From assembly GCF_002968295.1 (NCBI RefSeq), contig NZ_CP134399.1, positions 558,001-622,000 of the forward strand: a stretch of 64,000 nt of DNA, given 5' to 3'. The notes under the pieces were generated by a model, which ran no database searches, was not told the origin of the DNA, and saw only the letters and a program-made list of their open reading frames with translations. The position numbers were made by a program, and so were the translations under genes. Position 1 is the stretch's first letter. Every line of letters starts with the position of its first letter. This DNA comes from Mycobacterium sp. ITM-2016-00317 (lineage in GTDB: Bacteria; Actinomycetota; Actinomycetes; Mycobacteriales; Mycobacteriaceae). Shown in pieces: positions 1 to 64,000 of this stretch.

Positions 1-368
1 GCTGGGAGGGCCTGGCACCGGGCGCGCCCTACGAGCTGAGGTTCGACGGTGGCACCGACATGGCCGCATTCGCCGACGGGGTGTGCGCGGATCTCGGCCG
101 GACGCTCTCGGCGATCGAAAGCATCGAGACGACAAGGCATCTGGTCGAGTACGCCGTCGAGAACAACCTGCTGATCGCGTACGAGACCACCTGCTGCTAC
201 CTCGCGGCCGCCGGCGACATGGACACCCTGACCCGCTATGTCGGGCTGTTGCACCGCGTTTTCGGCGATCAGGAGCGGTGGGCGATCTTCAGCAGCCGGA
301 TCGGCGACGCGGTCGGTCCCCGCGCGTCGGCACTGTCGGCGCGCGGTCTTCTTACTGCCGGTAGCTGA
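1..368 (+). CDS. Hypothetical protein, C-terminal part only
   Basis: The reading frame is open from the first bases of the window (codons in phase with position 3) and ends with TGA at 366-368, so the gene probably starts upstream; an internal ATG at 60 could also serve as a start. The visible part is about 121 residues, soluble in appearance, with no membrane segment or signal peptide. It has a Cys-Cys pair (ETTCCYLAAAG) in a helical stretch and I do not recognise the family. Its last 17 bases overlap the end of the convergent aminotransferase gene. Codon use is typical of the window. Confidence 0.55.
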   Translation, partial: WEGLAPGAPYELRFDGGTDMAAFADGVCADLGRTLSAIESIETTRHLVEYAVENNLLIAYETTCCYLAAAGDMDTLTRYVGLLHRVFGDQERWAIFSSRIGDAVGPRASALSARGLLTAGS

Positions 369-1620
369 CCAGGAAGTTGCCGAGCCGCTCGATGGCCGCG
401 GTCAGGTCGCGGGCCCACGGCAGCGTCACGATCCGCAAATGATCGGGTGTGGGCCAATTGAATCCGGTGCCCTGGACCACCAGGATTTTCTCCTGCAGCA
501 GCAGGTCGAGAACGAGTTGCTCGTCGTCGGCGATGTCGTAGACCTCGGGGTCCAGACGCGGGAACGCATACAGCGCACCCCGCGGCTTCACGCAGGACAC
601 CCCGGGGATCTCGTTGAGCTTCTCCCACGCGACGTCGCGCTGCTCGAGTAGTCGCCCACCGGGCAGCACCAGGTCATCGATGCTCTGATGACCACCCAGC
701 GCCACCTGAATCGCATGCTGGGCAGGCACATTCGGGCACAGGCGCATGTTGGCCAGCAAGCTGATGCCCTCGATGAAACTGCTGGCGTGTTCCTTGGGGC
801 CGGTGATCACCAGCCACCCGGAGCGGTAACCGGCCACCCGGTAGGCCTTGGACAGTCCGTTGAACGTCAACGTCAGCAGGTCCGGCGCCACCGAGGCCAG
901 CGAGACGTGCTCGGCGTCGTCGTAGAGGATCTTGTCGTAGATCTCGTCGGCCAGCAGCAGCAGTTGATGCTTGCGCGCCAGGTCGGCGATCTGGGTGAGG
1001 ACCTCGCGGCTGTACACCGCGCCGGTCGGGTTGTTCGGGTTGATCACCACGATCGCCTTCGTGCGGTCGGTGATCTTCGACTCGATGTCGGCGACGTCGG
1101 GGTTCCAACCCTGCGTCTCGTCGCAGAGGTAGTGCACCGGGGTGCCGCCGGCCAGTGACGTGCACGCGGTCCACAGCGGATAGTCCGGCGCCGGGATCAA
1201 CACCTGGTCCCCGTTGTCCAGCAGGGCCTGCAGGGTCATCTGGATCAGCTCGGAGACGCCGTTGCCGAGGTACACGTCGTCAATGTCGAACCGGGGGAAG
1301 CCGTCGACGAGTTCGTAGCGGGTGAACACCGCGCGGCGGGCGCTGACGATGCCCTTGGAGTCCGAGTAGCCCTGCGCGTGGGGCAGCGCGGCGATGATGT
1401 CGCGCATGATCACGTCGGGGGCCTCGAACCCGAACGGAGCGGGGTTGCCGATGTTGAGCTTGAGGATGCGGTGGCCTTCGGCCTCCAGCCTGTTGGCGTG
1501 CTCGTGCACCGGGCCGCGGATCTCGTAGAGGACGTCCTGCAGCTTGCTCGACTGTGTGAACTCACGCTGACGCACGTGCTGGCCGCCGCCGGTCTGCCAC
1601 GGCGCCTGATGGGTACTCAC
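352..1620 (-). CDS. aspC: PLP-dependent aminotransferase, alanine/aspartate type
   Basis: Class I fold-type I aminotransferase of about 422 residues, orthologous in sequence and length to the M. tuberculosis Rv0337c product named AspC, a group that functions as alanine aminotransferase (pyruvate/glutamate to alanine/2-oxoglutarate). Visible features are the substrate-arm motif NIGNPAPFGFEAPD, NPNNPTGAVYS, the PLP-ring aspartate in LLADEIYDKI, and the Schiff-base lysine in FNGLSKAYRVAGYRSGW (about Lys258). I place the start at GTG 1620 because homology begins near there; an ATG at 1683 adds a non-conserved 21-residue leader. It lies downstream of etfD on the same strand. Confidence 0.93.
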   Translation of the reverse strand: MSTHQAPWQTGGGQHVRQREFTQSSKLQDVLYEIRGPVHEHANRLEAEGHRILKLNIGNPAPFGFEAPDVIMRDIIAALPHAQGYSDSKGIVSARRAVFTRYELVDGFPRFDIDDVYLGNGVSELIQMTLQALLDNGDQVLIPAPDYPLWTACTSLAGGTPVHYLCDETQGWNPDVADIESKITDRTKAIVVINPNNPTGAVYSREVLTQIADLARKHQLLLLADEIYDKILYDDAEHVSLASVAPDLLTLTFNGLSKAYRVAGYRSGWLVITGPKEHASSFIEGISLLANMRLCPNVPAQHAIQVALGGHQSIDDLVLPGGRLLEQRDVAWEKLNEIPGVSCVKPRGALYAFPRLDPEVYDIADDEQLVLDLLLQEKILVVQGTGFNWPTPDHLRIVTLPWARDLTAAIERLGNFLVSYRQ

Positions 1621-1729
1621 GACGACGATTCTCCCACGCGGGGCCAAGCCAATTTCTCGACGTGACACCCCGTCAGACAGCAAGGCCGCCGTCGCGGGTG
1701 CGACGGCGGCCTCGTTGTTCCGACGGTGG

Positions 1730-4700
1730 TTAGCGCTTGCCCGGGCGGCGGGCGCCCTTGGCGATGCCGAGCCCCTTCACCGGGGGCTCGTCGCCCACGA
1801 CGCGCGCGTCGCTGTCGCTCGACCCGTTGGACGACGGGGCCGTCACCTCAGGCTCCGCCTCCGGTTCGGGCTGGGCCTGGGCTTCGGGCTGGGGTTCAGC
1901 CACGGGCTCGGGCTCGGGCTTGGCTGCCGGTGCCTTCTTCTTGGCGCCCGGCCGGCGTGCGCCTGCGGCGATACCCAGGCCCTTGACCTCGGGTTCCGGC
2001 TTGGTTTCCAGCCCGCGGTCGGAATCGGCGGTGTCGGGCGCTTCGGTGCCCGCGTTCGCCTGGTCCGGGTCCACGTTGGGCGGCTGGACCACAGTTCCCG
2101 CACCCTCGTTCGGCGACGCCGTCTTGGCCGGTGCCTTCTTGGCGCCCGGGCGGCGGGCGCCCGAGGCGATGCCCAGACCCTTGACCTCGGGTTCGGGCTT
2201 CGCGGGTGCCTCAGGTGTGGCCTCGGCAGGGGCGGCTGCCGGCGCAGCTGCTGCCGCCGGTGCCTTCTTGGCGCCGGGACGCTTCGCGCCGCCCGCGATG
2301 CCCAGGCCCTTGACCTCCGGCTCGGCCTTGGCCGGCGCCTCGGCGGCAGGAGCGGACTCGGCTGCCGGCGCGGCAGCGGCCTTCTTGGCTCCCGGACGCT
2401 TGGCACCTCCGGCGAGGCCCAGCCCCTTGGCCGGAGCAGCCGCGGCGGGCTTGTCCTCGGCCGGGGCCGCGGCGGCTTTCTTGGCTCCCGGACGCTTGGC
2501 ACCTCCGGCGAGGCCCAGCCCCTTGGCCGGAGCAGCCGCGGCGGGCTTGTCCTCTGCGGGAGCCTCGGCCTCCGCGGGTGCGGCGGCCTCGGCCTGCGCC
2601 TCGTCCTCCTCGACCTCCGGTTCGGCGACCTCGGTGGGCGCCTCCGCCGCGATCCGGGCCGCACGCTCCTCGGCTTCCTTTGCCGCGGTGCCCTTTTCGG
2701 GCAGCGTGAAGGTGCTCTTGTCCAGCGAGCCGAGCAGCAGCTGCGCGACGTCGAGGACCTCGACCTTCTCGATGTCGCGGGTGGCGGCCACGTCGTCGAC
2801 GCCGTCGGTGATCATCACGCGGCAGAACGGGCAGCCGGTCGCGATCGCCGAAGCGCCGGTGTCGATGGCCTCCTCGGTGCGCTCGGTGTTGACGCGCTTG
2901 CCGATGTGCTCTTCCATCCACATCCGGGCGCCGCCGGCGCCGCAGCACAGGCCGCGGTCGGCGTGCCGGGGCATCTCGGTCAGCTTCGCGCCCGAGGCCC
3001 CGATCAGCTCACGCGGCGCCGAGTACTCCTTGTTGTGGCGGCCGAGGTAGCAGGGGTCGTGGTAGGTGATGTCCTGACCGTTCGGGCTGCTGTCGGTGGA
3101 GGTGACGGGCACCAGCTTCTTGTCCCGGACCAGCCGGTTGAGCAGCTGGGTGTGGTGCAGCACGGTGTAGTTGCCGCCGACCTGCGGGTACTCGCGGCCC
3201 AGGGTGTTGAAGCAGTGCGGGCAGGTGACGACGACCTTGCGGTCTACCCGCTCCACGCCCTCGAACAGCTCGTTGAGGGTCTCGACGTTCTGCGCGGCCA
3301 GCTGCTGGAACAGGAACTCGTTGCCCGAGCGGCGGGCGGAGTCGCCGTTGCAGGTCTCGCCCTCGCCGAGCACCAGGAACTTCACCCCGGCCGCCGAGAG
3401 CAGCTCGGCGACGGCCTTGGTGGTCTTCTTCGCGCGGTCCTCGTAGGCGCCGGCGCAACCCACCCAGAACAGGTACTCGTAGCCGTCGAAGGACTCGACG
3501 TCCTTGCCGTAGACCGGCACGTCGAAGTCGACCTCGTCGATCCAGTTGGTGCGCTCCTTGGAGTTCTGGCCCCACGGGTTGCCCTTGTTCTCCAGGTTCT
3601 TGAACAGCACGCCGAGCTCACCGGGGAACTCGGACTCCATCATCACCTGGTAGCGGCGCATGTCGACGATGTGGTCGATGTGCTCGATGTCGACCGGGCA
3701 CTGCTCGACGCACGCGCCGCACGTGGTGCACGACCACAGCACGTCGGGGTCGATGACGCCGCCCTGCTCGAGGGTGCCGACCAGCGGGCGGGTCGCCTGC
3801 AGCGGCGAATCGGCCGGGATGCGCTCGAAACCGGACTCCGGGACGTGCTCGTGCGAGTGCTTCTCGCTGTGCTTCTCGCCGCGCAGCTCCTCGCCGAGAC
3901 CGCCTTCCGGCGTGTTCTCCAGCGGGCTCTCCTTGTCACCGAGGATGTACGGCGCCTTCGCGAACAGGTGATCGCGCAGGTTCATGATCACGAGCTTGGG
4001 CGACAACGGCTTTCCGGTGTTCCAGGCCGGGCACTGCGACTGGCAACGACCGCACTCCGTGCAGGTCGTCATGTCGAGGTAGCCCTTCCAGGTGAAGTCC
4101 TCGATCTTGCCGCGGCCCAGCACGGCGTCCTCGGCGGGATCCTCGAAGTCGACGACCTCGCCCTTGGACTCCACGGGCAGCAGCGGGCCCAGCGCGTTGG
4201 GCATGCGCTTGAACGTGACGTTGACCGGGGCCAGACCGATGTGCAGGTGCTTGGAGTGCAGCACGATCAGCAGGAAGACCAGCATGACCGCGATGTGGCC
4301 GAGCAGCGCGATCGTCTCGATCCACTCGTTGGCGGTGTGCCCGAGCGGACTCATGAGCCAGCCCATGGCGTGCGAGAAGAACGCACCGTTGCCGTAGGGC
4401 AGGTTGCCGACGACGGCGGCCGCGCCACGGACCAGGGCGTAGGTCCAGATGACGTTGAAGATCATGAACAGGATCAGCCAGGCACCGCCGGTGTGGCTGC
4501 CGTAGAACCGGGAGTCGCGGCCGTGCTTCTTCGGCTCGCGCACGATGCGGATGATCGCGAACGTGATGATGCCGAGCAGCACCGCGACGGCGAAGAAGTC
4601 CTGCAGGAAGCCGAGCACATCCCAGCGACCGACCAGCGGGATGTGGAAGTCGTGGTCGACGAGGAGGCCGAAGGCTTCCAGGTAGACGGTGGCCAGGACG

Positions 4701-4954
4701 AAGAAGCCCCACATCGTGAAGAAGTGCGCGATGCCGGGAATGGACCAGCGCAGCAGGCGGGTTTGCCCGAAGACCTCTTCGAATTGCGTGGTGATGCGTT
4801 TCTTCAGGTCGTCTTTGCGGTTGTTGCCCTCGCTGAGAGGCTGGCCCGAGCGGATCAGCTTCGTCAGGAAGAGGACGCGCTTGACGGCGAAGACGCCGAC
4901 GACGGCGATCATCAGGACCCCGGCGACGATCCTGATCAACATCTGCGTATCCAC
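1730..4954 (-). CDS. etfD: EtfD-type membrane Fe-S oxidoreductase (ETF to menaquinone) with repeat-rich tail
   Basis: Large HdrD/GlpC-like membrane dehydrogenase. Residues 1 to about 240 contain several hydrophobic helices of the respiratory-nitrate-reductase gamma type. Two [4Fe-4S] motifs follow (CTECGRCQSQCP near residue 300, CTTCGACVEQCP near 405), then two CCG-type domains (CPHCFNTLGREYP, DPCYLGRHNKEY, CCGAGGARMW). The M. tuberculosis orthologue Rv0338c is reported to pass electrons from the electron-transfer flavoprotein of fatty-acid beta-oxidation into the respiratory chain. At 1074 residues this protein is about 190 longer than my memory of Rv0338c (882). The excess is an Ala/Pro/Glu/Lys tail from about residue 740 containing six copies of a KGLGxAxGAxRPGAKK element. 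Start is GTG 4954 with GGAGG seven bases upstream. Confidence 0.92.
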   Translation of the reverse strand: MDTQMLIRIVAGVLMIAVVGVFAVKRVLFLTKLIRSGQPLSEGNNRKDDLKKRITTQFEEVFGQTRLLRWSIPGIAHFFTMWGFFVLATVYLEAFGLLVDHDFHIPLVGRWDVLGFLQDFFAVAVLLGIITFAIIRIVREPKKHGRDSRFYGSHTGGAWLILFMIFNVIWTYALVRGAAAVVGNLPYGNGAFFSHAMGWLMSPLGHTANEWIETIALLGHIAVMLVFLLIVLHSKHLHIGLAPVNVTFKRMPNALGPLLPVESKGEVVDFEDPAEDAVLGRGKIEDFTWKGYLDMTTCTECGRCQSQCPAWNTGKPLSPKLVIMNLRDHLFAKAPYILGDKESPLENTPEGGLGEELRGEKHSEKHSHEHVPESGFERIPADSPLQATRPLVGTLEQGGVIDPDVLWSCTTCGACVEQCPVDIEHIDHIVDMRRYQVMMESEFPGELGVLFKNLENKGNPWGQNSKERTNWIDEVDFDVPVYGKDVESFDGYEYLFWVGCAGAYEDRAKKTTKAVAELLSAAGVKFLVLGEGETCNGDSARRSGNEFLFQQLAAQNVETLNELFEGVERVDRKVVVTCPHCFNTLGREYPQVGGNYTVLHHTQLLNRLVRDKKLVPVTSTDSSPNGQDITYHDPCYLGRHNKEYSAPRELIGASGAKLTEMPRHADRGLCCGAGGARMWMEEHIGKRVNTERTEEAIDTGASAIATGCPFCRVMITDGVDDVAATRDIEKVEVLDVAQLLLGSLDKSTFTLPEKGTAAKEAEERAARIAAEAPTEVAEPEVEEDEAQAEAAAPAEAEAPAEDKPAAAAPAKGLGLAGGAKRPGAKKAAAAPAEDKPAAAAPAKGLGLAGGAKRPGAKKAAAAPAAESAPAAEAPAKAEPEVKGLGIAGGAKRPGAKKAPAAAAAPAAAPAEATPEAPAKPEPEVKGLGIASGARRPGAKKAPAKTASPNEGAGTVVQPPNVDPDQANAGTEAPDTADSDRGLETKPEPEVKGLGIAAGARRPGAKKKAPAAKPEPEPVAEPQPEAQAQPEPEAEPEVTAPSSNGSSDSDARVVGDEPPVKGLGIAKGARRPGKR
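2382..2554 (-). repeat. Perfect 77-bp direct repeat inside etfD tail
   Basis: Positions 2382-2458 and 2478-2554 are identical over 77 bases, a period of 96 bases (32 codons). They encode two of the six KGLG(L/I)AxGA(K/R)RPGAKK elements; the other four, toward the C-terminus, are diverged. The perfect identity suggests a recent duplication or ongoing homogenisation. Confidence 0.9.
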
Positions 4955-4973
4955 GCGTGCCTCCGGTTTTCTT

Positions 4974-5014
4974 GTTACCCGCGGGTAACTTACAGTATGT
5001 TACTAGTCGGTAAC
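4974..5014 (-). promoter_or_regulatory. Two dyad-symmetric operator candidates upstream of etfD
   Basis: GTTACCCGCGGGTAAC (4974-4989) is a perfect 16-base palindrome. GTTACTAGTCGGTAAC (4999-5014) repeats the same GTTAC-N6-GTAAC arms 25 bases away. Both lie 20 to 60 bases upstream of the etfD start, where a repressor would cover the promoter. Arm size and spacing are typical of TetR-family operators; the regulator is not identified, and a fatty-acid-catabolism regulator is an inference from etfD function. Confidence 0.6.
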
Positions 5015-5095
5015 TTTAGCTCGGTGCCTGCTCATAGTTACATCCACCGGGGAAACGGCGCTACAAAGGCTGACCTAACCCGGGAATCGGAGCGG

Positions 5096-7627
5096 TCAGT
5101 CGCGGTCCGGCGAGTCCATCAGCGCGCGCAGCATCGAGAGCAACTCGGAGCGGGATTCGGCGCCCAGCCGCCGCCGGATTCGGGCCACGTGATGCTCGAC
5201 GGTCTTCGCCGAGATGAACAGATGCGACCCGATATCGCGATACGGCAGGCCTTGCAGGAGCAGTTCGGCGACCTCGCGCTCCCGGTCGGACAGGTGTGCT
5301 GCGGCGGGCCGCGCCGGCCGCGGGGGTGCCGCGGCGGCGGCGGCGGATTCGCCGTCGGATGCGGTGTCCGGCACGTCCGCGGCGACGGTGTGTTTCAGGT
5401 CGCGGGCCAGCTGCAGCATCGCCTGCGAGATGCGCGGGTCGTCGGTCTGGAGGGCGGCCTGTCCGGCCAGCCGGGTCGCGTCCCAGGTGTGGCCGAACTG
5501 TGTGAGCGCGCGGGCGGCGGCCGTGACCTCGTCCACCTCCACCTGGTTGGCCAGCACCTTGAGCCAGGTCCGGCCCGCGGTGGCCAGCGCGCGGGCGAAG
5601 GGAGAGTGCGGCGCCGCGGCGGTCAGCGCCTGCCCGTGCGGGGCCACCGCGTCGGGTGCATTGGCGAGGATGCCCGCGTGGACGCCGGCCCAGTGCAGCG
5701 GCACCGCCCACAGCACCGGATCGCCGAGCGCGCCGAGCAGCGCGAACAGCTCGTCGAGGACGTGGCGCAGCCGGTCGACTTGGCGCATCCGCGCCGCGGC
5801 GATCCAGAGCTCGCCCACCGGCAGCACCATGAACACGTCGACCGAGCACTCGGCGAGCACCTCCACGGCCGAATACCAGTGCTTCTGCATCGCGCCGCTG
5901 TCACCCGCGCGCCGCGCCACCCCGGTCTGCAGCGCCGCGGCCCACAGCGCGTCGCGGCGGTGCGGATCGGCCACCCCGCCCGGCCGCGCTGCGGCGGCCG
6001 CGGCGTGCAGCCGGCCGTCCTGCATGGAGGCCCAGCCCTGCAGCAGCCGGTGCCGCAGCGTGACGAACGCGACATCCGCCGGCGGGCGCTGGGCATCGGC
6101 GTGCACGGCGCGCCCGGCCACACTGCGGGCACGCACCGGATCGCCGGCGTGCAGCGCGGCCAGCGTCACCAGCGCGGCAGGGGAGTCGGGCAGGGTGGTG
6201 GCCAGGCCCAGGTCGGTGCCGAGGGCCTGACTCAACTTCGCGACCGCAACGGGATAGGGCTGCGCCAGCGTCATCACCAAGCCGTCGGTGAGGCCGGCCG
6301 CCGCCCGGGCGGTCGAGGTCGGTGGGCCCGGAGCAGGCGTGGCGGCGACGGTCCGGGCCGCCGCGGCGTCGCCCGCCGCGACAGCCGCGATGGTGGCCGC
6401 GGCGCCCAGCACCGCATCGGGGACCGGCCCGAGCCAGCCGAACAGCCCGTGCGCCTGTGCCGCGCTGCCGTCGTGCAGCGCGATACTCGCCGCGATCCGG
6501 ACCGCCGCGGCCCGTTCGCCCGGGTCGGGGGCGCTCAGCAGGTCGTCGGCGATCCGGCCTGCGGTGGCACAGTCCCCGGTCAGCGCCAGCGCGTCGGCCA
6601 GCTGCGCACTCGAGGTCGTCGCGCCGGCGTCGGCCGCGGCCCGGTACAGGCGCGCGGTGCGGGCCGGATGGTCGCGGGCGTGGGCGGCCAGATCACCCAG
6701 CGCGGCGGCCAGCCGTTCGTCACGCAGCCCGTGCTCGGCCAGCCGCAGGGCCAGATCGGCTGTCAGCGTCCGCAATTCGAGCTGGGACACCAGCACCGAC
6801 ACTTCGATGTCGTGATGTCTTGCCGCGCCGACGATCTGGGCCACCGCGTGGTGCATCGTGTGCCGAAATGCCTGCGGATGCGACGGCTCGATCAGCCCGC
6901 TGGCGCGGGCCTGGTCGACGCTGGCCAGCGCGTCCTCGGAGGGCAGGCGGAGTGCGGCGGCGACGTCGTCGGGGCCGAGATCGGCACTCAGCGACGCCAC
7001 CACGAACGTGTCCAGCAGGCGTTCGTCGCAGCCACGCAGCCGTTCGATGAGGCCGAACCGGGCCGCCCGGCGCATCGCCGCGTCGCCGTCGGCCGCCGAG
7101 GCGAGAACCGGCCGCAACAGGAACGGCAGCCCGGCCGTCGTGGACATCAACGCGCGCAGCAGTTCCGGCGTCGCCGGCACCCCGAGTGCGGCAGCGGAGA
7201 CCCGGCCGACCTCGACCGTGGGGAGAGGGCCCAGCGTCACGGCCGGCCGCTCACGTTCCAGCGCGGTGACGAGGTCGCGCAACGGCCGGTGGTGGGCCAG
7301 TGGTTGGGTGGCGATCACCACCGTCGCCGTCGGGTCGGCGACCAGTTCGGTGAGCTGTGCGAGTTCGGCGGCGTCGAGCAGGTGGGTGTCGTCGACCACC
7401 GTGGCGGCCTCGGCCGGGTCGCCGGACCCGCGCGGGCGCGACGACACAGGGCGCCCAGCCGCGCGCAACACCGCGCGCACCGCCGTCAGCACCGTGGACT
7501 TACCGGTGCCGACCCCGCCTGTGACGACGAGCTTGTGCGCCGCGTGCGGAGCTGTCTCGACCGCCGCGACGGCCTCCCGCGCTGCAGGGGGCAGATCGGT
7601 GTGTCGCGGCGTCGCCGGACCGGTCAT
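5096..7627 (-). CDS. iniR: MalT/LuxR-type ATPase regulator, IniR-like activator of iniBAC
   Basis: About 843 residues, matching Rv0339c (832). A P-loop (VVTGGVGTGKSTVL, near residues 33-46) and Walker B (VVDDTHLLD) form an NTPase domain, followed by a helical repeat (TPR-like) middle and a C-terminal LuxR helix-turn-helix (LSDREREVAELLLQG and ISAKTVEHHVARIRRRLG). Rv0339c has been described as IniR, a trehalose-responsive MalT-family regulator of iniBAC. The start is set at ATG 7627, eight bases after the stop of the Hsp70-like gene, indicating a two-gene unit; longer open frame upstream is antisense-like sequence inside that gene. Likely target sites are the ATTAGGGG boxes at 9545-9584 and 10242-10280. 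Confidence 0.85.
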   Translation of the reverse strand: MTGPATPRHTDLPPAAREAVAAVETAPHAAHKLVVTGGVGTGKSTVLTAVRAVLRAAGRPVSSRPRGSGDPAEAATVVDDTHLLDAAELAQLTELVADPTATVVIATQPLAHHRPLRDLVTALERERPAVTLGPLPTVEVGRVSAAALGVPATPELLRALMSTTAGLPFLLRPVLASAADGDAAMRRAARFGLIERLRGCDERLLDTFVVASLSADLGPDDVAAALRLPSEDALASVDQARASGLIEPSHPQAFRHTMHHAVAQIVGAARHHDIEVSVLVSQLELRTLTADLALRLAEHGLRDERLAAALGDLAAHARDHPARTARLYRAAADAGATTSSAQLADALALTGDCATAGRIADDLLSAPDPGERAAAVRIAASIALHDGSAAQAHGLFGWLGPVPDAVLGAAATIAAVAAGDAAAARTVAATPAPGPPTSTARAAAGLTDGLVMTLAQPYPVAVAKLSQALGTDLGLATTLPDSPAALVTLAALHAGDPVRARSVAGRAVHADAQRPPADVAFVTLRHRLLQGWASMQDGRLHAAAAAARPGGVADPHRRDALWAAALQTGVARRAGDSGAMQKHWYSAVEVLAECSVDVFMVLPVGELWIAAARMRQVDRLRHVLDELFALLGALGDPVLWAVPLHWAGVHAGILANAPDAVAPHGQALTAAAPHSPFARALATAGRTWLKVLANQVEVDEVTAAARALTQFGHTWDATRLAGQAALQTDDPRISQAMLQLARDLKHTVAADVPDTASDGESAAAAAAPPRPARPAAAHLSDREREVAELLLQGLPYRDIGSHLFISAKTVEHHVARIRRRLGAESRSELLSMLRALMDSPDRD

Positions 7628-7635
7628 CGCCGCGG

Positions 7636-9477
7636 TCAGGCGCCGGGGTCGGGGATGACGGTCGTGATGATCGGATCGGGCGGGTCGACGGGTTCCGGTA
7701 CCGGCTCGACCGTGGTGGGCGCAGGCGGGGGTGTCGTCGTCGGAGGTGGCGTCGTCGGCGGCGTGGTGGTCGGGCGCGTGGTCGTGGTCCGCGTCGTCGT
7801 CGTGGTCGGCGACGTGGTGGTGGTCGTGGTGGTCGTCGTCGTCGTGGTGGTCGGCGAGGTGGTGGCCGTCGTGGTCGTCGTGCTGGCCGGCGGCGGCGGA
7901 GGCGGCGGTGGCGGCTGGCTGACCGTGGTGGTCGCGACGCCGTCGGGTCCGACGGTGACGGTGGTGACCGGCGGCGGCAACTCCACCGGGGCGGTCTCGC
8001 TCGGCGGGGTCGCGGTCTCGGTGACCGTGCCCGGATCGGTCTCCGAGCTGGTCAGGGTCACCGCCAGCCCGCCCACGGCCAGCAGCGCCGCGGCGGCCGC
8101 CGCGCCGAACAGCACCGGCGGGCGCTTGTACCAGGGCAGCGGCGCCAGATCGTCGGCGTAGACCTCGTCCTGCGGGGTGAAATCCATCGCCGGACGCGCG
8201 GCGGTGCCCGCCGGGTCCGCATAGGCCGCGGCGGCGGTGTAGTCCCCGCCGGTGTAGGGCAACGGATCTCCGGCGTCGTCGTCCTGCGACCACGCCAGCG
8301 CGCGGAACGTCGCCGACGGCGCGCCGTCACCGGCGGACTGGGTCGCCGCCTGGCCGCCCACGCCTGCCGCCCACGCCGCGGGTCCCATCGCGGTGGGCAC
8401 GTCGGCCGCGGGCGCCATCCCGGTGGGCGCATCGGCGACCAGGCCCTGGTTGGCGACCAGCGCCGCGCCCGCAGCGGCGTCCAGCATCGGGGCCGGCGTG
8501 GTGATGACCGGTGCGCGCAGGCGTTCGGACAGCCGCTGGGTCACCAGCGGGATGGCCGCGCCGCCGCCGACGGTGGCCACCGCCGAAACGTCGGCGGCCG
8601 CAATGCCGTTGCGCTGCAACGTGTCCTCGATGGCGGAGAGCAGTCCGGCCAGCGGCTCGGCGATCAGCTGCTCGAGCTCGGGCCGGGTGACCCGCACGTC
8701 GGAGGTGAACGAGGGCAGCGCGACCGGGACCGCGGTGGCCGTCTCGGCGGAGAGCCGTTCCTTGGCCGCCCGGCACTCGTCCCGCAGACGGGCCAGCGGG
8801 CCGACCGCCGCGGTGCCCGCGGTGCCTTCGGGATCGGGGTTCTCGGCGGCTGCGATGCCGGCGAGCACGTGGTCGAGCAGCGCCTGGTCGATCGCGTCGC
8901 CGGAGAACTCGGGGTAGCGGACGGTCTGGCCGATGATCGCGCCGCCGGCCGCGGCGTCGGCCAGCGTGATGCTGGACCCGCTGCCACCGAGGTCGACCAG
9001 CACGATCGCGCCCTGGTTCGGCAGGCCCGGCGCGGTGCGCAGCGCGGCGAGTGCCGCTGTCGCGTCCGGGATCAGCGCGGGCGGGACACCGCCGGGGGAC
9101 AGGTACGGCACGGCGCGGAGTGCGCCGCGCAGCGCGCCGACGGTGCCGGGGCCCCAGTGCGCGGGCACCGCGACGGTGACCGGTGCGCCGCCGCCGACCA
9201 AGCGTGCGAGGGTGTCGAGAGCCTGGGCCAGGGCCTGCTCGCCCCGGTGGGCCGAGCCGTCCGCGGCGACCAGCGGGACGGGGTCGCCCACCCGCTCCAC
9301 GAAGCCGGTCAGCACCAGCGCGGGTTCGGTGGAGCCGGAGATCTCGGCGGCCACCCCCAACTCGGGAGGGCGGTCGCCGAAGAGATTGAGGATGGATCGT
9401 CGCGTCACGGGCGCGCGACCCACGCGGGCCGCGACCAGGTTCGTCATGCCGATCGACAACCCCAGCGGTTCAGTCAT
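7636..9477 (-). CDS. Membrane-anchored Hsp70-like (actin-fold ATPase) protein with Thr/Pro-rich exterior tail
   Basis: 613 residues. The N-terminal ~380 residues resemble a shortened DnaK/actin-like ATPase (LGLSIGMTNLVAARVG phosphate-1-like start, IVLVDLGGSGSSITLAD phosphate-2-like, VATVGGGAAIPLVTQRL adenosine-type motif), without a recognisable DnaK substrate-binding domain. A variable linker leads to the juxtamembrane motif PWYKRPP and one transmembrane helix (about 455-475). The last ~138 residues are almost only Thr, Pro and Ser, including a run of 13 Thr and one of nine Pro. Orientation should put the ATPase in the cytosol and the tail outside, where O-mannosylation is plausible. It is the first gene of a unit with iniR. 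The molecular role is unknown. Confidence 0.8.
   Translation of the reverse strand: MTEPLGLSIGMTNLVAARVGRAPVTRRSILNLFGDRPPELGVAAEISGSTEPALVLTGFVERVGDPVPLVAADGSAHRGEQALAQALDTLARLVGGGAPVTVAVPAHWGPGTVGALRGALRAVPYLSPGGVPPALIPDATAALAALRTAPGLPNQGAIVLVDLGGSGSSITLADAAAGGAIIGQTVRYPEFSGDAIDQALLDHVLAGIAAAENPDPEGTAGTAAVGPLARLRDECRAAKERLSAETATAVPVALPSFTSDVRVTRPELEQLIAEPLAGLLSAIEDTLQRNGIAAADVSAVATVGGGAAIPLVTQRLSERLRAPVITTPAPMLDAAAGAALVANQGLVADAPTGMAPAADVPTAMGPAAWAAGVGGQAATQSAGDGAPSATFRALAWSQDDDAGDPLPYTGGDYTAAAAYADPAGTAARPAMDFTPQDEVYADDLAPLPWYKRPPVLFGAAAAAALLAVGGLAVTLTSSETDPGTVTETATPPSETAPVELPPPVTTVTVGPDGVATTTVSQPPPPPPPPPASTTTTTATTSPTTTTTTTTTTTTTSPTTTTTRTTTTRPTTTPPTTPPPTTTPPPAPTTVEPVPEPVDPPDPIITTVIPDPGA
7685..7935 (-). 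repeat. Low-complexity Thr/Pro codon tract
   Basis: On the plus strand this is a dense array of gtggtggtcg-like units, on the coding strand ACC/ACG Thr codons and CCG/CCA Pro codons of the Hsp70-like protein tail. It has no conserved repeat unit with unique spacers, so it is coding low complexity. Such tracts are prone to length change. Confidence 0.8.
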
Positions 9478-9544
9478 GTGGGCTCTTTCCTGTCTGGACC
9501 GCTGAATACCTTAGCGGCTGAGATCGCCTCGGCCGGGGAACCTG

Positions 9545-9584
9545 CCCCTAATGGCGTCGACCCCCTAATCTTCCATCCCCTAAT
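9545..9584. promoter_or_regulatory. Three direct CCCCTAAT (ATTAGGGG) boxes, candidate IniR operator
   Basis: CCCCTAAT occurs three times in 40 bases at 9545-9552, 9562-9569 and 9577-9584, all in one orientation, 17 and 15 bases apart. They sit in the divergent region between the Hsp70-like/iniR unit and the IniB-like gene. MalT-family activators bind arrays of short G-rich asymmetric boxes, so these are the best candidates for IniR sites. Function is inferred. Confidence 0.65.
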
Positions 9585-9637
9585 GCCCTCCTTGCGGAGT
9601 TGGGCTGTTCACCGATCCGGAACGCAGTCGACGCGCT

Positions 9638-9643
9638 TAGCAT
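9638..9643 (+). promoter_or_regulatory. Candidate -10 element, leaderless start of IniB-like gene
   Basis: TAGCAT lies seven bases before the ATG at 9650, and no Shine-Dalgarno sequence precedes that ATG. Transcription starting at the ATG (leaderless mRNA, common in mycobacteria) would explain both. The last CCCCTAAT box ends 54 bases upstream, nearly the same distance as in the iniB promoter. Confidence 0.4.
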
Positions 9644-9649
9644 CGAGCC

Positions 9650-10129
9650 ATGGCGAACGCACTGCTGGACTTCGTGATGACGCTGGTGCGGGATCCCGAC
9701 GCCGCCGCGCGCTATGCGGCCGATCCCGCCGGGGCGCTCACCGACGCCGGTCTGACCGAGGTGACCAGCGCTGACGTGCAGAACCTGATCCCGGTCGTCA
9801 CCGAGTCGCTGTCGCACAACGCGCCGGCCGCCCCGGCGGACAACGTGTGGGCCAGCGGCGCGGCGACCGCCGCCTTCGACGCGTTCGACCTGCCTGATGA
9901 GCCGCTGCCCCAGCGCGTGGTCATCGACGCCGAAGATCCCGCGCCGGAGACCGTCGACCTGCTCGATGTGCCGACAACGGTGCAGGTGCACGACCCGGTG
10001 ATCGACGCGCCGGTCGACGACCAGATCGATGTGGCTGCACCGTTCGAGCTCGGCGAGGACTGGCACACCGTTGCCGGGTTCGACGCCGGCGACGACGACA
10101 CGGCCTCCGGCTTCGACCTGTTCGACTAG
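9650..10129 (+). CDS. IniB-like N-terminal domain protein
   Basis: 159 residues. The first ~50 residues match the IniB N-terminus position by position: NA(LI)(LI)DF near the start, an R-x-P pair, ADPxGALxDAGLxxVT. The rest is acidic (Asp/Glu-rich, net strongly negative) and lacks the Gly/Asn repeats of IniB. Its position between iniR and iniB is that of Rv0340. There is no signal peptide or membrane segment. The shared domain and shared upstream boxes suggest the protein is made together with IniB under cell-wall stress. Function is unknown. A strong terminator follows, so it is probably a single-gene transcript. Confidence 0.85.
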   Translation: MANALLDFVMTLVRDPDAAARYAADPAGALTDAGLTEVTSADVQNLIPVVTESLSHNAPAAPADNVWASGAATAAFDAFDLPDEPLPQRVVIDAEDPAPETVDLLDVPTTVQVHDPVIDAPVDDQIDVAAPFELGEDWHTVAGFDAGDDDTASGFDLFD

Positions 10130-10158
10130 CGCGCGGGCGGCCCACCGGCACCTCCACC

Positions 10159-10191
10159 ACCCGCAGGAACCCCGGTTCCTGCGGGTTTTTT
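10159..10191 (+). terminator. Rho-independent terminator after the IniB-like gene
   Basis: A perfect 12-bp stem (10159-10170 with 10175-10186), a four-base loop and a run of six T at 10186-10191. It separates this gene from the iniB promoter. Confidence 0.9.
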
Positions 10192-10241
10192 GGTGTGCGC
10201 TCCGCGCCGGAACGCCAGCCCCAGACCGACCCCCGGTATAC

Positions 10242-10280
10242 CCCCTAATCCCCTACTGGGGGCGGCTGTGAACCCCTAGT
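10242..10280. promoter_or_regulatory. CCCCTAAT-type boxes upstream of iniB
   Basis: CCCCTAAT (10242-10249), CCCCTACT (10250-10257) and CCCCTAGT (10273-10280) repeat the motif found upstream of the IniB-like gene, same orientation. The last box ends about 55 bases before a -10-like CATAGCGT at 10333-10340, the spacing seen in the other promoter. Likely IniR-responsive; inferred. Confidence 0.6.
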
Positions 10281-10390
10281 GAACCCCGCGCGGGGATAGG
10301 CGCGAGCCCCGTTTCCAGGCTGTCGCGACGTCCATAGCGTGGTGTTCAGCTCGCCGGGATGCACGGCGAAACACCAGAAAGGGCAAAGTT

Positions 10391-11362
10391 ATGAACGCCA
10401 TCATCGACTTCATCCTCGACCTGTTCCGCAGCCCCGCGTCGGCGGCGACGTTCATCGCCGACCCGGACGGCGCGCTGCGTGACGCCGGCCTGCCGAACGT
10501 GACCGCCGCACAGCTGGCGTCGGTGGCCGCCACCGCCGCTCCGGCCGGCTACGCGCTCGGCGGCGGCGATCCGATCGTCGGCCTGCAGCGCGCGGTCGCC
10601 GACCACCACCAGCTCGCGTCCAACTTCGCCTCCCCGTTCTCCCCGCAGACCTCGTGGGCCCCGACCTTCGCCCCGGAGACCAACGTGCCGGTGGCCAGCC
10701 CGGTCCAGGACGCCGGCGCCAACGCCCAGAACGGCGGGTTCAACCTCGGCTTCGGCGACATCACGTTCGGCGACAAGACCAGCAACACCGCGACCAACGG
10801 CGGCGTCGTGGTCGACGGCGACAACGGCGGCGACATCGTCAGCGGTGACGGCGCCGTGCTCGGCGACGGCAACACCACCAGCAACGGCGACATCCTGGCT
10901 GGCTCCGGGTCCAACGTCGTCGTCGGCAAGGACAACGAGGTCGAGGACAACTCGAAGACCGCAGGCGGTGACCTGATCACCGACAACGACGCCCCGGTGC
11001 TCAACGACGTCGACACCAGCGGTGGCAACGGCGGCGGCGCCGACGGTGGCGGCAGCCTCATCGGCATCGGCGGAGGCAACGCGGTCGGCGGCTCCGGCGG
11101 CAACGGCGGCGGCATCATCATCACCGACAACGACGTAAACACCGGAACCCAGATCGACGGTGATGTGGGCAGCCGCAATGTCGAGGACAGCTCGGTGCAC
11201 ACGTCGGTGCAGACCGACATCTCGACCTCCGAGTCGAACGTCGGCTCGGGCAACGTGACCGACACCGACCTGTTCTCGGGCAACGTCACCGGCATCGAGA
11301 CGGGAATCGACACCGACATCGCGTCGCACAACGACACCCTGGCGGCGCTGGACGCGTTCTGA
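10391..11362 (+). CDS. iniB: IniB, isoniazid/ethambutol-inducible Gly/Asn/Asp-rich protein
   Basis: 323 residues. An N-terminal helical IniB domain (about 1-50) is followed from about residue 110 by a Gly/Asp/Asn/Thr-rich region with loosely repeated G-D-N/D-I-V and S-G-N-V units, which could form a beta-solenoid-like surface. It is shorter and more Asn/Asp-rich than my memory of M. tuberculosis IniB (479, Gly/Ala-rich). No signal peptide is evident. Start ATG 10391 has AAAGGG nine bases upstream. First gene of iniBAC, whose transcription rises when cell-wall synthesis is inhibited. A large hairpin separates it from iniA. Confidence 0.9.
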   Translation: MNAIIDFILDLFRSPASAATFIADPDGALRDAGLPNVTAAQLASVAATAAPAGYALGGGDPIVGLQRAVADHHQLASNFASPFSPQTSWAPTFAPETNVPVASPVQDAGANAQNGGFNLGFGDITFGDKTSNTATNGGVVVDGDNGGDIVSGDGAVLGDGNTTSNGDILAGSGSNVVVGKDNEVEDNSKTAGGDLITDNDAPVLNDVDTSGGNGGGADGGGSLIGIGGGNAVGGSGGNGGGIIITDNDVNTGTQIDGDVGSRNVEDSSVHTSVQTDISTSESNVGSGNVTDTDLFSGNVTGIETGIDTDIASHNDTLAALDAF

Positions 11363-11374
11363 TCCACCTGCGCC

Positions 11375-11405
11375 ACCGGCGGGAACCGCGATGGTTCCCG
11401 CCGGT
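11375..11405 (+). terminator. Perfect 13-bp hairpin between iniB and iniA (possible attenuator)
   Basis: ACCGGCGGGAACC (11375-11387) pairs perfectly with 11393-11405 across a five-base loop. There is no T-run, so full termination is uncertain; it may cause partial termination or protect the iniB mRNA end, giving more iniB than iniA. Confidence 0.5.
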
Positions 11406-11451
11406 CGGCGCGCCTACCGTGTGAACCACGCGCAGCAACCAGAGAGGCACC

Positions 11452-13267
11452 ATGACGCAGCCTGCCGACCCGGTGATCGTCGAGCTGATCGACCACGCCG
11501 GCAAGATCGCGCACGCCCAGGGGCGCGGCGATCTGGCCGATCGCCTGGAGCGGGCCAGGACACGCCTCGGCGACCCGCAGATCCGGGTGGTGATCGCCGG
11601 GCAGCTCAAGCAGGGCAAGAGTCTGCTGCTCAATTCGCTGCTCAACATGCCCGTCGCGCGGGTCGGGGACGACGAATCGACCGTGCTGCCCACCGTCGTG
11701 TCCTACGGCGAACAGCCCTCGGCCCGGCTGGTCCTGGCCCGGCCCGACGGCCAGGAACCCGAACTCGTCGAGATCCCGACCGCCGACCTCGGCACCGACC
11801 TGCGGCGGGCACCCCAGGCCCGCGGCCGTGAGGTACTGCGCGTCGAGGTGAACGCGCCGAGCCCGCTGCTCAAAGGCGGCCTCGCGTTCGTCGACACCCC
11901 GGGCGTCGGCGGCCACAGCCAGCCGCACCTGTCGGCGACGCTGGGGCTGCTGCCCGACGCCGACGCGATGCTGATGATCAGCGACACGAGCCAGGAGTTC
12001 ACCGAGCCGGAGATGACCTTCATCCGGCAGGCGCTGGAGATCTGCCCGGTCGCGTTGCTCGTCGCCACCAAGACCGACCTGTACCCGCACTGGCGGCAGG
12101 TGGTCGACGCCAACCGCGCGCACCTGCGGCGCGCAGGCATCGACACACCGCTGGTCCCGGTGTCCTCGACGCTGCGCGGCCACGCCGTCGCGCTCAACGA
12201 CAAGGAACTCAACGAGGAGTCGAACTTTCCGGCGCTGGTGAAGTTCCTGTCCGACGAGGTGCTGGGCGGCGCCGAGACCGGGTCCGCGAACAGGTGGTCG
12301 GCGAAGTGCGCGCGGCCGCCGAACACCTGAAGCTCGCCGCGGAGTCCGAACTGTCGGCGCTCAACGACCCGCACACCCGGGAACGGCTCACCGCCGACCT
12401 GGAACGCCGCAAGCAGGAGGCGCAGGACGCGCTGCAGCACACCGCGCTGTGGCAGCAGGTGCTCACCGACGGCATCGCCGACCTGACCGCCGACGTCGAC
12501 CACGACCTGCGACACCGGTTCCGCACCATCACCTTTCACACCGAGCAGGTGATCGACGGCTGCGACCCCACCCAGAACTGGGCCGCGATCGGCGCCGAAC
12601 TGGAGGACGCGGTCGCCACCGCCGTCGGCGACAACTTCGTGTGGGCCTATCAGCGCGCCGAGGCACTGGCCGCCGAGGTCGCCCGTACGTTCCGCGAGGC
12701 CGGACTGGACGCGGTGCGGATGCCGTCGATCGACGCCCGCGAGATGGGCGCCGACGTCGGCGAATTCCGGTCGGTGGCCCAACTGGAGGCCAAGCCGCTG
12801 AAGTTCGGGCACAAGGTCGTCACCGGGATGCGGGGCTCCTACGGCGGCGTGCTGATGTTCGGCATGCTGACGTCGTTCGCGGGGCTGGGCATGTTCAACC
12901 CGTTGTCGCTGGGGGCGGGCTTCGTGCTGGGCCGCAAGGCCTACAAGGAGGACATGGAGAACCGGATGCTGCGGGTGCGCAGCGAGGCCAAGGCCAACGT
13001 GCGGCGCTTCGTCGACGACGTCGCGTTCGTGGTCGGCAAGGAGTCCCGGGACCGGCTCAAGGGAATCCAGCGTCAGCTCCGTGACCACTACCGCGCGATC
13101 GCCGACCAGACCACCCGCTCGCTGAACGAATCGCTGCAGGCCACGCTCGCCGCGGCCAAGCTGGAGGAGACCGAACGTCCGGCCGGGTCAGGGAACTCGA
13201 ACGTCAGCTCGGCATCCTGCGGCAGGTCCTCGACCACGCGCAGAGCCCGGACGCGCAACCTCACTAA
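11452..13267 (+). CDS. iniA: IniA dynamin-like GTPase (frame broken twice in this sequence)
   Basis: Bacterial dynamin-like protein of the iniBAC envelope-stress operon; IniA is known to act at membranes. Visible: P-loop GQLKQGKS (about residue 49), G3 DTPGVGGH, G4 ATKTDLYP, a long helical stalk, and a hydrophobic hairpin GGVLMFGMLTSFAGLGMF expected to insert in the membrane. The reading frame changes at about 12276-12284 and again at about 13183-13187. In each case adding one C to a CCGGG run restores the conserved sequence (into VREQVVGEVR and VRELERQLGILRQ, ending TAA 13265-13267). Repaired length is about 605 residues against 640 in M. tuberculosis. Separate translation of the pieces would give proteins ending at 12330 and 13304. 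Sequencing error is more likely than pseudogenisation. Confidence 0.85.
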
Positions 13268-13325
13268 GCTCGAACGGTCAGCAGCCGAGCGACCCGGACG
13301 GTGAACCCTGAGCACCAGCGACCGC

Positions 13326-14819
13326 GTGCGGGCGATCCTGGGCGGCACCATCGCCGCCTACCGGTCCGATCCCGCCTACCGCGCCCGGCCGGACGTGCAC
13401 GCCGAGCTCGAGCGGATCGGGCGCAGGCTCAACGAACCGATCCGCATCGCGCTGGCCGGAACCCTGAAGTCCGGTAAGTCGACACTGGTCAACGCGCTGG
13501 TCGGCGACGAGATCGCCCCGACCGACGCCACCGAGGCGACGCGCATCGTCACCTGGTTCCGGCACGGTCCCACCCCGAAGGTGACCGCGAACCTGCGCGG
13601 CGGACGGCGCGCCAACGTGCCCGTCATCCGCGGCCGGACCGGACCGGCCCGCGGCCTGACCTTCGAGTTCGCGGGCCTGGACGCCGACGCCGTGGTGGAC
13701 CTCGACGTGGAATGGCCCGCGGCCGAACTGGTCGACGCGACGATCATCGACACCCCCGGCACGTCGTCGCTGTCCCGCGACGTCTCGGCCAGGACCCTGC
13801 AGCTGCTGGTACCAGCCGACGGGGTGCCCCGGGTCGACGCGGTGGTGTTCCTGCTGCGCACGCTCAACGCCGCCGACATCGCACTGCTGCGCCAGATCGG
13901 CCAGCTGGTCGGAGGGTCGGCCGGGGCGCTCGGCGTGATCGGCGTGGCATCGAGGGCCGACGAGATCGGCGCGGGCCGGATCGACGCGATGATGTCGGCC
14001 AAGGACGTCGCGCAGCGCTTCACCGCCGAGCTCGAACGCACCGGCATCTGCCAGGCCGTCGTGCCGGTGTCGGGGCTGCTCGCGCTCACCGCGCGCACGC
14101 TTCGCCAGAGCGAGTACGTCGCGCTCAAGAAGCTCTCCGAGATGGAGCCGGCCGAGCTGGCCAAGGCGATGCTGTCGGTCGACCGGTTCGGCCGCGAAGA
14201 CCCGCAGTTGCCGGTCGGCGCAGCGGCCAGAGCCGAACTGCTGGACCGGTTCGGCATGTTCGGCATCCGGATCGCGATCGCGGCGCTGCGGGCCGGGGTC
14301 GGCGACTCGGTGGCGCTGGCCGACGAACTGCTGGAGCGCAGCGGGCTGCTCGCGCTGCGCGAGGTGATCGACCAGCAGTTCGCGCAGCGCTCCGACCTGC
14401 TCAAGGCGCACACCGCGATGCTGTCGCTGCGCCGGTTCGTGCAGCAGAATCCGATCTACGGCACGCCGCGGATCCTCGCCGACATCGAGCCGTTGCTGGC
14501 CGACACCCACGCGTTCGAGGAACTGCGGCTGCTGAGCCAGTTGCGGTCGCGGCCCACCACTCTCAACGACGACGAGATGGCCTCACTGCGGCGGCTGATC
14601 GGCGGCTCGGGCACCGGCGGCGCCAGCAGGCTGGGCCTGTCACCCGACGCGCTCGACGACGGTCCGCGGGCCGCGTTCGCCGCCGCCCAGCGGTGGCGCC
14701 GGCGCGCCGAACACCCACTCAACGACCCGTTCACCGCAAGGGCGTGCCGGGCCGCGGTACGCAGCGCCGAAGCGCTGATCGCGGAGTACGCCCGGGCTCG
14801 ACTTGAGACGGGCGGCTAG
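13326..14819 (+). CDS. iniC: IniC dynamin-like GTPase partner
   Basis: 497 residues from GTG 13326, close to IniC of M. tuberculosis (493). GTPase motifs are P-loop AGTLKSGKST, G3 DTPGTSS and G4 ASRADE, then a helical stalk; no clear membrane hairpin. It pairs with IniA in a two-partner dynamin system. The conserved N-terminal residues STSDRVRAIL begin six codons earlier, at a CTG (13308), so the natural start may be that CTG or a miscalled base. The stop overlaps the convergent gene by four bases. Confidence 0.92.
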   Translation: MRAILGGTIAAYRSDPAYRARPDVHAELERIGRRLNEPIRIALAGTLKSGKSTLVNALVGDEIAPTDATEATRIVTWFRHGPTPKVTANLRGGRRANVPVIRGRTGPARGLTFEFAGLDADAVVDLDVEWPAAELVDATIIDTPGTSSLSRDVSARTLQLLVPADGVPRVDAVVFLLRTLNAADIALLRQIGQLVGGSAGALGVIGVASRADEIGAGRIDAMMSAKDVAQRFTAELERTGICQAVVPVSGLLALTARTLRQSEYVALKKLSEMEPAELAKAMLSVDRFGREDPQLPVGAAARAELLDRFGMFGIRIAIAALRAGVGDSVALADELLERSGLLALREVIDQQFAQRSDLLKAHTAMLSLRRFVQQNPIYGTPRILADIEPLLADTHAFEELRLLSQLRSRPTTLNDDEMASLRRLIGGSGTGGASRLGLSPDALDDGPRAAFAAAQRWRRRAEHPLNDPFTARACRAAVRSAEALIAEYARARLETGG

Positions 14820-15337
14820 GGGGAGGGCGGCGCCGGAGGCTCGGTGACCGTCTCGGTCTGCGTCTCGGTCTGGGTGATCGTGCTGGTGCTGGTGCTGACC
14901 GAGGTGCTCGGCGTCGTCGTGGTGGTCGGCGTCGTCGTCGTGGTGGTGGGCGTGGTCGTGGTGGTCGTGGGCTCGGTGGTGGTCGTCGGCGTCACCTGTT
15001 CGCTGGTGGCCGTCGCGGTCTCGGTCACCGTGGCCGGGGGCGCGACCGCGGGAGCCGTCGTCGTGGTCAGCGGCGTCAACGGGGTGGTCGTCGCGGTCTC
15101 GGGATCGGAATCACCGGTGATGACGCGGGCCAGGCCGAAGACGATGAGCGCGATCAGCAGTACGCCGGCCGCACCCAGCGCCACCAGCGCCGCCGGTTTG
15201 CGGTACCAGGGGGTCGCGGCCCCGTCCTCGGGCGGGAGCTGGTCGTAGCCGTACTCTCCGCTCGTCCCGTAGTTGCTGAGCTGGGTCGGATCGTCGTCGG
15301 AGTAGTTCTGATCGTCGGAATCGCCGTATCGGGCCAC
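14816..15337 (-). CDS. Single-pass membrane protein with Thr-rich exterior tail
   Basis: 173 residues. A short acidic, Tyr/Asp/Gln-rich N-terminus, then PWYRKP directly before one transmembrane helix (about 49-71), then ~100 residues dominated by Thr with Pro, Ser and Val. The PWYRKP motif and layout match the anchor of the Hsp70-like protein at 7636-9477. N-in/C-out orientation and O-mannosylation of the tail are plausible but inferred. It is convergent to iniC (four-base overlap of stops) and on the same strand as the next Thr-tail gene upstream. No known function. Confidence 0.75.
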   Translation of the reverse strand: MARYGDSDDQNYSDDDPTQLSNYGTSGEYGYDQLPPEDGAATPWYRKPAALVALGAAGVLLIALIVFGLARVITGDSDPETATTTPLTPLTTTTAPAVAPPATVTETATATSEQVTPTTTTEPTTTTTTPTTTTTTPTTTTTPSTSVSTSTSTITQTETQTETVTEPPAPPSP

Positions 15338-15364
15338 GGGATCCGATAGTAGGCCGCGGACCCG

Positions 15365-15820
15365 CTAGGGAACCGGGTTGAGCGTGCGTGTCACGTTGGT
15401 CCTGGGCCGGCTGCGCGACGTCGACGTCTCCCCGTCCTCGGTCTCGCGGGTACGCGGCGGCCGGGTGCTCCTGGTGGTCGTCGGCGACTCCGTGGTCGAC
15501 GTGGTGGTGTCGGGGTTGATGTCGGTGGTCATCGGCGGGCTCGTGCTGGTGATCGTCGACGTGGTGGTCGCCGTCCCCGACGAGGTGGTCGCGGTGCCCG
15601 ACTTCTTCGTCGTGCTGGCCGTCGACGCCGGCGGCACGTAGTACAGCGGCGCCTGCTCGGGCTCACCGAACTGGCGCGCGACAAAGGAGATCAGCGTGAT
15701 GACCAGCGCGATCGCCGCCAGGCCTGCGACGCTCGCCGCGAGCAGGGTCGACGTACGGTTGTGCCACGCGACTGGCGGCTCCTCTGGCGCGTCGTCACGG
15801 TCGCGGCTGTTCACGGGCAC
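15365..15820 (-). CDS. Single-pass membrane protein with Thr/Ser-rich exterior tail
   Basis: 151 residues from GTG 15820 (a second GTG at 15814 is equally possible). Charged N-terminus, one strong transmembrane helix (about 27-50), then YYVPPAST and a Thr/Ser/Arg-rich tail ending in Asn-Pro-Val-Pro. Architecture copies the neighbouring 14816-15337 protein, though the tail is more basic. The two are 27 bases apart and may be cotranscribed. Function unknown. Confidence 0.7.
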   Translation of the reverse strand: MPVNSRDRDDAPEEPPVAWHNRTSTLLAASVAGLAAIALVITLISFVARQFGEPEQAPLYYVPPASTASTTKKSGTATTSSGTATTTSTITSTSPPMTTDINPDTTTSTTESPTTTRSTRPPRTRETEDGETSTSRSRPRTNVTRTLNPVP

Positions 15821-15854
15821 CGATAGTAGCCGCGGGCGTGCCCCGGCCGCGTCG

Positions 15855-16805
15855 TCAGCCGATGCGGGGGATGATTTGCTCGGCGACGAACTCGACGTGG
15901 TCGAGGTCGGACATGTCCAGAACCTGCAGGTAGACCCGCTGCACGCCGGCCTGCAGGAACGGGCTCAGCTTGTCGGCGACCTCCTCGGGGGTGCCCACCA
16001 TCGGGGAGTTGGCGCGCAGTTCGCCCACCTCGCGTCCGATCGCGTCGGCCCGCCGCGTGATCTCGGACTCGTCCCGGCCGACGCACACCACGAAGGCCGC
16101 CGAGTAGGTCAGCGAGTCCGCGGCACGGCCTGCCTTCTCGACCGCGGCCGCCACCCGGGCGTACTGCTCGGTCAGGGTGTCCAGCGGGACGAACGGGATG
16201 TTGAACTCGTCGGCGAACCGGGCCGCCAGCGCCGGGGTCCGTTTCGCACCGCCCCCGCCGATGATGATCGGGGGATGGGGGCGCTGCGCCGGCTTGGGCA
16301 GCGCGGGGGAGTCGGTGATGCCGTAGTGCTTCCCGGTGTAGTCGAAGGTCTCACCCGTCGGGGTGCTCCACAGGCCGGTGAGGATCTCCAGCTGTTCGGT
16401 GAGCCGGTCGAAGCGCTCGCCCACCGGCGGGAACGGGATGGCGTACGCCTTGTGTTCGGCCTCGAACCAGCCGGCGCCGATGCCGAATTCCACTCGGCCA
16501 CCGCTCATTTCGTCGACCTGCGCGACCGAGATCGCCAGCGGGCCCGGGTAGCGGAAGGTGGCCGAGGTGACCATCGTGCCCAGCCGGATCGTCGACGTCT
16601 CGCGGGCGAGCCCGGCCAGCGTCACCCAGGAATCGGTCGGTCCGGGCAGGCCGTCGCCGGCCATCGCGACGTAGTGGTCGGAACGGAAGAACGCGGAGTA
16701 GCCGGCCGCCTCGGCAGTGCGCGCGACGGCGAGTTGGTCGGCGTAGCTCGCGCCCTGCTGCGGTTCGACGAAGATGCGGAAGTCGGGAGCGTGTGTCGGG
16801 GCCAC
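15855..16805 (-). CDS. F420-dependent LLM-class oxidoreductase
   Basis: 316 residues, a luciferase-like monooxygenase TIM barrel. Family signatures: FFRSDHYVAM, LGTMVTSATFRYPGPLA, and the cofactor-binding segment VEFGIGAGWFEAEHKAYGI-type run (here VEFGIGAGWFEAEHKAYAI), followed by PPIIIGGGGAKRTPALAARF. Mycobacterial members generally use coenzyme F420; the substrate is unknown. Start GTG 16805 fits the conserved N-terminus (VAPTHAPDFRIFVEP). It lies 17 bases downstream of the next gene on the same strand. Confidence 0.85.
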   Translation of the reverse strand: MAPTHAPDFRIFVEPQQGASYADQLAVARTAEAAGYSAFFRSDHYVAMAGDGLPGPTDSWVTLAGLARETSTIRLGTMVTSATFRYPGPLAISVAQVDEMSGGRVEFGIGAGWFEAEHKAYAIPFPPVGERFDRLTEQLEILTGLWSTPTGETFDYTGKHYGITDSPALPKPAQRPHPPIIIGGGGAKRTPALAARFADEFNIPFVPLDTLTEQYARVAAAVEKAGRAADSLTYSAAFVVCVGRDESEITRRADAIGREVGELRANSPMVGTPEEVADKLSPFLQAGVQRVYLQVLDMSDLDHVEFVAEQIIPRIG

Positions 16806-16822
16806 GGTCGTCCAGCCTAGGC

Positions 16823-17446
16823 TCAGAGCCCGCCGCGGGCGGCCTTGACCGCCGCGACCAGGTCGGGGGCACCGTCGAGGCTCACCCGTGCCTCGTCGCG
16901 GCCGGCGGCGAACATCAGCAGCTCGCCGGGATCCCCGGTGACGGTGACCTCGGGGCCGCGGCCCGCGGCGGCCACGGTCTCGCCCTGCGGGGTCTGCAAC
17001 GACACCCGCGCGGGTGCCTTGCGCAACGTCATCCAGGCCATCATCGCGATCGGCCTGCGCAGCGCCGAGGTGGTCTGTTCGTCGAGGGGACGGGGCTCCC
17101 ACCCCGGGCGGGCCCGGCGCGCGTCCTCATGGTGGATGAACATCTCGGCGACGCCGGCGATCGGGTCGAGCAGCTTGAACGGCGAGTACAGCGGGGGGCC
17201 GTCGGCCACCTGGCCCAGCAGCACATCCCAGTCGGTGGACGCGGCGACGTGGTCCTGCACCCGCTCGGTGTAGTCGGCGAACGCCGGAATCATGATGCCC
17301 GGCGCGGCGTCGAGGCGTCGCTCCCGGACGACGAGGTGGGCGGTCAGGTCCCGCACATCCCATCCGTCGCACAACGTCGGGGCATCGGGCGCAAGCTCAC
17401 GGAACGTCGCCACCAGGGCGGCCCGCTCGCGTCGCGCGACGGTCAT
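16823..17446 (-). CDS. TIGR03085-type DinB/maleylpyruvate-isomerase-like metal-binding protein
   Basis: 207 residues. The N-terminal pattern TLCDGWDVRDLTAHLVVRERR and the later EMFIHHEDARRARPGWEPR are typical of the actinobacterial DinB-like, mycothiol-associated family, in which three His residues bind a metal. The start is placed at ATG 17446 (MTVARRERAAL), where homology begins; the frame extends upstream without conservation. It is likely cotranscribed with the LLM oxidoreductase. Substrate unknown. Confidence 0.78.
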   Translation of the reverse strand: MTVARRERAALVATFRELAPDAPTLCDGWDVRDLTAHLVVRERRLDAAPGIMIPAFADYTERVQDHVAASTDWDVLLGQVADGPPLYSPFKLLDPIAGVAEMFIHHEDARRARPGWEPRPLDEQTTSALRRPIAMMAWMTLRKAPARVSLQTPQGETVAAAGRGPEVTVTGDPGELLMFAAGRDEARVSLDGAPDLVAAVKAARGGL

Positions 17447-17500
17447 GACTGCTTCTTCTCGTGTGTCCGCACCCGCCTGATGTTCCCGCAACGCGTTCGA

Positions 17501-17520
17501 CGTCAAACGTCGTCAAACGT
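17501..17520. repeat. Tandem decamer CGTCAAACGT x2
   Basis: Two exact copies of a ten-base unit in the space upstream of the TIGR03085-type gene (minus strand reads TTTGACG twice). It may be part of its promoter or a regulator site; no further support. Confidence 0.35.
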
Positions 17521-17521
17521 C

Positions 17522-18079
17522 TCAGAAGCTCTCGACGCCCTCCACGCTGATCACCATGCCGTGGCCGGTGCCGTCGTTGGTGAAACGGGTGCCGTTCTGG
17601 TCGGCGTCGATGGTCCAGCCCACCGCCGAGTAGCTGCGGTAGTCGAGGGTGGTCGCTGGGATGTCCCCGAGATTGCCGACCACCCAGCTCAGGTCGCCGT
17701 CGGCGCTGAGGCGCACGCCGTTGGCGGGCAGCCCGTCGATCTCCGGCGCATTGGTGAACGCCGATTCGCAGCCCACCTCGCGGGTGTTGAGCTGGCAGCG
17801 CGTCTTGCCCGTCTTGGTCTGGATGAACACGTAGCCGTTCTGCGGCTGCAGCACCGCGCCGCCCGACGGCCCGGGTGTCCTCGATGGTGCCGGCGGGGTG
17901 GACGGGGGCGTCGACGGCGGCGCGGTCGGCCTGGTCTGCCGGGGCGTCGGGAAGTCCGGCTCGGTGTGGGAGTCGGAGTCGGGGCCGCGGGTGGCGGTGC
18001 CGTCGATCGAGGACTGGCAGCCCACCAGCGCGACGGCGCACATCAGCGCCGTGCCGGCCAGGGCCACCTGAAGTCTCAT
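17522..18079 (-). CDS. lpqJ: Lipoprotein LpqJ-like
   Basis: 185 residues. Signal peptide with lipobox VALVGC (Cys21), then a Pro/Thr/Ser spacer (about 40-70) and a C-terminal domain (NGYVFIQTKTGKTRCQL, with two conserved Cys, and GTGHGMVISVEGVESF at the end). Sequence and size match M. tuberculosis LpqJ (Rv0344c), which also lies just beyond iniC. Expected at the outer face of the plasma membrane. Function unknown. Confidence 0.82.
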   Translation of the reverse strand: MRLQVALAGTALMCAVALVGCQSSIDGTATRGPDSDSHTEPDFPTPRQTRPTAPPSTPPSTPPAPSRTPGPSGGAVLQPQNGYVFIQTKTGKTRCQLNTREVGCESAFTNAPEIDGLPANGVRLSADGDLSWVVGNLGDIPATTLDYRSYSAVGWTIDADQNGTRFTNDGTGHGMVISVEGVESF

Positions 18080-18190
18080 CGCGTCCAGCGTACGCAGGAT
18101 GAGACCGGAGTGACGGAAGTGACTCGCGGTGTCGGGCGGGGATCCGCGGCGCTATGGAATCCCCGGTGCCGGCGGCCTAACATCACGCGC

Positions 18191-18625
18191 ATGTCGCAAG
18201 CGAGCCAGCCGTTCTCGATCCTGTCCACGTCGGAATGCTGGGATCTGCTCGCCGGCGAGAAGATCGGGCGGTTGGTCACCACCGTCGACGACGAAGCGCA
18301 CATCTTTCCGGTGAATTTCGTGGTCCACGAGCGCACCGTGCTGTTCCGCACCGCCGAGGGCACCAAGCTGTCCTCGGCGGTGACGAGCAAAGAGGTGCTC
18401 TTCGAGGCCGACGATTACAAGCAACCCGAGGGCTGGAGCGTGATCGTCAAGGGCACCGCACGCTCCCTGCGCGACGAGGACGAGATCGCCGAGGCCGAGG
18501 GTGCGGGCCTGGTGTCCTGGCCGACGCCCGAGCCGACCCGCTTCGTGCGGATCCGGCCCCTCAGCGTGACGGGCCGCAGGTTCGTCTTCGGGTCCGCGCC
18601 GGACGCGTCGCCGTCCGCGACCTGA
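18191..18625 (+). CDS. Pyridoxamine 5'-phosphate oxidase-like flavin-binding protein
   Basis: 144 residues, split-barrel fold of the PNPOx-like family: CWDLLAGEKIGRLVTTVDD, PVNFVVHERTVLFRTAEGTKL and VLFEADDY followed by WSVIVKGTARSL. Mycobacterial members bind FMN or F420, some act on unsaturated or nitro compounds; the substrate here cannot be predicted. ATG 18191 is favoured because residues upstream in frame show no conservation. It ends 182 bases before dnaK. Confidence 0.8.
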   Translation: MSQASQPFSILSTSECWDLLAGEKIGRLVTTVDDEAHIFPVNFVVHERTVLFRTAEGTKLSSAVTSKEVLFEADDYKQPEGWSVIVKGTARSLRDEDEIAEAEGAGLVSWPTPEPTRFVRIRPLSVTGRRFVFGSAPDASPSAT

Positions 18626-18662
18626 GGCGAACACCCCACCCTTCGCTGTCTCGGAGAACCGC

Positions 18663-18689
18663 GGGAACATTTTTCCGCGCGACCCTGTT
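18663..18689 (+). promoter_or_regulatory. SigH/SigE-like promoter upstream of dnaK
   Basis: GGGAAC (18663-18668), an 18-base spacer and GTT (18687-18689) fit the mycobacterial extracytoplasmic sigma consensus GGAAC/GTT. dnaK is a known SigH-responsive gene in M. tuberculosis. The match is short, so this is moderate evidence. Confidence 0.45.
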
Positions 18690-18702
18690 GACCCTTCTGA
18701 CA

Positions 18703-18723
18703 GTTGAGTCGAGTACACTCAAG
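18703..18723 (+). promoter_or_regulatory. HAIR element 1 (HspR operator) of dnaK operon
   Basis: GTTGAGT-N7-ACTCAAG, one base from the HspR inverted-repeat consensus CTTGAGT-N7-ACTCAAG. A -10-like TACACT (18714-18719) lies inside it, so bound HspR would block transcription. Confidence 0.9.
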
Positions 18724-18757
18724 TTTCAGTTGACACAGCCGTGTCGACAGGAGCAGG

Positions 18758-18778
18758 CTTGAGCCGGATCGACTCAAA
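18758..18778 (+). promoter_or_regulatory. HAIR element 2 (HspR operator) of dnaK operon
   Basis: CTTGAGC-N7-ACTCAAA, 55 bases downstream of element 1 and 29 bases before the dnaK ATG. Two sites on nearly five helical turns could be bound cooperatively. Confidence 0.85.
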
Positions 18779-18807
18779 ACAAGATCTCTAATCAGGAGGC
18801 AGTAACC

Positions 18808-20660
<1,853 letters not shown>

Positions 20661-20664
<4 letters not shown>

Positions 20665-21306
20665 GCGAGCCAGTCGACCGAGACCGTGTGAAAGACGAGG
20701 AACCCATCACGGTCACCGACAAGCGGCGCATCGACCCGGAAACCGGGCAGGTGCGCGACGCCGCGGCAGCCGGGCCGGCCCCGGTGGGCCGCGCCGGCCG
20801 CCCCGGCCGGTGAACCCGTCGAGGAGTCGGACAAGGAGTCCGGCAAGGAAGCCGAGCTGCTCGCCGACCTGCAACGTGTGCAGGCCGAGTTCGCCAACTA
20901 CCGCAAGCGGTCGCTGCGCGACCAGCAGCTGATCGCGGACCGGGCCAAGGCCACGGTGATCAGTCAGCTGCTGCCCGTCCTCGACGATCTCGACCGGGCG
21001 CGCAGCCACGGAGACCTGGAGTCCGGGCCACTGAAGGCCGTCGCGGACAAGATCGTCTCGACGCTTGAGGGGTTGGGGCTCACCGGTTTCGGCGAGGAGG
21101 GCGACGTGTTCGACCCCGAGCTGCACGAGGCCGTGCAGCACGAGGGCGACGGCACGCACCCGGTCGTCGGCATGGTGATGCGACGCGGCTACAAGGTCGG
21201 CGAACAGGTGGTCCGCCACGCGATGGTGGGCGTCGTCGACACCGATCCCGGCGCGTCCGATCCCGACAAATCCAACGCGGAGCCCGAACAGCCCGCAGAA
21301 TCATGA
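20661..21306 (+). CDS. grpE: GrpE nucleotide exchange factor (one-base frameshift in this sequence)
   Basis: GrpE releases ADP from DnaK. GTG 20661 overlaps the dnaK stop. The first frame gives [20 protein letters not shown] and [12 protein letters not shown] and stops at about 20813; the conserved remainder ([52 protein letters not shown]) is in the next frame. Removing one G from the GGG at about 20785-20787 joins them through an Ala/Pro-rich linker, giving about 214 residues (M. tuberculosis 235). GrpE is normally essential, so a sequencing insertion is the likely cause. Long N-terminal coiled-coil helices are evident. Confidence 0.9.
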
Positions 21307-21351
21307 GAATCGACAGACGACAGTGACAACAAGGTAAGGAGGTGACGCGAA

Positions 21352-22533
21352 ATGGCCCAACGCGAGTGGGTTGAGAAGGACTTCTACAAAGTGCTCGGCG
21401 TCGCTTCCGATGCCGACGAGAAGGAGATCAAGCGGGCCGCCCGCAAGATCCTCGCGGAGAACCACCCCGACCGAAATCCGGGCAACGCCGAGGCCGAGGA
21501 GCGCTACAAAGCCGCCTCCGAAGCCAAGGAAGTGCTCACCGATCCCGCCAAGCGCAAGGAGTACGACGAGACCCGCCGGCTGTTCGCAGGCGGCGGGTTC
21601 GGTCGCGGCCGCTACAGCGGCGGCGGCGGGGGCTTCGGCGGCTTCGGCGGCGAAGGCCAGGAGTTCAACCTCAACGATTTGTTCGACGCCGCCGGCCAGG
21701 CTGGCGGCGCGAACATCGGTGACCTGTTCGGTGGCCTGTTCGGCCGAGGGGCCCAACAGCCCCGCCCGTCCCGGCCGCGCCGGGGCAACGACCTGGAAAC
21801 CGAGACCGAGCTGAGCTTCCTGGAGGCCACCAAGGGCGTGGCGATGCCGTTGCGGCTGACCAGCCCGGCCCCGTGCACCAACTGCCACGGCAGTGGTGCC
21901 CGCCCTGGAACCAGCCCGAAGGTGTGCCCCAACTGCAACGGCGCCGGCGTCATCAGCCGGAACCAGGGCGCGTTCGGGTTCTCCGAACCGTGCACCGAAT
22001 GCCGTGGCAGCGGCTCGATCATCGAGCACCCGTGCGAGGAGTGCCGGGGCACCGGGGTCACCACCCGCACGCGCACCATCAATGTGCAGATCCCTCCCGG
22101 GGTGGAGGACGGCCAGCGCATCAGGCTGGCCGGTCAGGGCGAGGCCGGACTGCGCGGGGCGCCCTCGGGTGACCTGTACGTGACCGTCCACGTCCGACCG
22201 GACAAGGTCTTCGGCCGCAACGGCGACGACCTGACGGTGACCGTGCCGGTCAGCTTCCACGAATTGGCATTGGGAACAACGCTTTCCGTGCCGACACTGG
22301 AGGGCAAGGTCGGCGTCCGGGTGCCCAAGGGTACCTCCGACGGCCGCATCCTGAGGGTGCGGGGTCGCGGCGTCCCGAAGCGCTCCGGCGGGCACGGCGA
22401 CCTGCTCGTCACCGTGAAGGTGGCGGTGCCGCCCAACCTTGAGGGCGAAGCGGCAGAGGCATTGGAGGCGTACGCGAAAGCCGAACGCGCCGGCGGATTC
22501 GACCCGCGGGCGGGATGGGCCGGTGCGCTGTGA
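21352..22533 (+). CDS. dnaJ1: DnaJ1 co-chaperone (Hsp40)
   Basis: 393 residues (395 in M. tuberculosis DnaJ1). J domain with HPD in ENHPDRNPGNAEAEE; Gly/Phe-rich linker; zinc-binding domain with four CxxCxGxG motifs (CTNCHGSG, CPNCNGAG, CTECRGSG, CEECRGTG); C-terminal substrate-binding domains. AAGGAGG lies about nine bases before ATG. It stimulates DnaK ATPase. The stop overlaps the hspR start. Confidence 0.97.
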   Translation: MAQREWVEKDFYKVLGVASDADEKEIKRAARKILAENHPDRNPGNAEAEERYKAASEAKEVLTDPAKRKEYDETRRLFAGGGFGRGRYSGGGGGFGGFGGEGQEFNLNDLFDAAGQAGGANIGDLFGGLFGRGAQQPRPSRPRRGNDLETETELSFLEATKGVAMPLRLTSPAPCTNCHGSGARPGTSPKVCPNCNGAGVISRNQGAFGFSEPCTECRGSGSIIEHPCEECRGTGVTTRTRTINVQIPPGVEDGQRIRLAGQGEAGLRGAPSGDLYVTVHVRPDKVFGRNGDDLTVTVPVSFHELALGTTLSVPTLEGKVGVRVPKGTSDGRILRVRGRGVPKRSGGHGDLLVTVKVAVPPNLEGEAAEALEAYAKAERAGGFDPRAGWAGAL

Positions 22534-22904
22534 GCGCCAGCCGTTCGGGCCGCAACAATGAGGCCAGGACGTTCCTGATCTCGGTGGCCGCCGAGCTGGC
22601 CGGCATGCACGCGCAGACCCTGCGGACCTACGACCGGCTCGGCCTGGTCAGCCCGCAACGCAGTTCCGGTGGGGGAAGGCGCTATTCGCAACGTGACGTC
22701 GAACTGCTGCGCGAAGTGCAGCGGTTGTCACAGGACGAAGGCGTCAACCTCGCCGGGATCAAGCGCATCATCGAGCTGACCAATCAGGTCGAGGCGCTTC
22801 AGGCGAGGGTCAAAGAGCTCAGTCAGGAAGTGGAGCAACTGCGCGCCCAGCCACGCCCCAAGAGCACCGCGCTGGTGGTGTGGCAGCCGCGCAATCAGCG
22901 GTGA
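22530..22904 (+). CDS. hspR: HspR, MerR-family heat-shock repressor
   Basis: 124 residues. N-terminal MerR winged helix (LISVAAELAGMHAQTLRTYD, RLGLVSPQRSSGGGRRYS), then a coiled coil (VEALQARVKELSQEVEQLRA) and the conserved hydrophobic end STALVVWQPR. Start GTG 22530 overlaps the dnaJ1 stop as GTGA. HspR represses dnaK and clpB at HAIR sites, here 18703, 18758 and 30919, and is autoregulated through the dnaK promoter. Confidence 0.95.
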   Translation: MSASRSGRNNEARTFLISVAAELAGMHAQTLRTYDRLGLVSPQRSSGGGRRYSQRDVELLREVQRLSQDEGVNLAGIKRIIELTNQVEALQARVKELSQEVEQLRAQPRPKSTALVVWQPRNQR

Positions 22905-22919
22905 CGCAGCGCGATTCGG

Positions 22920-23822
22920 TCAGGCGACCTTGATCCGGAACCGCGCCACCGCGGACTCGCCGGGGTGCACCTCGTGGTAGCCACCCCTGCGCAGTGCGTC
23001 GGTGGGTGCGGCCATCGGCTCGAAGCACACCACGTCGTCGTTGCCCGGCGCGAAAACCTGTGCCGCGGGGAAACCTTCGTCGAAGTACACCTCGATCCGG
23101 CGGTCGCCGCCGGACAGCGCGAACATCGAGCCGGGGGCGACCTCGTCGTAACCCTCGTCGATCACCTTGTCGCCCAGGACTTCTGAACTCGCCGCCCGCT
23201 GCTCTCCGATGCCGGTCGGGATTCCCCACGCATTGACCGGGCAGTAGCGCATGGCAGGCGTCTCGATGGTCCACTGCGCCCGCGGGACATCGGGCAGCTG
23301 CAGGTAGGGATGGAACCCGAAGCACATCGGCACCCGTGCTCCCGTGGTCGCGGTGACCGTGGTGGTGACCGTCAGGGTCCGGTCTTGCAGCGTGACGTCC
23401 AGGGTGAGCAGATGCGGGAACGGAAAGCTGGCCAGCAACCCCGGCCGGGCCGCGAAATCCAACTCGGCGGTCAGCTGCGACTCCAGCAGCGTCGTCACCG
23501 TCCAGTCCGGATAGGCGGCCAGGACGCCGTGAATCGGCACCCCGTGCTCGTCGGTGCGCACCCCGCCGGTGCCCGGGGTCAGCGTCACCACCGCTCCGTC
23601 GACGCCGTAACCGTTGCTGCTCAGCCGGTTGGCCCACGGGTAGAGGATGGGGATGCCCATGGTCTTGTGGTTGGACACATAGGCGTACAGCCCCCGGCGC
23701 TGACCGAGCAGTTCCACCCCGTAGTCGGACAGGGAGGTGGCCACCATTCCGGCCCCCGGAACATAGGTGGCGGTCAGCGGTGACGACGGATCACGCAGCG
23801 TGACGGTTTCGAACTCGTCCAT
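22920..23822 (-). CDS. Aldose 1-epimerase family protein
   Basis: 300 residues, galactose mutarotase-like beta-sandwich. Visible: MGIPILYPWANRLSSNGYGV, the His of GVPIHGVLAAYPDW, MCFGFHPYLQLP (catalytic-type His), and acidic residues near FVEVYFDEGFPAAQVF. Such enzymes interconvert anomers of hexoses or hexose-6-phosphates. Downstream of the flavohaemoprotein on the same strand (24-base gap) and convergent to hspR. Confidence 0.85.
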   Translation of the reverse strand: MDEFETVTLRDPSSPLTATYVPGAGMVATSLSDYGVELLGQRRGLYAYVSNHKTMGIPILYPWANRLSSNGYGVDGAVVTLTPGTGGVRTDEHGVPIHGVLAAYPDWTVTTLLESQLTAELDFAARPGLLASFPFPHLLTLDVTLQDRTLTVTTTVTATTGARVPMCFGFHPYLQLPDVPRAQWTIETPAMRYCPVNAWGIPTGIGEQRAASSEVLGDKVIDEGYDEVAPGSMFALSGGDRRIEVYFDEGFPAAQVFAPGNDDVVCFEPMAAPTDALRRGGYHEVHPGESAVARFRIKVA

Positions 23823-23846
23823 GGCTGCGATCCTGCCACGGGCGCC

Positions 23847-25013
23847 TCAGCTGGCCAGCGGATCGTGCTGGATCCGGTCGGCCGGCGCGCCTTTGGCGAT
23901 CAGCGCGGACTTCGTGGCCCGCACCATCTCCGGCCGCCCGCACAGCAGGATCTGGCGATCGCCCCAGCTGCCGTACCGGGTGACCACCTCGGGAAGCAGG
24001 CCGGTCTGGCGCACGTGCAGCCCGCGCGGCGGCGTCACGTCGGGATAGTCCGCCGCCCACGGCGGGTCGAAGTTCAACTCCGAGACCGGCGTCACCGACA
24101 GCCACGGATTGGTGGCCGCGATCTCCCACAGGGTGCGCAGGTCGTACAGCTCGCAGGGATACTTCGCGCCGAAGAACAGGTGCACCCGCGGATTCTCCCC
24201 GAACCGGGTCAGGTCCATGATCAGCGTCCGCAGCGGCGCCAGGCCGGTGCTGCCGGCCACCATCAGCACGTCGCCGCCGTCGCGGTCGATCTCCAGCGCG
24301 CCGTGTGGATTGGCGACCCGCCACCGGTCTCCCGGCCTGGTCTCGCCGACGACGGCGGTGCTGACCATGCCGCCGGGCACCGAGCGGACATGGAACTCGA
24401 GATAGCCGTGCGGATCGGCCGGGATCGCCGGACTCAGGTAGCGCCACCGGCGCGGCCACTGCGGCACCTGCACGGGCACGTACTGGCCGGCGTGATAGCC
24501 CAGCGCGTGGTCCATCTTCAACCGGATCACCGAGACGTCGCGGGTGGGCCGCAGGTGTTCGAGCACGGTGCCGTCGCAGAACGGCGGGCTGGTCTCGGCG
24601 TTCGCGGCACCGCTCATCACCCCGACGACGAGCTGGACGAAGTCGTCGGCGGCCTCGGCGAGCCGCCGGTCCCACTGGTCGGCCAGCGCCGTGCGCAGCG
24701 TGGAGAGCAGCGCCGGCTGCAGGGTCGCGTAATGCGACTCGGTGAGACCGTACTTGCGGTGGTCGCGGCCGAGCTGGGCCAGGAACGCGACCGGTTCCTC
24801 GGCGCGCTGGGCGATGAGCTGGTCGCACAGCCAGCACATGGCCTGGGAGAACGCCTCGCGCTGCTTGTGCATGTCGGGTGGGAAGAGGTCACGCGCGGAC
24901 AGATCGGAGGCGAACCAGCGGGTGTAGAAGTCCGCGATCAGCTGATCGGACCCACGATCGACGTCGAGCGCGTCGCGGAGGATGCGCATCGATTCGCGAT
25001 CTTCGAGTCCCAC
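23847..25013 (-). CDS. Globin/ferredoxin-reductase flavohaemoprotein-like oxidoreductase
   Basis: About 388 residues from GTG 25013 (ATG 24989 is an alternative). An N-terminal globin domain (FYTRWFASDLSARDLFP; proximal-His-type segment GRDHRKYGLTESHY) is followed by a ferredoxin-NADP reductase domain with FAD motif RRWRYLSPAIP, NAD motif VAGSTGLAPLRTLI and the C-terminal ILLCGRPEMV. Matches Rv0385 in layout and size. Bacterial flavohaemoglobins oxidise NO to nitrate; in mycobacterial type II forms other electron-transfer roles have been suggested. Eleven bases downstream of the membrane protein gene, so probably cotranscribed. Confidence 0.85.
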   Translation of the reverse strand: MGLEDRESMRILRDALDVDRGSDQLIADFYTRWFASDLSARDLFPPDMHKQREAFSQAMCWLCDQLIAQRAEEPVAFLAQLGRDHRKYGLTESHYATLQPALLSTLRTALADQWDRRLAEAADDFVQLVVGVMSGAANAETSPPFCDGTVLEHLRPTRDVSVIRLKMDHALGYHAGQYVPVQVPQWPRRWRYLSPAIPADPHGYLEFHVRSVPGGMVSTAVVGETRPGDRWRVANPHGALEIDRDGGDVLMVAGSTGLAPLRTLIMDLTRFGENPRVHLFFGAKYPCELYDLRTLWEIAATNPWLSVTPVSELNFDPPWAADYPDVTPPRGLHVRQTGLLPEVVTRYGSWGDRQILLCGRPEMVRATKSALIAKGAPADRIQHDPLAS

Positions 25014-25024
25014 GCCGCACGATC

Positions 25025-26023
25025 CTAAGTGACGACGGCGTTGTTCCTGGTGTCGCGAACGGCGGCTACCACGACGAGCGCGGTGCCGACCAGTGCCCAG
25101 CAAGTCAGCACGACGACGGCGGTGGAGGCGCCGGCGCCCCCGAAGGCGGTCGTCGAGCGCAGCAGCGTGGCTGTGGCGCCCTGGGGAAGCAGCTGGCCGA
25201 ACTGCCCCCAGCCGGCGGGCAGCATCTCCGGTGCCCCGGCCAGACCCGACAGCGGGTTGCCGACGAGTACGGCCAGCAGCGCGCCGATCACCAGACCGGG
25301 CCTGCCGAACAGTGAGCCCAGGCCCAGGATGGCGAGCAGTGCGGCCGCGACCCCGAGGGTGAGGCCGGCGGCGACGCCCCAGAAGTTCTCGTCGATGGAC
25401 CCGAACACGAACCACAGCAGCGCGGCGATCGTCACCCCGGCCACCCCGGAGAAGACGACCGCGGCGGCGAGCCGTGTCCACGGCGCCCGGGGCAGCACCA
25501 GCAGCAGCGCGACCGCGGGCAGCAGTCCGGCCAGGGAGAGGGGTAACGCCGAGGCCGCGAGTCCGGCGCCGCGCGGGTCACGGTCCGGCAGCGGGGCGAG
25601 GTCCACGGTCTGCACCGGCAGGTTGGCGCGTGCGCCCAGCTGGCCGCCGAGCTGGGTGAGCAGTTGCGCGACGGCGGGGCTTCCGCCGGAGGCGATCAGC
25701 AGGGTGGCCGGCTCGGCCGGCCCGGACGGCAGCGCGAAGCCGCCGTAGACCTCGCGGTTTTCGATCGCGTGGGTGAGCGCGGCGCGGTCCGGGTAGGACG
25801 TCACCGCGAACGCCCCCGGCGCGTTCTGGTCCAGCATCCCGGTGAGTCGCCCGGCGGCATCGGCGTTGCCTGCGATGCCGATGGGCACGTCGCGGGGCCC
25901 GGAGTGGACGGCGGGTAGCGCGAACGCGAGCGTCAGGATCGCCAGGACCACGGTGACGGCCACGATGATGCCCGCAGCGCGGGCAGCTGCGGAGGGTCCG
26001 GAGTGCGAGTGTGTCGAGGTCAT
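25025..26023 (-). CDS. ABC-2/DUF3533-like membrane protein under TetR control
   Basis: 332 residues: one N-terminal helix, a ~150-residue exterior domain (RDVPIGIAGNADAAGRLTG), then five or six helices. This is the arrangement of YhgE/DUF3533-type and ABC-2-type transport permeases, without an ATPase nearby. Divergent from the TetR gene at 26120 with two dyads between them, so it is the probable target of that repressor. It may export a lipid or toxic compound; substrate unknown. Confidence 0.75.
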   Translation of the reverse strand: MTSTHSHSGPSAAARAAGIIVAVTVVLAILTLAFALPAVHSGPRDVPIGIAGNADAAGRLTGMLDQNAPGAFAVTSYPDRAALTHAIENREVYGGFALPSGPAEPATLLIASGGSPAVAQLLTQLGGQLGARANLPVQTVDLAPLPDRDPRGAGLAASALPLSLAGLLPAVALLLVLPRAPWTRLAAAVVFSGVAGVTIAALLWFVFGSIDENFWGVAAGLTLGVAAALLAILGLGSLFGRPGLVIGALLAVLVGNPLSGLAGAPEMLPAGWGQFGQLLPQGATATLLRSTTAFGGAGASTAVVVLTCWALVGTALVVVAAVRDTRNNAVVT

Positions 26024-26037
26024 GGCGAACCTTTTTC

Positions 26038-26101
26038 ATTCAGCGTTGAATTAATGCCTGCAGCGTAAGCCCCGCGCGGGAGTAATTCAATAGCTGTTGA
26101 A
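26038..26101. promoter_or_regulatory. Two dyad operators in the TetR/membrane-protein divergent promoter
   Basis: ATTCAGCGTTGAAT (26038-26051; perfect five-base arms) and TTCAATAGCTGTTGAA (26086-26101; one mismatched pair) share TTCA/TGAA arms and flank the short intergenic region, one near each gene. Suits autoregulation plus control of the membrane gene by the TetR protein. Confidence 0.65.
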
Positions 26102-26119
26102 AAGTGGTACCGTCGGCGC

Positions 26120-26755
26120 GTGCCGCGATCTGCCGAACCCACCAAGCGCCGGGGACGTCGGCAGGGCGGACCGGTGTCGAAGGACACGGTGCTGGCGGTG
26201 GCGAAACTGCGCTTCGCGAAGGACGGCTACGAGAAGACGACGCTGCGCGCGATCGCCGACGAGGCCGACGTCGACCCGTCGATGGTGTTGTACCTGTTCG
26301 GCTCGAAGGAGCAGCTGTTCCGCGAATCGCTGCGACTGATCATCGATCCCGAGGTGCTGGTGGCGGCGCTGACCGGGGCCGACGGTGGCGACGCCGACAT
26401 CGGGACCAGGGTGGTGCGCACCTATCTCGGGATCTGGGAGTCCCCGGAGAGCGCGGAGTCGATGCAGGTGATGCTCTCCTCGGCGACCTCGAATCCCGAT
26501 GCCCACGAAGCGTTCCGGAGCTTCATGCAGCACTATGTGCTGACCGCGGTGTCCGGTGAGCTCGGCGGCGGCCCGCAGGCACGTCTGCGCGCCATGCTGG
26601 CGGCGAGCAGCCTGGTCGGCACCGCGCTGCTGCGCTACGTGCTGAAGGTGGCGCCGCTGTCGGAACTGTCGGCCGAGGAGGTGGTCCGGCTCGTCGCGCC
26701 GACCGTCACCCGGTATCTGACCGCCGACGCCGACGAACTCGGCCTACCCGAGTAG
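26120..26755 (+). CDS. TetR-family transcriptional regulator
   Basis: 211 residues from GTG 26120. N-terminal helix-turn-helix: LRFAKDGYEKTTLRAIADEA, then VDPSMVLYLFGSKEQLFRES; C-terminal ligand domain of the TetR_C type. Divergent from the membrane protein at 25025-26023, with operators between. Its end overlaps the convergent GAP-family gene by 12 bases. Confidence 0.92.
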   Translation: MPRSAEPTKRRGRRQGGPVSKDTVLAVAKLRFAKDGYEKTTLRAIADEADVDPSMVLYLFGSKEQLFRESLRLIIDPEVLVAALTGADGGDADIGTRVVRTYLGIWESPESAESMQVMLSSATSNPDAHEAFRSFMQHYVLTAVSGELGGGPQARLRAMLAASSLVGTALLRYVLKVAPLSELSAEEVVRLVAPTVTRYLTADADELGLPE

Positions 26756-27421
26756 GGCGTGAATTCCCTTGTACAGCACCATCGCACCGATGACGACGAG
26801 GATCGCCGCGACCAGCGCGGCATGCCGGCGCTCCATCCAGTCGTTGAGCCGGGTGAGTGCCGGGTCCAGTCGCCGGCCGGAGATCGAGTAGCCGAGGATC
26901 GGCAGGGCGACCGTCACGCCCGCGACAGCGACGAACCAGACCACCGCGCCATACACCGAAGGGTATTCCAGGCCCGCCGATCCGATCGCCAAACCCGCTG
27001 CGACACAGATCAACAGCACCTTCGGGTTGAGCACGGTCAGCGCCGCGGCCATCCCGCCGGCCTTGGCCGGGGTCAGCGTGCTCATCCTGGTCATCCAACC
27101 CGGCATGTGTTCGGACTTCTCCCGCGTCAGCCAGCGGTAGCCGCCGAACACGATGAGCGCGCCGCCGACCACGATGCGCAGCCACGACGCCCAGCCCGGA
27201 GGGTGCCCACCGATTCCACCGATCAAGCTGGACAGCTGCAGGGCCAGGACGGTCAGCACGGTCAGGCCGATCAGCCAGCCGATCAGGAACGCCAGGCCCG
27301 TCGGACGCGGGCGGGCACTGCGCAACACCAGAACCGCGGGGATGATCGACAGCGGCGACAGCGCGATCACCAGCGCGAGTGGAATGAGCTCTGTCAGGAT
27401 CGAGCTCCAGCTAGCCGACAC
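26744..27421 (-). CDS. GAP (Sap) family integral membrane protein
   Basis: 225 residues with six predicted helices: an N-terminal pair (LIPLALVIALSPLSIIPAVL), a conserved LNPKVLLICVAAG segment in the middle, and LVAAILVVIGAMVLYKG at the end. This is the Sap/GAP family, linked in mycobacteria to export of surface glycolipids (GAP for glycopeptidolipid addressing protein). It resembles LysE/TerC transporters in fold. Substrate cannot be read from sequence. Start GTG 27421. Confidence 0.8.
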   Translation of the reverse strand: MSASWSSILTELIPLALVIALSPLSIIPAVLVLRSARPRPTGLAFLIGWLIGLTVLTVLALQLSSLIGGIGGHPPGWASWLRIVVGGALIVFGGYRWLTREKSEHMPGWMTRMSTLTPAKAGGMAAALTVLNPKVLLICVAAGLAIGSAGLEYPSVYGAVVWFVAVAGVTVALPILGYSISGRRLDPALTRLNDWMERRHAALVAAILVVIGAMVLYKGIHALLG

Positions 27422-27513
27422 CGGGAGAAGTTAGCATTCGCGGGGCACAGCGGGGCGTCGATGAGTCCGGCCGCCCGTCCGGGTCGATACCTGAGACGGG
27501 AGAGGAGGATCGC

Positions 27514-27867
27514 ATGTCCATCGAGCACGCACTCGCGGTGGTGCACGTCAGCGACCTCGGCGCCAGTGGGCGGTGGTACACGTCGCTGTTCGGGCGCGCC
27601 GCGGACAACAACCCGATGTCCACGCTGGTCGAGTGGCAGGTGCTACCGGGTGCCTGGGTGCAGGTGTTTCACGACCCGGATCGCGCCGGCACCGACGAAA
27701 TCAACTTCGCGGTCGACGATCTGGAGAGCCACATCGCCGAGTTGCGGGAGCGCGGCCTGGATCCCGGCGACATCGTCGAAGCGAGCAAGGGGGTGCGGCT
27801 GTCCCGGTTTCCGGATCCCGACGGCAACGTGATCAGCCTCATCGGTGGCTTCCGCGTCGAATACTGA
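27514..27867 (+). CDS. VOC (glyoxalase/bleomycin-resistance) family protein
   Basis: 117 residues, two beta-alpha-beta-beta-beta units: ALAVVHVSDLGASGRWYTSL and FAVDDLESHIAELRERG, ending FPDPDGNVISLIGGF. This is a single-domain member that would dimerise; the metal-binding residues of glyoxalase I are only partly kept, so enzymatic activity is uncertain. AGGAGG precedes ATG. Monocistronic by position. Confidence 0.85.
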   Translation: MSIEHALAVVHVSDLGASGRWYTSLFGRAADNNPMSTLVEWQVLPGAWVQVFHDPDRAGTDEINFAVDDLESHIAELRERGLDPGDIVEASKGVRLSRFPDPDGNVISLIGGFRVEY

Positions 27868-27874
27868 CTCGACG

Positions 27875-28162
27875 TCAGTGGGGGATGGGGAGCTTCAGCC
27901 GGAACTCGAGGACCTCGCGGATCGTCCCGGCGTCCTGGCCCCGCATCCGGAACAACGCGGACAGAAGCTCGTACTGCGCCGCGCGGGCCAACTCGGATGC
28001 GCGGGCGGCGACCGCGACGATCTCGTCGCCCAGTTCCGCCTCGGTCAGGTGGACGACGTTCGGGGACAGGTCGATCCGCTGTATCTGCCCGTTGAGATAG
28101 GCGGTGGCCGTGACGGTCAGGCTCGCGTTGCTCGCCGAGAACACCGGCTCGGGGAGTGTCAC
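27875..28162 (-). CDS. YbaB/EspL-like small protein of type VII secretion cassette
   Basis: 95 residues starting GTG 28162, whose GTGA overlaps the stop of the EspC-like gene. The pattern of a short beta region (VTATAYLNGQIQRIDLSP) and a long C-terminal helix fits the YbaB/EbfC fold used by ESX-associated EspL-type proteins, thought to act as cytosolic helpers for Esp substrates. Low sequence identity to any named protein that I can recall; assignment depends on gene context. Confidence 0.6.
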   Translation of the reverse strand: MTLPEPVFSASNASLTVTATAYLNGQIQRIDLSPNVVHLTEAELGDEIVAVAARASELARAAQYELLSALFRMRGQDAGTIREVLEFRLKLPIPH

Positions 28163-28491
28163 CGGTGACCCGGTCTCATCGTGCCGCCGATGTTGCCGCC
28201 CGAATCCTGGTCCGTCCATGCGTACTTCTCGGCCGCACTGTCGAGATTCTCAGCCAGGGCTTCGGACATCAACCGCACTGCGGTACCGGCTTTCGCTTTC
28301 GCCAGCGCTGCGTCCTGTGCGGCGAGGTAGGTGGACCTGCAAGCGATCCCGTGGCTCCTCAGCACCGAGCCTGCCTCGGTGGCCGTCAGCGGAGCGGCAT
28401 CCGCGATGTCCGCGGCGGCATCACGCTGGCGGCTGGACAGATCTCGCAGATGCGAAGGAACAACGTGAAGTTCACCGCCAGGAGAAGTCAT
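28159..28491 (-). CDS. EspC/EspF-like ESX secretion-associated protein
   Basis: 110 residues, helical hairpin protein: VVPSHLRDLSSRQRDAAADI, then a second helix ending AAEKYAWTDQDSGG, which contains a YxxxD type VII secretion signal (YAWTD). Size and motif position match EspC/EspF. It is expected to be secreted with its EspA/E-like partner encoded just upstream (eight-base gap). No ESX core genes are in this window, so it must use a system encoded elsewhere. Confidence 0.78.
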   Translation of the reverse strand: MTSPGGELHVVPSHLRDLSSRQRDAAADIADAAPLTATEAGSVLRSHGIACRSTYLAAQDAALAKAKAGTAVRLMSEALAENLDSAAEKYAWTDQDSGGNIGGTMRPGHR

Positions 28492-28499
28492 CGTCTGCC

Positions 28500-29267
28500 T
28501 TACATGCGGATCGGGTAGCCGTCTCGGGCCACCTGGTCATACAGCGCCACCGCATCCATGAGCGTCGCGGCGGCACGTGTGGAATGGGCAGTCAACTGCG
28601 TCATGTGCCAGATGCATATCGGCATGGCGGCAGCGACCGCGGCCGTCTCGATCGCGTGCGCGACTGCCTTGCCGTGCTTGCCGAGGGCACGCGCGGCCAA
28701 CGCGGGAACGATCGCGTTGCCCATCACCGTCGCGGCCTCGTTGAACGCGCGGCGCGCAGCGCGGACCTCACCAGCTTCTGCCGACAGCGCCATACGGACT
28801 TTCAGGTCGGCATCCACGATCTTCCGGACCCGGGCAAGCTGCTGCTCGTTGGCCTCCTGGTAGGCCTGCGAAGCCTCACCGCGCCAGCGATGGTCGGGCA
28901 TCGCCGAATCGAGCGTCTCGCCGACCTGATTGAACCGCTGGGCGCTTTCGCTGTACGTGTCGCCTTCAGTCGGGATGTTCGCGCCGCCACACTGGTCCTC
29001 CATCACGGTGACCATCTTCAAACCTCCTTCGATGATCAACGTCCGCGTAGCCAGGGGGAGGAGGCCCTGCGCCACACTCGCGACATCGCCGAAATCCCCC
29101 GCGAGGTTCCACACGGCATCGGGGCCGAGATCAGCGGCTATGTCGCCGACCGCGAAGAGGCTGGTGATCGCCTCGCCTGCCGTGCCGATGGGGCCGACAG
29201 GGTCGGCCCGTTGCATCGACTCACCGACTCGCTGCATCAGATCGCTGTAGAAGTCGAAGAGGCTCAA
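28500..29267 (-). CDS. EspA/EspE-like type VII secretion substrate
   Basis: About 255 residues from TTG 29267, which has GGGGGA five bases upstream; longer frame upstream lacks conservation. N-terminal MSLFDFYSDLMQRVGES, a helical WxG-containing middle (DHRWRGEASQAYQEANEQQ), and a long C-terminal helical region with hydrophobic Ala-rich helices (AHAIETAAVAAAMPICIWH). This is the EspA/EspE layout. First gene of the three-gene cassette with the EspC-like and YbaB-like genes; divergent from a DUF2510 gene. The secreted role is unknown. Confidence 0.72.
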   Translation of the reverse strand: MSLFDFYSDLMQRVGESMQRADPVGPIGTAGEAITSLFAVGDIAADLGPDAVWNLAGDFGDVASVAQGLLPLATRTLIIEGGLKMVTVMEDQCGGANIPTEGDTYSESAQRFNQVGETLDSAMPDHRWRGEASQAYQEANEQQLARVRKIVDADLKVRMALSAEAGEVRAARRAFNEAATVMGNAIVPALAARALGKHGKAVAHAIETAAVAAAMPICIWHMTQLTAHSTRAAATLMDAVALYDQVARDGYPIRM

Positions 29268-29381
29268 AGGCAATCCCCCAATCGTCCCTGTCGACCGTAA
29301 CCCGATGACGAGGTATTCCGGTGCGCCAATCTGCCGCCGGGCGTGGGTACGATTCGGCGAGGGCTGAGGGGAGGTGCCGGC

Positions 29382-30170
29382 ATGGAGGAATACGGAATCC
29401 GCACCGGCACCTCGGGCTGGTTCGCCGACCCGTGGAACCCGGCGTCGTTGAGGTACTTCGACGGTGACCGATGGACCGGCCACGTCATGGATTCTCCGGC
29501 CGCAGCGCTTCCGCAGATCGCCGGGTATCCGCTCGGCGAGACCATTCTCTATCTGAGGGCGATCGTCAGTAGGTTCGACCGCGACATCGCCTGCGCCATC
29601 GAGGGAGACGACGGGCGACACCTCGGCTGGATCGGACCTGCGGCCGATGTGCCGGCTCTACGACTGAGCGCCTCGGATCAGAAGTTCGCGATGCTCGACC
29701 CCGGTGGTGCATCGAAAGCGTTCATCGTGCGTGCCGGTGGCCGAAATGACCAGCGCCTCACCTTGATCGACAACGAGGGCCGGCTTCTGGGGCAGCTGCG
29801 ACAAGTCAGTACGTACTGGCGTCAACTGTTGCGCACATCGCGGATCACGATGCAGATCGAGTCCAGGGAACATGAATTGGCGAAGGCGGATGTGTCCATC
29901 GATCCCCACAGACGTGATGCGCGCGTGGCCGAACCGATCCGCGACGGCACCGGGGGAGTATTGGCGACCGTGGAACGGCAATGGCGACCCACCTCGTCGA
30001 TGACCGACCACTTCGACTACCGGCTGAACTGTCTGCGCAGAAGCTCCGATCCTTTGCCGACGCTGTTGCTGGTCACCGCCTTCGCGCACTATCTCTATGA
30101 CCGGCTGGCGGTGGGCGGTGCCGTGGGAGCACTGGGGAAGGCGATCTCGCGTCCGACATGGGAGGTATGA
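29382..30170 (+). CDS. DUF2510-domain protein
   Basis: 262 residues from ATG 29382 with GGGGAGG upstream. The N-terminus GWFADPWNPASLRYFDGDRW plus T is a DUF2510 module, common at the start of actinobacterial envelope and type VII-associated proteins. The remaining ~230 residues are beta-rich (ACAIEGDDGRHLGWIG, LTLIDNEGRLLGQLRQ), possibly a scramblase/LURP-like barrel; this is uncertain. Near the C-terminus a hydrophobic stretch (PTLLLVTAFAHYLYD) may associate with the membrane. Divergent from the Esp cassette. Confidence 0.6.
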   Translation: MEEYGIRTGTSGWFADPWNPASLRYFDGDRWTGHVMDSPAAALPQIAGYPLGETILYLRAIVSRFDRDIACAIEGDDGRHLGWIGPAADVPALRLSASDQKFAMLDPGGASKAFIVRAGGRNDQRLTLIDNEGRLLGQLRQVSTYWRQLLRTSRITMQIESREHELAKADVSIDPHRRDARVAEPIRDGTGGVLATVERQWRPTSSMTDHFDYRLNCLRRSSDPLPTLLLVTAFAHYLYDRLAVGGAVGALGKAISRPTWEV

Positions 30171-30218
30171 AGCACCCGTCGGCGACACTGCAATTCGGCG
30201 CCGGCGTGCCGGGCCCGG

Positions 30219-30836
30219 TCAGGTGCCTTCGAACTCGTTCTGTCCCAGGCCGTCGAGGAACCGCGGCCCCAGCAGGCCGAGCTCGTCCAGATAGGCGGCA
30301 CCCCAGGCGCCGAACGGGTGGTGCGCCAGGTACTCGTTGCGGAAGCGGTCGTCCTCGGACACCTCGGTGGTGCAGAACGACGGGATCACCAGGTCGACCA
30401 CCGGACTGCCGCGCTCGACCTCCGAAAGCATCAGCGGCGCGTTGGCGCCCAGGAACCGGTCGATGACCCAACCGTCCTCGCCCAGCCAGACCGACGACCT
30501 GATCTTGAGGACGACGTGCTCGGCCCGCGAGACGATCTGGCCGGCCACCAACGGGTCGAGCTCGCGCTCGGCCTCGTAGCGGGTGCCGCCGGCCGCAGGT
30601 CCCTTGGCGGTCATGGTGCCGATCGCGTCGTCGCCCAGCGCCGCCACCAACTCGGCCGGGGAGGCGTCCAGATTCTCGGGTGCGGCGCCCTGAATCCGCA
30701 CGCGCACCGCGTAGCCGTCCGCGGCAAACAGGTAGGCCTGCGCGATCAGCGCCGGAGTCGGGTCGGACGCAGCGACGGCAGGCATCTGGCGGACGAAGAA
30801 CTTCCGTTCGAACTCGAAGTCGCCGGATTCGGCCAT
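30219..30836 (-). CDS. CYTH-domain protein (triphosphatase/class IV cyclase-like)
   Basis: 205 residues. Starts with the ExExK signature in FEFERKFFV, then AYLFAADGYAVRVRIQG (basic phosphate-binding strand), GTMTAKGPAAGGTRYEAERE, and acidic metal-binding strand WVIDRFLG with LSEVERGS. CYTH tunnels hydrolyse inorganic triphosphate or nucleoside triphosphates; the exact substrate is unknown. It lies divergent from clpB. Confidence 0.85.
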   Translation of the reverse strand: MAESGDFEFERKFFVRQMPAVAASDPTPALIAQAYLFAADGYAVRVRIQGAAPENLDASPAELVAALGDDAIGTMTAKGPAAGGTRYEAERELDPLVAGQIVSRAEHVVLKIRSSVWLGEDGWVIDRFLGANAPLMLSEVERGSPVVDLVIPSFCTTEVSEDDRFRNEYLAHHPFGAWGAAYLDELGLLGPRFLDGLGQNEFEGT

Positions 30837-30918
30837 AGCGCGAGGCTAACCCGGGCAGCCCCGCCGGGGCGGGTAGGCCGTCCGCGACTCGCGGTGCCGA
30901 TCTGGCAAAATAGTCAGA

Positions 30919-30939
30919 GTTGAGCGGAACACACTCAAC
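30919..30939 (+). promoter_or_regulatory. HAIR element (HspR operator) upstream of clpB
   Basis: GTTGAGC-N7-ACTCAAC, perfectly symmetric in its arms, 78 bases before the clpB start. Links clpB to the HspR regulon with the dnaK operon. Confidence 0.88.
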
Positions 30940-31016
30940 CTTGACGGCGTTGCTTTAGGGGACAAGCATTTCATGGGCCGGTTGTGCGGCCCTTCGGACA
31001 TGGAAAGGGAGACATC

Positions 31017-33563
31017 GTGGACTCCTTCAATCCGACCACCAAGACCCAGGCGGCCTTGACGTCGGCGCTACAGGCGGCAACCACTGCAGGCAACCCGCAG
31101 ATCACGCCTGCCCACCTGCTGATGGCGTTGCTGACACAGAACGACGGTATCGCCGCACCACTGTTGGAGGCCGTCGGCGTCGACCCCGGCACCGTCCGGG
31201 CCGAGACCCAGCGTCTGCTCGACCGGCTGCCCACCGTGAGCGGCTCCACCACCCAGCCCCAGCTGGCCCCGCAGGCGATCGCAGCCATCACCGCGGCCAC
31301 TCACCTGGCCACCGAGATGGCCGACGAATACGTCTCCACCGAGCATCTGCTCGTCGGGCTGGCCACCGGCGATGCCGACACCGCCAAACTGCTGACCGGC
31401 CACGGCGCGTCCCCGCAGGCGTTGCGGGAGGCGTTCGTCAAGGTCCGCGGCAGTGCGCGGGTCACCAGCCCCGACCCCGAGGGCACCTACCAGGCGCTGG
31501 AGAAGTACTCCACCGACCTGACCGCCCGCGCCCGGGAAGGCAAGCTCGACCCGGTCATCGGCCGTGACACCGAGATCCGCCGGGTGGTGCAGGTGCTGAG
31601 CCGCCGCACCAAGAACAACCCGGTGCTCATCGGCGAGCCCGGCGTCGGCAAGACCGCGATCGTGGAGGGTCTGGCCCAGCGCATCGTCGCCGGCGACGTG
31701 CCCGAGAGTCTGCGCGACAAGACCGTCGTGTCCCTGGACCTCGGCTCGATGGTGGCCGGCGCCAAGTACCGCGGTGAGTTCGAGGAGCGGCTCAAGGCCG
31801 TCCTCGACGACATCAAGAACTCGGCCGGCCAGATCATCACGTTCATCGACGAGCTGCACACCATCGTCGGCGCCGGTGCGACCGGTGAATCGGCGATGGA
31901 CGCGGGCAACATGATCAAGCCGATGCTGGCCCGCGGCGAGCTGCGGCTCGTCGGCGCGACCACGCTCGACGAATACCGCAAGTACATCGAGAAGGACGCC
32001 GCGCTGGAGCGCCGGTTCCAGCAGGTGCTGGTCGGCGAACCGTCGGTGGAGGACACCGTCGGCATCCTGCGTGGCCTCAAGGAGCGCTACGAGGTGCACC
32101 ACGGTGTCCGCATCACCGACTCGGCGCTGGTCTCGGCGGCCACGCTGAGCGACCGCTACATCACCGCGCGCTTCCTGCCGGACAAGGCCATCGACCTGGT
32201 CGACGAGGCCGCATCGCGGCTGCGCATGGAGATCGACTCCCGGCCCGTCGAGATCGACGAGGTCGAGCGGCTGGTCCGTCGCCTCGAGATCGAGGAGATG
32301 GCGCTGGAGAAGGAAGAGGACGCCGCCTCCAAGGAGCGGCTGGAGAAGCTGCGCTCCGAGCTGGCCGACCAGAAGGAGAAGCTCTCCGAGCTGACCACGC
32401 GGTGGCAGAACGAGAAGAACGCCATCGACATCGTCCGCGAGCTCAAGGAACAGCTGGAGGACCTGCGCGGAGCGGCCGACCGGGCCGAACGCGACGGCGA
32501 TCTGGCCAAGGCTGCCGAGCTGCGCTACGGGCGGATCCCCGAGGTCGAGAAGAAGCTCGACGCGGCCATTCCGACCGCGCAGGCGCAGGAGAACGTGATG
32601 CTCAAGGAGGAGGTCGGGCCCGACGACATCGCCGACGTGGTGTCGGCCTGGACCGGCATCCCGGCCGGCCGGATGCTCGAAGGCGAGACGGCCAAGCTGC
32701 TGCGCATGGAGGACGAGCTGGGCAAGCGCGTCGTCGGTCAGAAGAGGGCCGTCCAGGCCGTCTCCGATGCGGTGCGCCGGAGCCGGGCCGGGGTCGCCGA
32801 CCCGAACCGGCCGACGGGCTCGTTCATGTTCCTGGGCCCGACCGGTGTCGGTAAGACCGAGCTGGCCAAGGCGCTGGCGGAGTTCCTGTTCGACGACGAA
32901 CGCGCGATGGTGCGCATCGACATGAGCGAGTACGGCGAGAAGCACTCGGTGGCCCGGCTGGTCGGTGCTCCTCCCGGCTACATCGGTTACGACCAGGGTG
33001 GTCAGCTGACCGAGGCGGTGCGCCGGCGTCCGTACACGGTGATCCTGTTCGACGAGATCGAGAAGGCCCACCCGGACGTGTTCGACGTGCTGCTGCAGGT
33101 GCTCGACGAGGGCCGGCTGACCGACGGTCAGGGCCGCACGGTCGACTTCCGCAACACCATCCTGATCCTGACGTCCAACCTGGGCGCAGGCGGCTCCGAC
33201 GAGCAGGTGATGGCGGCGGTGCGCTCGGCGTTCAAGCCGGAGTTCATCAACCGCCTCGACGACGTGATCATCTTCGACGGCCTCAACCCGGAGGAACTGG
33301 TCTCGATCGTCGACATCCAGCTGGCTCAGCTGCAGAAGCGGCTGGCCCAGCGCAGGCTGCACCTGGAGGTCTCGCAGCCTGCGAAGAAGTGGCTGGCAGA
33401 GCGTGGTTTCGACCCGCTCTACGGCGCCCGTCCGCTGCGCCGGCTGGTGCAGCAGGCGATCGGCGACCAGCTGGCCAGGCTGCTGCTGGCCGGTGACGTG
33501 CACGACGGCGACGTGGTGCCGGTGAACGTGAGCCCGGACGGCGACAAGCTGGTTCTGGGCTGA
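31017..33563 (+). CDS. clpB: ClpB disaggregase (Hsp100)
   Basis: 848 residues, the same length as M. tuberculosis ClpB. Clp N-domain (1-150), first AAA+ module with GEPGVGKT (about 206) and [13 protein letters not shown], a coiled-coil middle domain (about 400-530; basic/acidic heptads), second AAA+ module with GPTGVGKT (about 607), the [19 protein letters not shown]alker B and arginine-finger region, and C-terminal [15 protein letters not shown]. Start GTG 31017 ([14 protein letters not shown]) with GGAAAGGGAG upstream. Works with DnaK/DnaJ/GrpE to recover aggregated protein. HspR operator upstream, strong terminator downstream. Confidence 0.98.
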
Positions 33564-33576
33564 TCTGACCGCGAAG

Positions 33577-33610
33577 ACCCCGTCACACCCTCGGGTGTGG
33601 CGGGGTTTTT
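33577..33610 (+). terminator. Rho-independent terminator of clpB
   Basis: A 13-bp stem (33577-33589 with 33594-33606, one G-T pair), short loop and a T-run (33606-33610), 14 bases after the clpB stop. The remaining ~160 bases up to ttfA show no other recognisable feature. Confidence 0.9.
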
Positions 33611-33771
33611 CGTGCCGACCTCACCGAGAGGGCGTCCAGCGCGTCATCCGGGCCGGAATCGCGCTCCAGGCGCACTCTCGGCGCCGGTTCGCCCGGGCAG
33701 TCTGCCCCGAGACCGGGTTGTGACCCATTCGGATTCGGAGTGCACCGCATCGAGCGGATACTCTTGACCTA

Positions 33772-34557
33772 ATGGTTCCGCTCTGGTTCACGCTGTCCGC
33801 ACTCTGCTTCGTGGGTGCGGCGGTTCTGCTGTACGTCGATCAGGACCGACGCCGTGGACTCGGCCGTCGGCGCAAGTCGTGGGCGAAATCGCACGGCTTC
33901 GACTACGAGCAGGAATCCACCGACATCCTCAAGCGCTGGAAGCGCGGCGTGATGTCCACCGTGGGTGACGTGAGCGCCCGCAACGTGGTCCTCGGCCAGA
34001 TCCGCGGCGAGGCGGTCTTCATCTTCGACCTCGACGACGTGGCGACGGTGATCGCGCTGCACCGCAAGGTCGGCACCAACGTCGTCGTCGACATGCGCCT
34101 CAAGGGCATCAAGGAACCCCGGGAGAGCGACATTTGGCTGCTCGGGGCGATCGGCCCGCGGATGGTGTACTCGACCAACCTCGACGCCGCCCGCCGTGCC
34201 TGCGACCGCCGCATGGTGACGTTCGCCCACACCGCGCCCGACTGCGCCGAGATCATGTGGAACGAGCAGAACTGGACGCTGATCAGCATGCCGATCACCA
34301 GCACCAGGGCTCAGTGGGACGAGGGGCTGCGCACCGTGCGCCAGTTCAACGACCTGCTGCGGGTGCTGCCGCCGGTGCCGTCCGCGGCGGCGGGCCAGCC
34401 TGTCGCGCGTCGCGCCGGCTCGCCGAGCCGTCCGCTCACCCCCGCACCCGCCGGGCCGCCCCGGCCCGACGCCGGCCGGCCGGATGCGCAGCGGCGCAAC
34501 CCGCCGCCCCCGCCGCCGCCGCGTAACGGGCGGCAGTCGCCGAACTATCAGCGATAA
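33772..34557 (+). CDS. ttfA: TtfA-like trehalose monomycolate transport factor
   Basis: 261 residues: one N-terminal transmembrane helix (WFTLSALCFVGAAVLLYV), a cytoplasmic domain (SWAKSHGFDYEQE, FIFDLDDVATVIALHRKVG, IWLLGAIGPRMVYSTNLDAA) and a Pro-rich C-terminal tail ending in PPPPPPP then RNGRQSPNYQR. This matches Rv0383c/TtfA, an essential partner of the mycolate exporter MmpL3. It follows clpB as in other mycobacteria. ATG 33772; no close Shine-Dalgarno sequence. Confidence 0.88.
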   Translation: MVPLWFTLSALCFVGAAVLLYVDQDRRRGLGRRRKSWAKSHGFDYEQESTDILKRWKRGVMSTVGDVSARNVVLGQIRGEAVFIFDLDDVATVIALHRKVGTNVVVDMRLKGIKEPRESDIWLLGAIGPRMVYSTNLDAARRACDRRMVTFAHTAPDCAEIMWNEQNWTLISMPITSTRAQWDEGLRTVRQFNDLLRVLPPVPSAAAGQPVARRAGSPSRPLTPAPAGPPRPDAGRPDAQRRNPPPPPPPRNGRQSPNYQR

Positions 34558-34571
34558 GTATTCTCTGGGGC

Positions 34572-35348
34572 ATGTCCCGCCCCGTCGCCCTGATCACCGG
34601 ACCGACGTCCGGACTCGGTGAGGGTTTCGCGCGCCGGTACGCCGCCGACGGGTACGACCTGGTGCTGGTCGCCAGGGACGCCGCCCGGCTGGAACGCCTC
34701 GCCGCGGAACTGCGCGATGAGGCCGGGGCCCGCGTCGAGGAACTGCGCGCCGATCTCGCCGAGGCCGCCGACCGCGCCGTGGTCGCCGAGCGTCTGCGGG
34801 CCGGCGTCGACGTGCTGGTCAACAACGCAGGCTTCGGCACCTCCGGGGAGTTCTGGACCGCCGACTACGCGCTGCTGCAGTCCCAGCTCGATGTCAACGT
34901 CACCGCCGTCATGCAGCTCACCCACGCCGCACTGCCCTCGATGCTGGCCGCCGGGTCGGGCACCGTGCTCAACGTCGCGTCGGTGGCGGGCCTGCTGCCC
35001 GGCCGCGGATCGACCTATTCGGCGTCCAAGGCGTGGGTGGTGTCGTTCTCCGAGGGACTGGCCAACGGCCTCGGCGGCACCGGGGTCGGCGTGCACGCGC
35101 TGTGCCCCGGCTTCGTGCACACCGAGTTCCACGAACGCGCGGGCATCGACATGGCGGGCACGTCCTCGTTCCTGTGGCTCGAAGTCGACGATGTGGTCCG
35201 CGAGACGATGGCCGACATCGCCAAGGGGAAAGTGTTGATCGTCCCCGGGCTGCAGTACAAGGCGATCACCACCGGCAGCCGGGTGGTTCCGCGCAACCTG
35301 GTGCGCGCGTTGACGCGAGTGGTCGGCAAGGGCCGCGGGCGGACCTGA
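34572..35348 (+). CDS. Short-chain dehydrogenase/reductase
   Basis: 258 residues. Rossmann nucleotide motif ALITGPTSGLGEGFARRYA, LVNNAGFGTSGEFW (NNAG), catalytic Ser in VLNVASVAGLLPG, and YSASK (Tyr/Lys). The C-terminus extends to a basic end (RVVGKGRGRT). The cofactor preference and substrate are not evident; R at position after the first strand (ARDAARLERL) favours NADP. Fourteen bases after ttfA and seven before the following lipoprotein, so likely in one transcript. Confidence 0.9.
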   Translation: MSRPVALITGPTSGLGEGFARRYAADGYDLVLVARDAARLERLAAELRDEAGARVEELRADLAEAADRAVVAERLRAGVDVLVNNAGFGTSGEFWTADYALLQSQLDVNVTAVMQLTHAALPSMLAAGSGTVLNVASVAGLLPGRGSTYSASKAWVVSFSEGLANGLGGTGVGVHALCPGFVHTEFHERAGIDMAGTSSFLWLEVDDVVRETMADIAKGKVLIVPGLQYKAITTGSRVVPRNLVRALTRVVGKGRGRT

Positions 35349-35354
35349 GAACCT

Positions 35355-36248
35355 GTGCGGATAATCGCGATACTGGCGGCGATCATGCTCGCCGTCACCT
35401 CATGCTCGGAGGCGCAGGGCCGCGCCGACGTCTTCTCCGCGGCCACCGCGACGATCGGCGAATCCCTTGCCGCCCTTGGCTGGAACATGTCGGTGGCCAA
35501 CCTGCGGTTCGACGCCGAGAACGTCCTGGTCGACGTCGAGGCGTCGCCGGCGCGCGAGGGTGAACCGCACGCCGCGGCCGAGGACATCCGGTTCGGGCTG
35601 TACGGCGCGCTGGCCCACCCCATCGAGGCCACCGCGATCGGCAGCTGCGACGACGTCACCAGCCTCGACATCCGGCCGGCGACGGCGCCGACGCCGGACC
35701 GGCTGACCGGGACGGTCTGCCTGGGCCCGCTGCGCGACCGGTCCCAGGTGCGCGGGGTGTACGTGTACTCGCCGCGTGACCGCATGCCCGGGACCACCGT
35801 CGCCTATCCCGCTGCGTTCCCGGTCGGGTTGCCCGCCACCACCGGCACCGACACCGGGTTGACGCTGAAGACCACCAGCGTCGACGCGTTCCGCGCCGAC
35901 GGCGCCATGCTCGATCCCACCGCACTGGGCGACCCGGCGGCGTTCAAGGGCGACGGCTACATGCTGCTGGGGCTCGAAATCACCGGCCTCGCAGCGCGTT
36001 ACCGCGACGACTCAGCGCAGCGCGGCGGCCCGATGATGGTGCTCACCGCGCCCACATTGCCGGGCAAGGGGCTCAGTCACGCCTGCGGGGTTTACGGATC
36101 CTCGGTGCTCGTGCTGCCCGACGCGTCCCGGGACAGCGTGCAGGTCAATGTGTCGCTGTGCACCCAGGGCGAGATCAACGCGGCGCTGCTGTACGCCACG
36201 GTGTCGCTGATCGGCACACACGCGGCGCTGTGGACCACCGATGACTGA
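35355..36248 (+). CDS. Putative lipoprotein (Rv0381c-like)
   Basis: 297 residues from GTG 35355. Signal sequence IIAILAAIMLAVTSC with lipobox VTSC, then a ~280-residue exterior domain rich in beta strands, with four Cys that may form disulfides (GSCDDVTS, TVCLGPL, SHACGVYG, VSLCTQG). Comparable to M. tuberculosis Rv0381c by position. Function unknown. Its end overlaps the methyltransferase gene by eight bases. Confidence 0.75.
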   Translation: MRIIAILAAIMLAVTSCSEAQGRADVFSAATATIGESLAALGWNMSVANLRFDAENVLVDVEASPAREGEPHAAAEDIRFGLYGALAHPIEATAIGSCDDVTSLDIRPATAPTPDRLTGTVCLGPLRDRSQVRGVYVYSPRDRMPGTTVAYPAAFPVGLPATTGTDTGLTLKTTSVDAFRADGAMLDPTALGDPAAFKGDGYMLLGLEITGLAARYRDDSAQRGGPMMVLTAPTLPGKGLSHACGVYGSSVLVLPDASRDSVQVNVSLCTQGEINAALLYATVSLIGTHAALWTTDD

Positions 36249-36885
36249 TCGGCCCGGCCCGACCGAGTGGGGTGAGGGGCCAGGCGTCGGGCCGTGGCTG
36301 GGCCCGCTGCCCGACGACCCGCGCTACGACCCGGAACTGTTGCGCGACGGCGACTCCCGCAATGTCGTCGACGCCTACCGGTACTGGACACGCGAGGCGA
36401 TCATCGCCGACATCGACGCCCGCAGGCACCCGCTGCACATCGCGATCGAGAACTTCGGCAACGACGCCAACATCGGATCGGTGGTGCGCACGGCCAACGC
36501 GTTCGCGGTGGACACCGTGCACATCGTCGGCCGGCGCCGGTGGAATCGGCGCGGCGCCATGGTGACCGACCGCTACCAGCGGTTGCGCCACCACGACACC
36601 ACCGCCGAACTTCTCGAGTTCGCCGCCGAGGCCGGGTTGGCGGTCGTCGCCGTCGACAACGTCCCCGGTGCGGCGCGCATCGAGGAGGCCGAACTTCCTC
36701 GGAACTGCCTGCTGATCTTCGGACAGGAGGGCCCCGGCATCACCGATGACGCGAAAGCCGGTGCCCCGTTGACGGTCTCAATCGCCCAGTTCGGGTCCAC
36801 GCGCAGCATCAACGCGGGCGTCGCGGCCGGTATCGCCATGCACGCCTGGATCCGCCGGCACGCCGACCTCGACCGCGCCTGGTGA
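36241..36885 (+). CDS. SPOUT (TrmH/SpoU) family RNA 2'-O-methyltransferase
   Basis: 214 residues. The three SPOUT motifs are present: NFGNDANIGSVVRTANAFAV, LLIFGQEGPGITDDA and SIAQFGSTRSINAGVAAGIA, which form the trefoil knot that binds S-adenosylmethionine. A ~65-residue N-terminal extension probably contacts RNA. rRNA or tRNA ribose is the expected target. The last ~108 bases, including motif 3, are overlapped on the other strand by the MFS gene. Confidence 0.9.
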   Translation: MTDRPGPTEWGEGPGVGPWLGPLPDDPRYDPELLRDGDSRNVVDAYRYWTREAIIADIDARRHPLHIAIENFGNDANIGSVVRTANAFAVDTVHIVGRRRWNRRGAMVTDRYQRLRHHDTTAELLEFAAEAGLAVVAVDNVPGAARIEEAELPRNCLLIFGQEGPGITDDAKAGAPLTVSIAQFGSTRSINAGVAAGIAMHAWIRRHADLDRAW

Positions 36886-38385
36886 GTCCTCCGGGGCCGG
36901 CCGCAGCAGCCACCACACCGCGAACGAGGCGGTGAGCAGCAGCACCGCTCCGACCGCCGACGCGGTGGCCAGCCCGTGGGTGAACGACGTCCTGGCCGCA
37001 TCGAGCAGTGCGCCCTGCTGATCCGGCGGCAGTGCGTCCGCGGCGCGGAGCGCGCCGGGCAGCGAGTCCCTGGCCTGATCGGCCACCACTGCCGGCAGTT
37101 GCGGCGCCAGGATGAGCGTGCGGTACACGGCGGTGACGATCGAGCCGAGCATCGCGATGCCCAGCGCCATGCCCAGTTCGTAGGCCGTCTCCGAGACCGC
37201 GGCCGCCGCGCCGGCCCGCTCCCTGGGCACGCTGGCCAGGATCACGTCGCTGGCCACCGTGAACGCCAGGCCGAGACCGACGCCGACCACGAACAGCGTG
37301 ATGCCCAGCGGCAGGTACGGCGTGATCGGGGTGAACACCAGCAGCGAGGTGGTCAGCGCGGCCATCGCCACGCCGACCAGGGCGAGGCCCGTGGTCAGCA
37401 CGGAGCGGTGCGAGAAGTGGCGCACGGCCACCCCGGCCAGCACACCGAACACCGTGGCGGTCACCGCGGCGGGCAGTTCGGCCAGCCCCGCCTTCAGCGG
37501 GCCGTACCCGTGCACGAGCTGGAAGTACTGGGACAGGAAGAACACCAGCCCGGACAGGCCGAGCACCGAGAGCAGGTTCGCGCCCACCACACCGGAGAAC
37601 CTCGGGTTGGCGAACAGCCGGACGTCGATCAGCGGTGCGGGCAGCCGCAATTGGCGGCGCACGAACAGCGTGAGCGCCGCGGCGCCGGCGAGTGCGGCGA
37701 TCACGACATCGACGCCGATACCGTGCGCGATCCCGGCGAAGCCCTCCTTGAGGGCGTAGACCACGCCGAGCATGCCGGTCATCGACAGCGCCACGCTGGG
37801 CAGGTCCCACGGGCCGGGGTCGGGATTGCGGTGTTCGGGCAGCAGCAGCAACCCGGCGACGAGCAGCACGACCATGACGGGGACGTTGATCAGGAAGACC
37901 GAACCCCACCAGAAGTGTTCCAGCAGAACGCCGCCGACCACCGGGCCGAGCGCGGCGCCCGCGGAGAACGCCGAGGCCCAGATTCCCACGGCGATGCTGC
38001 GCTCGCGCTGGTCGGGGAACAGGCCGCGGATCAACGCCAGTGTCGCCGGGGCCAGTGTCGCGCCGGCCATCCCGAGCAGCGCCCGGGTGCCGATCAGCAT
38101 CTCCGGCGACGTCGAATACGCGGTGAGGGCCGAGATGGCGGCGAAAGCCGTTGCGCCGCAGAGCAGCAACTTGCGGTGCCCGATGCGGTCGCCGAGGCTG
38201 CCCATGGTGACGAGGAGCGCGGCGAGCACGAACGAGTAGATGTCGCCGATCCACAGGATCTCGGTGGCGGTGGTGCCGAGGTCAACGCTGATGAACGGGG
38301 TCGCCAATGCGAGCACGGTGCCGTCGATGCCGATCAGCAGCACCGCGAGCGTCAGAACGCCCAGGGCCAACCAGCGGCGGGTCAC
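36778..38385 (-). CDS. MFS drug transporter, 14-helix DHA2 type
   Basis: 535 residues with 14 predicted helices. Motif A-like GSLGDRIGHRKLLLCG, motif C-type ALGPVVGGVLLEHFWWGSVF, and the start MTRRWLALGVLTLAVLLIGIDG are typical of EmrB/QacA-type proton antiporters. The start overlaps the stop of the upstream TetR gene by four bases, so both are one transcript controlled by that repressor. The last ~35 residues after VWWLLRPAPED are hydrophilic and antisense to the methyltransferase gene; they may be a read-through tail. Confidence 0.88.
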   Translation of the reverse strand: MTRRWLALGVLTLAVLLIGIDGTVLALATPFISVDLGTTATEILWIGDIYSFVLAALLVTMGSLGDRIGHRKLLLCGATAFAAISALTAYSTSPEMLIGTRALLGMAGATLAPATLALIRGLFPDQRERSIAVGIWASAFSAGAALGPVVGGVLLEHFWWGSVFLINVPVMVVLLVAGLLLLPEHRNPDPGPWDLPSVALSMTGMLGVVYALKEGFAGIAHGIGVDVVIAALAGAAALTLFVRRQLRLPAPLIDVRLFANPRFSGVVGANLLSVLGLSGLVFFLSQYFQLVHGYGPLKAGLAELPAAVTATVFGVLAGVAVRHFSHRSVLTTGLALVGVAMAALTTSLLVFTPITPYLPLGITLFVVGVGLGLAFTVASDVILASVPRERAGAAAAVSETAYELGMALGIAMLGSIVTAVYRTLILAPQLPAVVADQARDSLPGALRAADALPPDQQGALLDAARTSFTHGLATASAVGAVLLLTASFAVWWLLRPAPEDSPGAVEVGVPADPGVHGDTGRDARVDAARGPELGD

Positions 38386-38918
38386 GCGGTCACCCCGTTG
38401 AGCAGCAGGCCGATGATGAGCCGGTCGAAGTCACGGGCTGCGGCACGACCGGCCTGGATCGACCACGCGGTGCCGCCGATCAGGCTGTAGAACGCCTCGG
38501 TGAGCCACGCCGCGGTCAGTTCGGGGCGGAACTCCCCGGATCGCTGGCCGCGCTCGAACAGTGCGGTGATCTCCCCGTCGATCGTCTGCCACGCCTCGAG
38601 CGTGGTGTCCATGTCGATCTGCTGGCTCTGGTTGTAGAGCAGGGCCAGGTACGGCGACACCGGCTCGCACGCGGAGACCAGTCGGCGCAGCGCATCGGTG
38701 GCCGAACCCTCGTGCAACCGGACGGTGTCGAGCGCCCTGCCCATCTCGGCGATCGCGAGTTCCTCCAGCGCCGTCATCAGCGCGAGGCCGGCGAAGTGCC
38801 GGTGCAGGGTCGCGCGACTCACGCCGATGGCGGACGCGATCTCGTCCTGGGTGGCGTTCGGCCGGCGGCCGAGGAAATCCGCGGCAGCCCGCAGCAACTC
38901 TTCACGGGTGGCAGACAT
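38382..38918 (-). CDS. TetR-family regulator of the MFS transporter
   Basis: 178 residues from ATG 38918 (ATG 38936 is possible and would abut the operator). HTH: LLRAAADFLGRRPNATQDEI, ASAIGVSRATLHRHFAGLA. The C-terminal domain is of the multidrug-binding TetR type. Translationally coupled to the MFS gene. A perfect palindrome lies directly upstream. Confidence 0.9.
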   Translation of the reverse strand: MSATREELLRAAADFLGRRPNATQDEIASAIGVSRATLHRHFAGLALMTALEELAIAEMGRALDTVRLHEGSATDALRRLVSACEPVSPYLALLYNQSQQIDMDTTLEAWQTIDGEITALFERGQRSGEFRPELTAAWLTEAFYSLIGGTAWSIQAGRAAARDFDRLIIGLLLNGVTA

Positions 38919-38937
38919 GCGACGATAATAGCTCATC

Positions 38938-38955
38938 TGAGACAAATTTGTCTCA
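38938..38955. promoter_or_regulatory. Perfect 18-bp palindrome, TetR operator
   Basis: TGAGACAAATTTGTCTCA, fully symmetric, starts two bases upstream of the alternative ATG of the TetR gene and 37 bases before the GH76 start. Placement implies autorepression and possibly an effect on the divergent GH76 gene. Confidence 0.8.
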
Positions 38956-38991
38956 TGGTGTCCGGGTGGTCATTAGGGCAGGATCGAGCGC

Positions 38992-40124
38992 ATGGATCAG
39001 TTGTGGGCCAACCGCGCGGCCAGCGCCGAAGCCGCGGTCTCCGCCCGGCACCTGCGGCGGCTCTGGGCTCTGCCGGGCACCCAGCTCGGCGTGGTCGCGT
39101 GGCCCGCAGACGCCCCGCACCGCAGATTCGGCACCTGGCACTACTGGTGGCAGGCGCACCTGCTGGACAACCTGGTCGACGCGCAGGTGCGCGATCCGAA
39201 GCCGGAACGGCTCACCGCCATCACCCGCCAGATCCGCGGCCAGCGGCTGCGCAACCTCGGCCGGTGGACCAATGACTACTACGACGACATGGCCTGGCTG
39301 GCGCTGGCACTGGAGCGCGCGGGCGGCTGACCGCGGTGCGCAGGCCCAAGGCGCTGGCGACGCTCGCCGACCAGTTCCTCACCTCGTGGGTGCCCGAGGA
39401 CGGCGGCGGCATCCCGTGGCGCAAACAGGATCAATTCTTCAACGTGCCCGCCAACGGTCCGGCGGCGATCTTCCTGGCCCGCTACCTGTCGTCTCGGGGC
39501 GAACCTCTGCGTCGGGCCCAGCAGATGGCCGACTGGATCGACGAGACCCTCATCGACCCGGAGACCCACCTGGTCTTCGACGGCATCAAGGGTGGTTCGC
39601 TGGTGCGCGCGCAGTACACCTACTGCCAGGGCGTCGTGCTGGGCCTGGAAACCGAACTCGCGGCCCGCACCGCGGACGCCCGGCACCCCGAACGGGTGCA
39701 CCGGCTCGTGGCCGCGGTGGCCGAGCACATGGCTCCCGACGGGGTGATCAAGGGTGCAGGCGGCGGTGACGGCGGGTTGTTCAACGGCATCCTGGCCCGG
39801 TACCTGGCGCTGGTGGCCACCACCCTCCCGGGGGAGTCCGAGGACGACGTCCGGGCCCGCGACACCGCCACCGGGCTGGTGCTCGCGTCGGCCCGGTCGG
39901 TGTGGGACAACCGGCAGACCGGCAAGGACACCGACGACCTGCCGTTGTTCCCCGCGTTCTGGGACCGGCCTGCCGAACTGCCGACCGCGGGCACCGCCGA
40001 CGCGCAGTTCGTCGACGGAGCGGTCAACTCGTCGCAGATCCCCGAGCGCGACCTGTCGGTGCAGCTGGCCGGATGGATGGTTCTGGGGGCGGCACATGTT
40101 GTGACCGCAGGTGACAGTGACTGA
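38992..40124 (+). CDS. Glycoside hydrolase family 76 protein (one-base frameshift in this sequence)
   Basis: An alpha/alpha-barrel GH76 protein like Rv0365c (376 residues), a family that includes alpha-1,6-mannanases. First part: HYWWQAHLLDNLVDAQVRDP, WTNDYYDDMAWLALALERA, where the Asp-Asp pair of YYDDMAW is the catalytic signature. The frame then stops at 39328-39330; the next frame continues KALATLADQFLTSWVPEDGG, QFFNVPANGPAAIFLARY, GIKGGSLVRAQYTYCQGVV and GGDGGLFNGILARY. One missing C in GGCTG at about 39325-39329 explains this, giving about 377 residues. A shift to frame is consistent with a sequencing deletion. No signal peptide, so cytosolic location is likely. Confidence 0.85.
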
Positions 40125-41973
40125 ATCGACCCAACAGCGAGGGTTCCCCCTGCTTCCCGCGCGGCTGGGCCGCGGCAGCCGGGCCACCAGGACCACGGAC
40201 AACACCGCCGCAGCACTGTTGCTGACGTTCACCGTCATCGCCATCCTGTGGGCGAATTCGCCGTGGGCGCAGAGCTATTGGTCCCTGCTGGAGACTCCGA
40301 TCGAGTTCGGTGTCGGCGGCCACCGCGCCGAGATGACGGTCAAGCACGTCGTCAACGACGCACTGATGACGTTCTTCTTCTTCATCGTCGGCCTCGAGGT
40401 CACCCGCGAGTTCACCATCGGGGAACTCACCGACCGGTCGCGGGCTGCGGTGCCCGTCATCGCCGCAGCGGCCGGGCTCATCATGCCCGCGGTGGTGTTC
40501 CTGGCCTTCAATCCGTCGGGGGAGAACGCGCACGCCTGGGGTGTGGTGATCTCGACCGACACCGCCTTCCTGGTCGGCGCGCTGGCGGTCATCAAACCGA
40601 TGTTCCCGGCCCGGCTGCGCCTGTTCCTGCTCACGCTCGCGGTGGTCGACGACGTCGGCGCGCTGATCGTGATCGCGGTGTTCTACTCCGACAGCATCCA
40701 GCTCGGACCGCTGCTGACCGCGGGGGCGCTGCTGGTCGCGCTCGCCCTGGTGCGCTTCCTGCCCGCCGCGCGCGGACCGGCCTACGCGGTACTGGGTGTC
40801 GCGCTGTGGATCGCGTTGTACCTGGCCGGAATCCACCCCACCCTCGCCGGGGTGGCCGTCGCGGTGCTGATCCCGGTGTTCACCCCCGAACGCGCCCCGG
40901 TGGAACGGGCGGTCGAGCAGATCCGGGTGTTCCGGCAGTCGCCGAACTCCCAGTACGCGCGCGCGGCGAGCCGCTCCCTGCGGGAGTCCATCTCGATCAA
41001 CGAGCGGATGCAGACCGCGGTCGGGCCTGCGGTGTCGTTCCTGATCCTTCCGCTGTTCGCACTGGTCAACGCCGGTGTGGTGCTCGACGCGCACAGCCTG
41101 TCGACGGCAATGCGGTCACCGCTGACCTGGGGCGTCATCGCCGGTCTGGTGGTGGGCAAGTTAGTCGGGATCACCGGCGCCACCTGGCTGGTCCGGCGCA
41201 CCGGACTGGGCCAGCTGGCGCCCGGACTGACCCTGCGCAGAGTCGCCGGCGGCGCTGCGCTGTCGGGCATCGGGTTCACGATCTCGCTGTTCATCGTCGA
41301 CATCGCGATCGACGATCCGGGCCGGCAGGACCAGGCGCGGATCGGCGTGCTGTCGGCCTCGGTGATCGCGTTCACCCTCGGCTGGGCCATCTTCCGGATC
41401 ACCGACTGGCTCAGCCCGCCCGAGCCCGTCGGGCTCAAGCTGCTGCGACCGGTCGACCCGGCCCGCGACCACATGCGCGGCCGGCTCGATGCGCCACTGA
41501 CCCTGGTCGAGTACGGCGACTTCGAGTGCCCGTTCTGCAGCCGGGCCACCGGCATGATCGACGAGGTGCGCGCCCATTTCGGCGACGATCTGCTGTACGT
41601 GTGGCGGCACTTCCCGCTCGAGCGCGCCCACCCGCGCGCGTTCGACGCGGCCCGCGCCAGCGAGGCCGCCGCGCTGCAGGGACGGTTCTGGGAGATGGCG
41701 CACGAACTGTTCGACCACCAGGACGACCTGGAGTGGACCGACATGTACCGCTACGCCGTGGCGGCGGGCTGCGACATCGAGCAGTTCGACCATGACGTGC
41801 GGGTGCACTCGTCGAAGGTGCTGCACCGGGTCGAGGACGACGCCGAGGACGCCGAGGCGATGGACCTCAACGCCACCCCGACGCTGTTCGTCAACGGCAT
41901 CCGCCACCGGGGCCCGTGGGACGCGGCGAGCCTGATCCGGTCGCTGGAGTCCTCGCGGGTGAGCCGCTCCTAA
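40111..41973 (+). CDS. nhaA: NhaA Na+/H+ antiporter fused to DsbA/thioredoxin-like domain
   Basis: 620 residues. Residues 1 to about 435 form an NhaA antiporter: FFFFIVGLEVTREFT, STDTAFLVGALAVI, and the ion-binding Asp pair in AVVDDVGALIVIAVFYS. A short linker (EPVGLKLLRPVDPARD) leads to a thioredoxin-fold domain with CPFC (Cys473/Cys476), FPLERAHPRAFDAARASEAA and the cis-Pro loop NATPTLFVNGIRHRG. NhaA-thioredoxin fusions occur in actinobacteria; the side of the membrane on which the domain lies and its redox role are not settled. GTG 40111 overlaps the GH76 end by 14 bases, so the pair is coupled. Confidence 0.92.
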   Translation: MTVTESTQQRGFPLLPARLGRGSRATRTTDNTAAALLLTFTVIAILWANSPWAQSYWSLLETPIEFGVGGHRAEMTVKHVVNDALMTFFFFIVGLEVTREFTIGELTDRSRAAVPVIAAAAGLIMPAVVFLAFNPSGENAHAWGVVISTDTAFLVGALAVIKPMFPARLRLFLLTLAVVDDVGALIVIAVFYSDSIQLGPLLTAGALLVALALVRFLPAARGPAYAVLGVALWIALYLAGIHPTLAGVAVAVLIPVFTPERAPVERAVEQIRVFRQSPNSQYARAASRSLRESISINERMQTAVGPAVSFLILPLFALVNAGVVLDAHSLSTAMRSPLTWGVIAGLVVGKLVGITGATWLVRRTGLGQLAPGLTLRRVAGGAALSGIGFTISLFIVDIAIDDPGRQDQARIGVLSASVIAFTLGWAIFRITDWLSPPEPVGLKLLRPVDPARDHMRGRLDAPLTLVEYGDFECPFCSRATGMIDEVRAHFGDDLLYVWRHFPLERAHPRAFDAARASEAAALQGRFWEMAHELFDHQDDLEWTDMYRYAVAAGCDIEQFDHDVRVHSSKVLHRVEDDAEDAEAMDLNATPTLFVNGIRHRGPWDAASLIRSLESSRVSRS

Positions 41974-42644
41974 GCAGTCGGCTCGGAGGTCGGGTCGCTG
42001 TTCTTGCCGCGGGACCGCCGGCGCGTCAGCTCAAGCACGATCGGGACGACCGACACCACGACGATGATGATGAAGATGATGTCGACGTTCTCGCGGATGA
42101 ACGTGATCTGGCCGAGCAGGTAGCCCAACAGGGTCAGGCCCGCGCCCCAGACGATGCCGCCGGTGACGTTCCACATCAGGAACGTCCGGTACCGCATGTC
42201 CGCGGCGCCGGCCACCAGCGGCGCGTAGGTGCGCACGATCGGCACGAACCGCGCCAGGAAGATCGTGATCGGCCCGTACTTCTCGAAGAACTCGTGGGCC
42301 TCGTCGAGGTAGCGCTGCTTGAACAGCCGCGCGTCCTCCTTGAACAGCCGGGTACCGCCGTGCTTGCCGATGTTGTAGCCGACCTGGTCGCCGAGGACGG
42401 CGGCGATCGGGATGGTCAGCATCAGCACCCACAGCGGCGCGAACGGCGGGACCTCCTCGGACCCGCCCGCGGCCACCAGACCCGCGGTGAACAGCAGCGA
42501 GTCGCCGGGCAGCAGCGGGAACAGCAGACCTGATTCGATGAAGACGACGAGCAGCAGCCCGGCGAGTGTCCAGGTTCCGAACGAGTTGAGCAGGTTGACC
42601 GGCTCGAGGAAACCCGGCATCAGGGCGAGAGTGTCGACGACCAC
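41970..42644 (-). CDS. DedA family membrane protein
   Basis: 224 residues, DedA/SNARE-associated fold: FIESGLLFPLLPGDSLLFTAG, the conserved GDQVGYNIGKHGG, and FLARFVPIVRTYAPLVAGAA with membrane-embedded Arg residues. DedA proteins flip or recycle phospholipid and undecaprenyl-phosphate carriers. Matches Rv0364 by position. The stop overlaps that of the NhaA fusion by four bases. GTG 42644. Confidence 0.9.
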   Translation of the reverse strand: MVVDTLALMPGFLEPVNLLNSFGTWTLAGLLLVVFIESGLLFPLLPGDSLLFTAGLVAAGGSEEVPPFAPLWVLMLTIPIAAVLGDQVGYNIGKHGGTRLFKEDARLFKQRYLDEAHEFFEKYGPITIFLARFVPIVRTYAPLVAGAADMRYRTFLMWNVTGGIVWGAGLTLLGYLLGQITFIRENVDIIFIIIVVVSVVPIVLELTRRRSRGKNSDPTSEPTA

Positions 42645-42708
42645 GGCTCCCTAGGGTACCGGCGCGCGATCATCCCCCCGAATCATCGTGATCGGCTTAC
42701 TGTCGGTT

Positions 42709-43722
42709 ATGCCCACCCACACGGCGGTACAGATCGCGTCGGTCAACGAAGAACTCACCGTCGTCGAGGTCGACACGCAGCCTCCGGCGCCCGGACACGT
42801 CCGCATCGACGTGGCAGCCTGCGGCGTCTGCGGAACCGATCGGGAGTTCCGTGCGGGCCACTTCCCCGGTCTGCAGTGGCCGCTGACCCTCGGACACGAG
42901 ATCGCCGGAACGGTGGCCGAGCTCGGCGACGGCGTCGAGGACTTCGCCGTGGGTGACCGGGTGGCCGTCGGCTGGTTCGGCGGCAACTGCAACCGCTGCG
43001 TGCCGTGCCGCAGGGGGCTGTTCATGCAGTGCGAGCGGATGCAGGTGCCGAGCTGGCAGTACCCGGGCGGCTACGCGGAGTCGGTGACGGCCCCGGCCAC
43101 GGCGCTGGCGCGGATCCCCGACGGGCTGTCGTTCGTCGAGGCCGCGCCGATGGGCTGCGCGGGTGTGACGACGTTCAACGGGCTGCGGCAGACGCGGGCC
43201 AAGGCCGGCGACCTGGTCGCGATCCTCGGTGTCGGCGGGCTGGGCCATCTCGGCGTTCAGTGGTCGCGGGCGATGGGCTTCGAAACCGTCGCGATCGCCC
43301 GCGGGCAGGGTAAGGCCGAGGAGGCCACCGCACTCGGCGCCCACCACTACATCGACTCGACCGCGCAGGACGTCGCCGCGGAACTGACCAGGCTCGGCGG
43401 CGCGGCCGTCGTGCTGGCCACCGCGAACAACGCCGACGCGATGGCCGCCACCGTCGGCGGCCTCGGCCCAGCCGGGGAACTCGTCGTCGTCGGTGTGACC
43501 GGCGACAACCTGCCGATCAGCCCCATCGATCTGATCAACGCCGGGCGCTCGGTGACCGGGCACCCGTCGGGCACGTCGCGCGACGTCGAGGAGACGTTGC
43601 ACTTCGCGCTGCTGTCCGGGGTGCGCGCGAAGGTCGAGGAAGTGCCGCTGGCCAAGGCGGCGCAGGCCTACGAGGCGATGGACTCCGGCCGCGCCCGCTA
43701 CCGGATGGTTCTGACCGTGTGA
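42709..43722 (+). CDS. Zinc-dependent alcohol dehydrogenase (MDR family)
   Basis: 337 residues. Catalytic zinc ligands in ACGVCGTDREF and LGHEIAG, structural zinc cluster CNRCVPCRRGLFMQCE (four Cys), Rossmann motif ILGVGGLGHLGVQWSRAMG. This is the AdhA/AdhP-like NAD(P)-dependent alcohol dehydrogenase group; substrate unknown. ATG 42709 preferred over an upstream in-frame ATG at 42688, which adds seven non-conserved residues. Confidence 0.9.
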   Translation: MPTHTAVQIASVNEELTVVEVDTQPPAPGHVRIDVAACGVCGTDREFRAGHFPGLQWPLTLGHEIAGTVAELGDGVEDFAVGDRVAVGWFGGNCNRCVPCRRGLFMQCERMQVPSWQYPGGYAESVTAPATALARIPDGLSFVEAAPMGCAGVTTFNGLRQTRAKAGDLVAILGVGGLGHLGVQWSRAMGFETVAIARGQGKAEEATALGAHHYIDSTAQDVAAELTRLGGAAVVLATANNADAMAATVGGLGPAGELVVVGVTGDNLPISPIDLINAGRSVTGHPSGTSRDVEETLHFALLSGVRAKVEEVPLAKAAQAYEAMDSGRARYRMVLTV

Positions 43723-43774
43723 GCCGCCCCCGTTCTTGACATAATTTCCGCAACGCCCGCCGAGAGGAAACGCC

Positions 43775-44812
43775 ATGCCCATCGCCACGCCTGAGGTCTA
43801 TGCCGAGATGCTGGCCAGAGCCAAGGAGCATTCGTTCGCGTTCCCGGCGATCAACTGCGTCGGCTCCGAGAGTGTCAACGCCGCGATCAAGGGATTCGCC
43901 GACGCCGGATCCGACGGCATCATCCAATTCTCCACCGGCGGTGCGGAGTTCGCGTCCGGCCTGGGCGTCAAGGACATGGTCACCGGCGCGGTGGCGCTGG
44001 CCGAGTTCGCGCACGTGATCGCCGCCCGGTACCCGATCACCGTCGCGCTGCACACCGACCACTGCCCGAAGGACAAGCTGGACACCTACGTGCGCCCGCT
44101 GCTGGAGATCTCCTCGGAGCGCGTGCGCGCGGGCGGCAACCCGCTGTTCCAGTCGCACATGTGGGACGGCTCCGCGGTGCCCATCGACGAGAACCTCGCG
44201 ATCGCGCAGGAACTGCTCAAGCAGGCCGCGGCCGCCAAGATCGTCCTGGAGATCGAGATCGGCGTGGTCGGCGGCGAGGAGGACGGGGTGGAGGCCGAGA
44301 TCAACGAGAAGCTTTACACCACCCCGGAGGATTTCGAGAAGACCGTCGAGGCCCTCGGCGTCGGCGAGCACGGCAAGTACCTGCTGGCCGCGACGTTCGG
44401 CAACGTGCACGGCGTCTACAAGCCCGGCAACGTCAAACTCAAGCCCGAGGTGCTGGCCGAGGGCCAGCGCGTCGCGTCGGCCAAGCTGGGTCTGCCCGAG
44501 GGCTCCAAGCCGTTCGACTTCGTGTTCCACGGCGGTTCGGGCTCGTTGAAGTCCGAGATCGAGGACGCACTGCGCTACGGCGTGGTCAAGATGAACGTCG
44601 ACACCGACACCCAGTACGCGTTCACCCGCCCGATCGTCGGGCACATGTTCACGAACTACGACGGCGTGCTGAAGGTGGACGGGGAGGTCGGCAACAAGAA
44701 GGTCTACGACCCGCGCAGCTACTTCAAGAAGGCCGAGGCCGGCATGAGCGAGCGGGTCGTGGAGGCGTGCAACGACCTGCACAGCGCGGGCCGCAGCGTG
44801 TCGGCGAGCTGA
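43775..44812 (+). CDS. fba: Class II fructose-bisphosphate aldolase
   Basis: 345 residues (344 in M. tuberculosis Fba). Cleaves fructose-1,6-bisphosphate to glyceraldehyde-3-phosphate and dihydroxyacetone phosphate. Zinc-site HTDHCPKDK, GGEEDGVEAEINEKLYTTPE (active-site loop), and VFHGGSGSLKSEIEDALRYG with KMNVDTDTQYAF. GAGAGGAAA precedes ATG. Single-gene transcript by position; a TTGACA lies about 34 bases upstream but no convincing -10 accompanies it. Confidence 0.97.
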   Translation: MPIATPEVYAEMLARAKEHSFAFPAINCVGSESVNAAIKGFADAGSDGIIQFSTGGAEFASGLGVKDMVTGAVALAEFAHVIAARYPITVALHTDHCPKDKLDTYVRPLLEISSERVRAGGNPLFQSHMWDGSAVPIDENLAIAQELLKQAAAAKIVLEIEIGVVGGEEDGVEAEINEKLYTTPEDFEKTVEALGVGEHGKYLLAATFGNVHGVYKPGNVKLKPEVLAEGQRVASAKLGLPEGSKPFDFVFHGGSGSLKSEIEDALRYGVVKMNVDTDTQYAFTRPIVGHMFTNYDGVLKVDGEVGNKKVYDPRSYFKKAEAGMSERVVEACNDLHSAGRSVSAS

Positions 44813-44843
44813 CCGCCGGCCGAGCGGGGACTGCTGGGGCCGG

Positions 44844-45632
44844 TCAGGTGGGGGCCTGGCAGATCTTCCACTCGTCGTCGCGGAACTGCAGGTCGAAGCT
44901 GCGCGTCGAGCGGGTCTGCGGCGCGTAGGCCATGAACGTGGTGACGTTGGCCTCGGCGTGGTCGCCGTTGACGACGATCTGGTCGATGCTCGCGACGACG
45001 GGGTAGCGGCCGGCCTCCGCGACGCGCCGGTGCGTCTCGGCCCACCGCTTGTCGTCCAGGTTGTTGTACGCCTCGGCGGTGGTGCCGCACGTGATGGTGC
45101 GCAGCGTCGCGAGGTCACCCTTCTCGATCGCGGCGTCGTAGTTCTGGATCGTGGCCCGGACCATGTCCTCCTGCGACGCGCCGGGTTCGGACCCGCGCGT
45201 CAGCAGCACCGTGCCCAGGATCGCCACGGCGACGAGCGCGCCGATCACCAGCACGATGGCGATCACCCAGCCCCAGTTGCGCTTGGCCGTCGGCGGCTTC
45301 GGAGCCTCGCCGCGGGGTGGGATGACCTGTGGCGCAACAGGTTTCTGCACCGCGAATTGCTCGGTCGGGGCGCCTGCGTCGCCGACCGGGAACTGCTCGG
45401 TCACCGGGTCGGTCGGCCGGTCGATGATCGTCGTGGAGCCCGCATCGAAACCGGACGGCGCGGTGAACCGTCGCTCACCGGACTGCTCGGGGTCCTCGGC
45501 GGGCTGCTCGGACGGCGCGAACACCTCGGTCGCCGGTTCGTGCTCGGGGTCGGATCCCCGCAACGCCTCGGTCTCGGCTTCGGCGGAGGCTGGTTCCCGG
45601 TCCGAATCGTCCGGCCCTGTGGGGTTCGACAT
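44844..45632 (-). CDS. Membrane-anchored protein with DUF4878/NTF2-like exterior domain (Rv0361-like)
   Basis: 262 residues from ATG 45632. A ~135-residue cytosolic N-terminus, acidic and Pro/Glu-rich, one transmembrane helix (WGWVIAIVLVIGALVAVAILG), then a ~110-residue extracytoplasmic domain: MVRATIQNYDAAIEKGDLAT, a paired-Cys-type TCGTTAEAYNNL, and RSFDLQFRDDEWKICQAPT. The last pattern matches the lumazine-binding/DUF4878 proteins. Similar in layout to the smaller 58982-59446 protein. Function unknown. Confidence 0.78.
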   Translation of the reverse strand: MSNPTGPDDSDREPASAEAETEALRGSDPEHEPATEVFAPSEQPAEDPEQSGERRFTAPSGFDAGSTTIIDRPTDPVTEQFPVGDAGAPTEQFAVQKPVAPQVIPPRGEAPKPPTAKRNWGWVIAIVLVIGALVAVAILGTVLLTRGSEPGASQEDMVRATIQNYDAAIEKGDLATLRTITCGTTAEAYNNLDDKRWAETHRRVAEAGRYPVVASIDQIVVNGDHAEANVTTFMAYAPQTRSTRSFDLQFRDDEWKICQAPT

Positions 45633-45695
45633 ACCGCGGAAGCTTAGCCATCCGCGGTGACGGCTGCGCGCGCCCGGCACGGCACAATGGTGCCC

Positions 45696-46112
45696 ATGAC
45701 TCGGATGGGTGACCTTCTCGGACCGGACCCTGTGCTGCTGCCCGGCGACCCCGCCGCGGAAGCCGAACTCGACGCGGCGGAGAACCCGTCACTGGTCGCC
45801 GCGGCCCACCCCGCGGCGTCGATCGCCTGGGCGGTGCTCGCCGAGCGGGCGCTCGACGACGACCAGGCCGTCACCGCGTACGCCTACGCGCGCACCGGCT
45901 ACCACCGCGGTCTGGATTCGTTGCGCCGCAACGGCTGGAAGGGCTTCGGCCCGGTGCCCTTCGCCCACGAGCCCAACCAGGGGTTCCTGCGCTGCGTCGC
46001 GGCGCTGGCCCGCGCGGCCGAGGCGATCGGCGAGCAGCCCGAGTACCAGCGCTGCCTGGACCTGCTCGACGACTGCGATCCGTCCGCGCGCGCCCAGCTC
46101 GGGCTCGGCTAG
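45696..46112 (+). CDS. DUF3151 family protein
   Basis: 138 residues from ATG 45696, matching Rv0360c. An Ala-rich helical protein with the conserved segments LLGPDPVLLPGDPAAEAEL, YAYARTGYHRGLDSLRRNGW and PFAHEPNQGFLRCVAAL, resembling a TPR-like helical bundle. No catalytic motif. Conserved across actinobacteria; function unknown. Its stop overlaps that of the CDF gene by four bases. Confidence 0.85.
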   Translation: MTRMGDLLGPDPVLLPGDPAAEAELDAAENPSLVAAAHPAASIAWAVLAERALDDDQAVTAYAYARTGYHRGLDSLRRNGWKGFGPVPFAHEPNQGFLRCVAALARAAEAIGEQPEYQRCLDLLDDCDPSARAQLGLG

Positions 46113-47008
46113 CGCTTCTGACTCTCGCAGTCGCAGCCTGCGGCGGTGTCGGGCGGCTCGATCTGCACCGTGGAGTGGTCCAGCCCGCGCGCGGTCAGCA
46201 CCGCACGCGCTTCGTCGAGGACCTGTGCGGAGTGCCGATCGCTGGTCAGATGAGCGGTGACCATGTCCTTGCCCGGTACCAGCGTCCACACGTGCAGATC
46301 GTGGACCTCGGTGACGCCGTCCACCGCGCCCAGCGCGGCGCGCAGCTCTTCGACGTCGATGTGGCTCGGTGAGGACTCCGACAGGATCCGCAGCGCCGAC
46401 CGGGCCAGCGAGATGGCCCGGGGCAGCACCCACAGGGCGACCAGCACCGCGACGACGACGTCGGCGTACGGCCAGCCCGTGGTGACGGTGACGATGCCTG
46501 CGATCAGCACCCCGATGCTGCCCAGGGTGTCGGCGACGACCTCCATGTAGGCGCCCTTGACCGCCAGGCTCTCCTTGGAGTGCGAGCGCAGCAGCAGCAC
46601 CACCGCGGCGTTGGCCAGCAGGCCGGCCAGCGCGACGACGATCAGCGGCACCCCGGGGACCTCCGGGGCGTGACCGATCCGTTCGACGGCCTCGTAGAGG
46701 ATGAACGCGGCCACGCCGAGCAGCAGTGCGGCGTTGGCGACGGCGGTGAACACCTCGGCGCGGTGCCAGCCGTAGGTCCGCGACGGCGAGCTGCTGCCCC
46801 GTCGGGCCAGCAGCACGGCGGTCAGGCCCATGAACATCGCGACCAGGTCGGTCAGCATGTGGCCGGCGTCGGCCAGCAGCGCGATGGAGTTGATCGCGAG
46901 CGCGGTGGTCAGCTCGACGACGAAGAAGATCGTGAGGATGGCCGCCCCGAGCACCATCCGGGAGACCTTCGTGTCACCGCCGTGGCTGTGATCGTGTCCG
47001 GCGCCCAT
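46109..47008 (-). CDS. CDF-family metal cation exporter
   Basis: 299 residues. A His-rich start (GAGHDHSHGGDTK), six helices, the metal-site helices NSIALLADAGHMLTDLVAMF and ADTLGSIGVLIAGIVTVT with their His/Asp pairs, and a C-terminal cytosolic ferredoxin-like domain (HIDVEELRAALGAVDGVTEVHD). The substrate is probably Zn2+ or Co2+/Ni2+. A metalloregulator-like palindrome overlaps its promoter. Confidence 0.9.
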   Translation of the reverse strand: MGAGHDHSHGGDTKVSRMVLGAAILTIFFVVELTTALAINSIALLADAGHMLTDLVAMFMGLTAVLLARRGSSSPSRTYGWHRAEVFTAVANAALLLGVAAFILYEAVERIGHAPEVPGVPLIVVALAGLLANAAVVLLLRSHSKESLAVKGAYMEVVADTLGSIGVLIAGIVTVTTGWPYADVVVAVLVALWVLPRAISLARSALRILSESSPSHIDVEELRAALGAVDGVTEVHDLHVWTLVPGKDMVTAHLTSDRHSAQVLDEARAVLTARGLDHSTVQIEPPDTAAGCDCESQKR

Positions 47009-47018
47009 GCGGTGAAAT

Positions 47019-47038
47019 ATATGCGCACTATCGCATAT
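47019..47038 (-). promoter_or_regulatory. ArsR/SmtB-like operator upstream of the CDF exporter
   Basis: ATATGCG-N6-CGCATAT, a perfect dyad eleven bases upstream of the CDF start in an AT-rich patch. Arm sequence and spacing resemble operators of ArsR/SmtB metal sensors (NmtR/KmtR type). No ArsR gene is in this window. Confidence 0.7.
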
Positions 47039-47048
47039 GTGACAAGGC

Positions 47049-47800
47049 TCAGCCCCAGGCCGACCAGAACCGGGTGAGCTGGCCGCCGATCGCCGAGAGC
47101 GTCGGCGGGACCCCGGACAGGTCGAACAGCCAGTACACCGCGCCGAAGAACCACTGGTTCAGCGGCGGCGCGATCAGCAGGATCAGCAGCAGGAAGAACC
47201 CCCACTGCTTGGCCGGGAGCAGCGCCCGCCGGGTGTCCGCGCTCAGATGCGGCTCCAGCGCGCCGTAGCCGTCCAGGCCGGGGATCGGCAGCATGTTCAG
47301 CAGCAGCGCGGTGACCTGCAGGAAGCCCAGGAACGCGACACCGGACCAGAACACCGAGTGTGCGCTGTCGAACAGCGCCCGGGTCAGCCCGAGCAGCAGC
47401 ACCGCGAACACCAGGTTGACCGCGGGCCCGGCGAGGTTGACCAGCGTCTTCTCCGGCCGGTCAGCCCCGCGGTCTGCAGGTAGACCGCGCCGCCGGGCAG
47501 CCCGATGCCGCCGAGCGCGATGAACAGCACCGGCAGGCCCAGCGACAGCAGCGGGTGCGAGTACTTCAGCGGGTTGAGCGTCAGATAGCCGCGCGCGGCG
47601 ACGTCGCGGTCGCCGAACCGGTACGCCGTGTACGCGTGGCCGAATTCGTGCAGGCACAGCGACACCAGCCAGCCGGCGATGACGAACACGAACACCCCGA
47701 GGTAGGCCAGCGGCCGGATCTGCCCGGCTGCCGCCCAGGCCAGCGCGCCGCCGCCCGCGGTGGCCGCCACCACGGCGAGGAAGATCGGGCTGGGCCGCAC
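47049..47800 (-). CDS. M50 site-2-type membrane metalloprotease (one-base frameshift in this sequence)
   Basis: Intramembrane zinc protease similar to Rv0359. First frame from GTG 47800: signal-like first helix, then SLCLHEFGHAYTAYRFGD with the HExxH-type zinc motif (HEFGH) and LTLNPLKYSHPLL. After about 47453-47458 the continuation TLVNLAGPAVNLVFAVLLLG and LLNMLPIPGLDGYGALEP (third ligand LDGY) is in another frame; adding one G/C base (GGCCGGAG to GGCCCGGAG on the coding strand) joins them as about 250 residues. Sequencing deletion is favoured. Separately from RseP-like proteases it has no PDZ domain. Confidence 0.82.
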
Positions 47801-47827
47801 CCGGTCCAGCCTATTTGTCTCCGACGC

Positions 47828-48442
47828 CTATTTGCCTCCGACGCGCAGCCAGCCCTCGGTGTGCCGGTAGAACGTGGACCGCCGGGCCGGCCGGGCGGTG
47901 GCCGTCCCGTCGCGGACCACGATCGCACCGGTGGTGCCGAGCTGCACGGCCCGCCCGCTGACCCAGCGGGTGCGGCGCAGCCGGCCCGACTGCACCCGGG
48001 CCCGCAGCCCGGGCATCACGGCGATCGGCTCGATGCGCACACCGGGCACGTCGCCGTCGAAGAGCTGCACGTCGTCGACGACGGCCTCTCCGTGGAGGGT
48101 GCGCTGCCCGTCCGGCGGCGCCCAGTGCGCGGCGCCGGCGATGACGGTGCCGGTCTCGTCACGGATCAGCGGAACCCGGACCGCGGCGGCCGTGCGGGCG
48201 CGTCTGGCCTGCCACGGCCGGCGCACGTGCGCGACCTCGACGTCGAGTCGGTCGGCGCGCAACAACCGGGTCAGCAGTTGTGCCAGATCCCGGTCCGTGC
48301 CGACCACGATCAGGCGCCGGTAGTCGGTCGGGCCGGTGCCGCCGGCTACTTCGGTGGTGGGGTCGAGGACGGGCAGATCGCGCAGTGATCGGGGTACGCG
48401 GTGGGTGCCCGCACGCACGACTGCGACTGCTGACGGGTCCAA
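47828..48442 (-). CDS. Conserved hypothetical protein (Rv0358-like)
   Basis: About 204 residues, start set at TTG 48442 (MDPSAVAVVRAGTHRVPR) with AAGGAA just upstream; the frame is open further but would run into the purA promoter. The sequence has a nucleotide-fold-like piece (YRRLIVVGTDRDLAQLLTRL) and a beta-rich second half ending RHTEGWLRVGGK. I recognise no catalytic motif. Divergent from purA as Rv0358 is in M. tuberculosis. Confidence 0.7.
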   Translation of the reverse strand: MDPSAVAVVRAGTHRVPRSLRDLPVLDPTTEVAGGTGPTDYRRLIVVGTDRDLAQLLTRLLRADRLDVEVAHVRRPWQARRARTAAAVRVPLIRDETGTVIAGAAHWAPPDGQRTLHGEAVVDDVQLFDGDVPGVRIEPIAVMPGLRARVQSGRLRRTRWVSGRAVQLGTTGAIVVRDGTATARPARRSTFYRHTEGWLRVGGK

Positions 48443-48513
48443 CGTGTTCCTTGAGATATGGTGGGTCACCGGCTGCACACTGTATCGAGCGCAGCTCGAG
48501 CGTGAAAAACTAG

Positions 48514-50471
<1,958 letters not shown>

Positions 50472-50498
50472 ACCGGACGCCTCTGGGGGGAGGACGGA

Positions 50499-51602
50499 AT
50501 GGGGGTAGGGGAGTTCTTCCGTACCTGGTGGCGTCAGCCACATGAATTCGACTGGATAGCAAGGCATTTCCGTGCCCGCGGGTTGCTGCGGGTACATCAG
50601 GTGTTCATCGGCTGCTTCTCGCTGCTCTACGGGCTGACCGCGCTGCTGTCGGTGGTGTGGGCCTACTACGACGGGGGATCGGTCGGCGGCCGGGTGCTGG
50701 TGCTGTCCATCGCGGCCAGTTCGGCTGTGCTGGGCGTGGTCTGGATCTTCGGGTCCTGGCCCACCGAGCGCCAGTCGATCGCGTTCGCGGTGTACGCCGA
50801 CGTCGCGGTGGTGGTGGTGATGGGCTGCTACCAGGACGCGTTCACCGCGATGCCCGGGCTGGCGCTGCTGGCGGCCAACGGCATCTACATCGTGATCGTC
50901 CACGGTCCGCGCGCGCTGGTGCTGCACCTGGGGTTCACCGCGGCGGTGTTCGCGGTGACCTACGGAATCGCGATCGCGCAGGGTGCCGCGCCGGTCTCGG
51001 TGATCACGGTGCGTCTGCTCGTGCTGATGCCGACGGTGATCGCGCTGCCGGTCATCGTGCAGTCCTATCTGCTGGCGCTGCGGATGGACGCGGTGGACTC
51101 GCTGCACGACCCGCTGACCCGGCTGTACAACCGGCGCGGTCTGGACACCCACCTCGCCGATCTGGTCGCACCGGGCGGCACCCAGGTCGGCGTGCTGGCG
51201 GTGGACATCGACAAGTTCAAGGCCATCAACGACCGGTACGGCCACGACACAGGGGACCGGGTGCTGGTCGCGGTCGCCGACGCGGCCCGGGCGGCCGTCT
51301 CGGCCCGCGGTGTGCGGTCGGCGACCGCCCGCACCGGCGGCGAGGAGTTCGTGATCGTCGTCGACGGCGGACCCGAGCTCGTCGTGGAGATCGCCGCGAC
51401 GCTGCACGATCTGGTCACGCGCTGCGACACGCCGCAGGCGCCGACGGTCAGCATCGGGGCGGCCACCTCCCGCATCGACGACGACCTCGACGTCGTGGTC
51501 CGCGCGCTGATCGAGCGCGCCGACGCGGCGATGTACCGGGCCAAGCAGGCCGGCGGCAACCGGACCGTGACGGTCGACGACGCGGTTCCGGCGCAGGACT
51601 GA
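50499..51602 (+). CDS. Membrane-bound GGDEF diguanylate cyclase
   Basis: 367 residues. Six predicted helices (about 30-195) form a sensor region without a named domain, followed by a GGDEF domain: DPLTRLYNRRGLDTHL, VDIDKFKAINDRYGHDTGD and the active-site loop RTGGEEFVIVV (GGEEF, catalytically competent form). It should make cyclic di-GMP from GTP. No EAL domain. GGGGGGAGGA precedes ATG 50499. Confidence 0.92.
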   Translation: MGVGEFFRTWWRQPHEFDWIARHFRARGLLRVHQVFIGCFSLLYGLTALLSVVWAYYDGGSVGGRVLVLSIAASSAVLGVVWIFGSWPTERQSIAFAVYADVAVVVVMGCYQDAFTAMPGLALLAANGIYIVIVHGPRALVLHLGFTAAVFAVTYGIAIAQGAAPVSVITVRLLVLMPTVIALPVIVQSYLLALRMDAVDSLHDPLTRLYNRRGLDTHLADLVAPGGTQVGVLAVDIDKFKAINDRYGHDTGDRVLVAVADAARAAVSARGVRSATARTGGEEFVIVVDGGPELVVEIAATLHDLVTRCDTPQAPTVSIGAATSRIDDDLDVVVRALIERADAAMYRAKQAGGNRTVTVDDAVPAQD

Positions 51603-51621
51603 GCCGTCGCCGTGTCAGCAT

Positions 51622-52272
51622 GTGCCGGTGACCCATCCCGTCGACCGCCACGTCCGCCGACTGACCACACCGCGCGCCGCGGCGTTCGCCGGTGTGCTGT
51701 TCGCGCTGCTGTTCGGCGCGGTGCTGGTGCTGATCCGCACGGCCCACCCCGACACGGAACACCGGCTGCGCATCGCCGTCGTGCTGATGCCGTTCGCCGG
51801 GATCGCGTTCCTGTGGTTCCTGGGAGTGGTCCGCGACGGCCTCGGCGTGCTGGAGGACAGGTTCTTCGCGACGGTGTTCCTGGGCAGCGGGCTGATGTTC
51901 CTGGCGATGATCTTCGCGTCCACCGCGGTCGGCGCCGGGGTCATCGCGGTCAGGGCGTCCGCCGGGCTGCACTCCGAGGTGGTGACCTTCGGTCAGGCGC
52001 TGCTGGTCTCGCTGTCGAACACGTACGCGCTGCGGATGGCCGCGGTGTTCATGATCTCGCTGGCCACGATCTGGCTGCGGACCCGGCTGATGCCGGGCTG
52101 GCTGGTGGCGGTGACCTACGTCGTCGCGCTGTGCGTCCTCGTCGGTAGCGACCTGTCGCCGTGGACGACGGTGAGCTTCCCGATCTGGGTCCTGGTCGTC
52201 AGCGTGTTGCTGCTCATGCGTGCGGGCGTCATCGATCTTCCAGAGCCAGAGCACTCGCCGGGCACAGCTTGA
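51622..52272 (+). CDS. Integral membrane protein, unknown function
   Basis: 216 residues with four or five helices (AFAGVLFALLFGAVLVLI, VVLMPFAGIAFLWFLGVV, TVFLGSGLMFLAMIFAS, TVSFPIWVLVVSVLLLM). Short acidic C-terminus. GTG 51622 or GTG 51628. Nineteen bases after the cyclase gene and possibly cotranscribed. Seen in other mycobacteria as a conserved membrane protein; no function known. The stop region is convergent with the ferredoxin gene. Confidence 0.7.
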   Translation: MPVTHPVDRHVRRLTTPRAAAFAGVLFALLFGAVLVLIRTAHPDTEHRLRIAVVLMPFAGIAFLWFLGVVRDGLGVLEDRFFATVFLGSGLMFLAMIFASTAVGAGVIAVRASAGLHSEVVTFGQALLVSLSNTYALRMAAVFMISLATIWLRTRLMPGWLVAVTYVVALCVLVGSDLSPWTTVSFPIWVLVVSVLLLMRAGVIDLPEPEHSPGTA

Positions 52273-52426
52273 CCGCCTCGCGGGCGCGGTCGGCGGCATC
52301 GCCGGTCACCTCGTCGTCGAGGACCACCACCATGCCCTCGTCGTCCTGGTCGAAGATGTCGCCGGCCACCATCACGCAGTTGCCCGCCTGGATGCACAGC
52401 TCACGGTCTGCGACCACCTTGCTCAC
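52229..52426 (-). CDS. [3Fe-4S]-type ferredoxin, P450 partner
   Basis: 65 residues. Cluster ligands C-x5-C (LCIQAGNC) and the remote CP of KLCPASALALED fit a mono-cluster actinobacterial ferredoxin in which the usual second Cys position is not Cys, typical of P450 redox partners. Start GTG 52426 overlaps the P450 stop (GTGA), which makes an electron-donor role for that P450 very likely. A GTG six bases upstream is an alternative. Confidence 0.88.
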   Translation of the reverse strand: MSKVVADRELCIQAGNCVMVAGDIFDQDDEGMVVVLDDEVTGDAADRAREAVKLCPASALALEDR

Positions 52427-53636
52427 CAGCACACCTCCAACGACTTCACACCGTAGATGAAGTGGAAGGACCGGAACCGCACATCGGCGAAGTCCTCGGC
52501 CGACGCCAGCGTCGGGAAGCGGCGCAGCAGCGCCGGGAACGCGATCTGCATCTCCATCCGCGCCAGCGGAGCCCCCAGACAGTGGTGCACGCCGTGTCCG
52601 AACGCCAGGTGCCCGGGCGCGCCGCGGCCGATGTCGAGGCGGTCCGGTTCGTCGACGAAGCCGCTGTCCCGGTTGCCCGACGGCAGTGACGCGAACACCA
52701 GCCGCCCGGCGGGGATCTCGACGCCGGCGACGACCACGTCGGTGGTGGTGATGCGCGGGATCGCGGTGTGCACGATCGACAGCCAGCGCAGCATCTCCTC
52801 GACCGCCGGGGCGACCGCGGCCGGGTCGTCGCGCACCGCGGCGAGCTGCGCGGGGTGACGCAACAGCGCAAGAGTGCCCAGCGCCAACATGTTCGACGTC
52901 GTCTCGTGGCCGGCCAGCAGCAGCAGGCCGGCGATGCCGATCAGCTCGTCGTCGGTGAGCTCGTCGCCGTGCTCGCGCACCAGCATGCCGAGGATGTCGT
53001 CACCGGGACGCGCCCGCGCGCCTGCGACCAGGCTGCCCATGTAGTCGCGGCCCTGGCGCACCAGCTCCAGCCGGTCCGGTATCGGGATCGACAGGTCGAG
53101 CTGGCGGGCGCTGCGGCGCTGGAAGTCGTCGCGGTCGGCGTAGGGCACCCCGAGCAGCTCGCAGATCACCAGCGACGGGATCGGCAGCGCGAAGTGCTCG
53201 ACCAGGTCCGCGGGTGAGCCCGCCGCGGCGAGCGCATCCAGTTGGGCGTCGACGATCTCGGCGATACGCGGCCGCAGCCGGGTCATCCGCCGGTGGGTGA
53301 ACTCGCCGGTGAGCATGCGGCGCAGCCGCTGATGCTCGGGCGGGTCCAGGGCAAGCAGGTTGCCGGCCCGGCCGCGGGCCTGCTCGTCCTCGTCGACCGG
53401 CGGCGCGCCGGGCACCACGAAGCCGGGCGGCCCAGGCCGTTGGAGAACCGCGCGTGGTCCGACAGCACGGCCTTGACGTCGTCGTGACGGGTGACCAGGT
53501 ACACCGGCATCCCGAACGCGTTGGTCACCGTCCGCACGCCGTCGGCCTCGCGAATCTCGTGCAGCTCGGGCACCGGGTCGAAGCCGTCGCGGCGCATGTG
53601 CACCGGTGGTAGCGCGGGTTCGGTGACCTGACTCAT
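52423..53636 (-). CDS. Cytochrome P450 (one-base frameshift in this sequence)
   Basis: Class I P450, about 404 residues when repaired. First frame: MRRDGFDPVPELHEIREADG, YLVTRHDDVKAVLSDHARFS. After about 53429-53433 the other frame carries LLALDPPEHQRLRRMLTGEF, I-helix GIAGLLLLAGHETTSNMLAL, RITTTDVVVAGVEIPAG and the haem loop LAFGHGVHHCLGAPLARME. Restoring one base in the GGC-CC run (coding GGCCCGCCCGGC) joins the two as GLGPPGFVVPG. Translationally coupled to the ferredoxin. Substrate unknown. Confidence 0.88.
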
Positions 53637-53645
53637 CTGTCGACG

Positions 53646-55688
53646 CTACCCGCCGGTTCTGTCGGCCTTCTCGCGCAGCGCGGGCCACCAGATCTTCGGT
53701 CCGATCAACGTGAACAACGCAGGGATGACGACGGTGCGCACCACGAAGGTGTCGAGCAGGATGCCGAGGCCGACGATGATGCCGATCTGGGTGAGCACGA
53801 TCAGCGGGAGCACCCCGAGCACGCAGAACACCGACGCCAGCACGATGCCCGCGCTGGTGATCACCGCGCCCGTCGCCGACACCGCGCGCACGATGCCGTC
53901 CCGGGTGCCGTGCTCGGGTGTCTCCTCCTTGGCCCTGGTCACAAGGAAGATCGTGTAGTCCACGCCGAGCGCCACCAGGAACAGGAACGCGAACAGCGGC
54001 GCGGTGTTGTCCAGGCCGGGGAAGCCGAACACGTGCACACTGGCCCAGCCGCCCAGCCCGAGCGCGGCCACCGAGCTGAGCACGGTGGCCGCGACCAGCA
54101 CCAGCGGGGCCACCAGCGCCCGCAGCAGTACGTACAGCACCACCAGCACCACGAGCAGGATCGCGGGGATGACCACGGTGCGGTCGTGCGCCGCCGCGCC
54201 GGCGGCATCGCGTGCGGTGGCGTCGGAACCGCCGACCAGGCCGTCCGGATCGGCCGCGTGCACCGAATCGCGCAGTGCGTCCACGGTGTCGAAGGCCTCG
54301 TCGGTGGCCGGGTCGGCAACCAGGATCACCGACCACTGGGTCAGTCCGTCGGGCGACTCGCCTGCCGGTATGGCCGACACCACGCCCGGGGTGTCGGTGA
54401 TCGCCTGCTGCACCTCGGCGGCGCGGTCGGTCGACGCGATCACTCTGGCGGGGTCGGTCAGGCCGCTGGGGAAGTGGTCGGCGAGTGTCTCGAAGCCGCT
54501 GACCGACTCGGCCTGCACGCGGAACTGTTCGGTCTGCGACAGTCCGACCGGGGTGCCGAGCAGCCCGGTGCACAGCAGGGCCAGCACGCCGATCGACACG
54601 ACCGCCACGCGTGCGGGCCTGCGCGCGACCGCCGCGGCGACGCGGTGCCAGATGCCGCTGTCGGTCAGCGGTTTGGCCCCGACCTCGGGGATGAACGGCC
54701 AGAACAGTTTCCGGCCGAACAGCCCGAGTGCCGGGGGCAGCACCAGGAGCACGAAGACCGCCGCGATCACCAGTCCCGACGCGGCCTGCACGCCGAGGCT
54801 GCGGGTGCTGGGCGCGGACGCGAGCAGCAGTGTCAACAGCGCCAGCACCACGGTGGCGTTGCTCGCGACGATCGCCGGACCCGCGCGCCGCACCGCGGTG
54901 TTCAGTGCGGCCTGGTGGGACTCGGTGCGGCCGAGTTCCTCGCGATAGCGCGAGATCAGCAGCAGCGCATAGTTGGTGCCCGCGCCGAAGACCAGCACGC
55001 TGGTGATGCCCGAGGTGGAGCCGTCCGGGGTCATGCCGAGTGCGTCGGCGACCGACGCGCCGACGACGGCGGCGACCCGGTCGGCGAAGCCGATCACCAG
55101 CAGTGGCACCAGCCACAGCACGGGGGAGCGGTAGGTGATGATCAGCAGCAGGGCCACCACGGCCGCGGTGACGGCGAGCAGCGTGAAGTTGGCCCCGGAG
55201 AACGAGTCCGCGATGTCGGCGCCGAACGCGGGCCCGCCGGTCAGCTCCGCCTGCAGATCACCCGGCAGTCCGTCGCCGGCCGCCGCGCGCAACTCCTCGA
55301 CCTTGTCGGTCAGCGCGAACCCGGACAGCTCGCCCTGCAGCGGCACCGTCGCCACGGCCGCCTCGCCGTCCTCGGCGACCTGGGTCGGCGGCCCGCCGGG
55401 GCCGGTGCCTGCGGCGGCGAGCATGCGGTCCCTGGCCGCGTCCACGGCCGCGATGTCGGCCGGAGCCAGCGGCGCGGAATCCGCGCGTGTGACCACCAGG
55501 ATCGCGGGTACCTGATCTCCGCCCGGGAACGCGGCTCTGGCCGCATCCGCGCGGGCGGACTCGGAGTCGGCGGGTACGGCGACCGGCGATTGCGAGCTGG
55601 CGTCTCCGCCGCCGCCGAGCACCCCCATCAGGGCGCCGGAGGCGAGCACGACGAGCAGCGCGACCAGCCAGGACAAACGACGGCTCAT
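53646..55688 (-). CDS. MMPL/RND-family transporter
   Basis: 680 residues with about twelve helices in two halves, each with an exterior loop domain; the SSD-like helices include GTNYALLLISRYREE and the second-half GVDYTIFLVTRAKEE, with intramembrane Asp-Tyr pairs for proton transfer. The YdfJ-type short MMPL layout fits lipid or drug export. Divergent from the MarR gene, with a dyad between, so likely repressed by it. Confidence 0.9.
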   Translation of the reverse strand: MSRRLSWLVALLVVLASGALMGVLGGGGDASSQSPVAVPADSESARADAARAAFPGGDQVPAILVVTRADSAPLAPADIAAVDAARDRMLAAAGTGPGGPPTQVAEDGEAAVATVPLQGELSGFALTDKVEELRAAAGDGLPGDLQAELTGGPAFGADIADSFSGANFTLLAVTAAVVALLLIITYRSPVLWLVPLLVIGFADRVAAVVGASVADALGMTPDGSTSGITSVLVFGAGTNYALLLISRYREELGRTESHQAALNTAVRRAGPAIVASNATVVLALLTLLLASAPSTRSLGVQAASGLVIAAVFVLLVLPPALGLFGRKLFWPFIPEVGAKPLTDSGIWHRVAAAVARRPARVAVVSIGVLALLCTGLLGTPVGLSQTEQFRVQAESVSGFETLADHFPSGLTDPARVIASTDRAAEVQQAITDTPGVVSAIPAGESPDGLTQWSVILVADPATDEAFDTVDALRDSVHAADPDGLVGGSDATARDAAGAAAHDRTVVIPAILLVVLVVLYVLLRALVAPLVLVAATVLSSVAALGLGGWASVHVFGFPGLDNTAPLFAFLFLVALGVDYTIFLVTRAKEETPEHGTRDGIVRAVSATGAVITSAGIVLASVFCVLGVLPLIVLTQIGIIVGLGILLDTFVVRTVVIPALFTLIGPKIWWPALREKADRTGG

Positions 55689-55699
55689 GGAACCAACAT

Positions 55700-55728
55700 T
55701 TCAGATAGTTAACAATTAATCAACTGAA
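55700..55728. promoter_or_regulatory. Imperfect dyad between MMPL and MarR genes
   Basis: TTCAG (55700-55704) and CTGAA (55724-55728) flank an AT-rich core containing GTTAAC and AGTT/AACT arms. AT-rich imperfect palindromes of this size are typical of MarR operators. Overlaps the probable promoters of both genes. Confidence 0.5.
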
Positions 55729-55749
55729 GATTCTCGGTATGGTGGGCGG

Positions 55750-56232
55750 GTGCAGGATGTCGAGCGGGCGGCGCTGGAGGCCGCGATCGGCGCGGACGTG
55801 CGGGCGCTGACGGCCGAGTCCGACCAGATCGGGTACCAGTTTTCCGCCTTACATACGTTGAGCCCCAACGACTTCCGCGCTCTGCTCTATGTCAGTGTGG
55901 CCGAGGGCGCGGGCACCCCGCTGACCGCCGGTGAGCTCAGGGAGCGGATGGGCACCTCCGGCGCGGCCATCACCTACCTGGTCGAGCGGATGATCGCGTC
56001 CGGCCACCTGCTGCGCGATTCCGACCCCGCCGACCGGCGCAAGGTGATGCTGCGGATGTCCCCGCGGGGCAGGGCCGTGGCGCGCGCGTTCTTCACCCCG
56101 CTGGCCGGCCACACCCACGATGCGCTGGCCGCACTGCCCGACAGCGACCTGGTGGCCGCCCACCGGGTCTTCGTCGCGCTGATCGACGCGATGGGTGCGT
56201 TCCGGGCCTCGCTCGCCGTCACCCCCGAGTGA
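55750..56232 (+). CDS. MarR-family transcriptional regulator
   Basis: 160 residues from GTG 55750. Winged helix: TPLTAGELRERMGTSGAAIT, YLVERMIASGHLLRDSDPAD, RRKVMLRMSPRGRAV (wing with DxRxR). Divergent from the MMPL transporter and probably its repressor. Its end overlaps the antiporter gene by 14 bases. Confidence 0.92.
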   Translation: MQDVERAALEAAIGADVRALTAESDQIGYQFSALHTLSPNDFRALLYVSVAEGAGTPLTAGELRERMGTSGAAITYLVERMIASGHLLRDSDPADRRKVMLRMSPRGRAVARAFFTPLAGHTHDALAALPDSDLVAAHRVFVALIDAMGAFRASLAVTPE

Positions 56233-57805
56233 GCATCGCCTCCTCCAGGTCGATGCCGTGCAGCAGCTTGCTCAGCACCTCGTCATCGATGTTCCCGACG
56301 TCGCGCTCGGTCAGGAACGCGCTGCGCTCGACCGCCAGCATCTGCAGTCGCAGCTCCCGGAACGCGGCGATCGGCGATTCGGCGGTGCGGTCGGCGACCC
56401 GTTCCCATGCCGACCACTGCCGCCGGTTGTTCCAGGACCGGAGCACCTCCGCGGTCTGCTCGTCGAGCTCGGCGGAATGGTCGGCCAGCAGCTGATCGAG
56501 CAGTTGGCCGGCGGCACGGGCGGCCTTCTCCTGCGCCGCGGCGGCCGCCATGGCGTCGAGGCGCTCCTGGTCACCCTGGACGTCCAGCCGGCGGATCAAC
56601 CACGGCAGCGTCAGTCCGTGCAGCAGCAGGGTGCCCACCACCACGATGAACGTGAGGAAGATGATTTGCGGCCGGCCTGGGAAACCATCACCGGACAGCG
56701 TGGTCAGCGGCACGGCGAACGCCGCGGCCAGGGACACCACCCCGCGCATGCCCGCCCACGCGATGATCAGCAGCTGCCGCGGGTCCGGTGGTGGTTCGGA
56801 AGCGCGGATCTTGGCCGACAGCAGCCTGGGCACATAGGCGAACGGGAACACCCAGACGAGGCGCACCAGGATGACGCTCCCGAGCACCGACACCGACGCG
56901 ACGACGATCTCTGCGGCGGAGAGGCCGCTCAGTTCGTCGACCGCGGTCGGCAACTGCAGTCCGATCAACAGGAAGGCGAAGGACTCGAGCACCAGCTGGA
57001 CGGCCCGCCACACCGCGTCGTCCTGCAGGCGGACCGCGTAGCCGGCCCGGGAGAACCGCTGGGCGGCGATCAGCGCCGCGATGACGACCGCGAGCACACC
57101 GGACCCGCCGATCTGCTCGGCGACCAGGTAGACCAGGAACGGCGCGACCAGCCCGATCGCGCTCTCGGCGGTCGGGTCGTCGAGGTGGGAGCGGATGTAC
57201 ACCAGGGTCTTGCCGAGCACGAACCCGACGACCACGCCGCCGACCACCGCCATCACGAACGTCACCAAACCCTTGGACACCCCGGTCGACGCGCCGATCG
57301 CGGCGGCCAGCGCGACCTTGTAGGCGGTCAGCGCCGTCGCGTCGTTCAGCAGGCTCTCGCCGCTGATCAGCGTCATGGTCCGGCGGGGCAGCCCGAGCCT
57401 GCGGCCGATCGCGCCCGCGGACACGGCGTCCGGCGGCGCGACGATCGCGCCGAGCACGAACGCGGCGGCCAGCGTCATCTCGGGCACCGTGCGGTACGCG
57501 ACGTACCCGACGACGGCCGTGGTCAGCAGCGGCAACGCGACGGCCAGCAGCGCGATCGGGCGTTTGTTGGCGCGCATGCTCACCGAGCTGCTCGTCAGTC
57601 CGGCCGTCCACAGCAGAGGCGGCAGCACGACGTAGAGCACCACCTCGGGGTCGAGGGCGACGTCGACGACGTACTCGATGTCCGGCAGCATTCCGATCGT
57701 CAGGCCCACCACGACTAGGACGAGCGGAGCGGAGAGGTCGTGCCTGCGGGTGACCGCGGCCACCAGAACGGAGACGACGAGGATCGCCAGCAGCGAGGCA
57801 CTCAT
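56219..57805 (-). CDS. CPA1-type Na+/H+ antiporter
   Basis: 528 residues from ATG 57805. Twelve or so helices with the CPA1 signature SGESLLNDATALTAYKVALA (Asn-Asp ion site), GAIVAPPDAVSAGAIGRRLG, and AWAGMRGVVSLAAAFAVPL. A ~130-residue cytosolic C-terminal domain, helical and charged, may regulate activity. Expected role is pH and Na+ homeostasis. Divergent from purT. Confidence 0.92.
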   Translation of the reverse strand: MSASLLAILVVSVLVAAVTRRHDLSAPLVLVVVGLTIGMLPDIEYVVDVALDPEVVLYVVLPPLLWTAGLTSSSVSMRANKRPIALLAVALPLLTTAVVGYVAYRTVPEMTLAAAFVLGAIVAPPDAVSAGAIGRRLGLPRRTMTLISGESLLNDATALTAYKVALAAAIGASTGVSKGLVTFVMAVVGGVVVGFVLGKTLVYIRSHLDDPTAESAIGLVAPFLVYLVAEQIGGSGVLAVVIAALIAAQRFSRAGYAVRLQDDAVWRAVQLVLESFAFLLIGLQLPTAVDELSGLSAAEIVVASVSVLGSVILVRLVWVFPFAYVPRLLSAKIRASEPPPDPRQLLIIAWAGMRGVVSLAAAFAVPLTTLSGDGFPGRPQIIFLTFIVVVGTLLLHGLTLPWLIRRLDVQGDQERLDAMAAAAAQEKAARAAGQLLDQLLADHSAELDEQTAEVLRSWNNRRQWSAWERVADRTAESPIAAFRELRLQMLAVERSAFLTERDVGNIDDEVLSKLLHGIDLEEAMLTRG

Positions 57806-57845
57806 GTTCCGATTCTGGCGGTGAGTCTGGCAGGCTGGAAGCCCG

Positions 57846-58985
57846 ATGACTGAGACGACATATGGCGAGACGGTGATGCTGCTCGGCGCGGGCGCGCGCA
57901 GCGGCGAGCTTGCCTCGGCGTTCGAGCGCCTCGGCGCCGGGGTGGTCACCGTGCCCGATCACGACGACGCGGCGGCGCTGACCGCGCGGATCGACGAGCA
58001 CCGGCCCCGCTACGTGGTCGTCGACACCGACGCCGTCCCCGCCGACGCGCTGCTGACCGTCGCCGACCGCGAGGGTGTGGAGGTGTACCCGACCCCGCGC
58101 GCGTCGCGGCTGTCCCTGGACAGGGAGGGCCTGCGCAAGCTCGCCGCCGACGAACTGGGGCTGCCGACCGCGCCGTTCTGGTTCGCGGGTTCGGTGGACG
58201 AGCTGACCGCGATCGCGACGCACGCCGGATTCCCGATGGTCGTCAAACCCGTGGCTGCCGCCCCCGGCGAGGGCGAGTCGGTGCTGCTGCGGCAGGAGGA
58301 CGTGGAGCCGGCATGGCAGCTCGCGGTGTCCGGCGGCTTGCAGCGCGTCATCGCCGAGACGGTCGTCGAGGTCGACTTCGAGGTGACGCTGCTGACCGTG
58401 CGCACGAGCGGTCCCGCAGGCCCGGCGGTGCACTTCTGCGAGCCGATCGGCCACCATCAGAACGACGCCGAGGCACTGGAGTCCTGGCAGCCGCAGCGGC
58501 TTTCGCCGATCGCGCTGGATTCGGCGAAGTCGATCGCGGCGCGCATCGTCAACTCGCTCGGTGGCCGGGGGGTGTTCGCGGTGGAGCTGCTGGTGCGCGG
58601 CGACGAGGTGTACTTCTCCGACGTCCGGCCACGGCTGCAGGACAGCGGCCTGGTGACGCTGCGCTCCCAACGGCTCTCGCAGTTCGAGTTGCACGCGCGG
58701 GCCGTCCTCGGCCTGCCGGTCGACACCATCATGATCTCGCCCGGTGCGGTCGAGGTGAGTTACTCCGACGGAGAGGACAGGGACGTGTCCGGCGGTGAGA
58801 TGCACGCCGTGCTGGCCGATGCGCTCGCGGTCGCCGAGAGCGACGTGCGGGTGTTCCGGGCGACCGAGGTGGCCGGGACCGGCGAGGCGTCCTGGCTCAG
58901 TTGGTCCACGGCGACGGCGCAGGACCCGATCGTGGCGCGTGACCGCGCCCGCCGGGTCGCGTCGGCTGTGCGCAGGCTCCGGTGA
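57846..58985 (+). CDS. purT: ATP-grasp formate-dependent GAR transformylase (PurT-like)
   Basis: 379 residues. PreATP-grasp domain with VMLLGAGARSGELASAFERL; ATP-grasp domain with KLAADELGLPTAPFWFA, FPMVVKPVAAAPGEGESVLL and FSDVRPRLQDSGLVTLRSQR plus LSQFELHARAVLGLPV, the hallmark PurT C-terminal pattern. Converts GAR, formate and ATP to formyl-GAR. Slightly shorter than Rv0389 (419) and with DVRPRLQDSG in place of the usual EVSPRPHDTG, so substrate drift is possible. The stop overlaps the next start as GTGA. Confidence 0.8.
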   Translation: MTETTYGETVMLLGAGARSGELASAFERLGAGVVTVPDHDDAAALTARIDEHRPRYVVVDTDAVPADALLTVADREGVEVYPTPRASRLSLDREGLRKLAADELGLPTAPFWFAGSVDELTAIATHAGFPMVVKPVAAAPGEGESVLLRQEDVEPAWQLAVSGGLQRVIAETVVEVDFEVTLLTVRTSGPAGPAVHFCEPIGHHQNDAEALESWQPQRLSPIALDSAKSIAARIVNSLGGRGVFAVELLVRGDEVYFSDVRPRLQDSGLVTLRSQRLSQFELHARAVLGLPVDTIMISPGAVEVSYSDGEDRDVSGGEMHAVLADALAVAESDVRVFRATEVAGTGEASWLSWSTATAQDPIVARDRARRVASAVRRLR

Positions 58986-59446
58986 CCGCGCCCGGCGGGG
59001 CGGACGGGACCGACGGGGCGGAGTCGACCGGATCTGCCGTGATCCCGTTCCTCGGGGCGCTGGCGATCATTGTGGCCGTCGTGATCGGAATCTTTTTGAT
59101 CAACCTGTTCTCCGGCGACGGACTGACCGAAGAGCAGCAGATCGCGCGTGCCGCGTCGGGCCAGAACGACGCGCTGCAGCGCGCGGACTACGGCGCGTTC
59201 ATCTCCTACACCTGCGCCGAACAGGTTGCCGACGAGGCGAAAATTCTTGACGCCCAACGTCAATCGGTGGAAAACCGGGGCGAGCGGTATGTCGACCGGG
59301 TGGCCGGGGTGGCGGTGGACGGCGACCGCGCCACCGCCGACATCACCTATTACTTCGAGTCGGACAAGGACGCCAAGGAGACCGTGCCGATGACCTTCGT
59401 CCGCGAGGGCGGAAGCTGGAAGGTCTGTTCGCCCGGCCCCAGCTAG
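58982..59446 (+). CDS. Single-pass membrane protein with DUF4878-like exterior domain
   Basis: 154 residues. Short Gly/Asp N-terminus, one helix (FLGALAIIVAVVIGIFLINL), then an NTF2/lumazine-type domain: QNDALQRADYGAFISYTCAE, RATADITYYFE, GGSWKVCSPGPS with two Cys. It resembles the exterior part of the 44844-45632 protein. GTG 58982 overlaps the purT stop, so it is cotranslated with purT although no functional link is evident. Confidence 0.75.
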   Translation: MTAPGGADGTDGAESTGSAVIPFLGALAIIVAVVIGIFLINLFSGDGLTEEQQIARAASGQNDALQRADYGAFISYTCAEQVADEAKILDAQRQSVENRGERYVDRVAGVAVDGDRATADITYYFESDKDAKETVPMTFVREGGSWKVCSPGPS

Positions 59447-59465
59447 CTGTGGGACACTCTCGACC

Positions 59466-59888
59466 GTGAGCTACGCCGGAGACATCACGCCTGAGCAGGC
59501 ATGGACGCTGCTGAGCGAGAACCCCGACGCGGTGCTCGTCGACTGTCGCACCGAGGCGGAGTGGCGCTTCGTCGGAGTGCCCGACCTGTCCGAGCTGCGC
59601 CGCGACGTCGTCTACATCGAGTGGAACCGCACCGACGGCAGCCGCAACGACCACTTCGTCGACGACCTGGTCGACAAGCTCGGCGCGGCGGCTTCGGGGG
59701 AGCAGCGCCCGGTGGCGTTCCTGTGTCGTTCGGGCAACCGGTCCATCGGCGCCGCCGAGGCGGCCACCGAGGCGGGCCTCGGCCCGGCCTACAACATCCT
59801 GGACGGCTTCGAGGGCAACCTCGACGAGAGCGGGCACCGCGGCGCCACCGGCTGGAAGGCCGTCGGGCTGCCCTGGACGCAGTCATGA
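59466..59888 (+). CDS. Rhodanese-domain protein (Rv0390-like)
   Basis: 140 residues. One rhodanese domain: DAVLVDCRTEAEWRFVGVPD, active-site loop AFLCRSGNRSIGAA with the catalytic Cys, and GFEGNLDESGHRG. It overlaps metZ by four bases (ATGA), and the pairing is conserved in mycobacteria, suggesting sulfur delivery or handling linked to homocysteine synthesis. GTG 59466. Confidence 0.9.
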   Translation: MSYAGDITPEQAWTLLSENPDAVLVDCRTEAEWRFVGVPDLSELRRDVVYIEWNRTDGSRNDHFVDDLVDKLGAAASGEQRPVAFLCRSGNRSIGAAEAATEAGLGPAYNILDGFEGNLDESGHRGATGWKAVGLPWTQS

Positions 59889-61132
59889 GCGAGACACCCG
59901 GCTCGGTCCCGTCGGTCCGGATCCCGGCCGCCCTGCCCGACGGGGTCGGTCAGGCCACCATCGGGGTCCGCGGCGGGCTGCTGCGCTCGGAGTTCGAAGA
60001 GACCGCCGAGGCGATGTACCTGACCTCGGGATACGTATACGACTCGGCCGCCGACGCGGAGAAGGCGTTCACCGGCGAGATCGACCGCTTCGTGTACTCG
60101 CGCTACGGCAACCCGACGGTCGCGATGTTCGAGGAGCGGCTGCGCCTGCTGGAGGGCGCCCCCGCCTGCTTCGCGACGTCGACCGGCATGTCGGCGGTGT
60201 TCACCGCGCTCGGTGCGCTGCTCGGCGCCGGTGACCGGCTGGTCGCCGCCCGCAGCCTGTTCGGGTCGTGCTTCGTGGTGTGCAACGAGATCCTGCCGCG
60301 CTGGGGGGTCGAGACCGTCTTCGTCGACGGCGACGACCTGGCCCAGTGGGAGCAGGCACTGTCGGTCCCCACCCAGGCGGTGTTCTTCGAGACGCCGTCC
60401 AACCCGATGCAGTCGCTGGTCGACATCGCCGCGGTGTGCGAGCTCGCGCATGCCGCGGGCGCGAAGGTGGTGCTCGACAACGTCTTCGCCACCCCGATCC
60501 TGCAGCAGGGCATGCCGTTGGGGGCCGACGTGGTGGTGTATTCGGGCACCAAGCACATCGACGGTCAGGGCCGGGTGCTCGGCGGGGCGATCCTCGGCGA
60601 CACCGAGTACATCGACGGGCCGGTGCAGAAGCTGATGCGCCACACCGGCCCGGCACTGAGCCCGTTCAACGCGTGGACGCTGCTCAAGGGTCTGGAGACG
60701 CTGGCGCTGCGGGTCCAGCACCAGACCGCCTCGGCCCACCGCATCGCCGAGTTCCTGCAGGAGCACCCGTCGGTGAGCTGGGTGAAGTACCCGTTCCTGG
60801 AATCGCACCCGCAGTACGACCTGGCCAAGCGCCAGATGACCGGCGGCGGCACGGTGGTCACCTTCGAGCTCGCGGGCGCCGGCGGAGCCGGCAATCCCGA
60901 TGCGGCGAAGCAGCGCGCCTTCGAGGTGCTCGACAAGCTGCAGATCGTGGACATCTCCAACAACCTCGGCGACGCCAAGTCGCTGATCACCCACCCGGCC
61001 ACCACCACCCACCGCGCGATGGGACCGGAGGGTCGCGCCGCGATCGGCCTGGGCGACGGCGTGGTGCGGATCTCGATCGGGCTGGAAGGCACCGACGACC
61101 TGATCGCCGACCTGGACCGGGCGCTGTCCTGA
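59885..61132 (+). CDS. metZ: O-succinylhomoserine sulfhydrylase
   Basis: 415 residues (406 in M. tuberculosis). Cys/Met metabolism PLP enzyme that uses sulfide to make homocysteine. Visible: AMYLTSGYVYDSAADAEKAF, RFVYSRYGNPTVAMFEERL, the Lys-PLP site VVYSGTKHIDGQGRVLGG, and NLGDAKSLITHPATTTHRAM. ATG 59885 overlaps the rhodanese stop. Confidence 0.95.
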   Translation: MSETPGSVPSVRIPAALPDGVGQATIGVRGGLLRSEFEETAEAMYLTSGYVYDSAADAEKAFTGEIDRFVYSRYGNPTVAMFEERLRLLEGAPACFATSTGMSAVFTALGALLGAGDRLVAARSLFGSCFVVCNEILPRWGVETVFVDGDDLAQWEQALSVPTQAVFFETPSNPMQSLVDIAAVCELAHAAGAKVVLDNVFATPILQQGMPLGADVVVYSGTKHIDGQGRVLGGAILGDTEYIDGPVQKLMRHTGPALSPFNAWTLLKGLETLALRVQHQTASAHRIAEFLQEHPSVSWVKYPFLESHPQYDLAKRQMTGGGTVVTFELAGAGGAGNPDAAKQRAFEVLDKLQIVDISNNLGDAKSLITHPATTTHRAMGPEGRAAIGLGDGVVRISIGLEGTDDLIADLDRALS

Positions 61133-61133
61133 G

Positions 61134-61538
61134 GTGTCCCGCCGGACGGACGCGAAGAAGGCCCGCCGCAGGAAGCGGCAGTCGGCCCGGGACCAGACCT
61201 GGCTGCCCGCCGGGGTCGCCGACGAGCTCCAGATCGCTTCCGAGCTGGAGGACTTCGACGGCCGGCTGACCGGACGCGGCTGGGAGTTCTCGCTTGAGGT
61301 GGACGACGAGACCGGCGTGGCGTGGTACTGGCCGGCCTCCGAAGCCGACGTCGCCGACGAGGACGAGACCGTCAACGTGACGGTGATCCTGCTGACCCCC
61401 GAGGACGGCGGGGAGATCGCGCACGTCGTCTTCGTCGGGACCGACGTGGACTACCAGTTCAACCTCGACGAACTGTTCGACCACCTCGACGCGATCGAGG
61501 CGTACCGCATCGGCGACCCGCCACCGGTTTTCGGTTAG
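61134..61538 (+). CDS. Conserved hypothetical protein
   Basis: 134 residues from GTG 61134, one base after the metZ stop. A very basic N-terminus (RRTDAKKARRRKRQSARDQT) is followed by an acidic alpha/beta domain (WEFSLEVDDETGVAWYWPAS, HVVFVGTDVDYQFNLDELFD). The family is not recognised; the charge split could indicate nucleic-acid or ribosome association. Coupled to metZ by spacing. The stop overlaps that of the SDR gene by four bases. Confidence 0.72.
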   Translation: MSRRTDAKKARRRKRQSARDQTWLPAGVADELQIASELEDFDGRLTGRGWEFSLEVDDETGVAWYWPASEADVADEDETVNVTVILLTPEDGGEIAHVVFVGTDVDYQFNLDELFDHLDAIEAYRIGDPPPVFG

Positions 61539-62404
61539 CCGGGGTTCTTCTCGGAGCCCTCGACCACGCCGAGCGCGGACTGTGCGCGCTGCTCATAGCC
61601 TTGGCGCTTCGCGGTGTCGAACTCGAGGAACACGTTGTCGAGCCCGAGCTTGCCGTTGAGCCAGCGCCGGCCCCGCGGCCCGAGCATCTGCGCGGCCTGC
61701 GCGGTGAAGCGCAGCGCCGTCGGCACCGAGACGTGGGTCTTGGGCTTGTCCAGCGTCTTCGCGACCGCGGCGGCGATGTCGGCCGGTTCCACCGGCTTGA
61801 TCGCAGCGGTCTCCCGGGTGCCCGAGATCAGCTCGGTCCTGGTGAACGGCGGCATCACCACGGACACGTGCACGCCGTGCGGCGCCACCTCGTCGGCCAG
61901 CGCCGCGGACAGCCCGACCACGCCGAACTTCGCGCCGACGTAGACGACCTGGCCCGGGACCGGGATCAGCCCGGACAGCGACGCGATGTTGATGATGTGG
62001 CCGCGTCTGCGCGCGATCATGTCGGGCAGCGCGAGCTGGCATCCGGTGATCACGCCGTACAGGTTGACCTCGATCGACGAGCGGATCGACTGCTCGGACT
62101 GGTCGAGGAAGGGGCCGATCGGCATCACGCCGGCGTTGTTGATGAGCACGTCGATGTGGCCGCCCCCGTCGGTGCGGGCCTTGTCGAGGAACGTCGCGAA
62201 CGACTCCCGGTCGGTGACGTCGAGCGGATAGCCCGATGCCGGGCCGAGATTTCCCAGCTTGGCCACCGACGACTCCTGCAGCGCCACGTCGCGGTCACCG
62301 ATGACGACGCGCGCTCCGCGCTTGAGCAGTGCCTCCGCGGTCGCATACCCGATGCCGCGGGCGGCGCCGGTGATGGCGATGGTCTTGCCCCGGATGTTGT
62401 CCAT
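61535..62404 (-). CDS. Short-chain dehydrogenase/reductase
   Basis: 289 residues from ATG 62404. Rossmann motif IAITGAARGIGYATAEALLK, NNAGVMPIGPF, catalytic Ser in NIASLSGLIPVPGQ, and YVGAK (Tyr/Lys with Val-Gly between). The C-terminal ~60 residues (RFTAQAAQMLGPRGRRWLNG) resemble mycobacterial SDRs acting on lipids or steroids. Substrate unknown. A palindrome lies 10 bases upstream of the start. Confidence 0.9.
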   Translation of the reverse strand: MDNIRGKTIAITGAARGIGYATAEALLKRGARVVIGDRDVALQESSVAKLGNLGPASGYPLDVTDRESFATFLDKARTDGGGHIDVLINNAGVMPIGPFLDQSEQSIRSSIEVNLYGVITGCQLALPDMIARRRGHIINIASLSGLIPVPGQVVYVGAKFGVVGLSAALADEVAPHGVHVSVVMPPFTRTELISGTRETAAIKPVEPADIAAAVAKTLDKPKTHVSVPTALRFTAQAAQMLGPRGRRWLNGKLGLDNVFLEFDTAKRQGYEQRAQSALGVVEGSEKNPG

Positions 62405-62413
62405 GCGGCCGAA

Positions 62414-62429
62414 CTTTACACGTGTCAAG
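62414..62429 (-). promoter_or_regulatory. ACACGTGT-centred palindrome upstream of the SDR gene
   Basis: CTTTACACGTGTCAAG is symmetric except for one base pair. Its position directly before the ATG suits a TetR-type repressor; no regulator gene adjoins it in the window. Confidence 0.6.
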
Positions 62430-62474
62430 TTTTTCTGTGAAGTGCCCCCGGGAAGTCGCCTGCGGTGGCGGCGC

Positions 62475-63176
62475 TCACTCGACGACGTCGGAGGTCGCGG
62501 GCCCGAACAGGCACAGATGGCCGAGCACGGGCGTCGGGTCGGCGGACCAGTCCATCGCGGCCAGCTGCGCGGGACTGCGCCGACCCGTCCGCCACCGCAG
62601 TGCCTCGAACCGGGTGGTGCGCAGGACCAGACCGTCCCCGCCCCCGGTGCGGTCTCCGGCGAGGTAGCGGCCGTCCTCCACCTGGACCTGCAGCGGCACC
62701 GGCGTGCGCAGCATCGACAGCAGAAGGTCGCTGGTCCAGTGCACCGACGCGGAGTCGCGTGCGCCCGGCCTCCCGAGCGCGGCGCGGATGTCGTGTTCGT
62801 GGCTCACGATGTCGCCCAGCGGAGCCTCGAGTCCGTCGCGGTGCGCCCGCCCGCCGAGCAGGTCCGCCGCGTCCGCCCAGGCTGCTATCAGTGCGGGCGC
62901 CGAACTGCCGGCGAACCGCCGGACATGTTCGGCGGTCTGGGCGTCGGTGGGAGCGCCCGTCAGCGAGCCGGCGGCCCAATCCTGCGCGACGGCGCTCAGG
63001 TGCGAGACGACGTCGCGCACCGACCAGCCGGGGCAGGCGGGCACCGGGGTGCCCCACGCCGCGGAGCCGGCCGCTTCGAGCAGGTCGGCGATCCGCCGCC
63101 GGGTCTCCTCGTACAGCCGCGCGATCCGCACCGCGTCACTACTGGCGGGGGCGTCACTGGCGGGCACAGTGATCAC
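62475..63176 (-). CDS. Maleylpyruvate isomerase/DinB-like family protein
   Basis: About 233 residues from GTG 63176 (GTG 63167 is an alternative; both overlap the upstream gene end). N-terminal pattern TPVPACPGWSVRDVVSHLSA and mid-protein GDIVSHEHDIRAALGRPG with the metal-binding His set of the mycothiol-dependent DinB-like family, then a C-terminal MDMPI-type domain (RFEALRWRTGRRSPAQLAAM). Likely a mycothiol-linked transferase. Translated with the DUF899 gene upstream. Confidence 0.78.
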   Translation of the reverse strand: MITVPASDAPASSDAVRIARLYEETRRRIADLLEAAGSAAWGTPVPACPGWSVRDVVSHLSAVAQDWAAGSLTGAPTDAQTAEHVRRFAGSSAPALIAAWADAADLLGGRAHRDGLEAPLGDIVSHEHDIRAALGRPGARDSASVHWTSDLLLSMLRTPVPLQVQVEDGRYLAGDRTGGGDGLVLRTTRFEALRWRTGRRSPAQLAAMDWSADPTPVLGHLCLFGPATSDVVE

Positions 63177-63942
63177 CCTGCTCGGCCGCCCGCGACGGCC
63201 GCGGATCGTGCGGATCGTCGGGATCGGGGTCACCGAACCAGCGCCCCGGTTCCGTGCGGCCGTAGGCGTCGTGCCAACACCACCATTCGTACGGCGCGGA
63301 CTGGGGGTAGCCCGGCGGCGACTCCTCCCAGGTCTCCTGGCGCCCGAGAGCCGTCATGTCGAGGAAGTTCCAGGTGTTCACGAACGCCTCGTCGCCGCGG
63401 CTGTCGATGAAGTAGGTGCGGTACACGCGGTCGCCGTCCTCGCCCGGCAGGCGGATGAACGCGTTGGTGCCGTGCCACTGGTCCACGCCGAAATCGGTGT
63501 CGAACGCCCGGTCGCCGTCGGGAATCATGGTGTACCACGGGATGTCCCAGCCCATCCGGTCCTTGATCCGGGCGATGTCGGGCTGCGCGCCGCGCGAGGC
63601 GTAGACCAGCGTGGTGTCGCGGGCGTTGAGGTGCGCCAGGTTGCCGATGTGGTCGGCCATCAGGGAGCAGCCGACGCAGCCGTGATCGGGCCAGCCGGCC
63701 ACCCCGGGATCCATGAACGCCCGGTAGACGATCAACTGGCGGCGGCCGTCGAACAGATCGAGCAGGGACGCGGGGCCGTCGGGTCCTTCGAAGCGGTAGT
63801 CCCTGTCGACGGGTGTCCACGGCATCCGGCGGCGCATCGCCGCCAGCGCGTCCCGGGCGCGCGTGAACTCTTTCTCCTTGGCCAGCATGTCCGCGAGTGC
63901 CGATGCCCACTCCGGCGCCGACACGATCGGTGGGGTCTGCAT
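63154..63942 (-). CDS. DUF899 thioredoxin-like family protein
   Basis: 262 residues. Family marks: SAPEWASALADMLAKEKEFT, RARDALAAMRRRMPWTPVDR, the redox-type DHGCVGCSLMADHIGN, and HGTNAFIRLPGEDGDRVYRT with WNFLDMTALGRQE. DUF899 proteins have a thioredoxin-like fold with a Cys pair (CVGC) and are often regulated with ArsR genes. ATG 63942. A dyad lies 21 bases upstream. Confidence 0.88.
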   Translation of the reverse strand: MQTPPIVSAPEWASALADMLAKEKEFTRARDALAAMRRRMPWTPVDRDYRFEGPDGPASLLDLFDGRRQLIVYRAFMDPGVAGWPDHGCVGCSLMADHIGNLAHLNARDTTLVYASRGAQPDIARIKDRMGWDIPWYTMIPDGDRAFDTDFGVDQWHGTNAFIRLPGEDGDRVYRTYFIDSRGDEAFVNTWNFLDMTALGRQETWEESPPGYPQSAPYEWWCWHDAYGRTEPGRWFGDPDPDDPHDPRPSRAAEQGDHCARQ

Positions 63943-63962
63943 ACGTGTCCCTCCTCAGAACA

Positions 63963-63980
63963 TTCAACAATTCAGTTGAA
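63963..63980 (-). promoter_or_regulatory. Dyad operator upstream of the DUF899 gene
   Basis: TTCAAC-AATTCA-GTTGAA has perfect six-base arms. DUF899 genes commonly adjoin ArsR-type repressors whose sites resemble this; the regulator gene may lie beyond the window end. Confidence 0.6.
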
Positions 63981-64000
63981 CAACGATGTCCTCAGCAGAC

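What the first reader, a model, noticed from the sequence alone, without database searches (positions are those of the whole stretch)
9545..10280. Shared ATTAGGGG box arrays define a small IniR-type regulon
Three exact CCCCTAAT boxes (9545, 9562, 9577) precede the IniB-like gene. One exact and two variant boxes (10242, 10250, 10273) precede iniB. In both promoters the last box ends 54 to 55 bases before a TAGCAT/CATAGCGT -10 candidate. iniR, a MalT-family regulator gene, is adjacent. Repeated short asymmetric G-rich boxes are how MalT proteins read DNA, so the boxes likely define the IniR site and extend its control to the IniB-like gene and perhaps the Hsp70-like/iniR unit.
Basis: partly seen in the sequence, partly recalled or inferred. 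Interest (0 to 1): 0.75.

Follow-up and report, generated by a model that had tools for sequence, protein, structure and literature searches.

The report
DNA code for the IniR stress regulon
A short DNA word, CCCCTAA(T/C), repeated at fixed distances before the envelope-stress genes iniB*, iniB and probably an Hsp70-like gene, is conserved in mycobacteria and in more distant relatives and is very probably the site read by the drug-responsive activator IniR.

Summary
The boxes are real: the genome holds seven exact ATTAGGGG, four in these two promoters. Unbiased 7-mer counts in relatives return CCCCTAA as the top word upstream of iniB* (70 of 70 loci) and iniB (63 of 66). Geometry is locked to the -10: boxes start about 93, 76 or 85, and 61 bases before TANNNT, with a conserved C-rich block, possibly a degenerate box, 28 bases before it. 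In 59 genus genomes, IniR, IniB-domain genes and box pairs occur together in 44 and are all absent from 15. Of 82 box-pair matches in the 44, 79 lie 75-173 bp before an IniB-domain gene, in the right orientation. Outside the genus, where IniR is 31-46% identical, the word precedes IniB in 16 of 20 loci read. The distal box appears to serve the divergent Hsp70-iniR promoter. Best reading: IniR operators, arranged MalT-fashion. IniR binding upstream of iniBAC is published (PMC5760070); binding to these boxes is inferred. The searches made here listed no IniR motif; most subscription papers are not held.

The parts
5096..7627 (-). iniR, STAND ATPase / LuxR-type activator
   Evidence: NF038181 1403 bits; GerE domain
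7636..9477 (-). Hsp70-like gene, divergent from iniB*, ahead of iniR
   Evidence: PF00012 E 3e-18
9508..9513 (-). TAAGGT, candidate -10 of the divergent Hsp70-iniR promoter, 31 bases from the distal box (read)
   Evidence: an equivalent TANNNT in 46 of 55 non-redundant loci at offsets 43-46
9545..9552 (-). box A1 (distal), starts 93 before the iniB* -10; probably serves the Hsp70-iniR promoter
9562..9569 (-). box A2, starts 76 before the iniB* -10
9577..9584 (-). box A3, starts 61 before the iniB* -10
9610..9617 (+). CACCGATC block over the -35 position of iniB*, possible degenerate box
   Evidence: CACCGAT in 68 of 70 loci against 3.35 copies expected; held-out PWM z 12.8 at -28
9638..9643 (+). 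TAGCAT, -10 of iniB*
   Evidence: TANNNT 28 after the block in 66 of 70 promoters
9650..10129 (+). iniB* (Rv0340 family, IniB N-terminal domain)
   Evidence: NF038176 157 bits, NF038175 79 bits
10159..10186 (+). terminator-like stem between iniB* and iniB
   Evidence: 12 pairs, T-rich tail (0.4 such sites expected in shuffles)
10230..10233 (+). CCCC run at -105 of iniB, conserved position
   Evidence: columns 0.76-0.98 conserved in 49 non-redundant iniB promoters
10242..10249 (-). box B1, -93 of iniB
10250..10257 (-). box B2 (AGTAGGGG), tandem at 8 bp, -85 of iniB
10273..10280 (-). box B3 (ACTAGGGG), -62 of iniB
   Evidence: CCC columns -61 to -59 invariant in 49 promoters
10307..10315 (+). 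CCCCGTTTC block over the -35 position of iniB, possible degenerate box
   Evidence: CCCCGTT in 58 of 66 loci against 1.48 copies expected; held-out PWM z 12.6 at -28
10335..10340 (+). TAGCGT, -10 of iniB
   Evidence: TANNNT at +28 in 64 of 64 anchored promoters (3 of 67 could not be anchored)
10391..11362 (+). iniB
   Evidence: NF038175 67.6 bits
11452..12330 (+). iniA, first part (dynamin GTPase); the gene is split by a frame change
   Evidence: PF00350; open over 602-615 codons in 12 of 12 relatives checked
12294..13304 (+). iniA, second part, other frame (by position; no family match)
13326..14819 (+). iniC (dynamin-like)
   Evidence: PF00350

Best explanation
The CCCCTAA(T/C) boxes (RTTAGGGG on the other strand) are operators of the activator IniR. 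In an IniR promoter two or three same-way boxes sit at fixed places upstream (starting about 93, 76 or 85, and 61 bases before the -10), and a C-rich block 28 bases before the -10, probably a degenerate box, stands where the -35 would be. An IniR oligomer, switched on by its envelope-stress signal (trehalose in the published work), binds the upstream boxes, fills the weak proximal site and recruits RNA polymerase, as MalT does. In this genome the targets are iniB*, the iniB operon and, through the distal box, probably the divergent Hsp70-iniR unit. In other species the same code stands before unlinked IniB-domain genes and a second Hsp70-like gene. Shown: sequence, position, conservation, co-occurrence. 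Published: IniR binds upstream of iniBAC and activates it. Inferred: IniR-box contact, activation of iniB* and Hsp70-iniR, the proximal box, oligomer mechanics.
For: Top 7-mer in both promoters: 161 and 125 copies against 0.10 expected each. Of 155 exact boxes in the 70 loci, 150 lie in the two promoters in one orientation, 0 there reversed, 5 elsewhere. Fixed geometry; a PWM from one promoter finds the other's boxes; 10 of 10 unlinked iniB promoters read have a TANNNT 93-94 from the first box. IniR, IniB domain and box pairs in the same 44 of 59 genomes, all absent in 15 (Fisher 2.5e-14, relatedness ignored). 91 of 96 IniB-domain genes carry CCCCTAA within 420 bp upstream, 0 reversed; 79 of 82 pair matches lie before such genes. 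Same word in 16 of 20 out-of-genus loci against 3 of 4000 random windows, where the HTH is 66% identical (median, 19 loci) but the rest 33-38%. Second Hsp70-like gene behind iniR: boxes in 13 of 16. ChIP-seq peak of IniR upstream of iniBAC and induction by IniR overexpression (PMC5760070 section 11).
Against: No binding or expression data on the boxes themselves. In M. tuberculosis only iniBAC changed in an iniR mutant, and iniR is not induced by the drugs (PMC5760070 section 12). 5 of 96 IniB-domain genes lack CCCCTAA (two of the five keep CCCCTARY) and only 72 of 96 have an exact pair; 3 of 66 iniB promoters, 3 of 16 second Hsp70 promoters and 4 of 20 distant loci lack the word. The -28 block scores only modestly above other C/G-rich places (reverse-strand places reach z 9-16, the -10 itself z 10.6 and 19.0). 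The 44/15 split and the distal-box loss may each reflect few evolutionary events.
Confidence: 0.88

Rival explanations
1. Another DNA-binding protein (MtrA, HpoR, InbR, Lsr2 or an unknown one) reads the boxes; IniR binds elsewhere in the promoter.
For: MtrA and HpoR were reported to bind the iniBAC promoter (PMC2945938 and PMC13413693, passages). Conservation alone does not name the binder.
Against: The boxes come and go with IniR in 59 of 59 genomes. In the last 200 bases upstream, HpoR-like sites (up to 2 mismatches) occur in 0 of 71 iniB* and 3 of 67 iniB promoters, the MtrA 9-mer (up to 1 mismatch) in 1 and 3, the MtrA 7-mers (exact) in 6 and 2 of 71 and 1 and 1 of 67, against CCCCTAA in 71 and 64. 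Of the seven module proteins scanned only IniR has a DNA-binding domain match. Lsr2 and InbR sites were not tested.
Confidence: 0.06
2. The boxes act as G-quadruplexes of the G-rich strand, not as a protein site.
For: The M. tuberculosis Rv0339c promoter is listed as a putative G-quadruplex, and the listed sequence contains GTTAGGGG and ATTAGGGG (PMC5515968, one passage).
Against: At the -76 and -61 boxes of iniB* the TAA columns (0.92-0.98) are as conserved as the C-run (0.94-1.00), while the spacers are not (in iniB two registers blur the same comparison). The place relative to the -10 is fixed.
Confidence: 0.03
3. The iniB* and iniB promoters look alike only through gene duplication and shared ancestry; the boxes have no present function.
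For: iniB* and iniB share a domain; the loci are related.
Against: Neighbouring columns in the same alignments have drifted while the boxes have not; the boxes persist where IniR is 31-46% identical and stand before Hsp70-like genes that are not iniB paralogues.
Confidence: 0.02

Closest known systems
IniR/iniBAC envelope-stress regulation (Boot et al. 2017, PMC5760070; abstract, sections 10, 11, 12, 17 and passages read)
   Same: Same regulator, same locus order including iniB* and a dnaK-like gene; IniR activates iniBAC and binds upstream of it.
   Different: No DNA motif is given in the parts read, and the word 'motif' occurs once, in the references; iniB*, Hsp70-iniR and unlinked IniB genes are not reported as targets there.
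MalT and its box GGGGA(T/G)GAGG (passages of PMC7567727; further MalT details recalled)
   Same: LuxR-type head on an ATPase; short asymmetric G-rich boxes in direct repeat; a site over the -35. The common G-strand form RTTAGGGGAT shares GGGGAT with the MalT box (flanking A/T).
   Different: Different box: the MalT box within 1 mismatch is in 2 (T form) or 8 (G form) of 71 iniB* promoters; the T form is in 49 of 67 iniB promoters (G form 3), which I ascribe to the tandem junction GGGGATTAGG. Different spacing (8, 11, 15, 17-18 bp).
MalT of Actinoplanes (PMC7567727, passages)
   Same: Actinobacterial MalT-like activator with a site overlapping -35.
   Different: Its site is a palindrome TCATCC-N5-GGATGA, not a direct-repeat array.

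Membership tests
IniR (NF038181) | Full-length match over the curated cut-off | tested here: met
   1403 bits against 750, residues 12-838
IniR regulon | Regulator gene beside iniB*/iniBAC | tested here: met
   iniR 5096-7627, iniB* 9650, iniB 10391, iniA 11452, iniC 13326
IniR regulon | Boxes occur with IniR and not without it | tested here: met
   44 of 44 genomes with IniR, 0 of 15 without
IniR regulon | IniR binds the promoter at the boxes | not testable with these tools
   published ChIP peak upstream of iniBAC only
MalT-type STAND activators | LuxR-type C-terminal head | tested here: met
   GerE, residues 778-832, E 2.8e-15
MalT-type STAND activators | STAND ATPase followed by a MalT-like helical-repeat sensor | tested here: inconclusive
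MalT-type STAND activators | Asymmetric boxes in direct repeat upstream | tested here: met
   one orientation, fixed spacing
MalT-type STAND activators | A box at the -35 position | tested here: inconclusive
   conserved C-rich block with box-like score at -28 from TANNNT, not a clear box
MalT-type STAND activators | Box sequence GGGGA(T/G)GAGG | tested here: not met
   so it may work like MalT without using the MalT box
MalT-type STAND activators | ATP- and sugar-dependent oligomer on DNA | not testable with these tools
   trehalose activates iniBAC (PMC5760070 abstract); IniR oligomers form without trehalose (its discussion)

The most novel reading that the evidence does not exclude
IniR, an Hsp70-like protein, IniB-domain proteins and the dynamin pair IniA/IniC form an ancient, order-wide envelope-stress module with its own promoter code (boxes at -93, -76 or -85, -61 and a weak one at -28 from the -10). 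Any gene given the code joins the regulon, which is how unlinked large IniB-like genes and extra Hsp70-like genes were recruited; in species with the distal box IniR also activates its own Hsp70-iniR operon (positive feedback), which species that lost the Hsp70 gene and that box lack.
Probability: 0.55. Interest if true: 0.72.

Novelty: new member of a known kind. Interest (0 to 1): 0.63.

Why it matters
iniBAC is a widely used reporter of mycobacterial cell-wall damage, yet in the papers searched here I found no site for its activator. A defined operator makes IniR binding, its signal and its target list directly testable, predicts targets from sequence alone (iniB*, Hsp70-iniR, unlinked IniB genes), and shows that the module reaches beyond mycobacteria. 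It also offers an explanation for 'only iniBAC responds' in M. tuberculosis: six relatives without the adjacent Hsp70 gene (slow growers where the record names a species; growth class recalled) also lack the distal box; M. tuberculosis itself was not fetched.

Tried and rejected
Chance: rejected for exact boxes, not for isolated one-mismatch matches. HpoR and MtrA sites: not conserved in these promoters; in the window their loose matches are fewer than in shuffles. MalT box itself: rejected. The three exact boxes elsewhere in the genome (939235, 1535005, 2281115) stand alone in their 3-kb loci. Three strict-pattern matches in genus g36 of another family are a different repeat with no ini gene in the 3-kb loci. 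A pair at G299 C1 1442165 is unexplained (L139, proline-rich reading frame); a tandem at G402 C15 (L135) precedes a small ORF that is not an ini gene. Literal searches for the box words (10 of 12 papers listed, 12 of 27 listed) gave, by title and one passage each, nothing on ini promoters apart from PMC5515968; PMC7884335 holds the word in prpR primers. The 2000 iniBAC promoter paper (recalled) was not seen in any listing and was not read; a motif could be described there or in other unheld papers. MalT's review PMC98911 is not held.

Limits: the reversed-pattern control also matched: in 3 of 298 genomes (2, 2 and 9 matches, two of these genomes in the genus), in 9 of 148 (10 matches). The anchors fix the first columns of both -35 blocks, and the iniB anchor also asked for a -10-like string 22-38 bases downstream, so its +28 is partly built in; the iniB* anchor did not. 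PWM z-scores are against mononucleotide shuffles and ignore relatedness. L020 (duplicate of L021) and nine loci without iniB* in the fetched stretch were dropped before the 70-locus counts. One search's region B includes a locus without iniB (L058), measured from iniA. The three-way co-occurrence used 59 of the 148 genomes. The 96 IniB-domain genes include two under the family cut-off. The 20 distant loci (16 genera) were picked by me from 107 out-of-genus genomes with a match. The twenty stretches were picked's listing, which was cut.

Full report
WHAT IS THERE. The window (bases 558001-622000 of a single-contig 6.06 Mb genome; its IniR is 79% identical to that of Mycolicibacterium austroafricanum) carries, on the minus strand, iniR (5096-7627) and an Hsp70-like gene (7636-9477), and on the plus strand iniB* (9650-10129), iniB (10391-11362), iniA (11452-13304, in two frames) and iniC (13326-14819). 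The three exact boxes before iniB* and the one exact plus two variant boxes before iniB are as described. Four exact ATTAGGGG in the window against 0.16 expected, none of 100 shuffles reaching four; seven in the whole genome, four of them here. A terminator-like stem at 10159-10186 lies between the two units and no standard -35/-10 pair is seen in 9400-10450.

CONSERVATION IN THE GENUS. A scan for IniR gave 80 loci (164 relatives found, the best 80 kept). I dropped one duplicate and nine without iniB* in the fetched stretch, leaving 70, of which 66 also held the start of iniB (or of iniA where iniB was not found). Counting all 7-mers against the rest of the same loci, CCCCTAA ranks first upstream of iniB* (161 copies in 70 of 70 loci, 0.10 expected) and first upstream of iniB (125 copies in 63 of 66, 0.10 expected). 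Of 155 exact boxes in these loci, 150 are in the two promoters in sense orientation, none there reversed, five elsewhere.

GEOMETRY. Aligned on a second conserved block (CACCGAT before iniB*, in 68 of 70 loci; CCCCGTT before iniB, in 58 of 66), boxes start at -33 (67 of 70 anchored promoters, window included), -48 (63) and -65/-66 (57) before iniB*, and at -65/-66 (61 of 64) and -57/-58 (50 of 64) before iniB; the -10 TANNNT starts 28 bases after the block in 66 of 70 and 64 of 64 (1 of 71 and 3 of 67 promoters could not be anchored, and the iniB anchor asked for a -10-like string nearby). Counted from the -10, boxes start at -93/-94, -76 (iniB*) or -85/-86 (iniB), and -61/-62. A weight matrix made from one promoter and scored on the other finds these places, and gives the block at -28 z 12.8 and 12.6; but other C/G-rich places also score (the -10 itself 10.6 and 19.0; a reverse half-box at -42 in iniB 15.8; several others 7-10), so the block as a degenerate box is a reading, not a proof. 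The -28, -61 and -93 places are 31-34 bp apart, about three helical turns. In iniB the -62 place has lost TAA in most of 49 non-redundant promoters but its CCC is invariant, and a CCCC at -105 is 76-98% conserved. The window fits: 9545, 9562, 9577 are -93, -76, -61 from 9638; 10242, 10250, 10273 are -93, -85, -62 from 10335.

GENOME-WIDE SPECIFICITY. The strict double box ATTAGGGG-N2-30-ATTAGGGG was sought in 298 genomes of the order: 14 had it, 11 of 38 in the genus (this one included) and 3 in another family; the reversed control matched in 3 genomes. The ten other genus matches are at the iniB* locus, as are this genome's; the three outside matches are an unrelated repeat. With RTTAGGGG-N0-10-RTTAGGGG, 107 of 148 genus genomes match; the reversed control matches in 9. 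In 59 of these genomes I also sought the IniB N-terminal domain (present in 44) and IniR (43 over cut-off and one, G300, split over two contigs; in the other 15 the best hits are at most about 50 bits). Boxes, IniB domain and IniR are present together in 44 and jointly absent in 15. A listing for the 44 gives 82 pair matches, overlapping ones counted apart: 79 lie 75-173 bp before an IniB-domain gene in the right orientation, two lie just behind iniR (in G107 a second Hsp70-like gene starts there; G319 was not read), one is unexplained. Gene by gene, 91 of 96 IniB-domain genes have CCCCTAA within 420 bp upstream, none reversed; 72 of 96 have an exact pair; all seven without another IniB gene nearby have the 8-bp tandem. 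Twenty stretches around sites were fetched: 8 are the main locus, 10 hold an unlinked IniB-domain gene behind the tandem, 2 hold neither. In the ten, TANNNT lies 93 or 94 bases from the first box (80-105 was allowed) with ACCC or CCCC at -28.

BEYOND THE GENUS. The IniB domain occurs in 133 of 298 genomes of the order, 32 of 66 genera. I read 20 loci from 16 genera outside the genus: IniR matches in 19 of 20 (31-46% over the best segment), Hsp70-like in 15, IniA and IniC in 19 each; in L266 and L270 iniR lies otherwise. CCCCTAA is again the top 7-mer upstream of IniB (23 copies, 16 of 20 loci, 0.05 expected; 3 of 4000 random windows). In 14 of the 15 loci given to that step a TANNNT lies 60-110 bases after the first box, with boxes at -94/-95, -82 to -86, -74 to -76 or -65/-66 from it. 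The DNA-reading head of IniR is better kept (median 66% identity, 19 loci) than the ATPase (33%, 11 loci) and middle (38%, 19 loci); LuxR heads are generally conserved, so this is supportive only.

THE DIVERGENT UNIT. On the other side of the iniB* array a TANNNT for the Hsp70-iniR direction lies at a near-fixed place, about 27-31 bases from the distal box (46 of 55 non-redundant loci). Where the Hsp70-like gene is adjacent, the distal box is present in 62 of 64 loci and this -10 in 61 of 64; in five of five scored loci without that gene both are gone while the other two boxes stay; the sixth (L088) had no scorable block and by eye shows two boxes. These six may be one clade, so this may be a single event. 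It fits the report that iniR is not induced by the drugs in M. tuberculosis. A second Hsp70-like gene directly behind iniR has boxes in 13 of 16 loci, by my reading mostly at -75/-76 and -61/-62 from its TANNNT.

MECHANISM. Published: IniR overexpression induces iniBAC, IniR gives a ChIP peak directly upstream of it, and trehalose activates it (PMC5760070: abstract and sections 10, 11, 12, 17 read). Inferred here: IniR reads CCCCTAAY through its LuxR head; several direct boxes hold an oligomer that reaches a weak site over the -35 and recruits polymerase. This works like MalT, whose boxes are GGGGA(T/G)GAGG with one over the -35 (PMC7567727 passages), but the sequence differs; the two share GGGGAT. 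A G-quadruplex reading exists for the M. tuberculosis copy (PMC5515968, one passage), but in iniB* TAA is as conserved as the C-run.

NOVELTY. I found no IniR motif in the parts of PMC5760070 read, nor among the titles and abstracts listed for IniR with iniBAC (8 papers), Rv0339c (8), iniBAC promoter (25 of 46 listed), the literal box words or IniR/iniBAC with binding motif (20 of 48 listed). Most subscription papers are not held, so a prior description cannot be excluded.

Noticed in passing
window 11452-13304: iniA is split into two overlapping frames here, while it is open over 602-615 codons in 12 of 12 relatives checked: a frame change, either real or an assembly error.
   Followed up: partly
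window 9638-9650: Only six bases lie between the -10 TAGCAT and the iniB* ATG, so its mRNA may be leaderless in this species.
   Followed up: no
L011, L012, L013 and 19 other loci: An Hsp70-like gene follows iniC in the operon direction in 22 of 58 loci (duplicate L020 left out); none is seen at that place in the window, where the next ORFs run the other way.
   Followed up: partly
L138, L140, L145, L146, L147: Unlinked IniB-domain genes preceded by the tandem boxes; several such genes lie in open frames of about 790-1030 codons.
   Followed up: partly
L135 (G402 C15): A tandem box pair before a small secreted-looking ORF that is not an ini gene: possible extra target.
   Followed up: no
L058 around 7325-7400: A locus where no iniB was found keeps a tandem box so close to iniA that the usual -10 does not fit; perhaps a remnant of iniB loss.
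   Followed up: no
L100, L101, L102: A repeat like TTTAGCCCCCTAATCGCGATC in three genomes of another family mimics the double box.
   Followed up: partly
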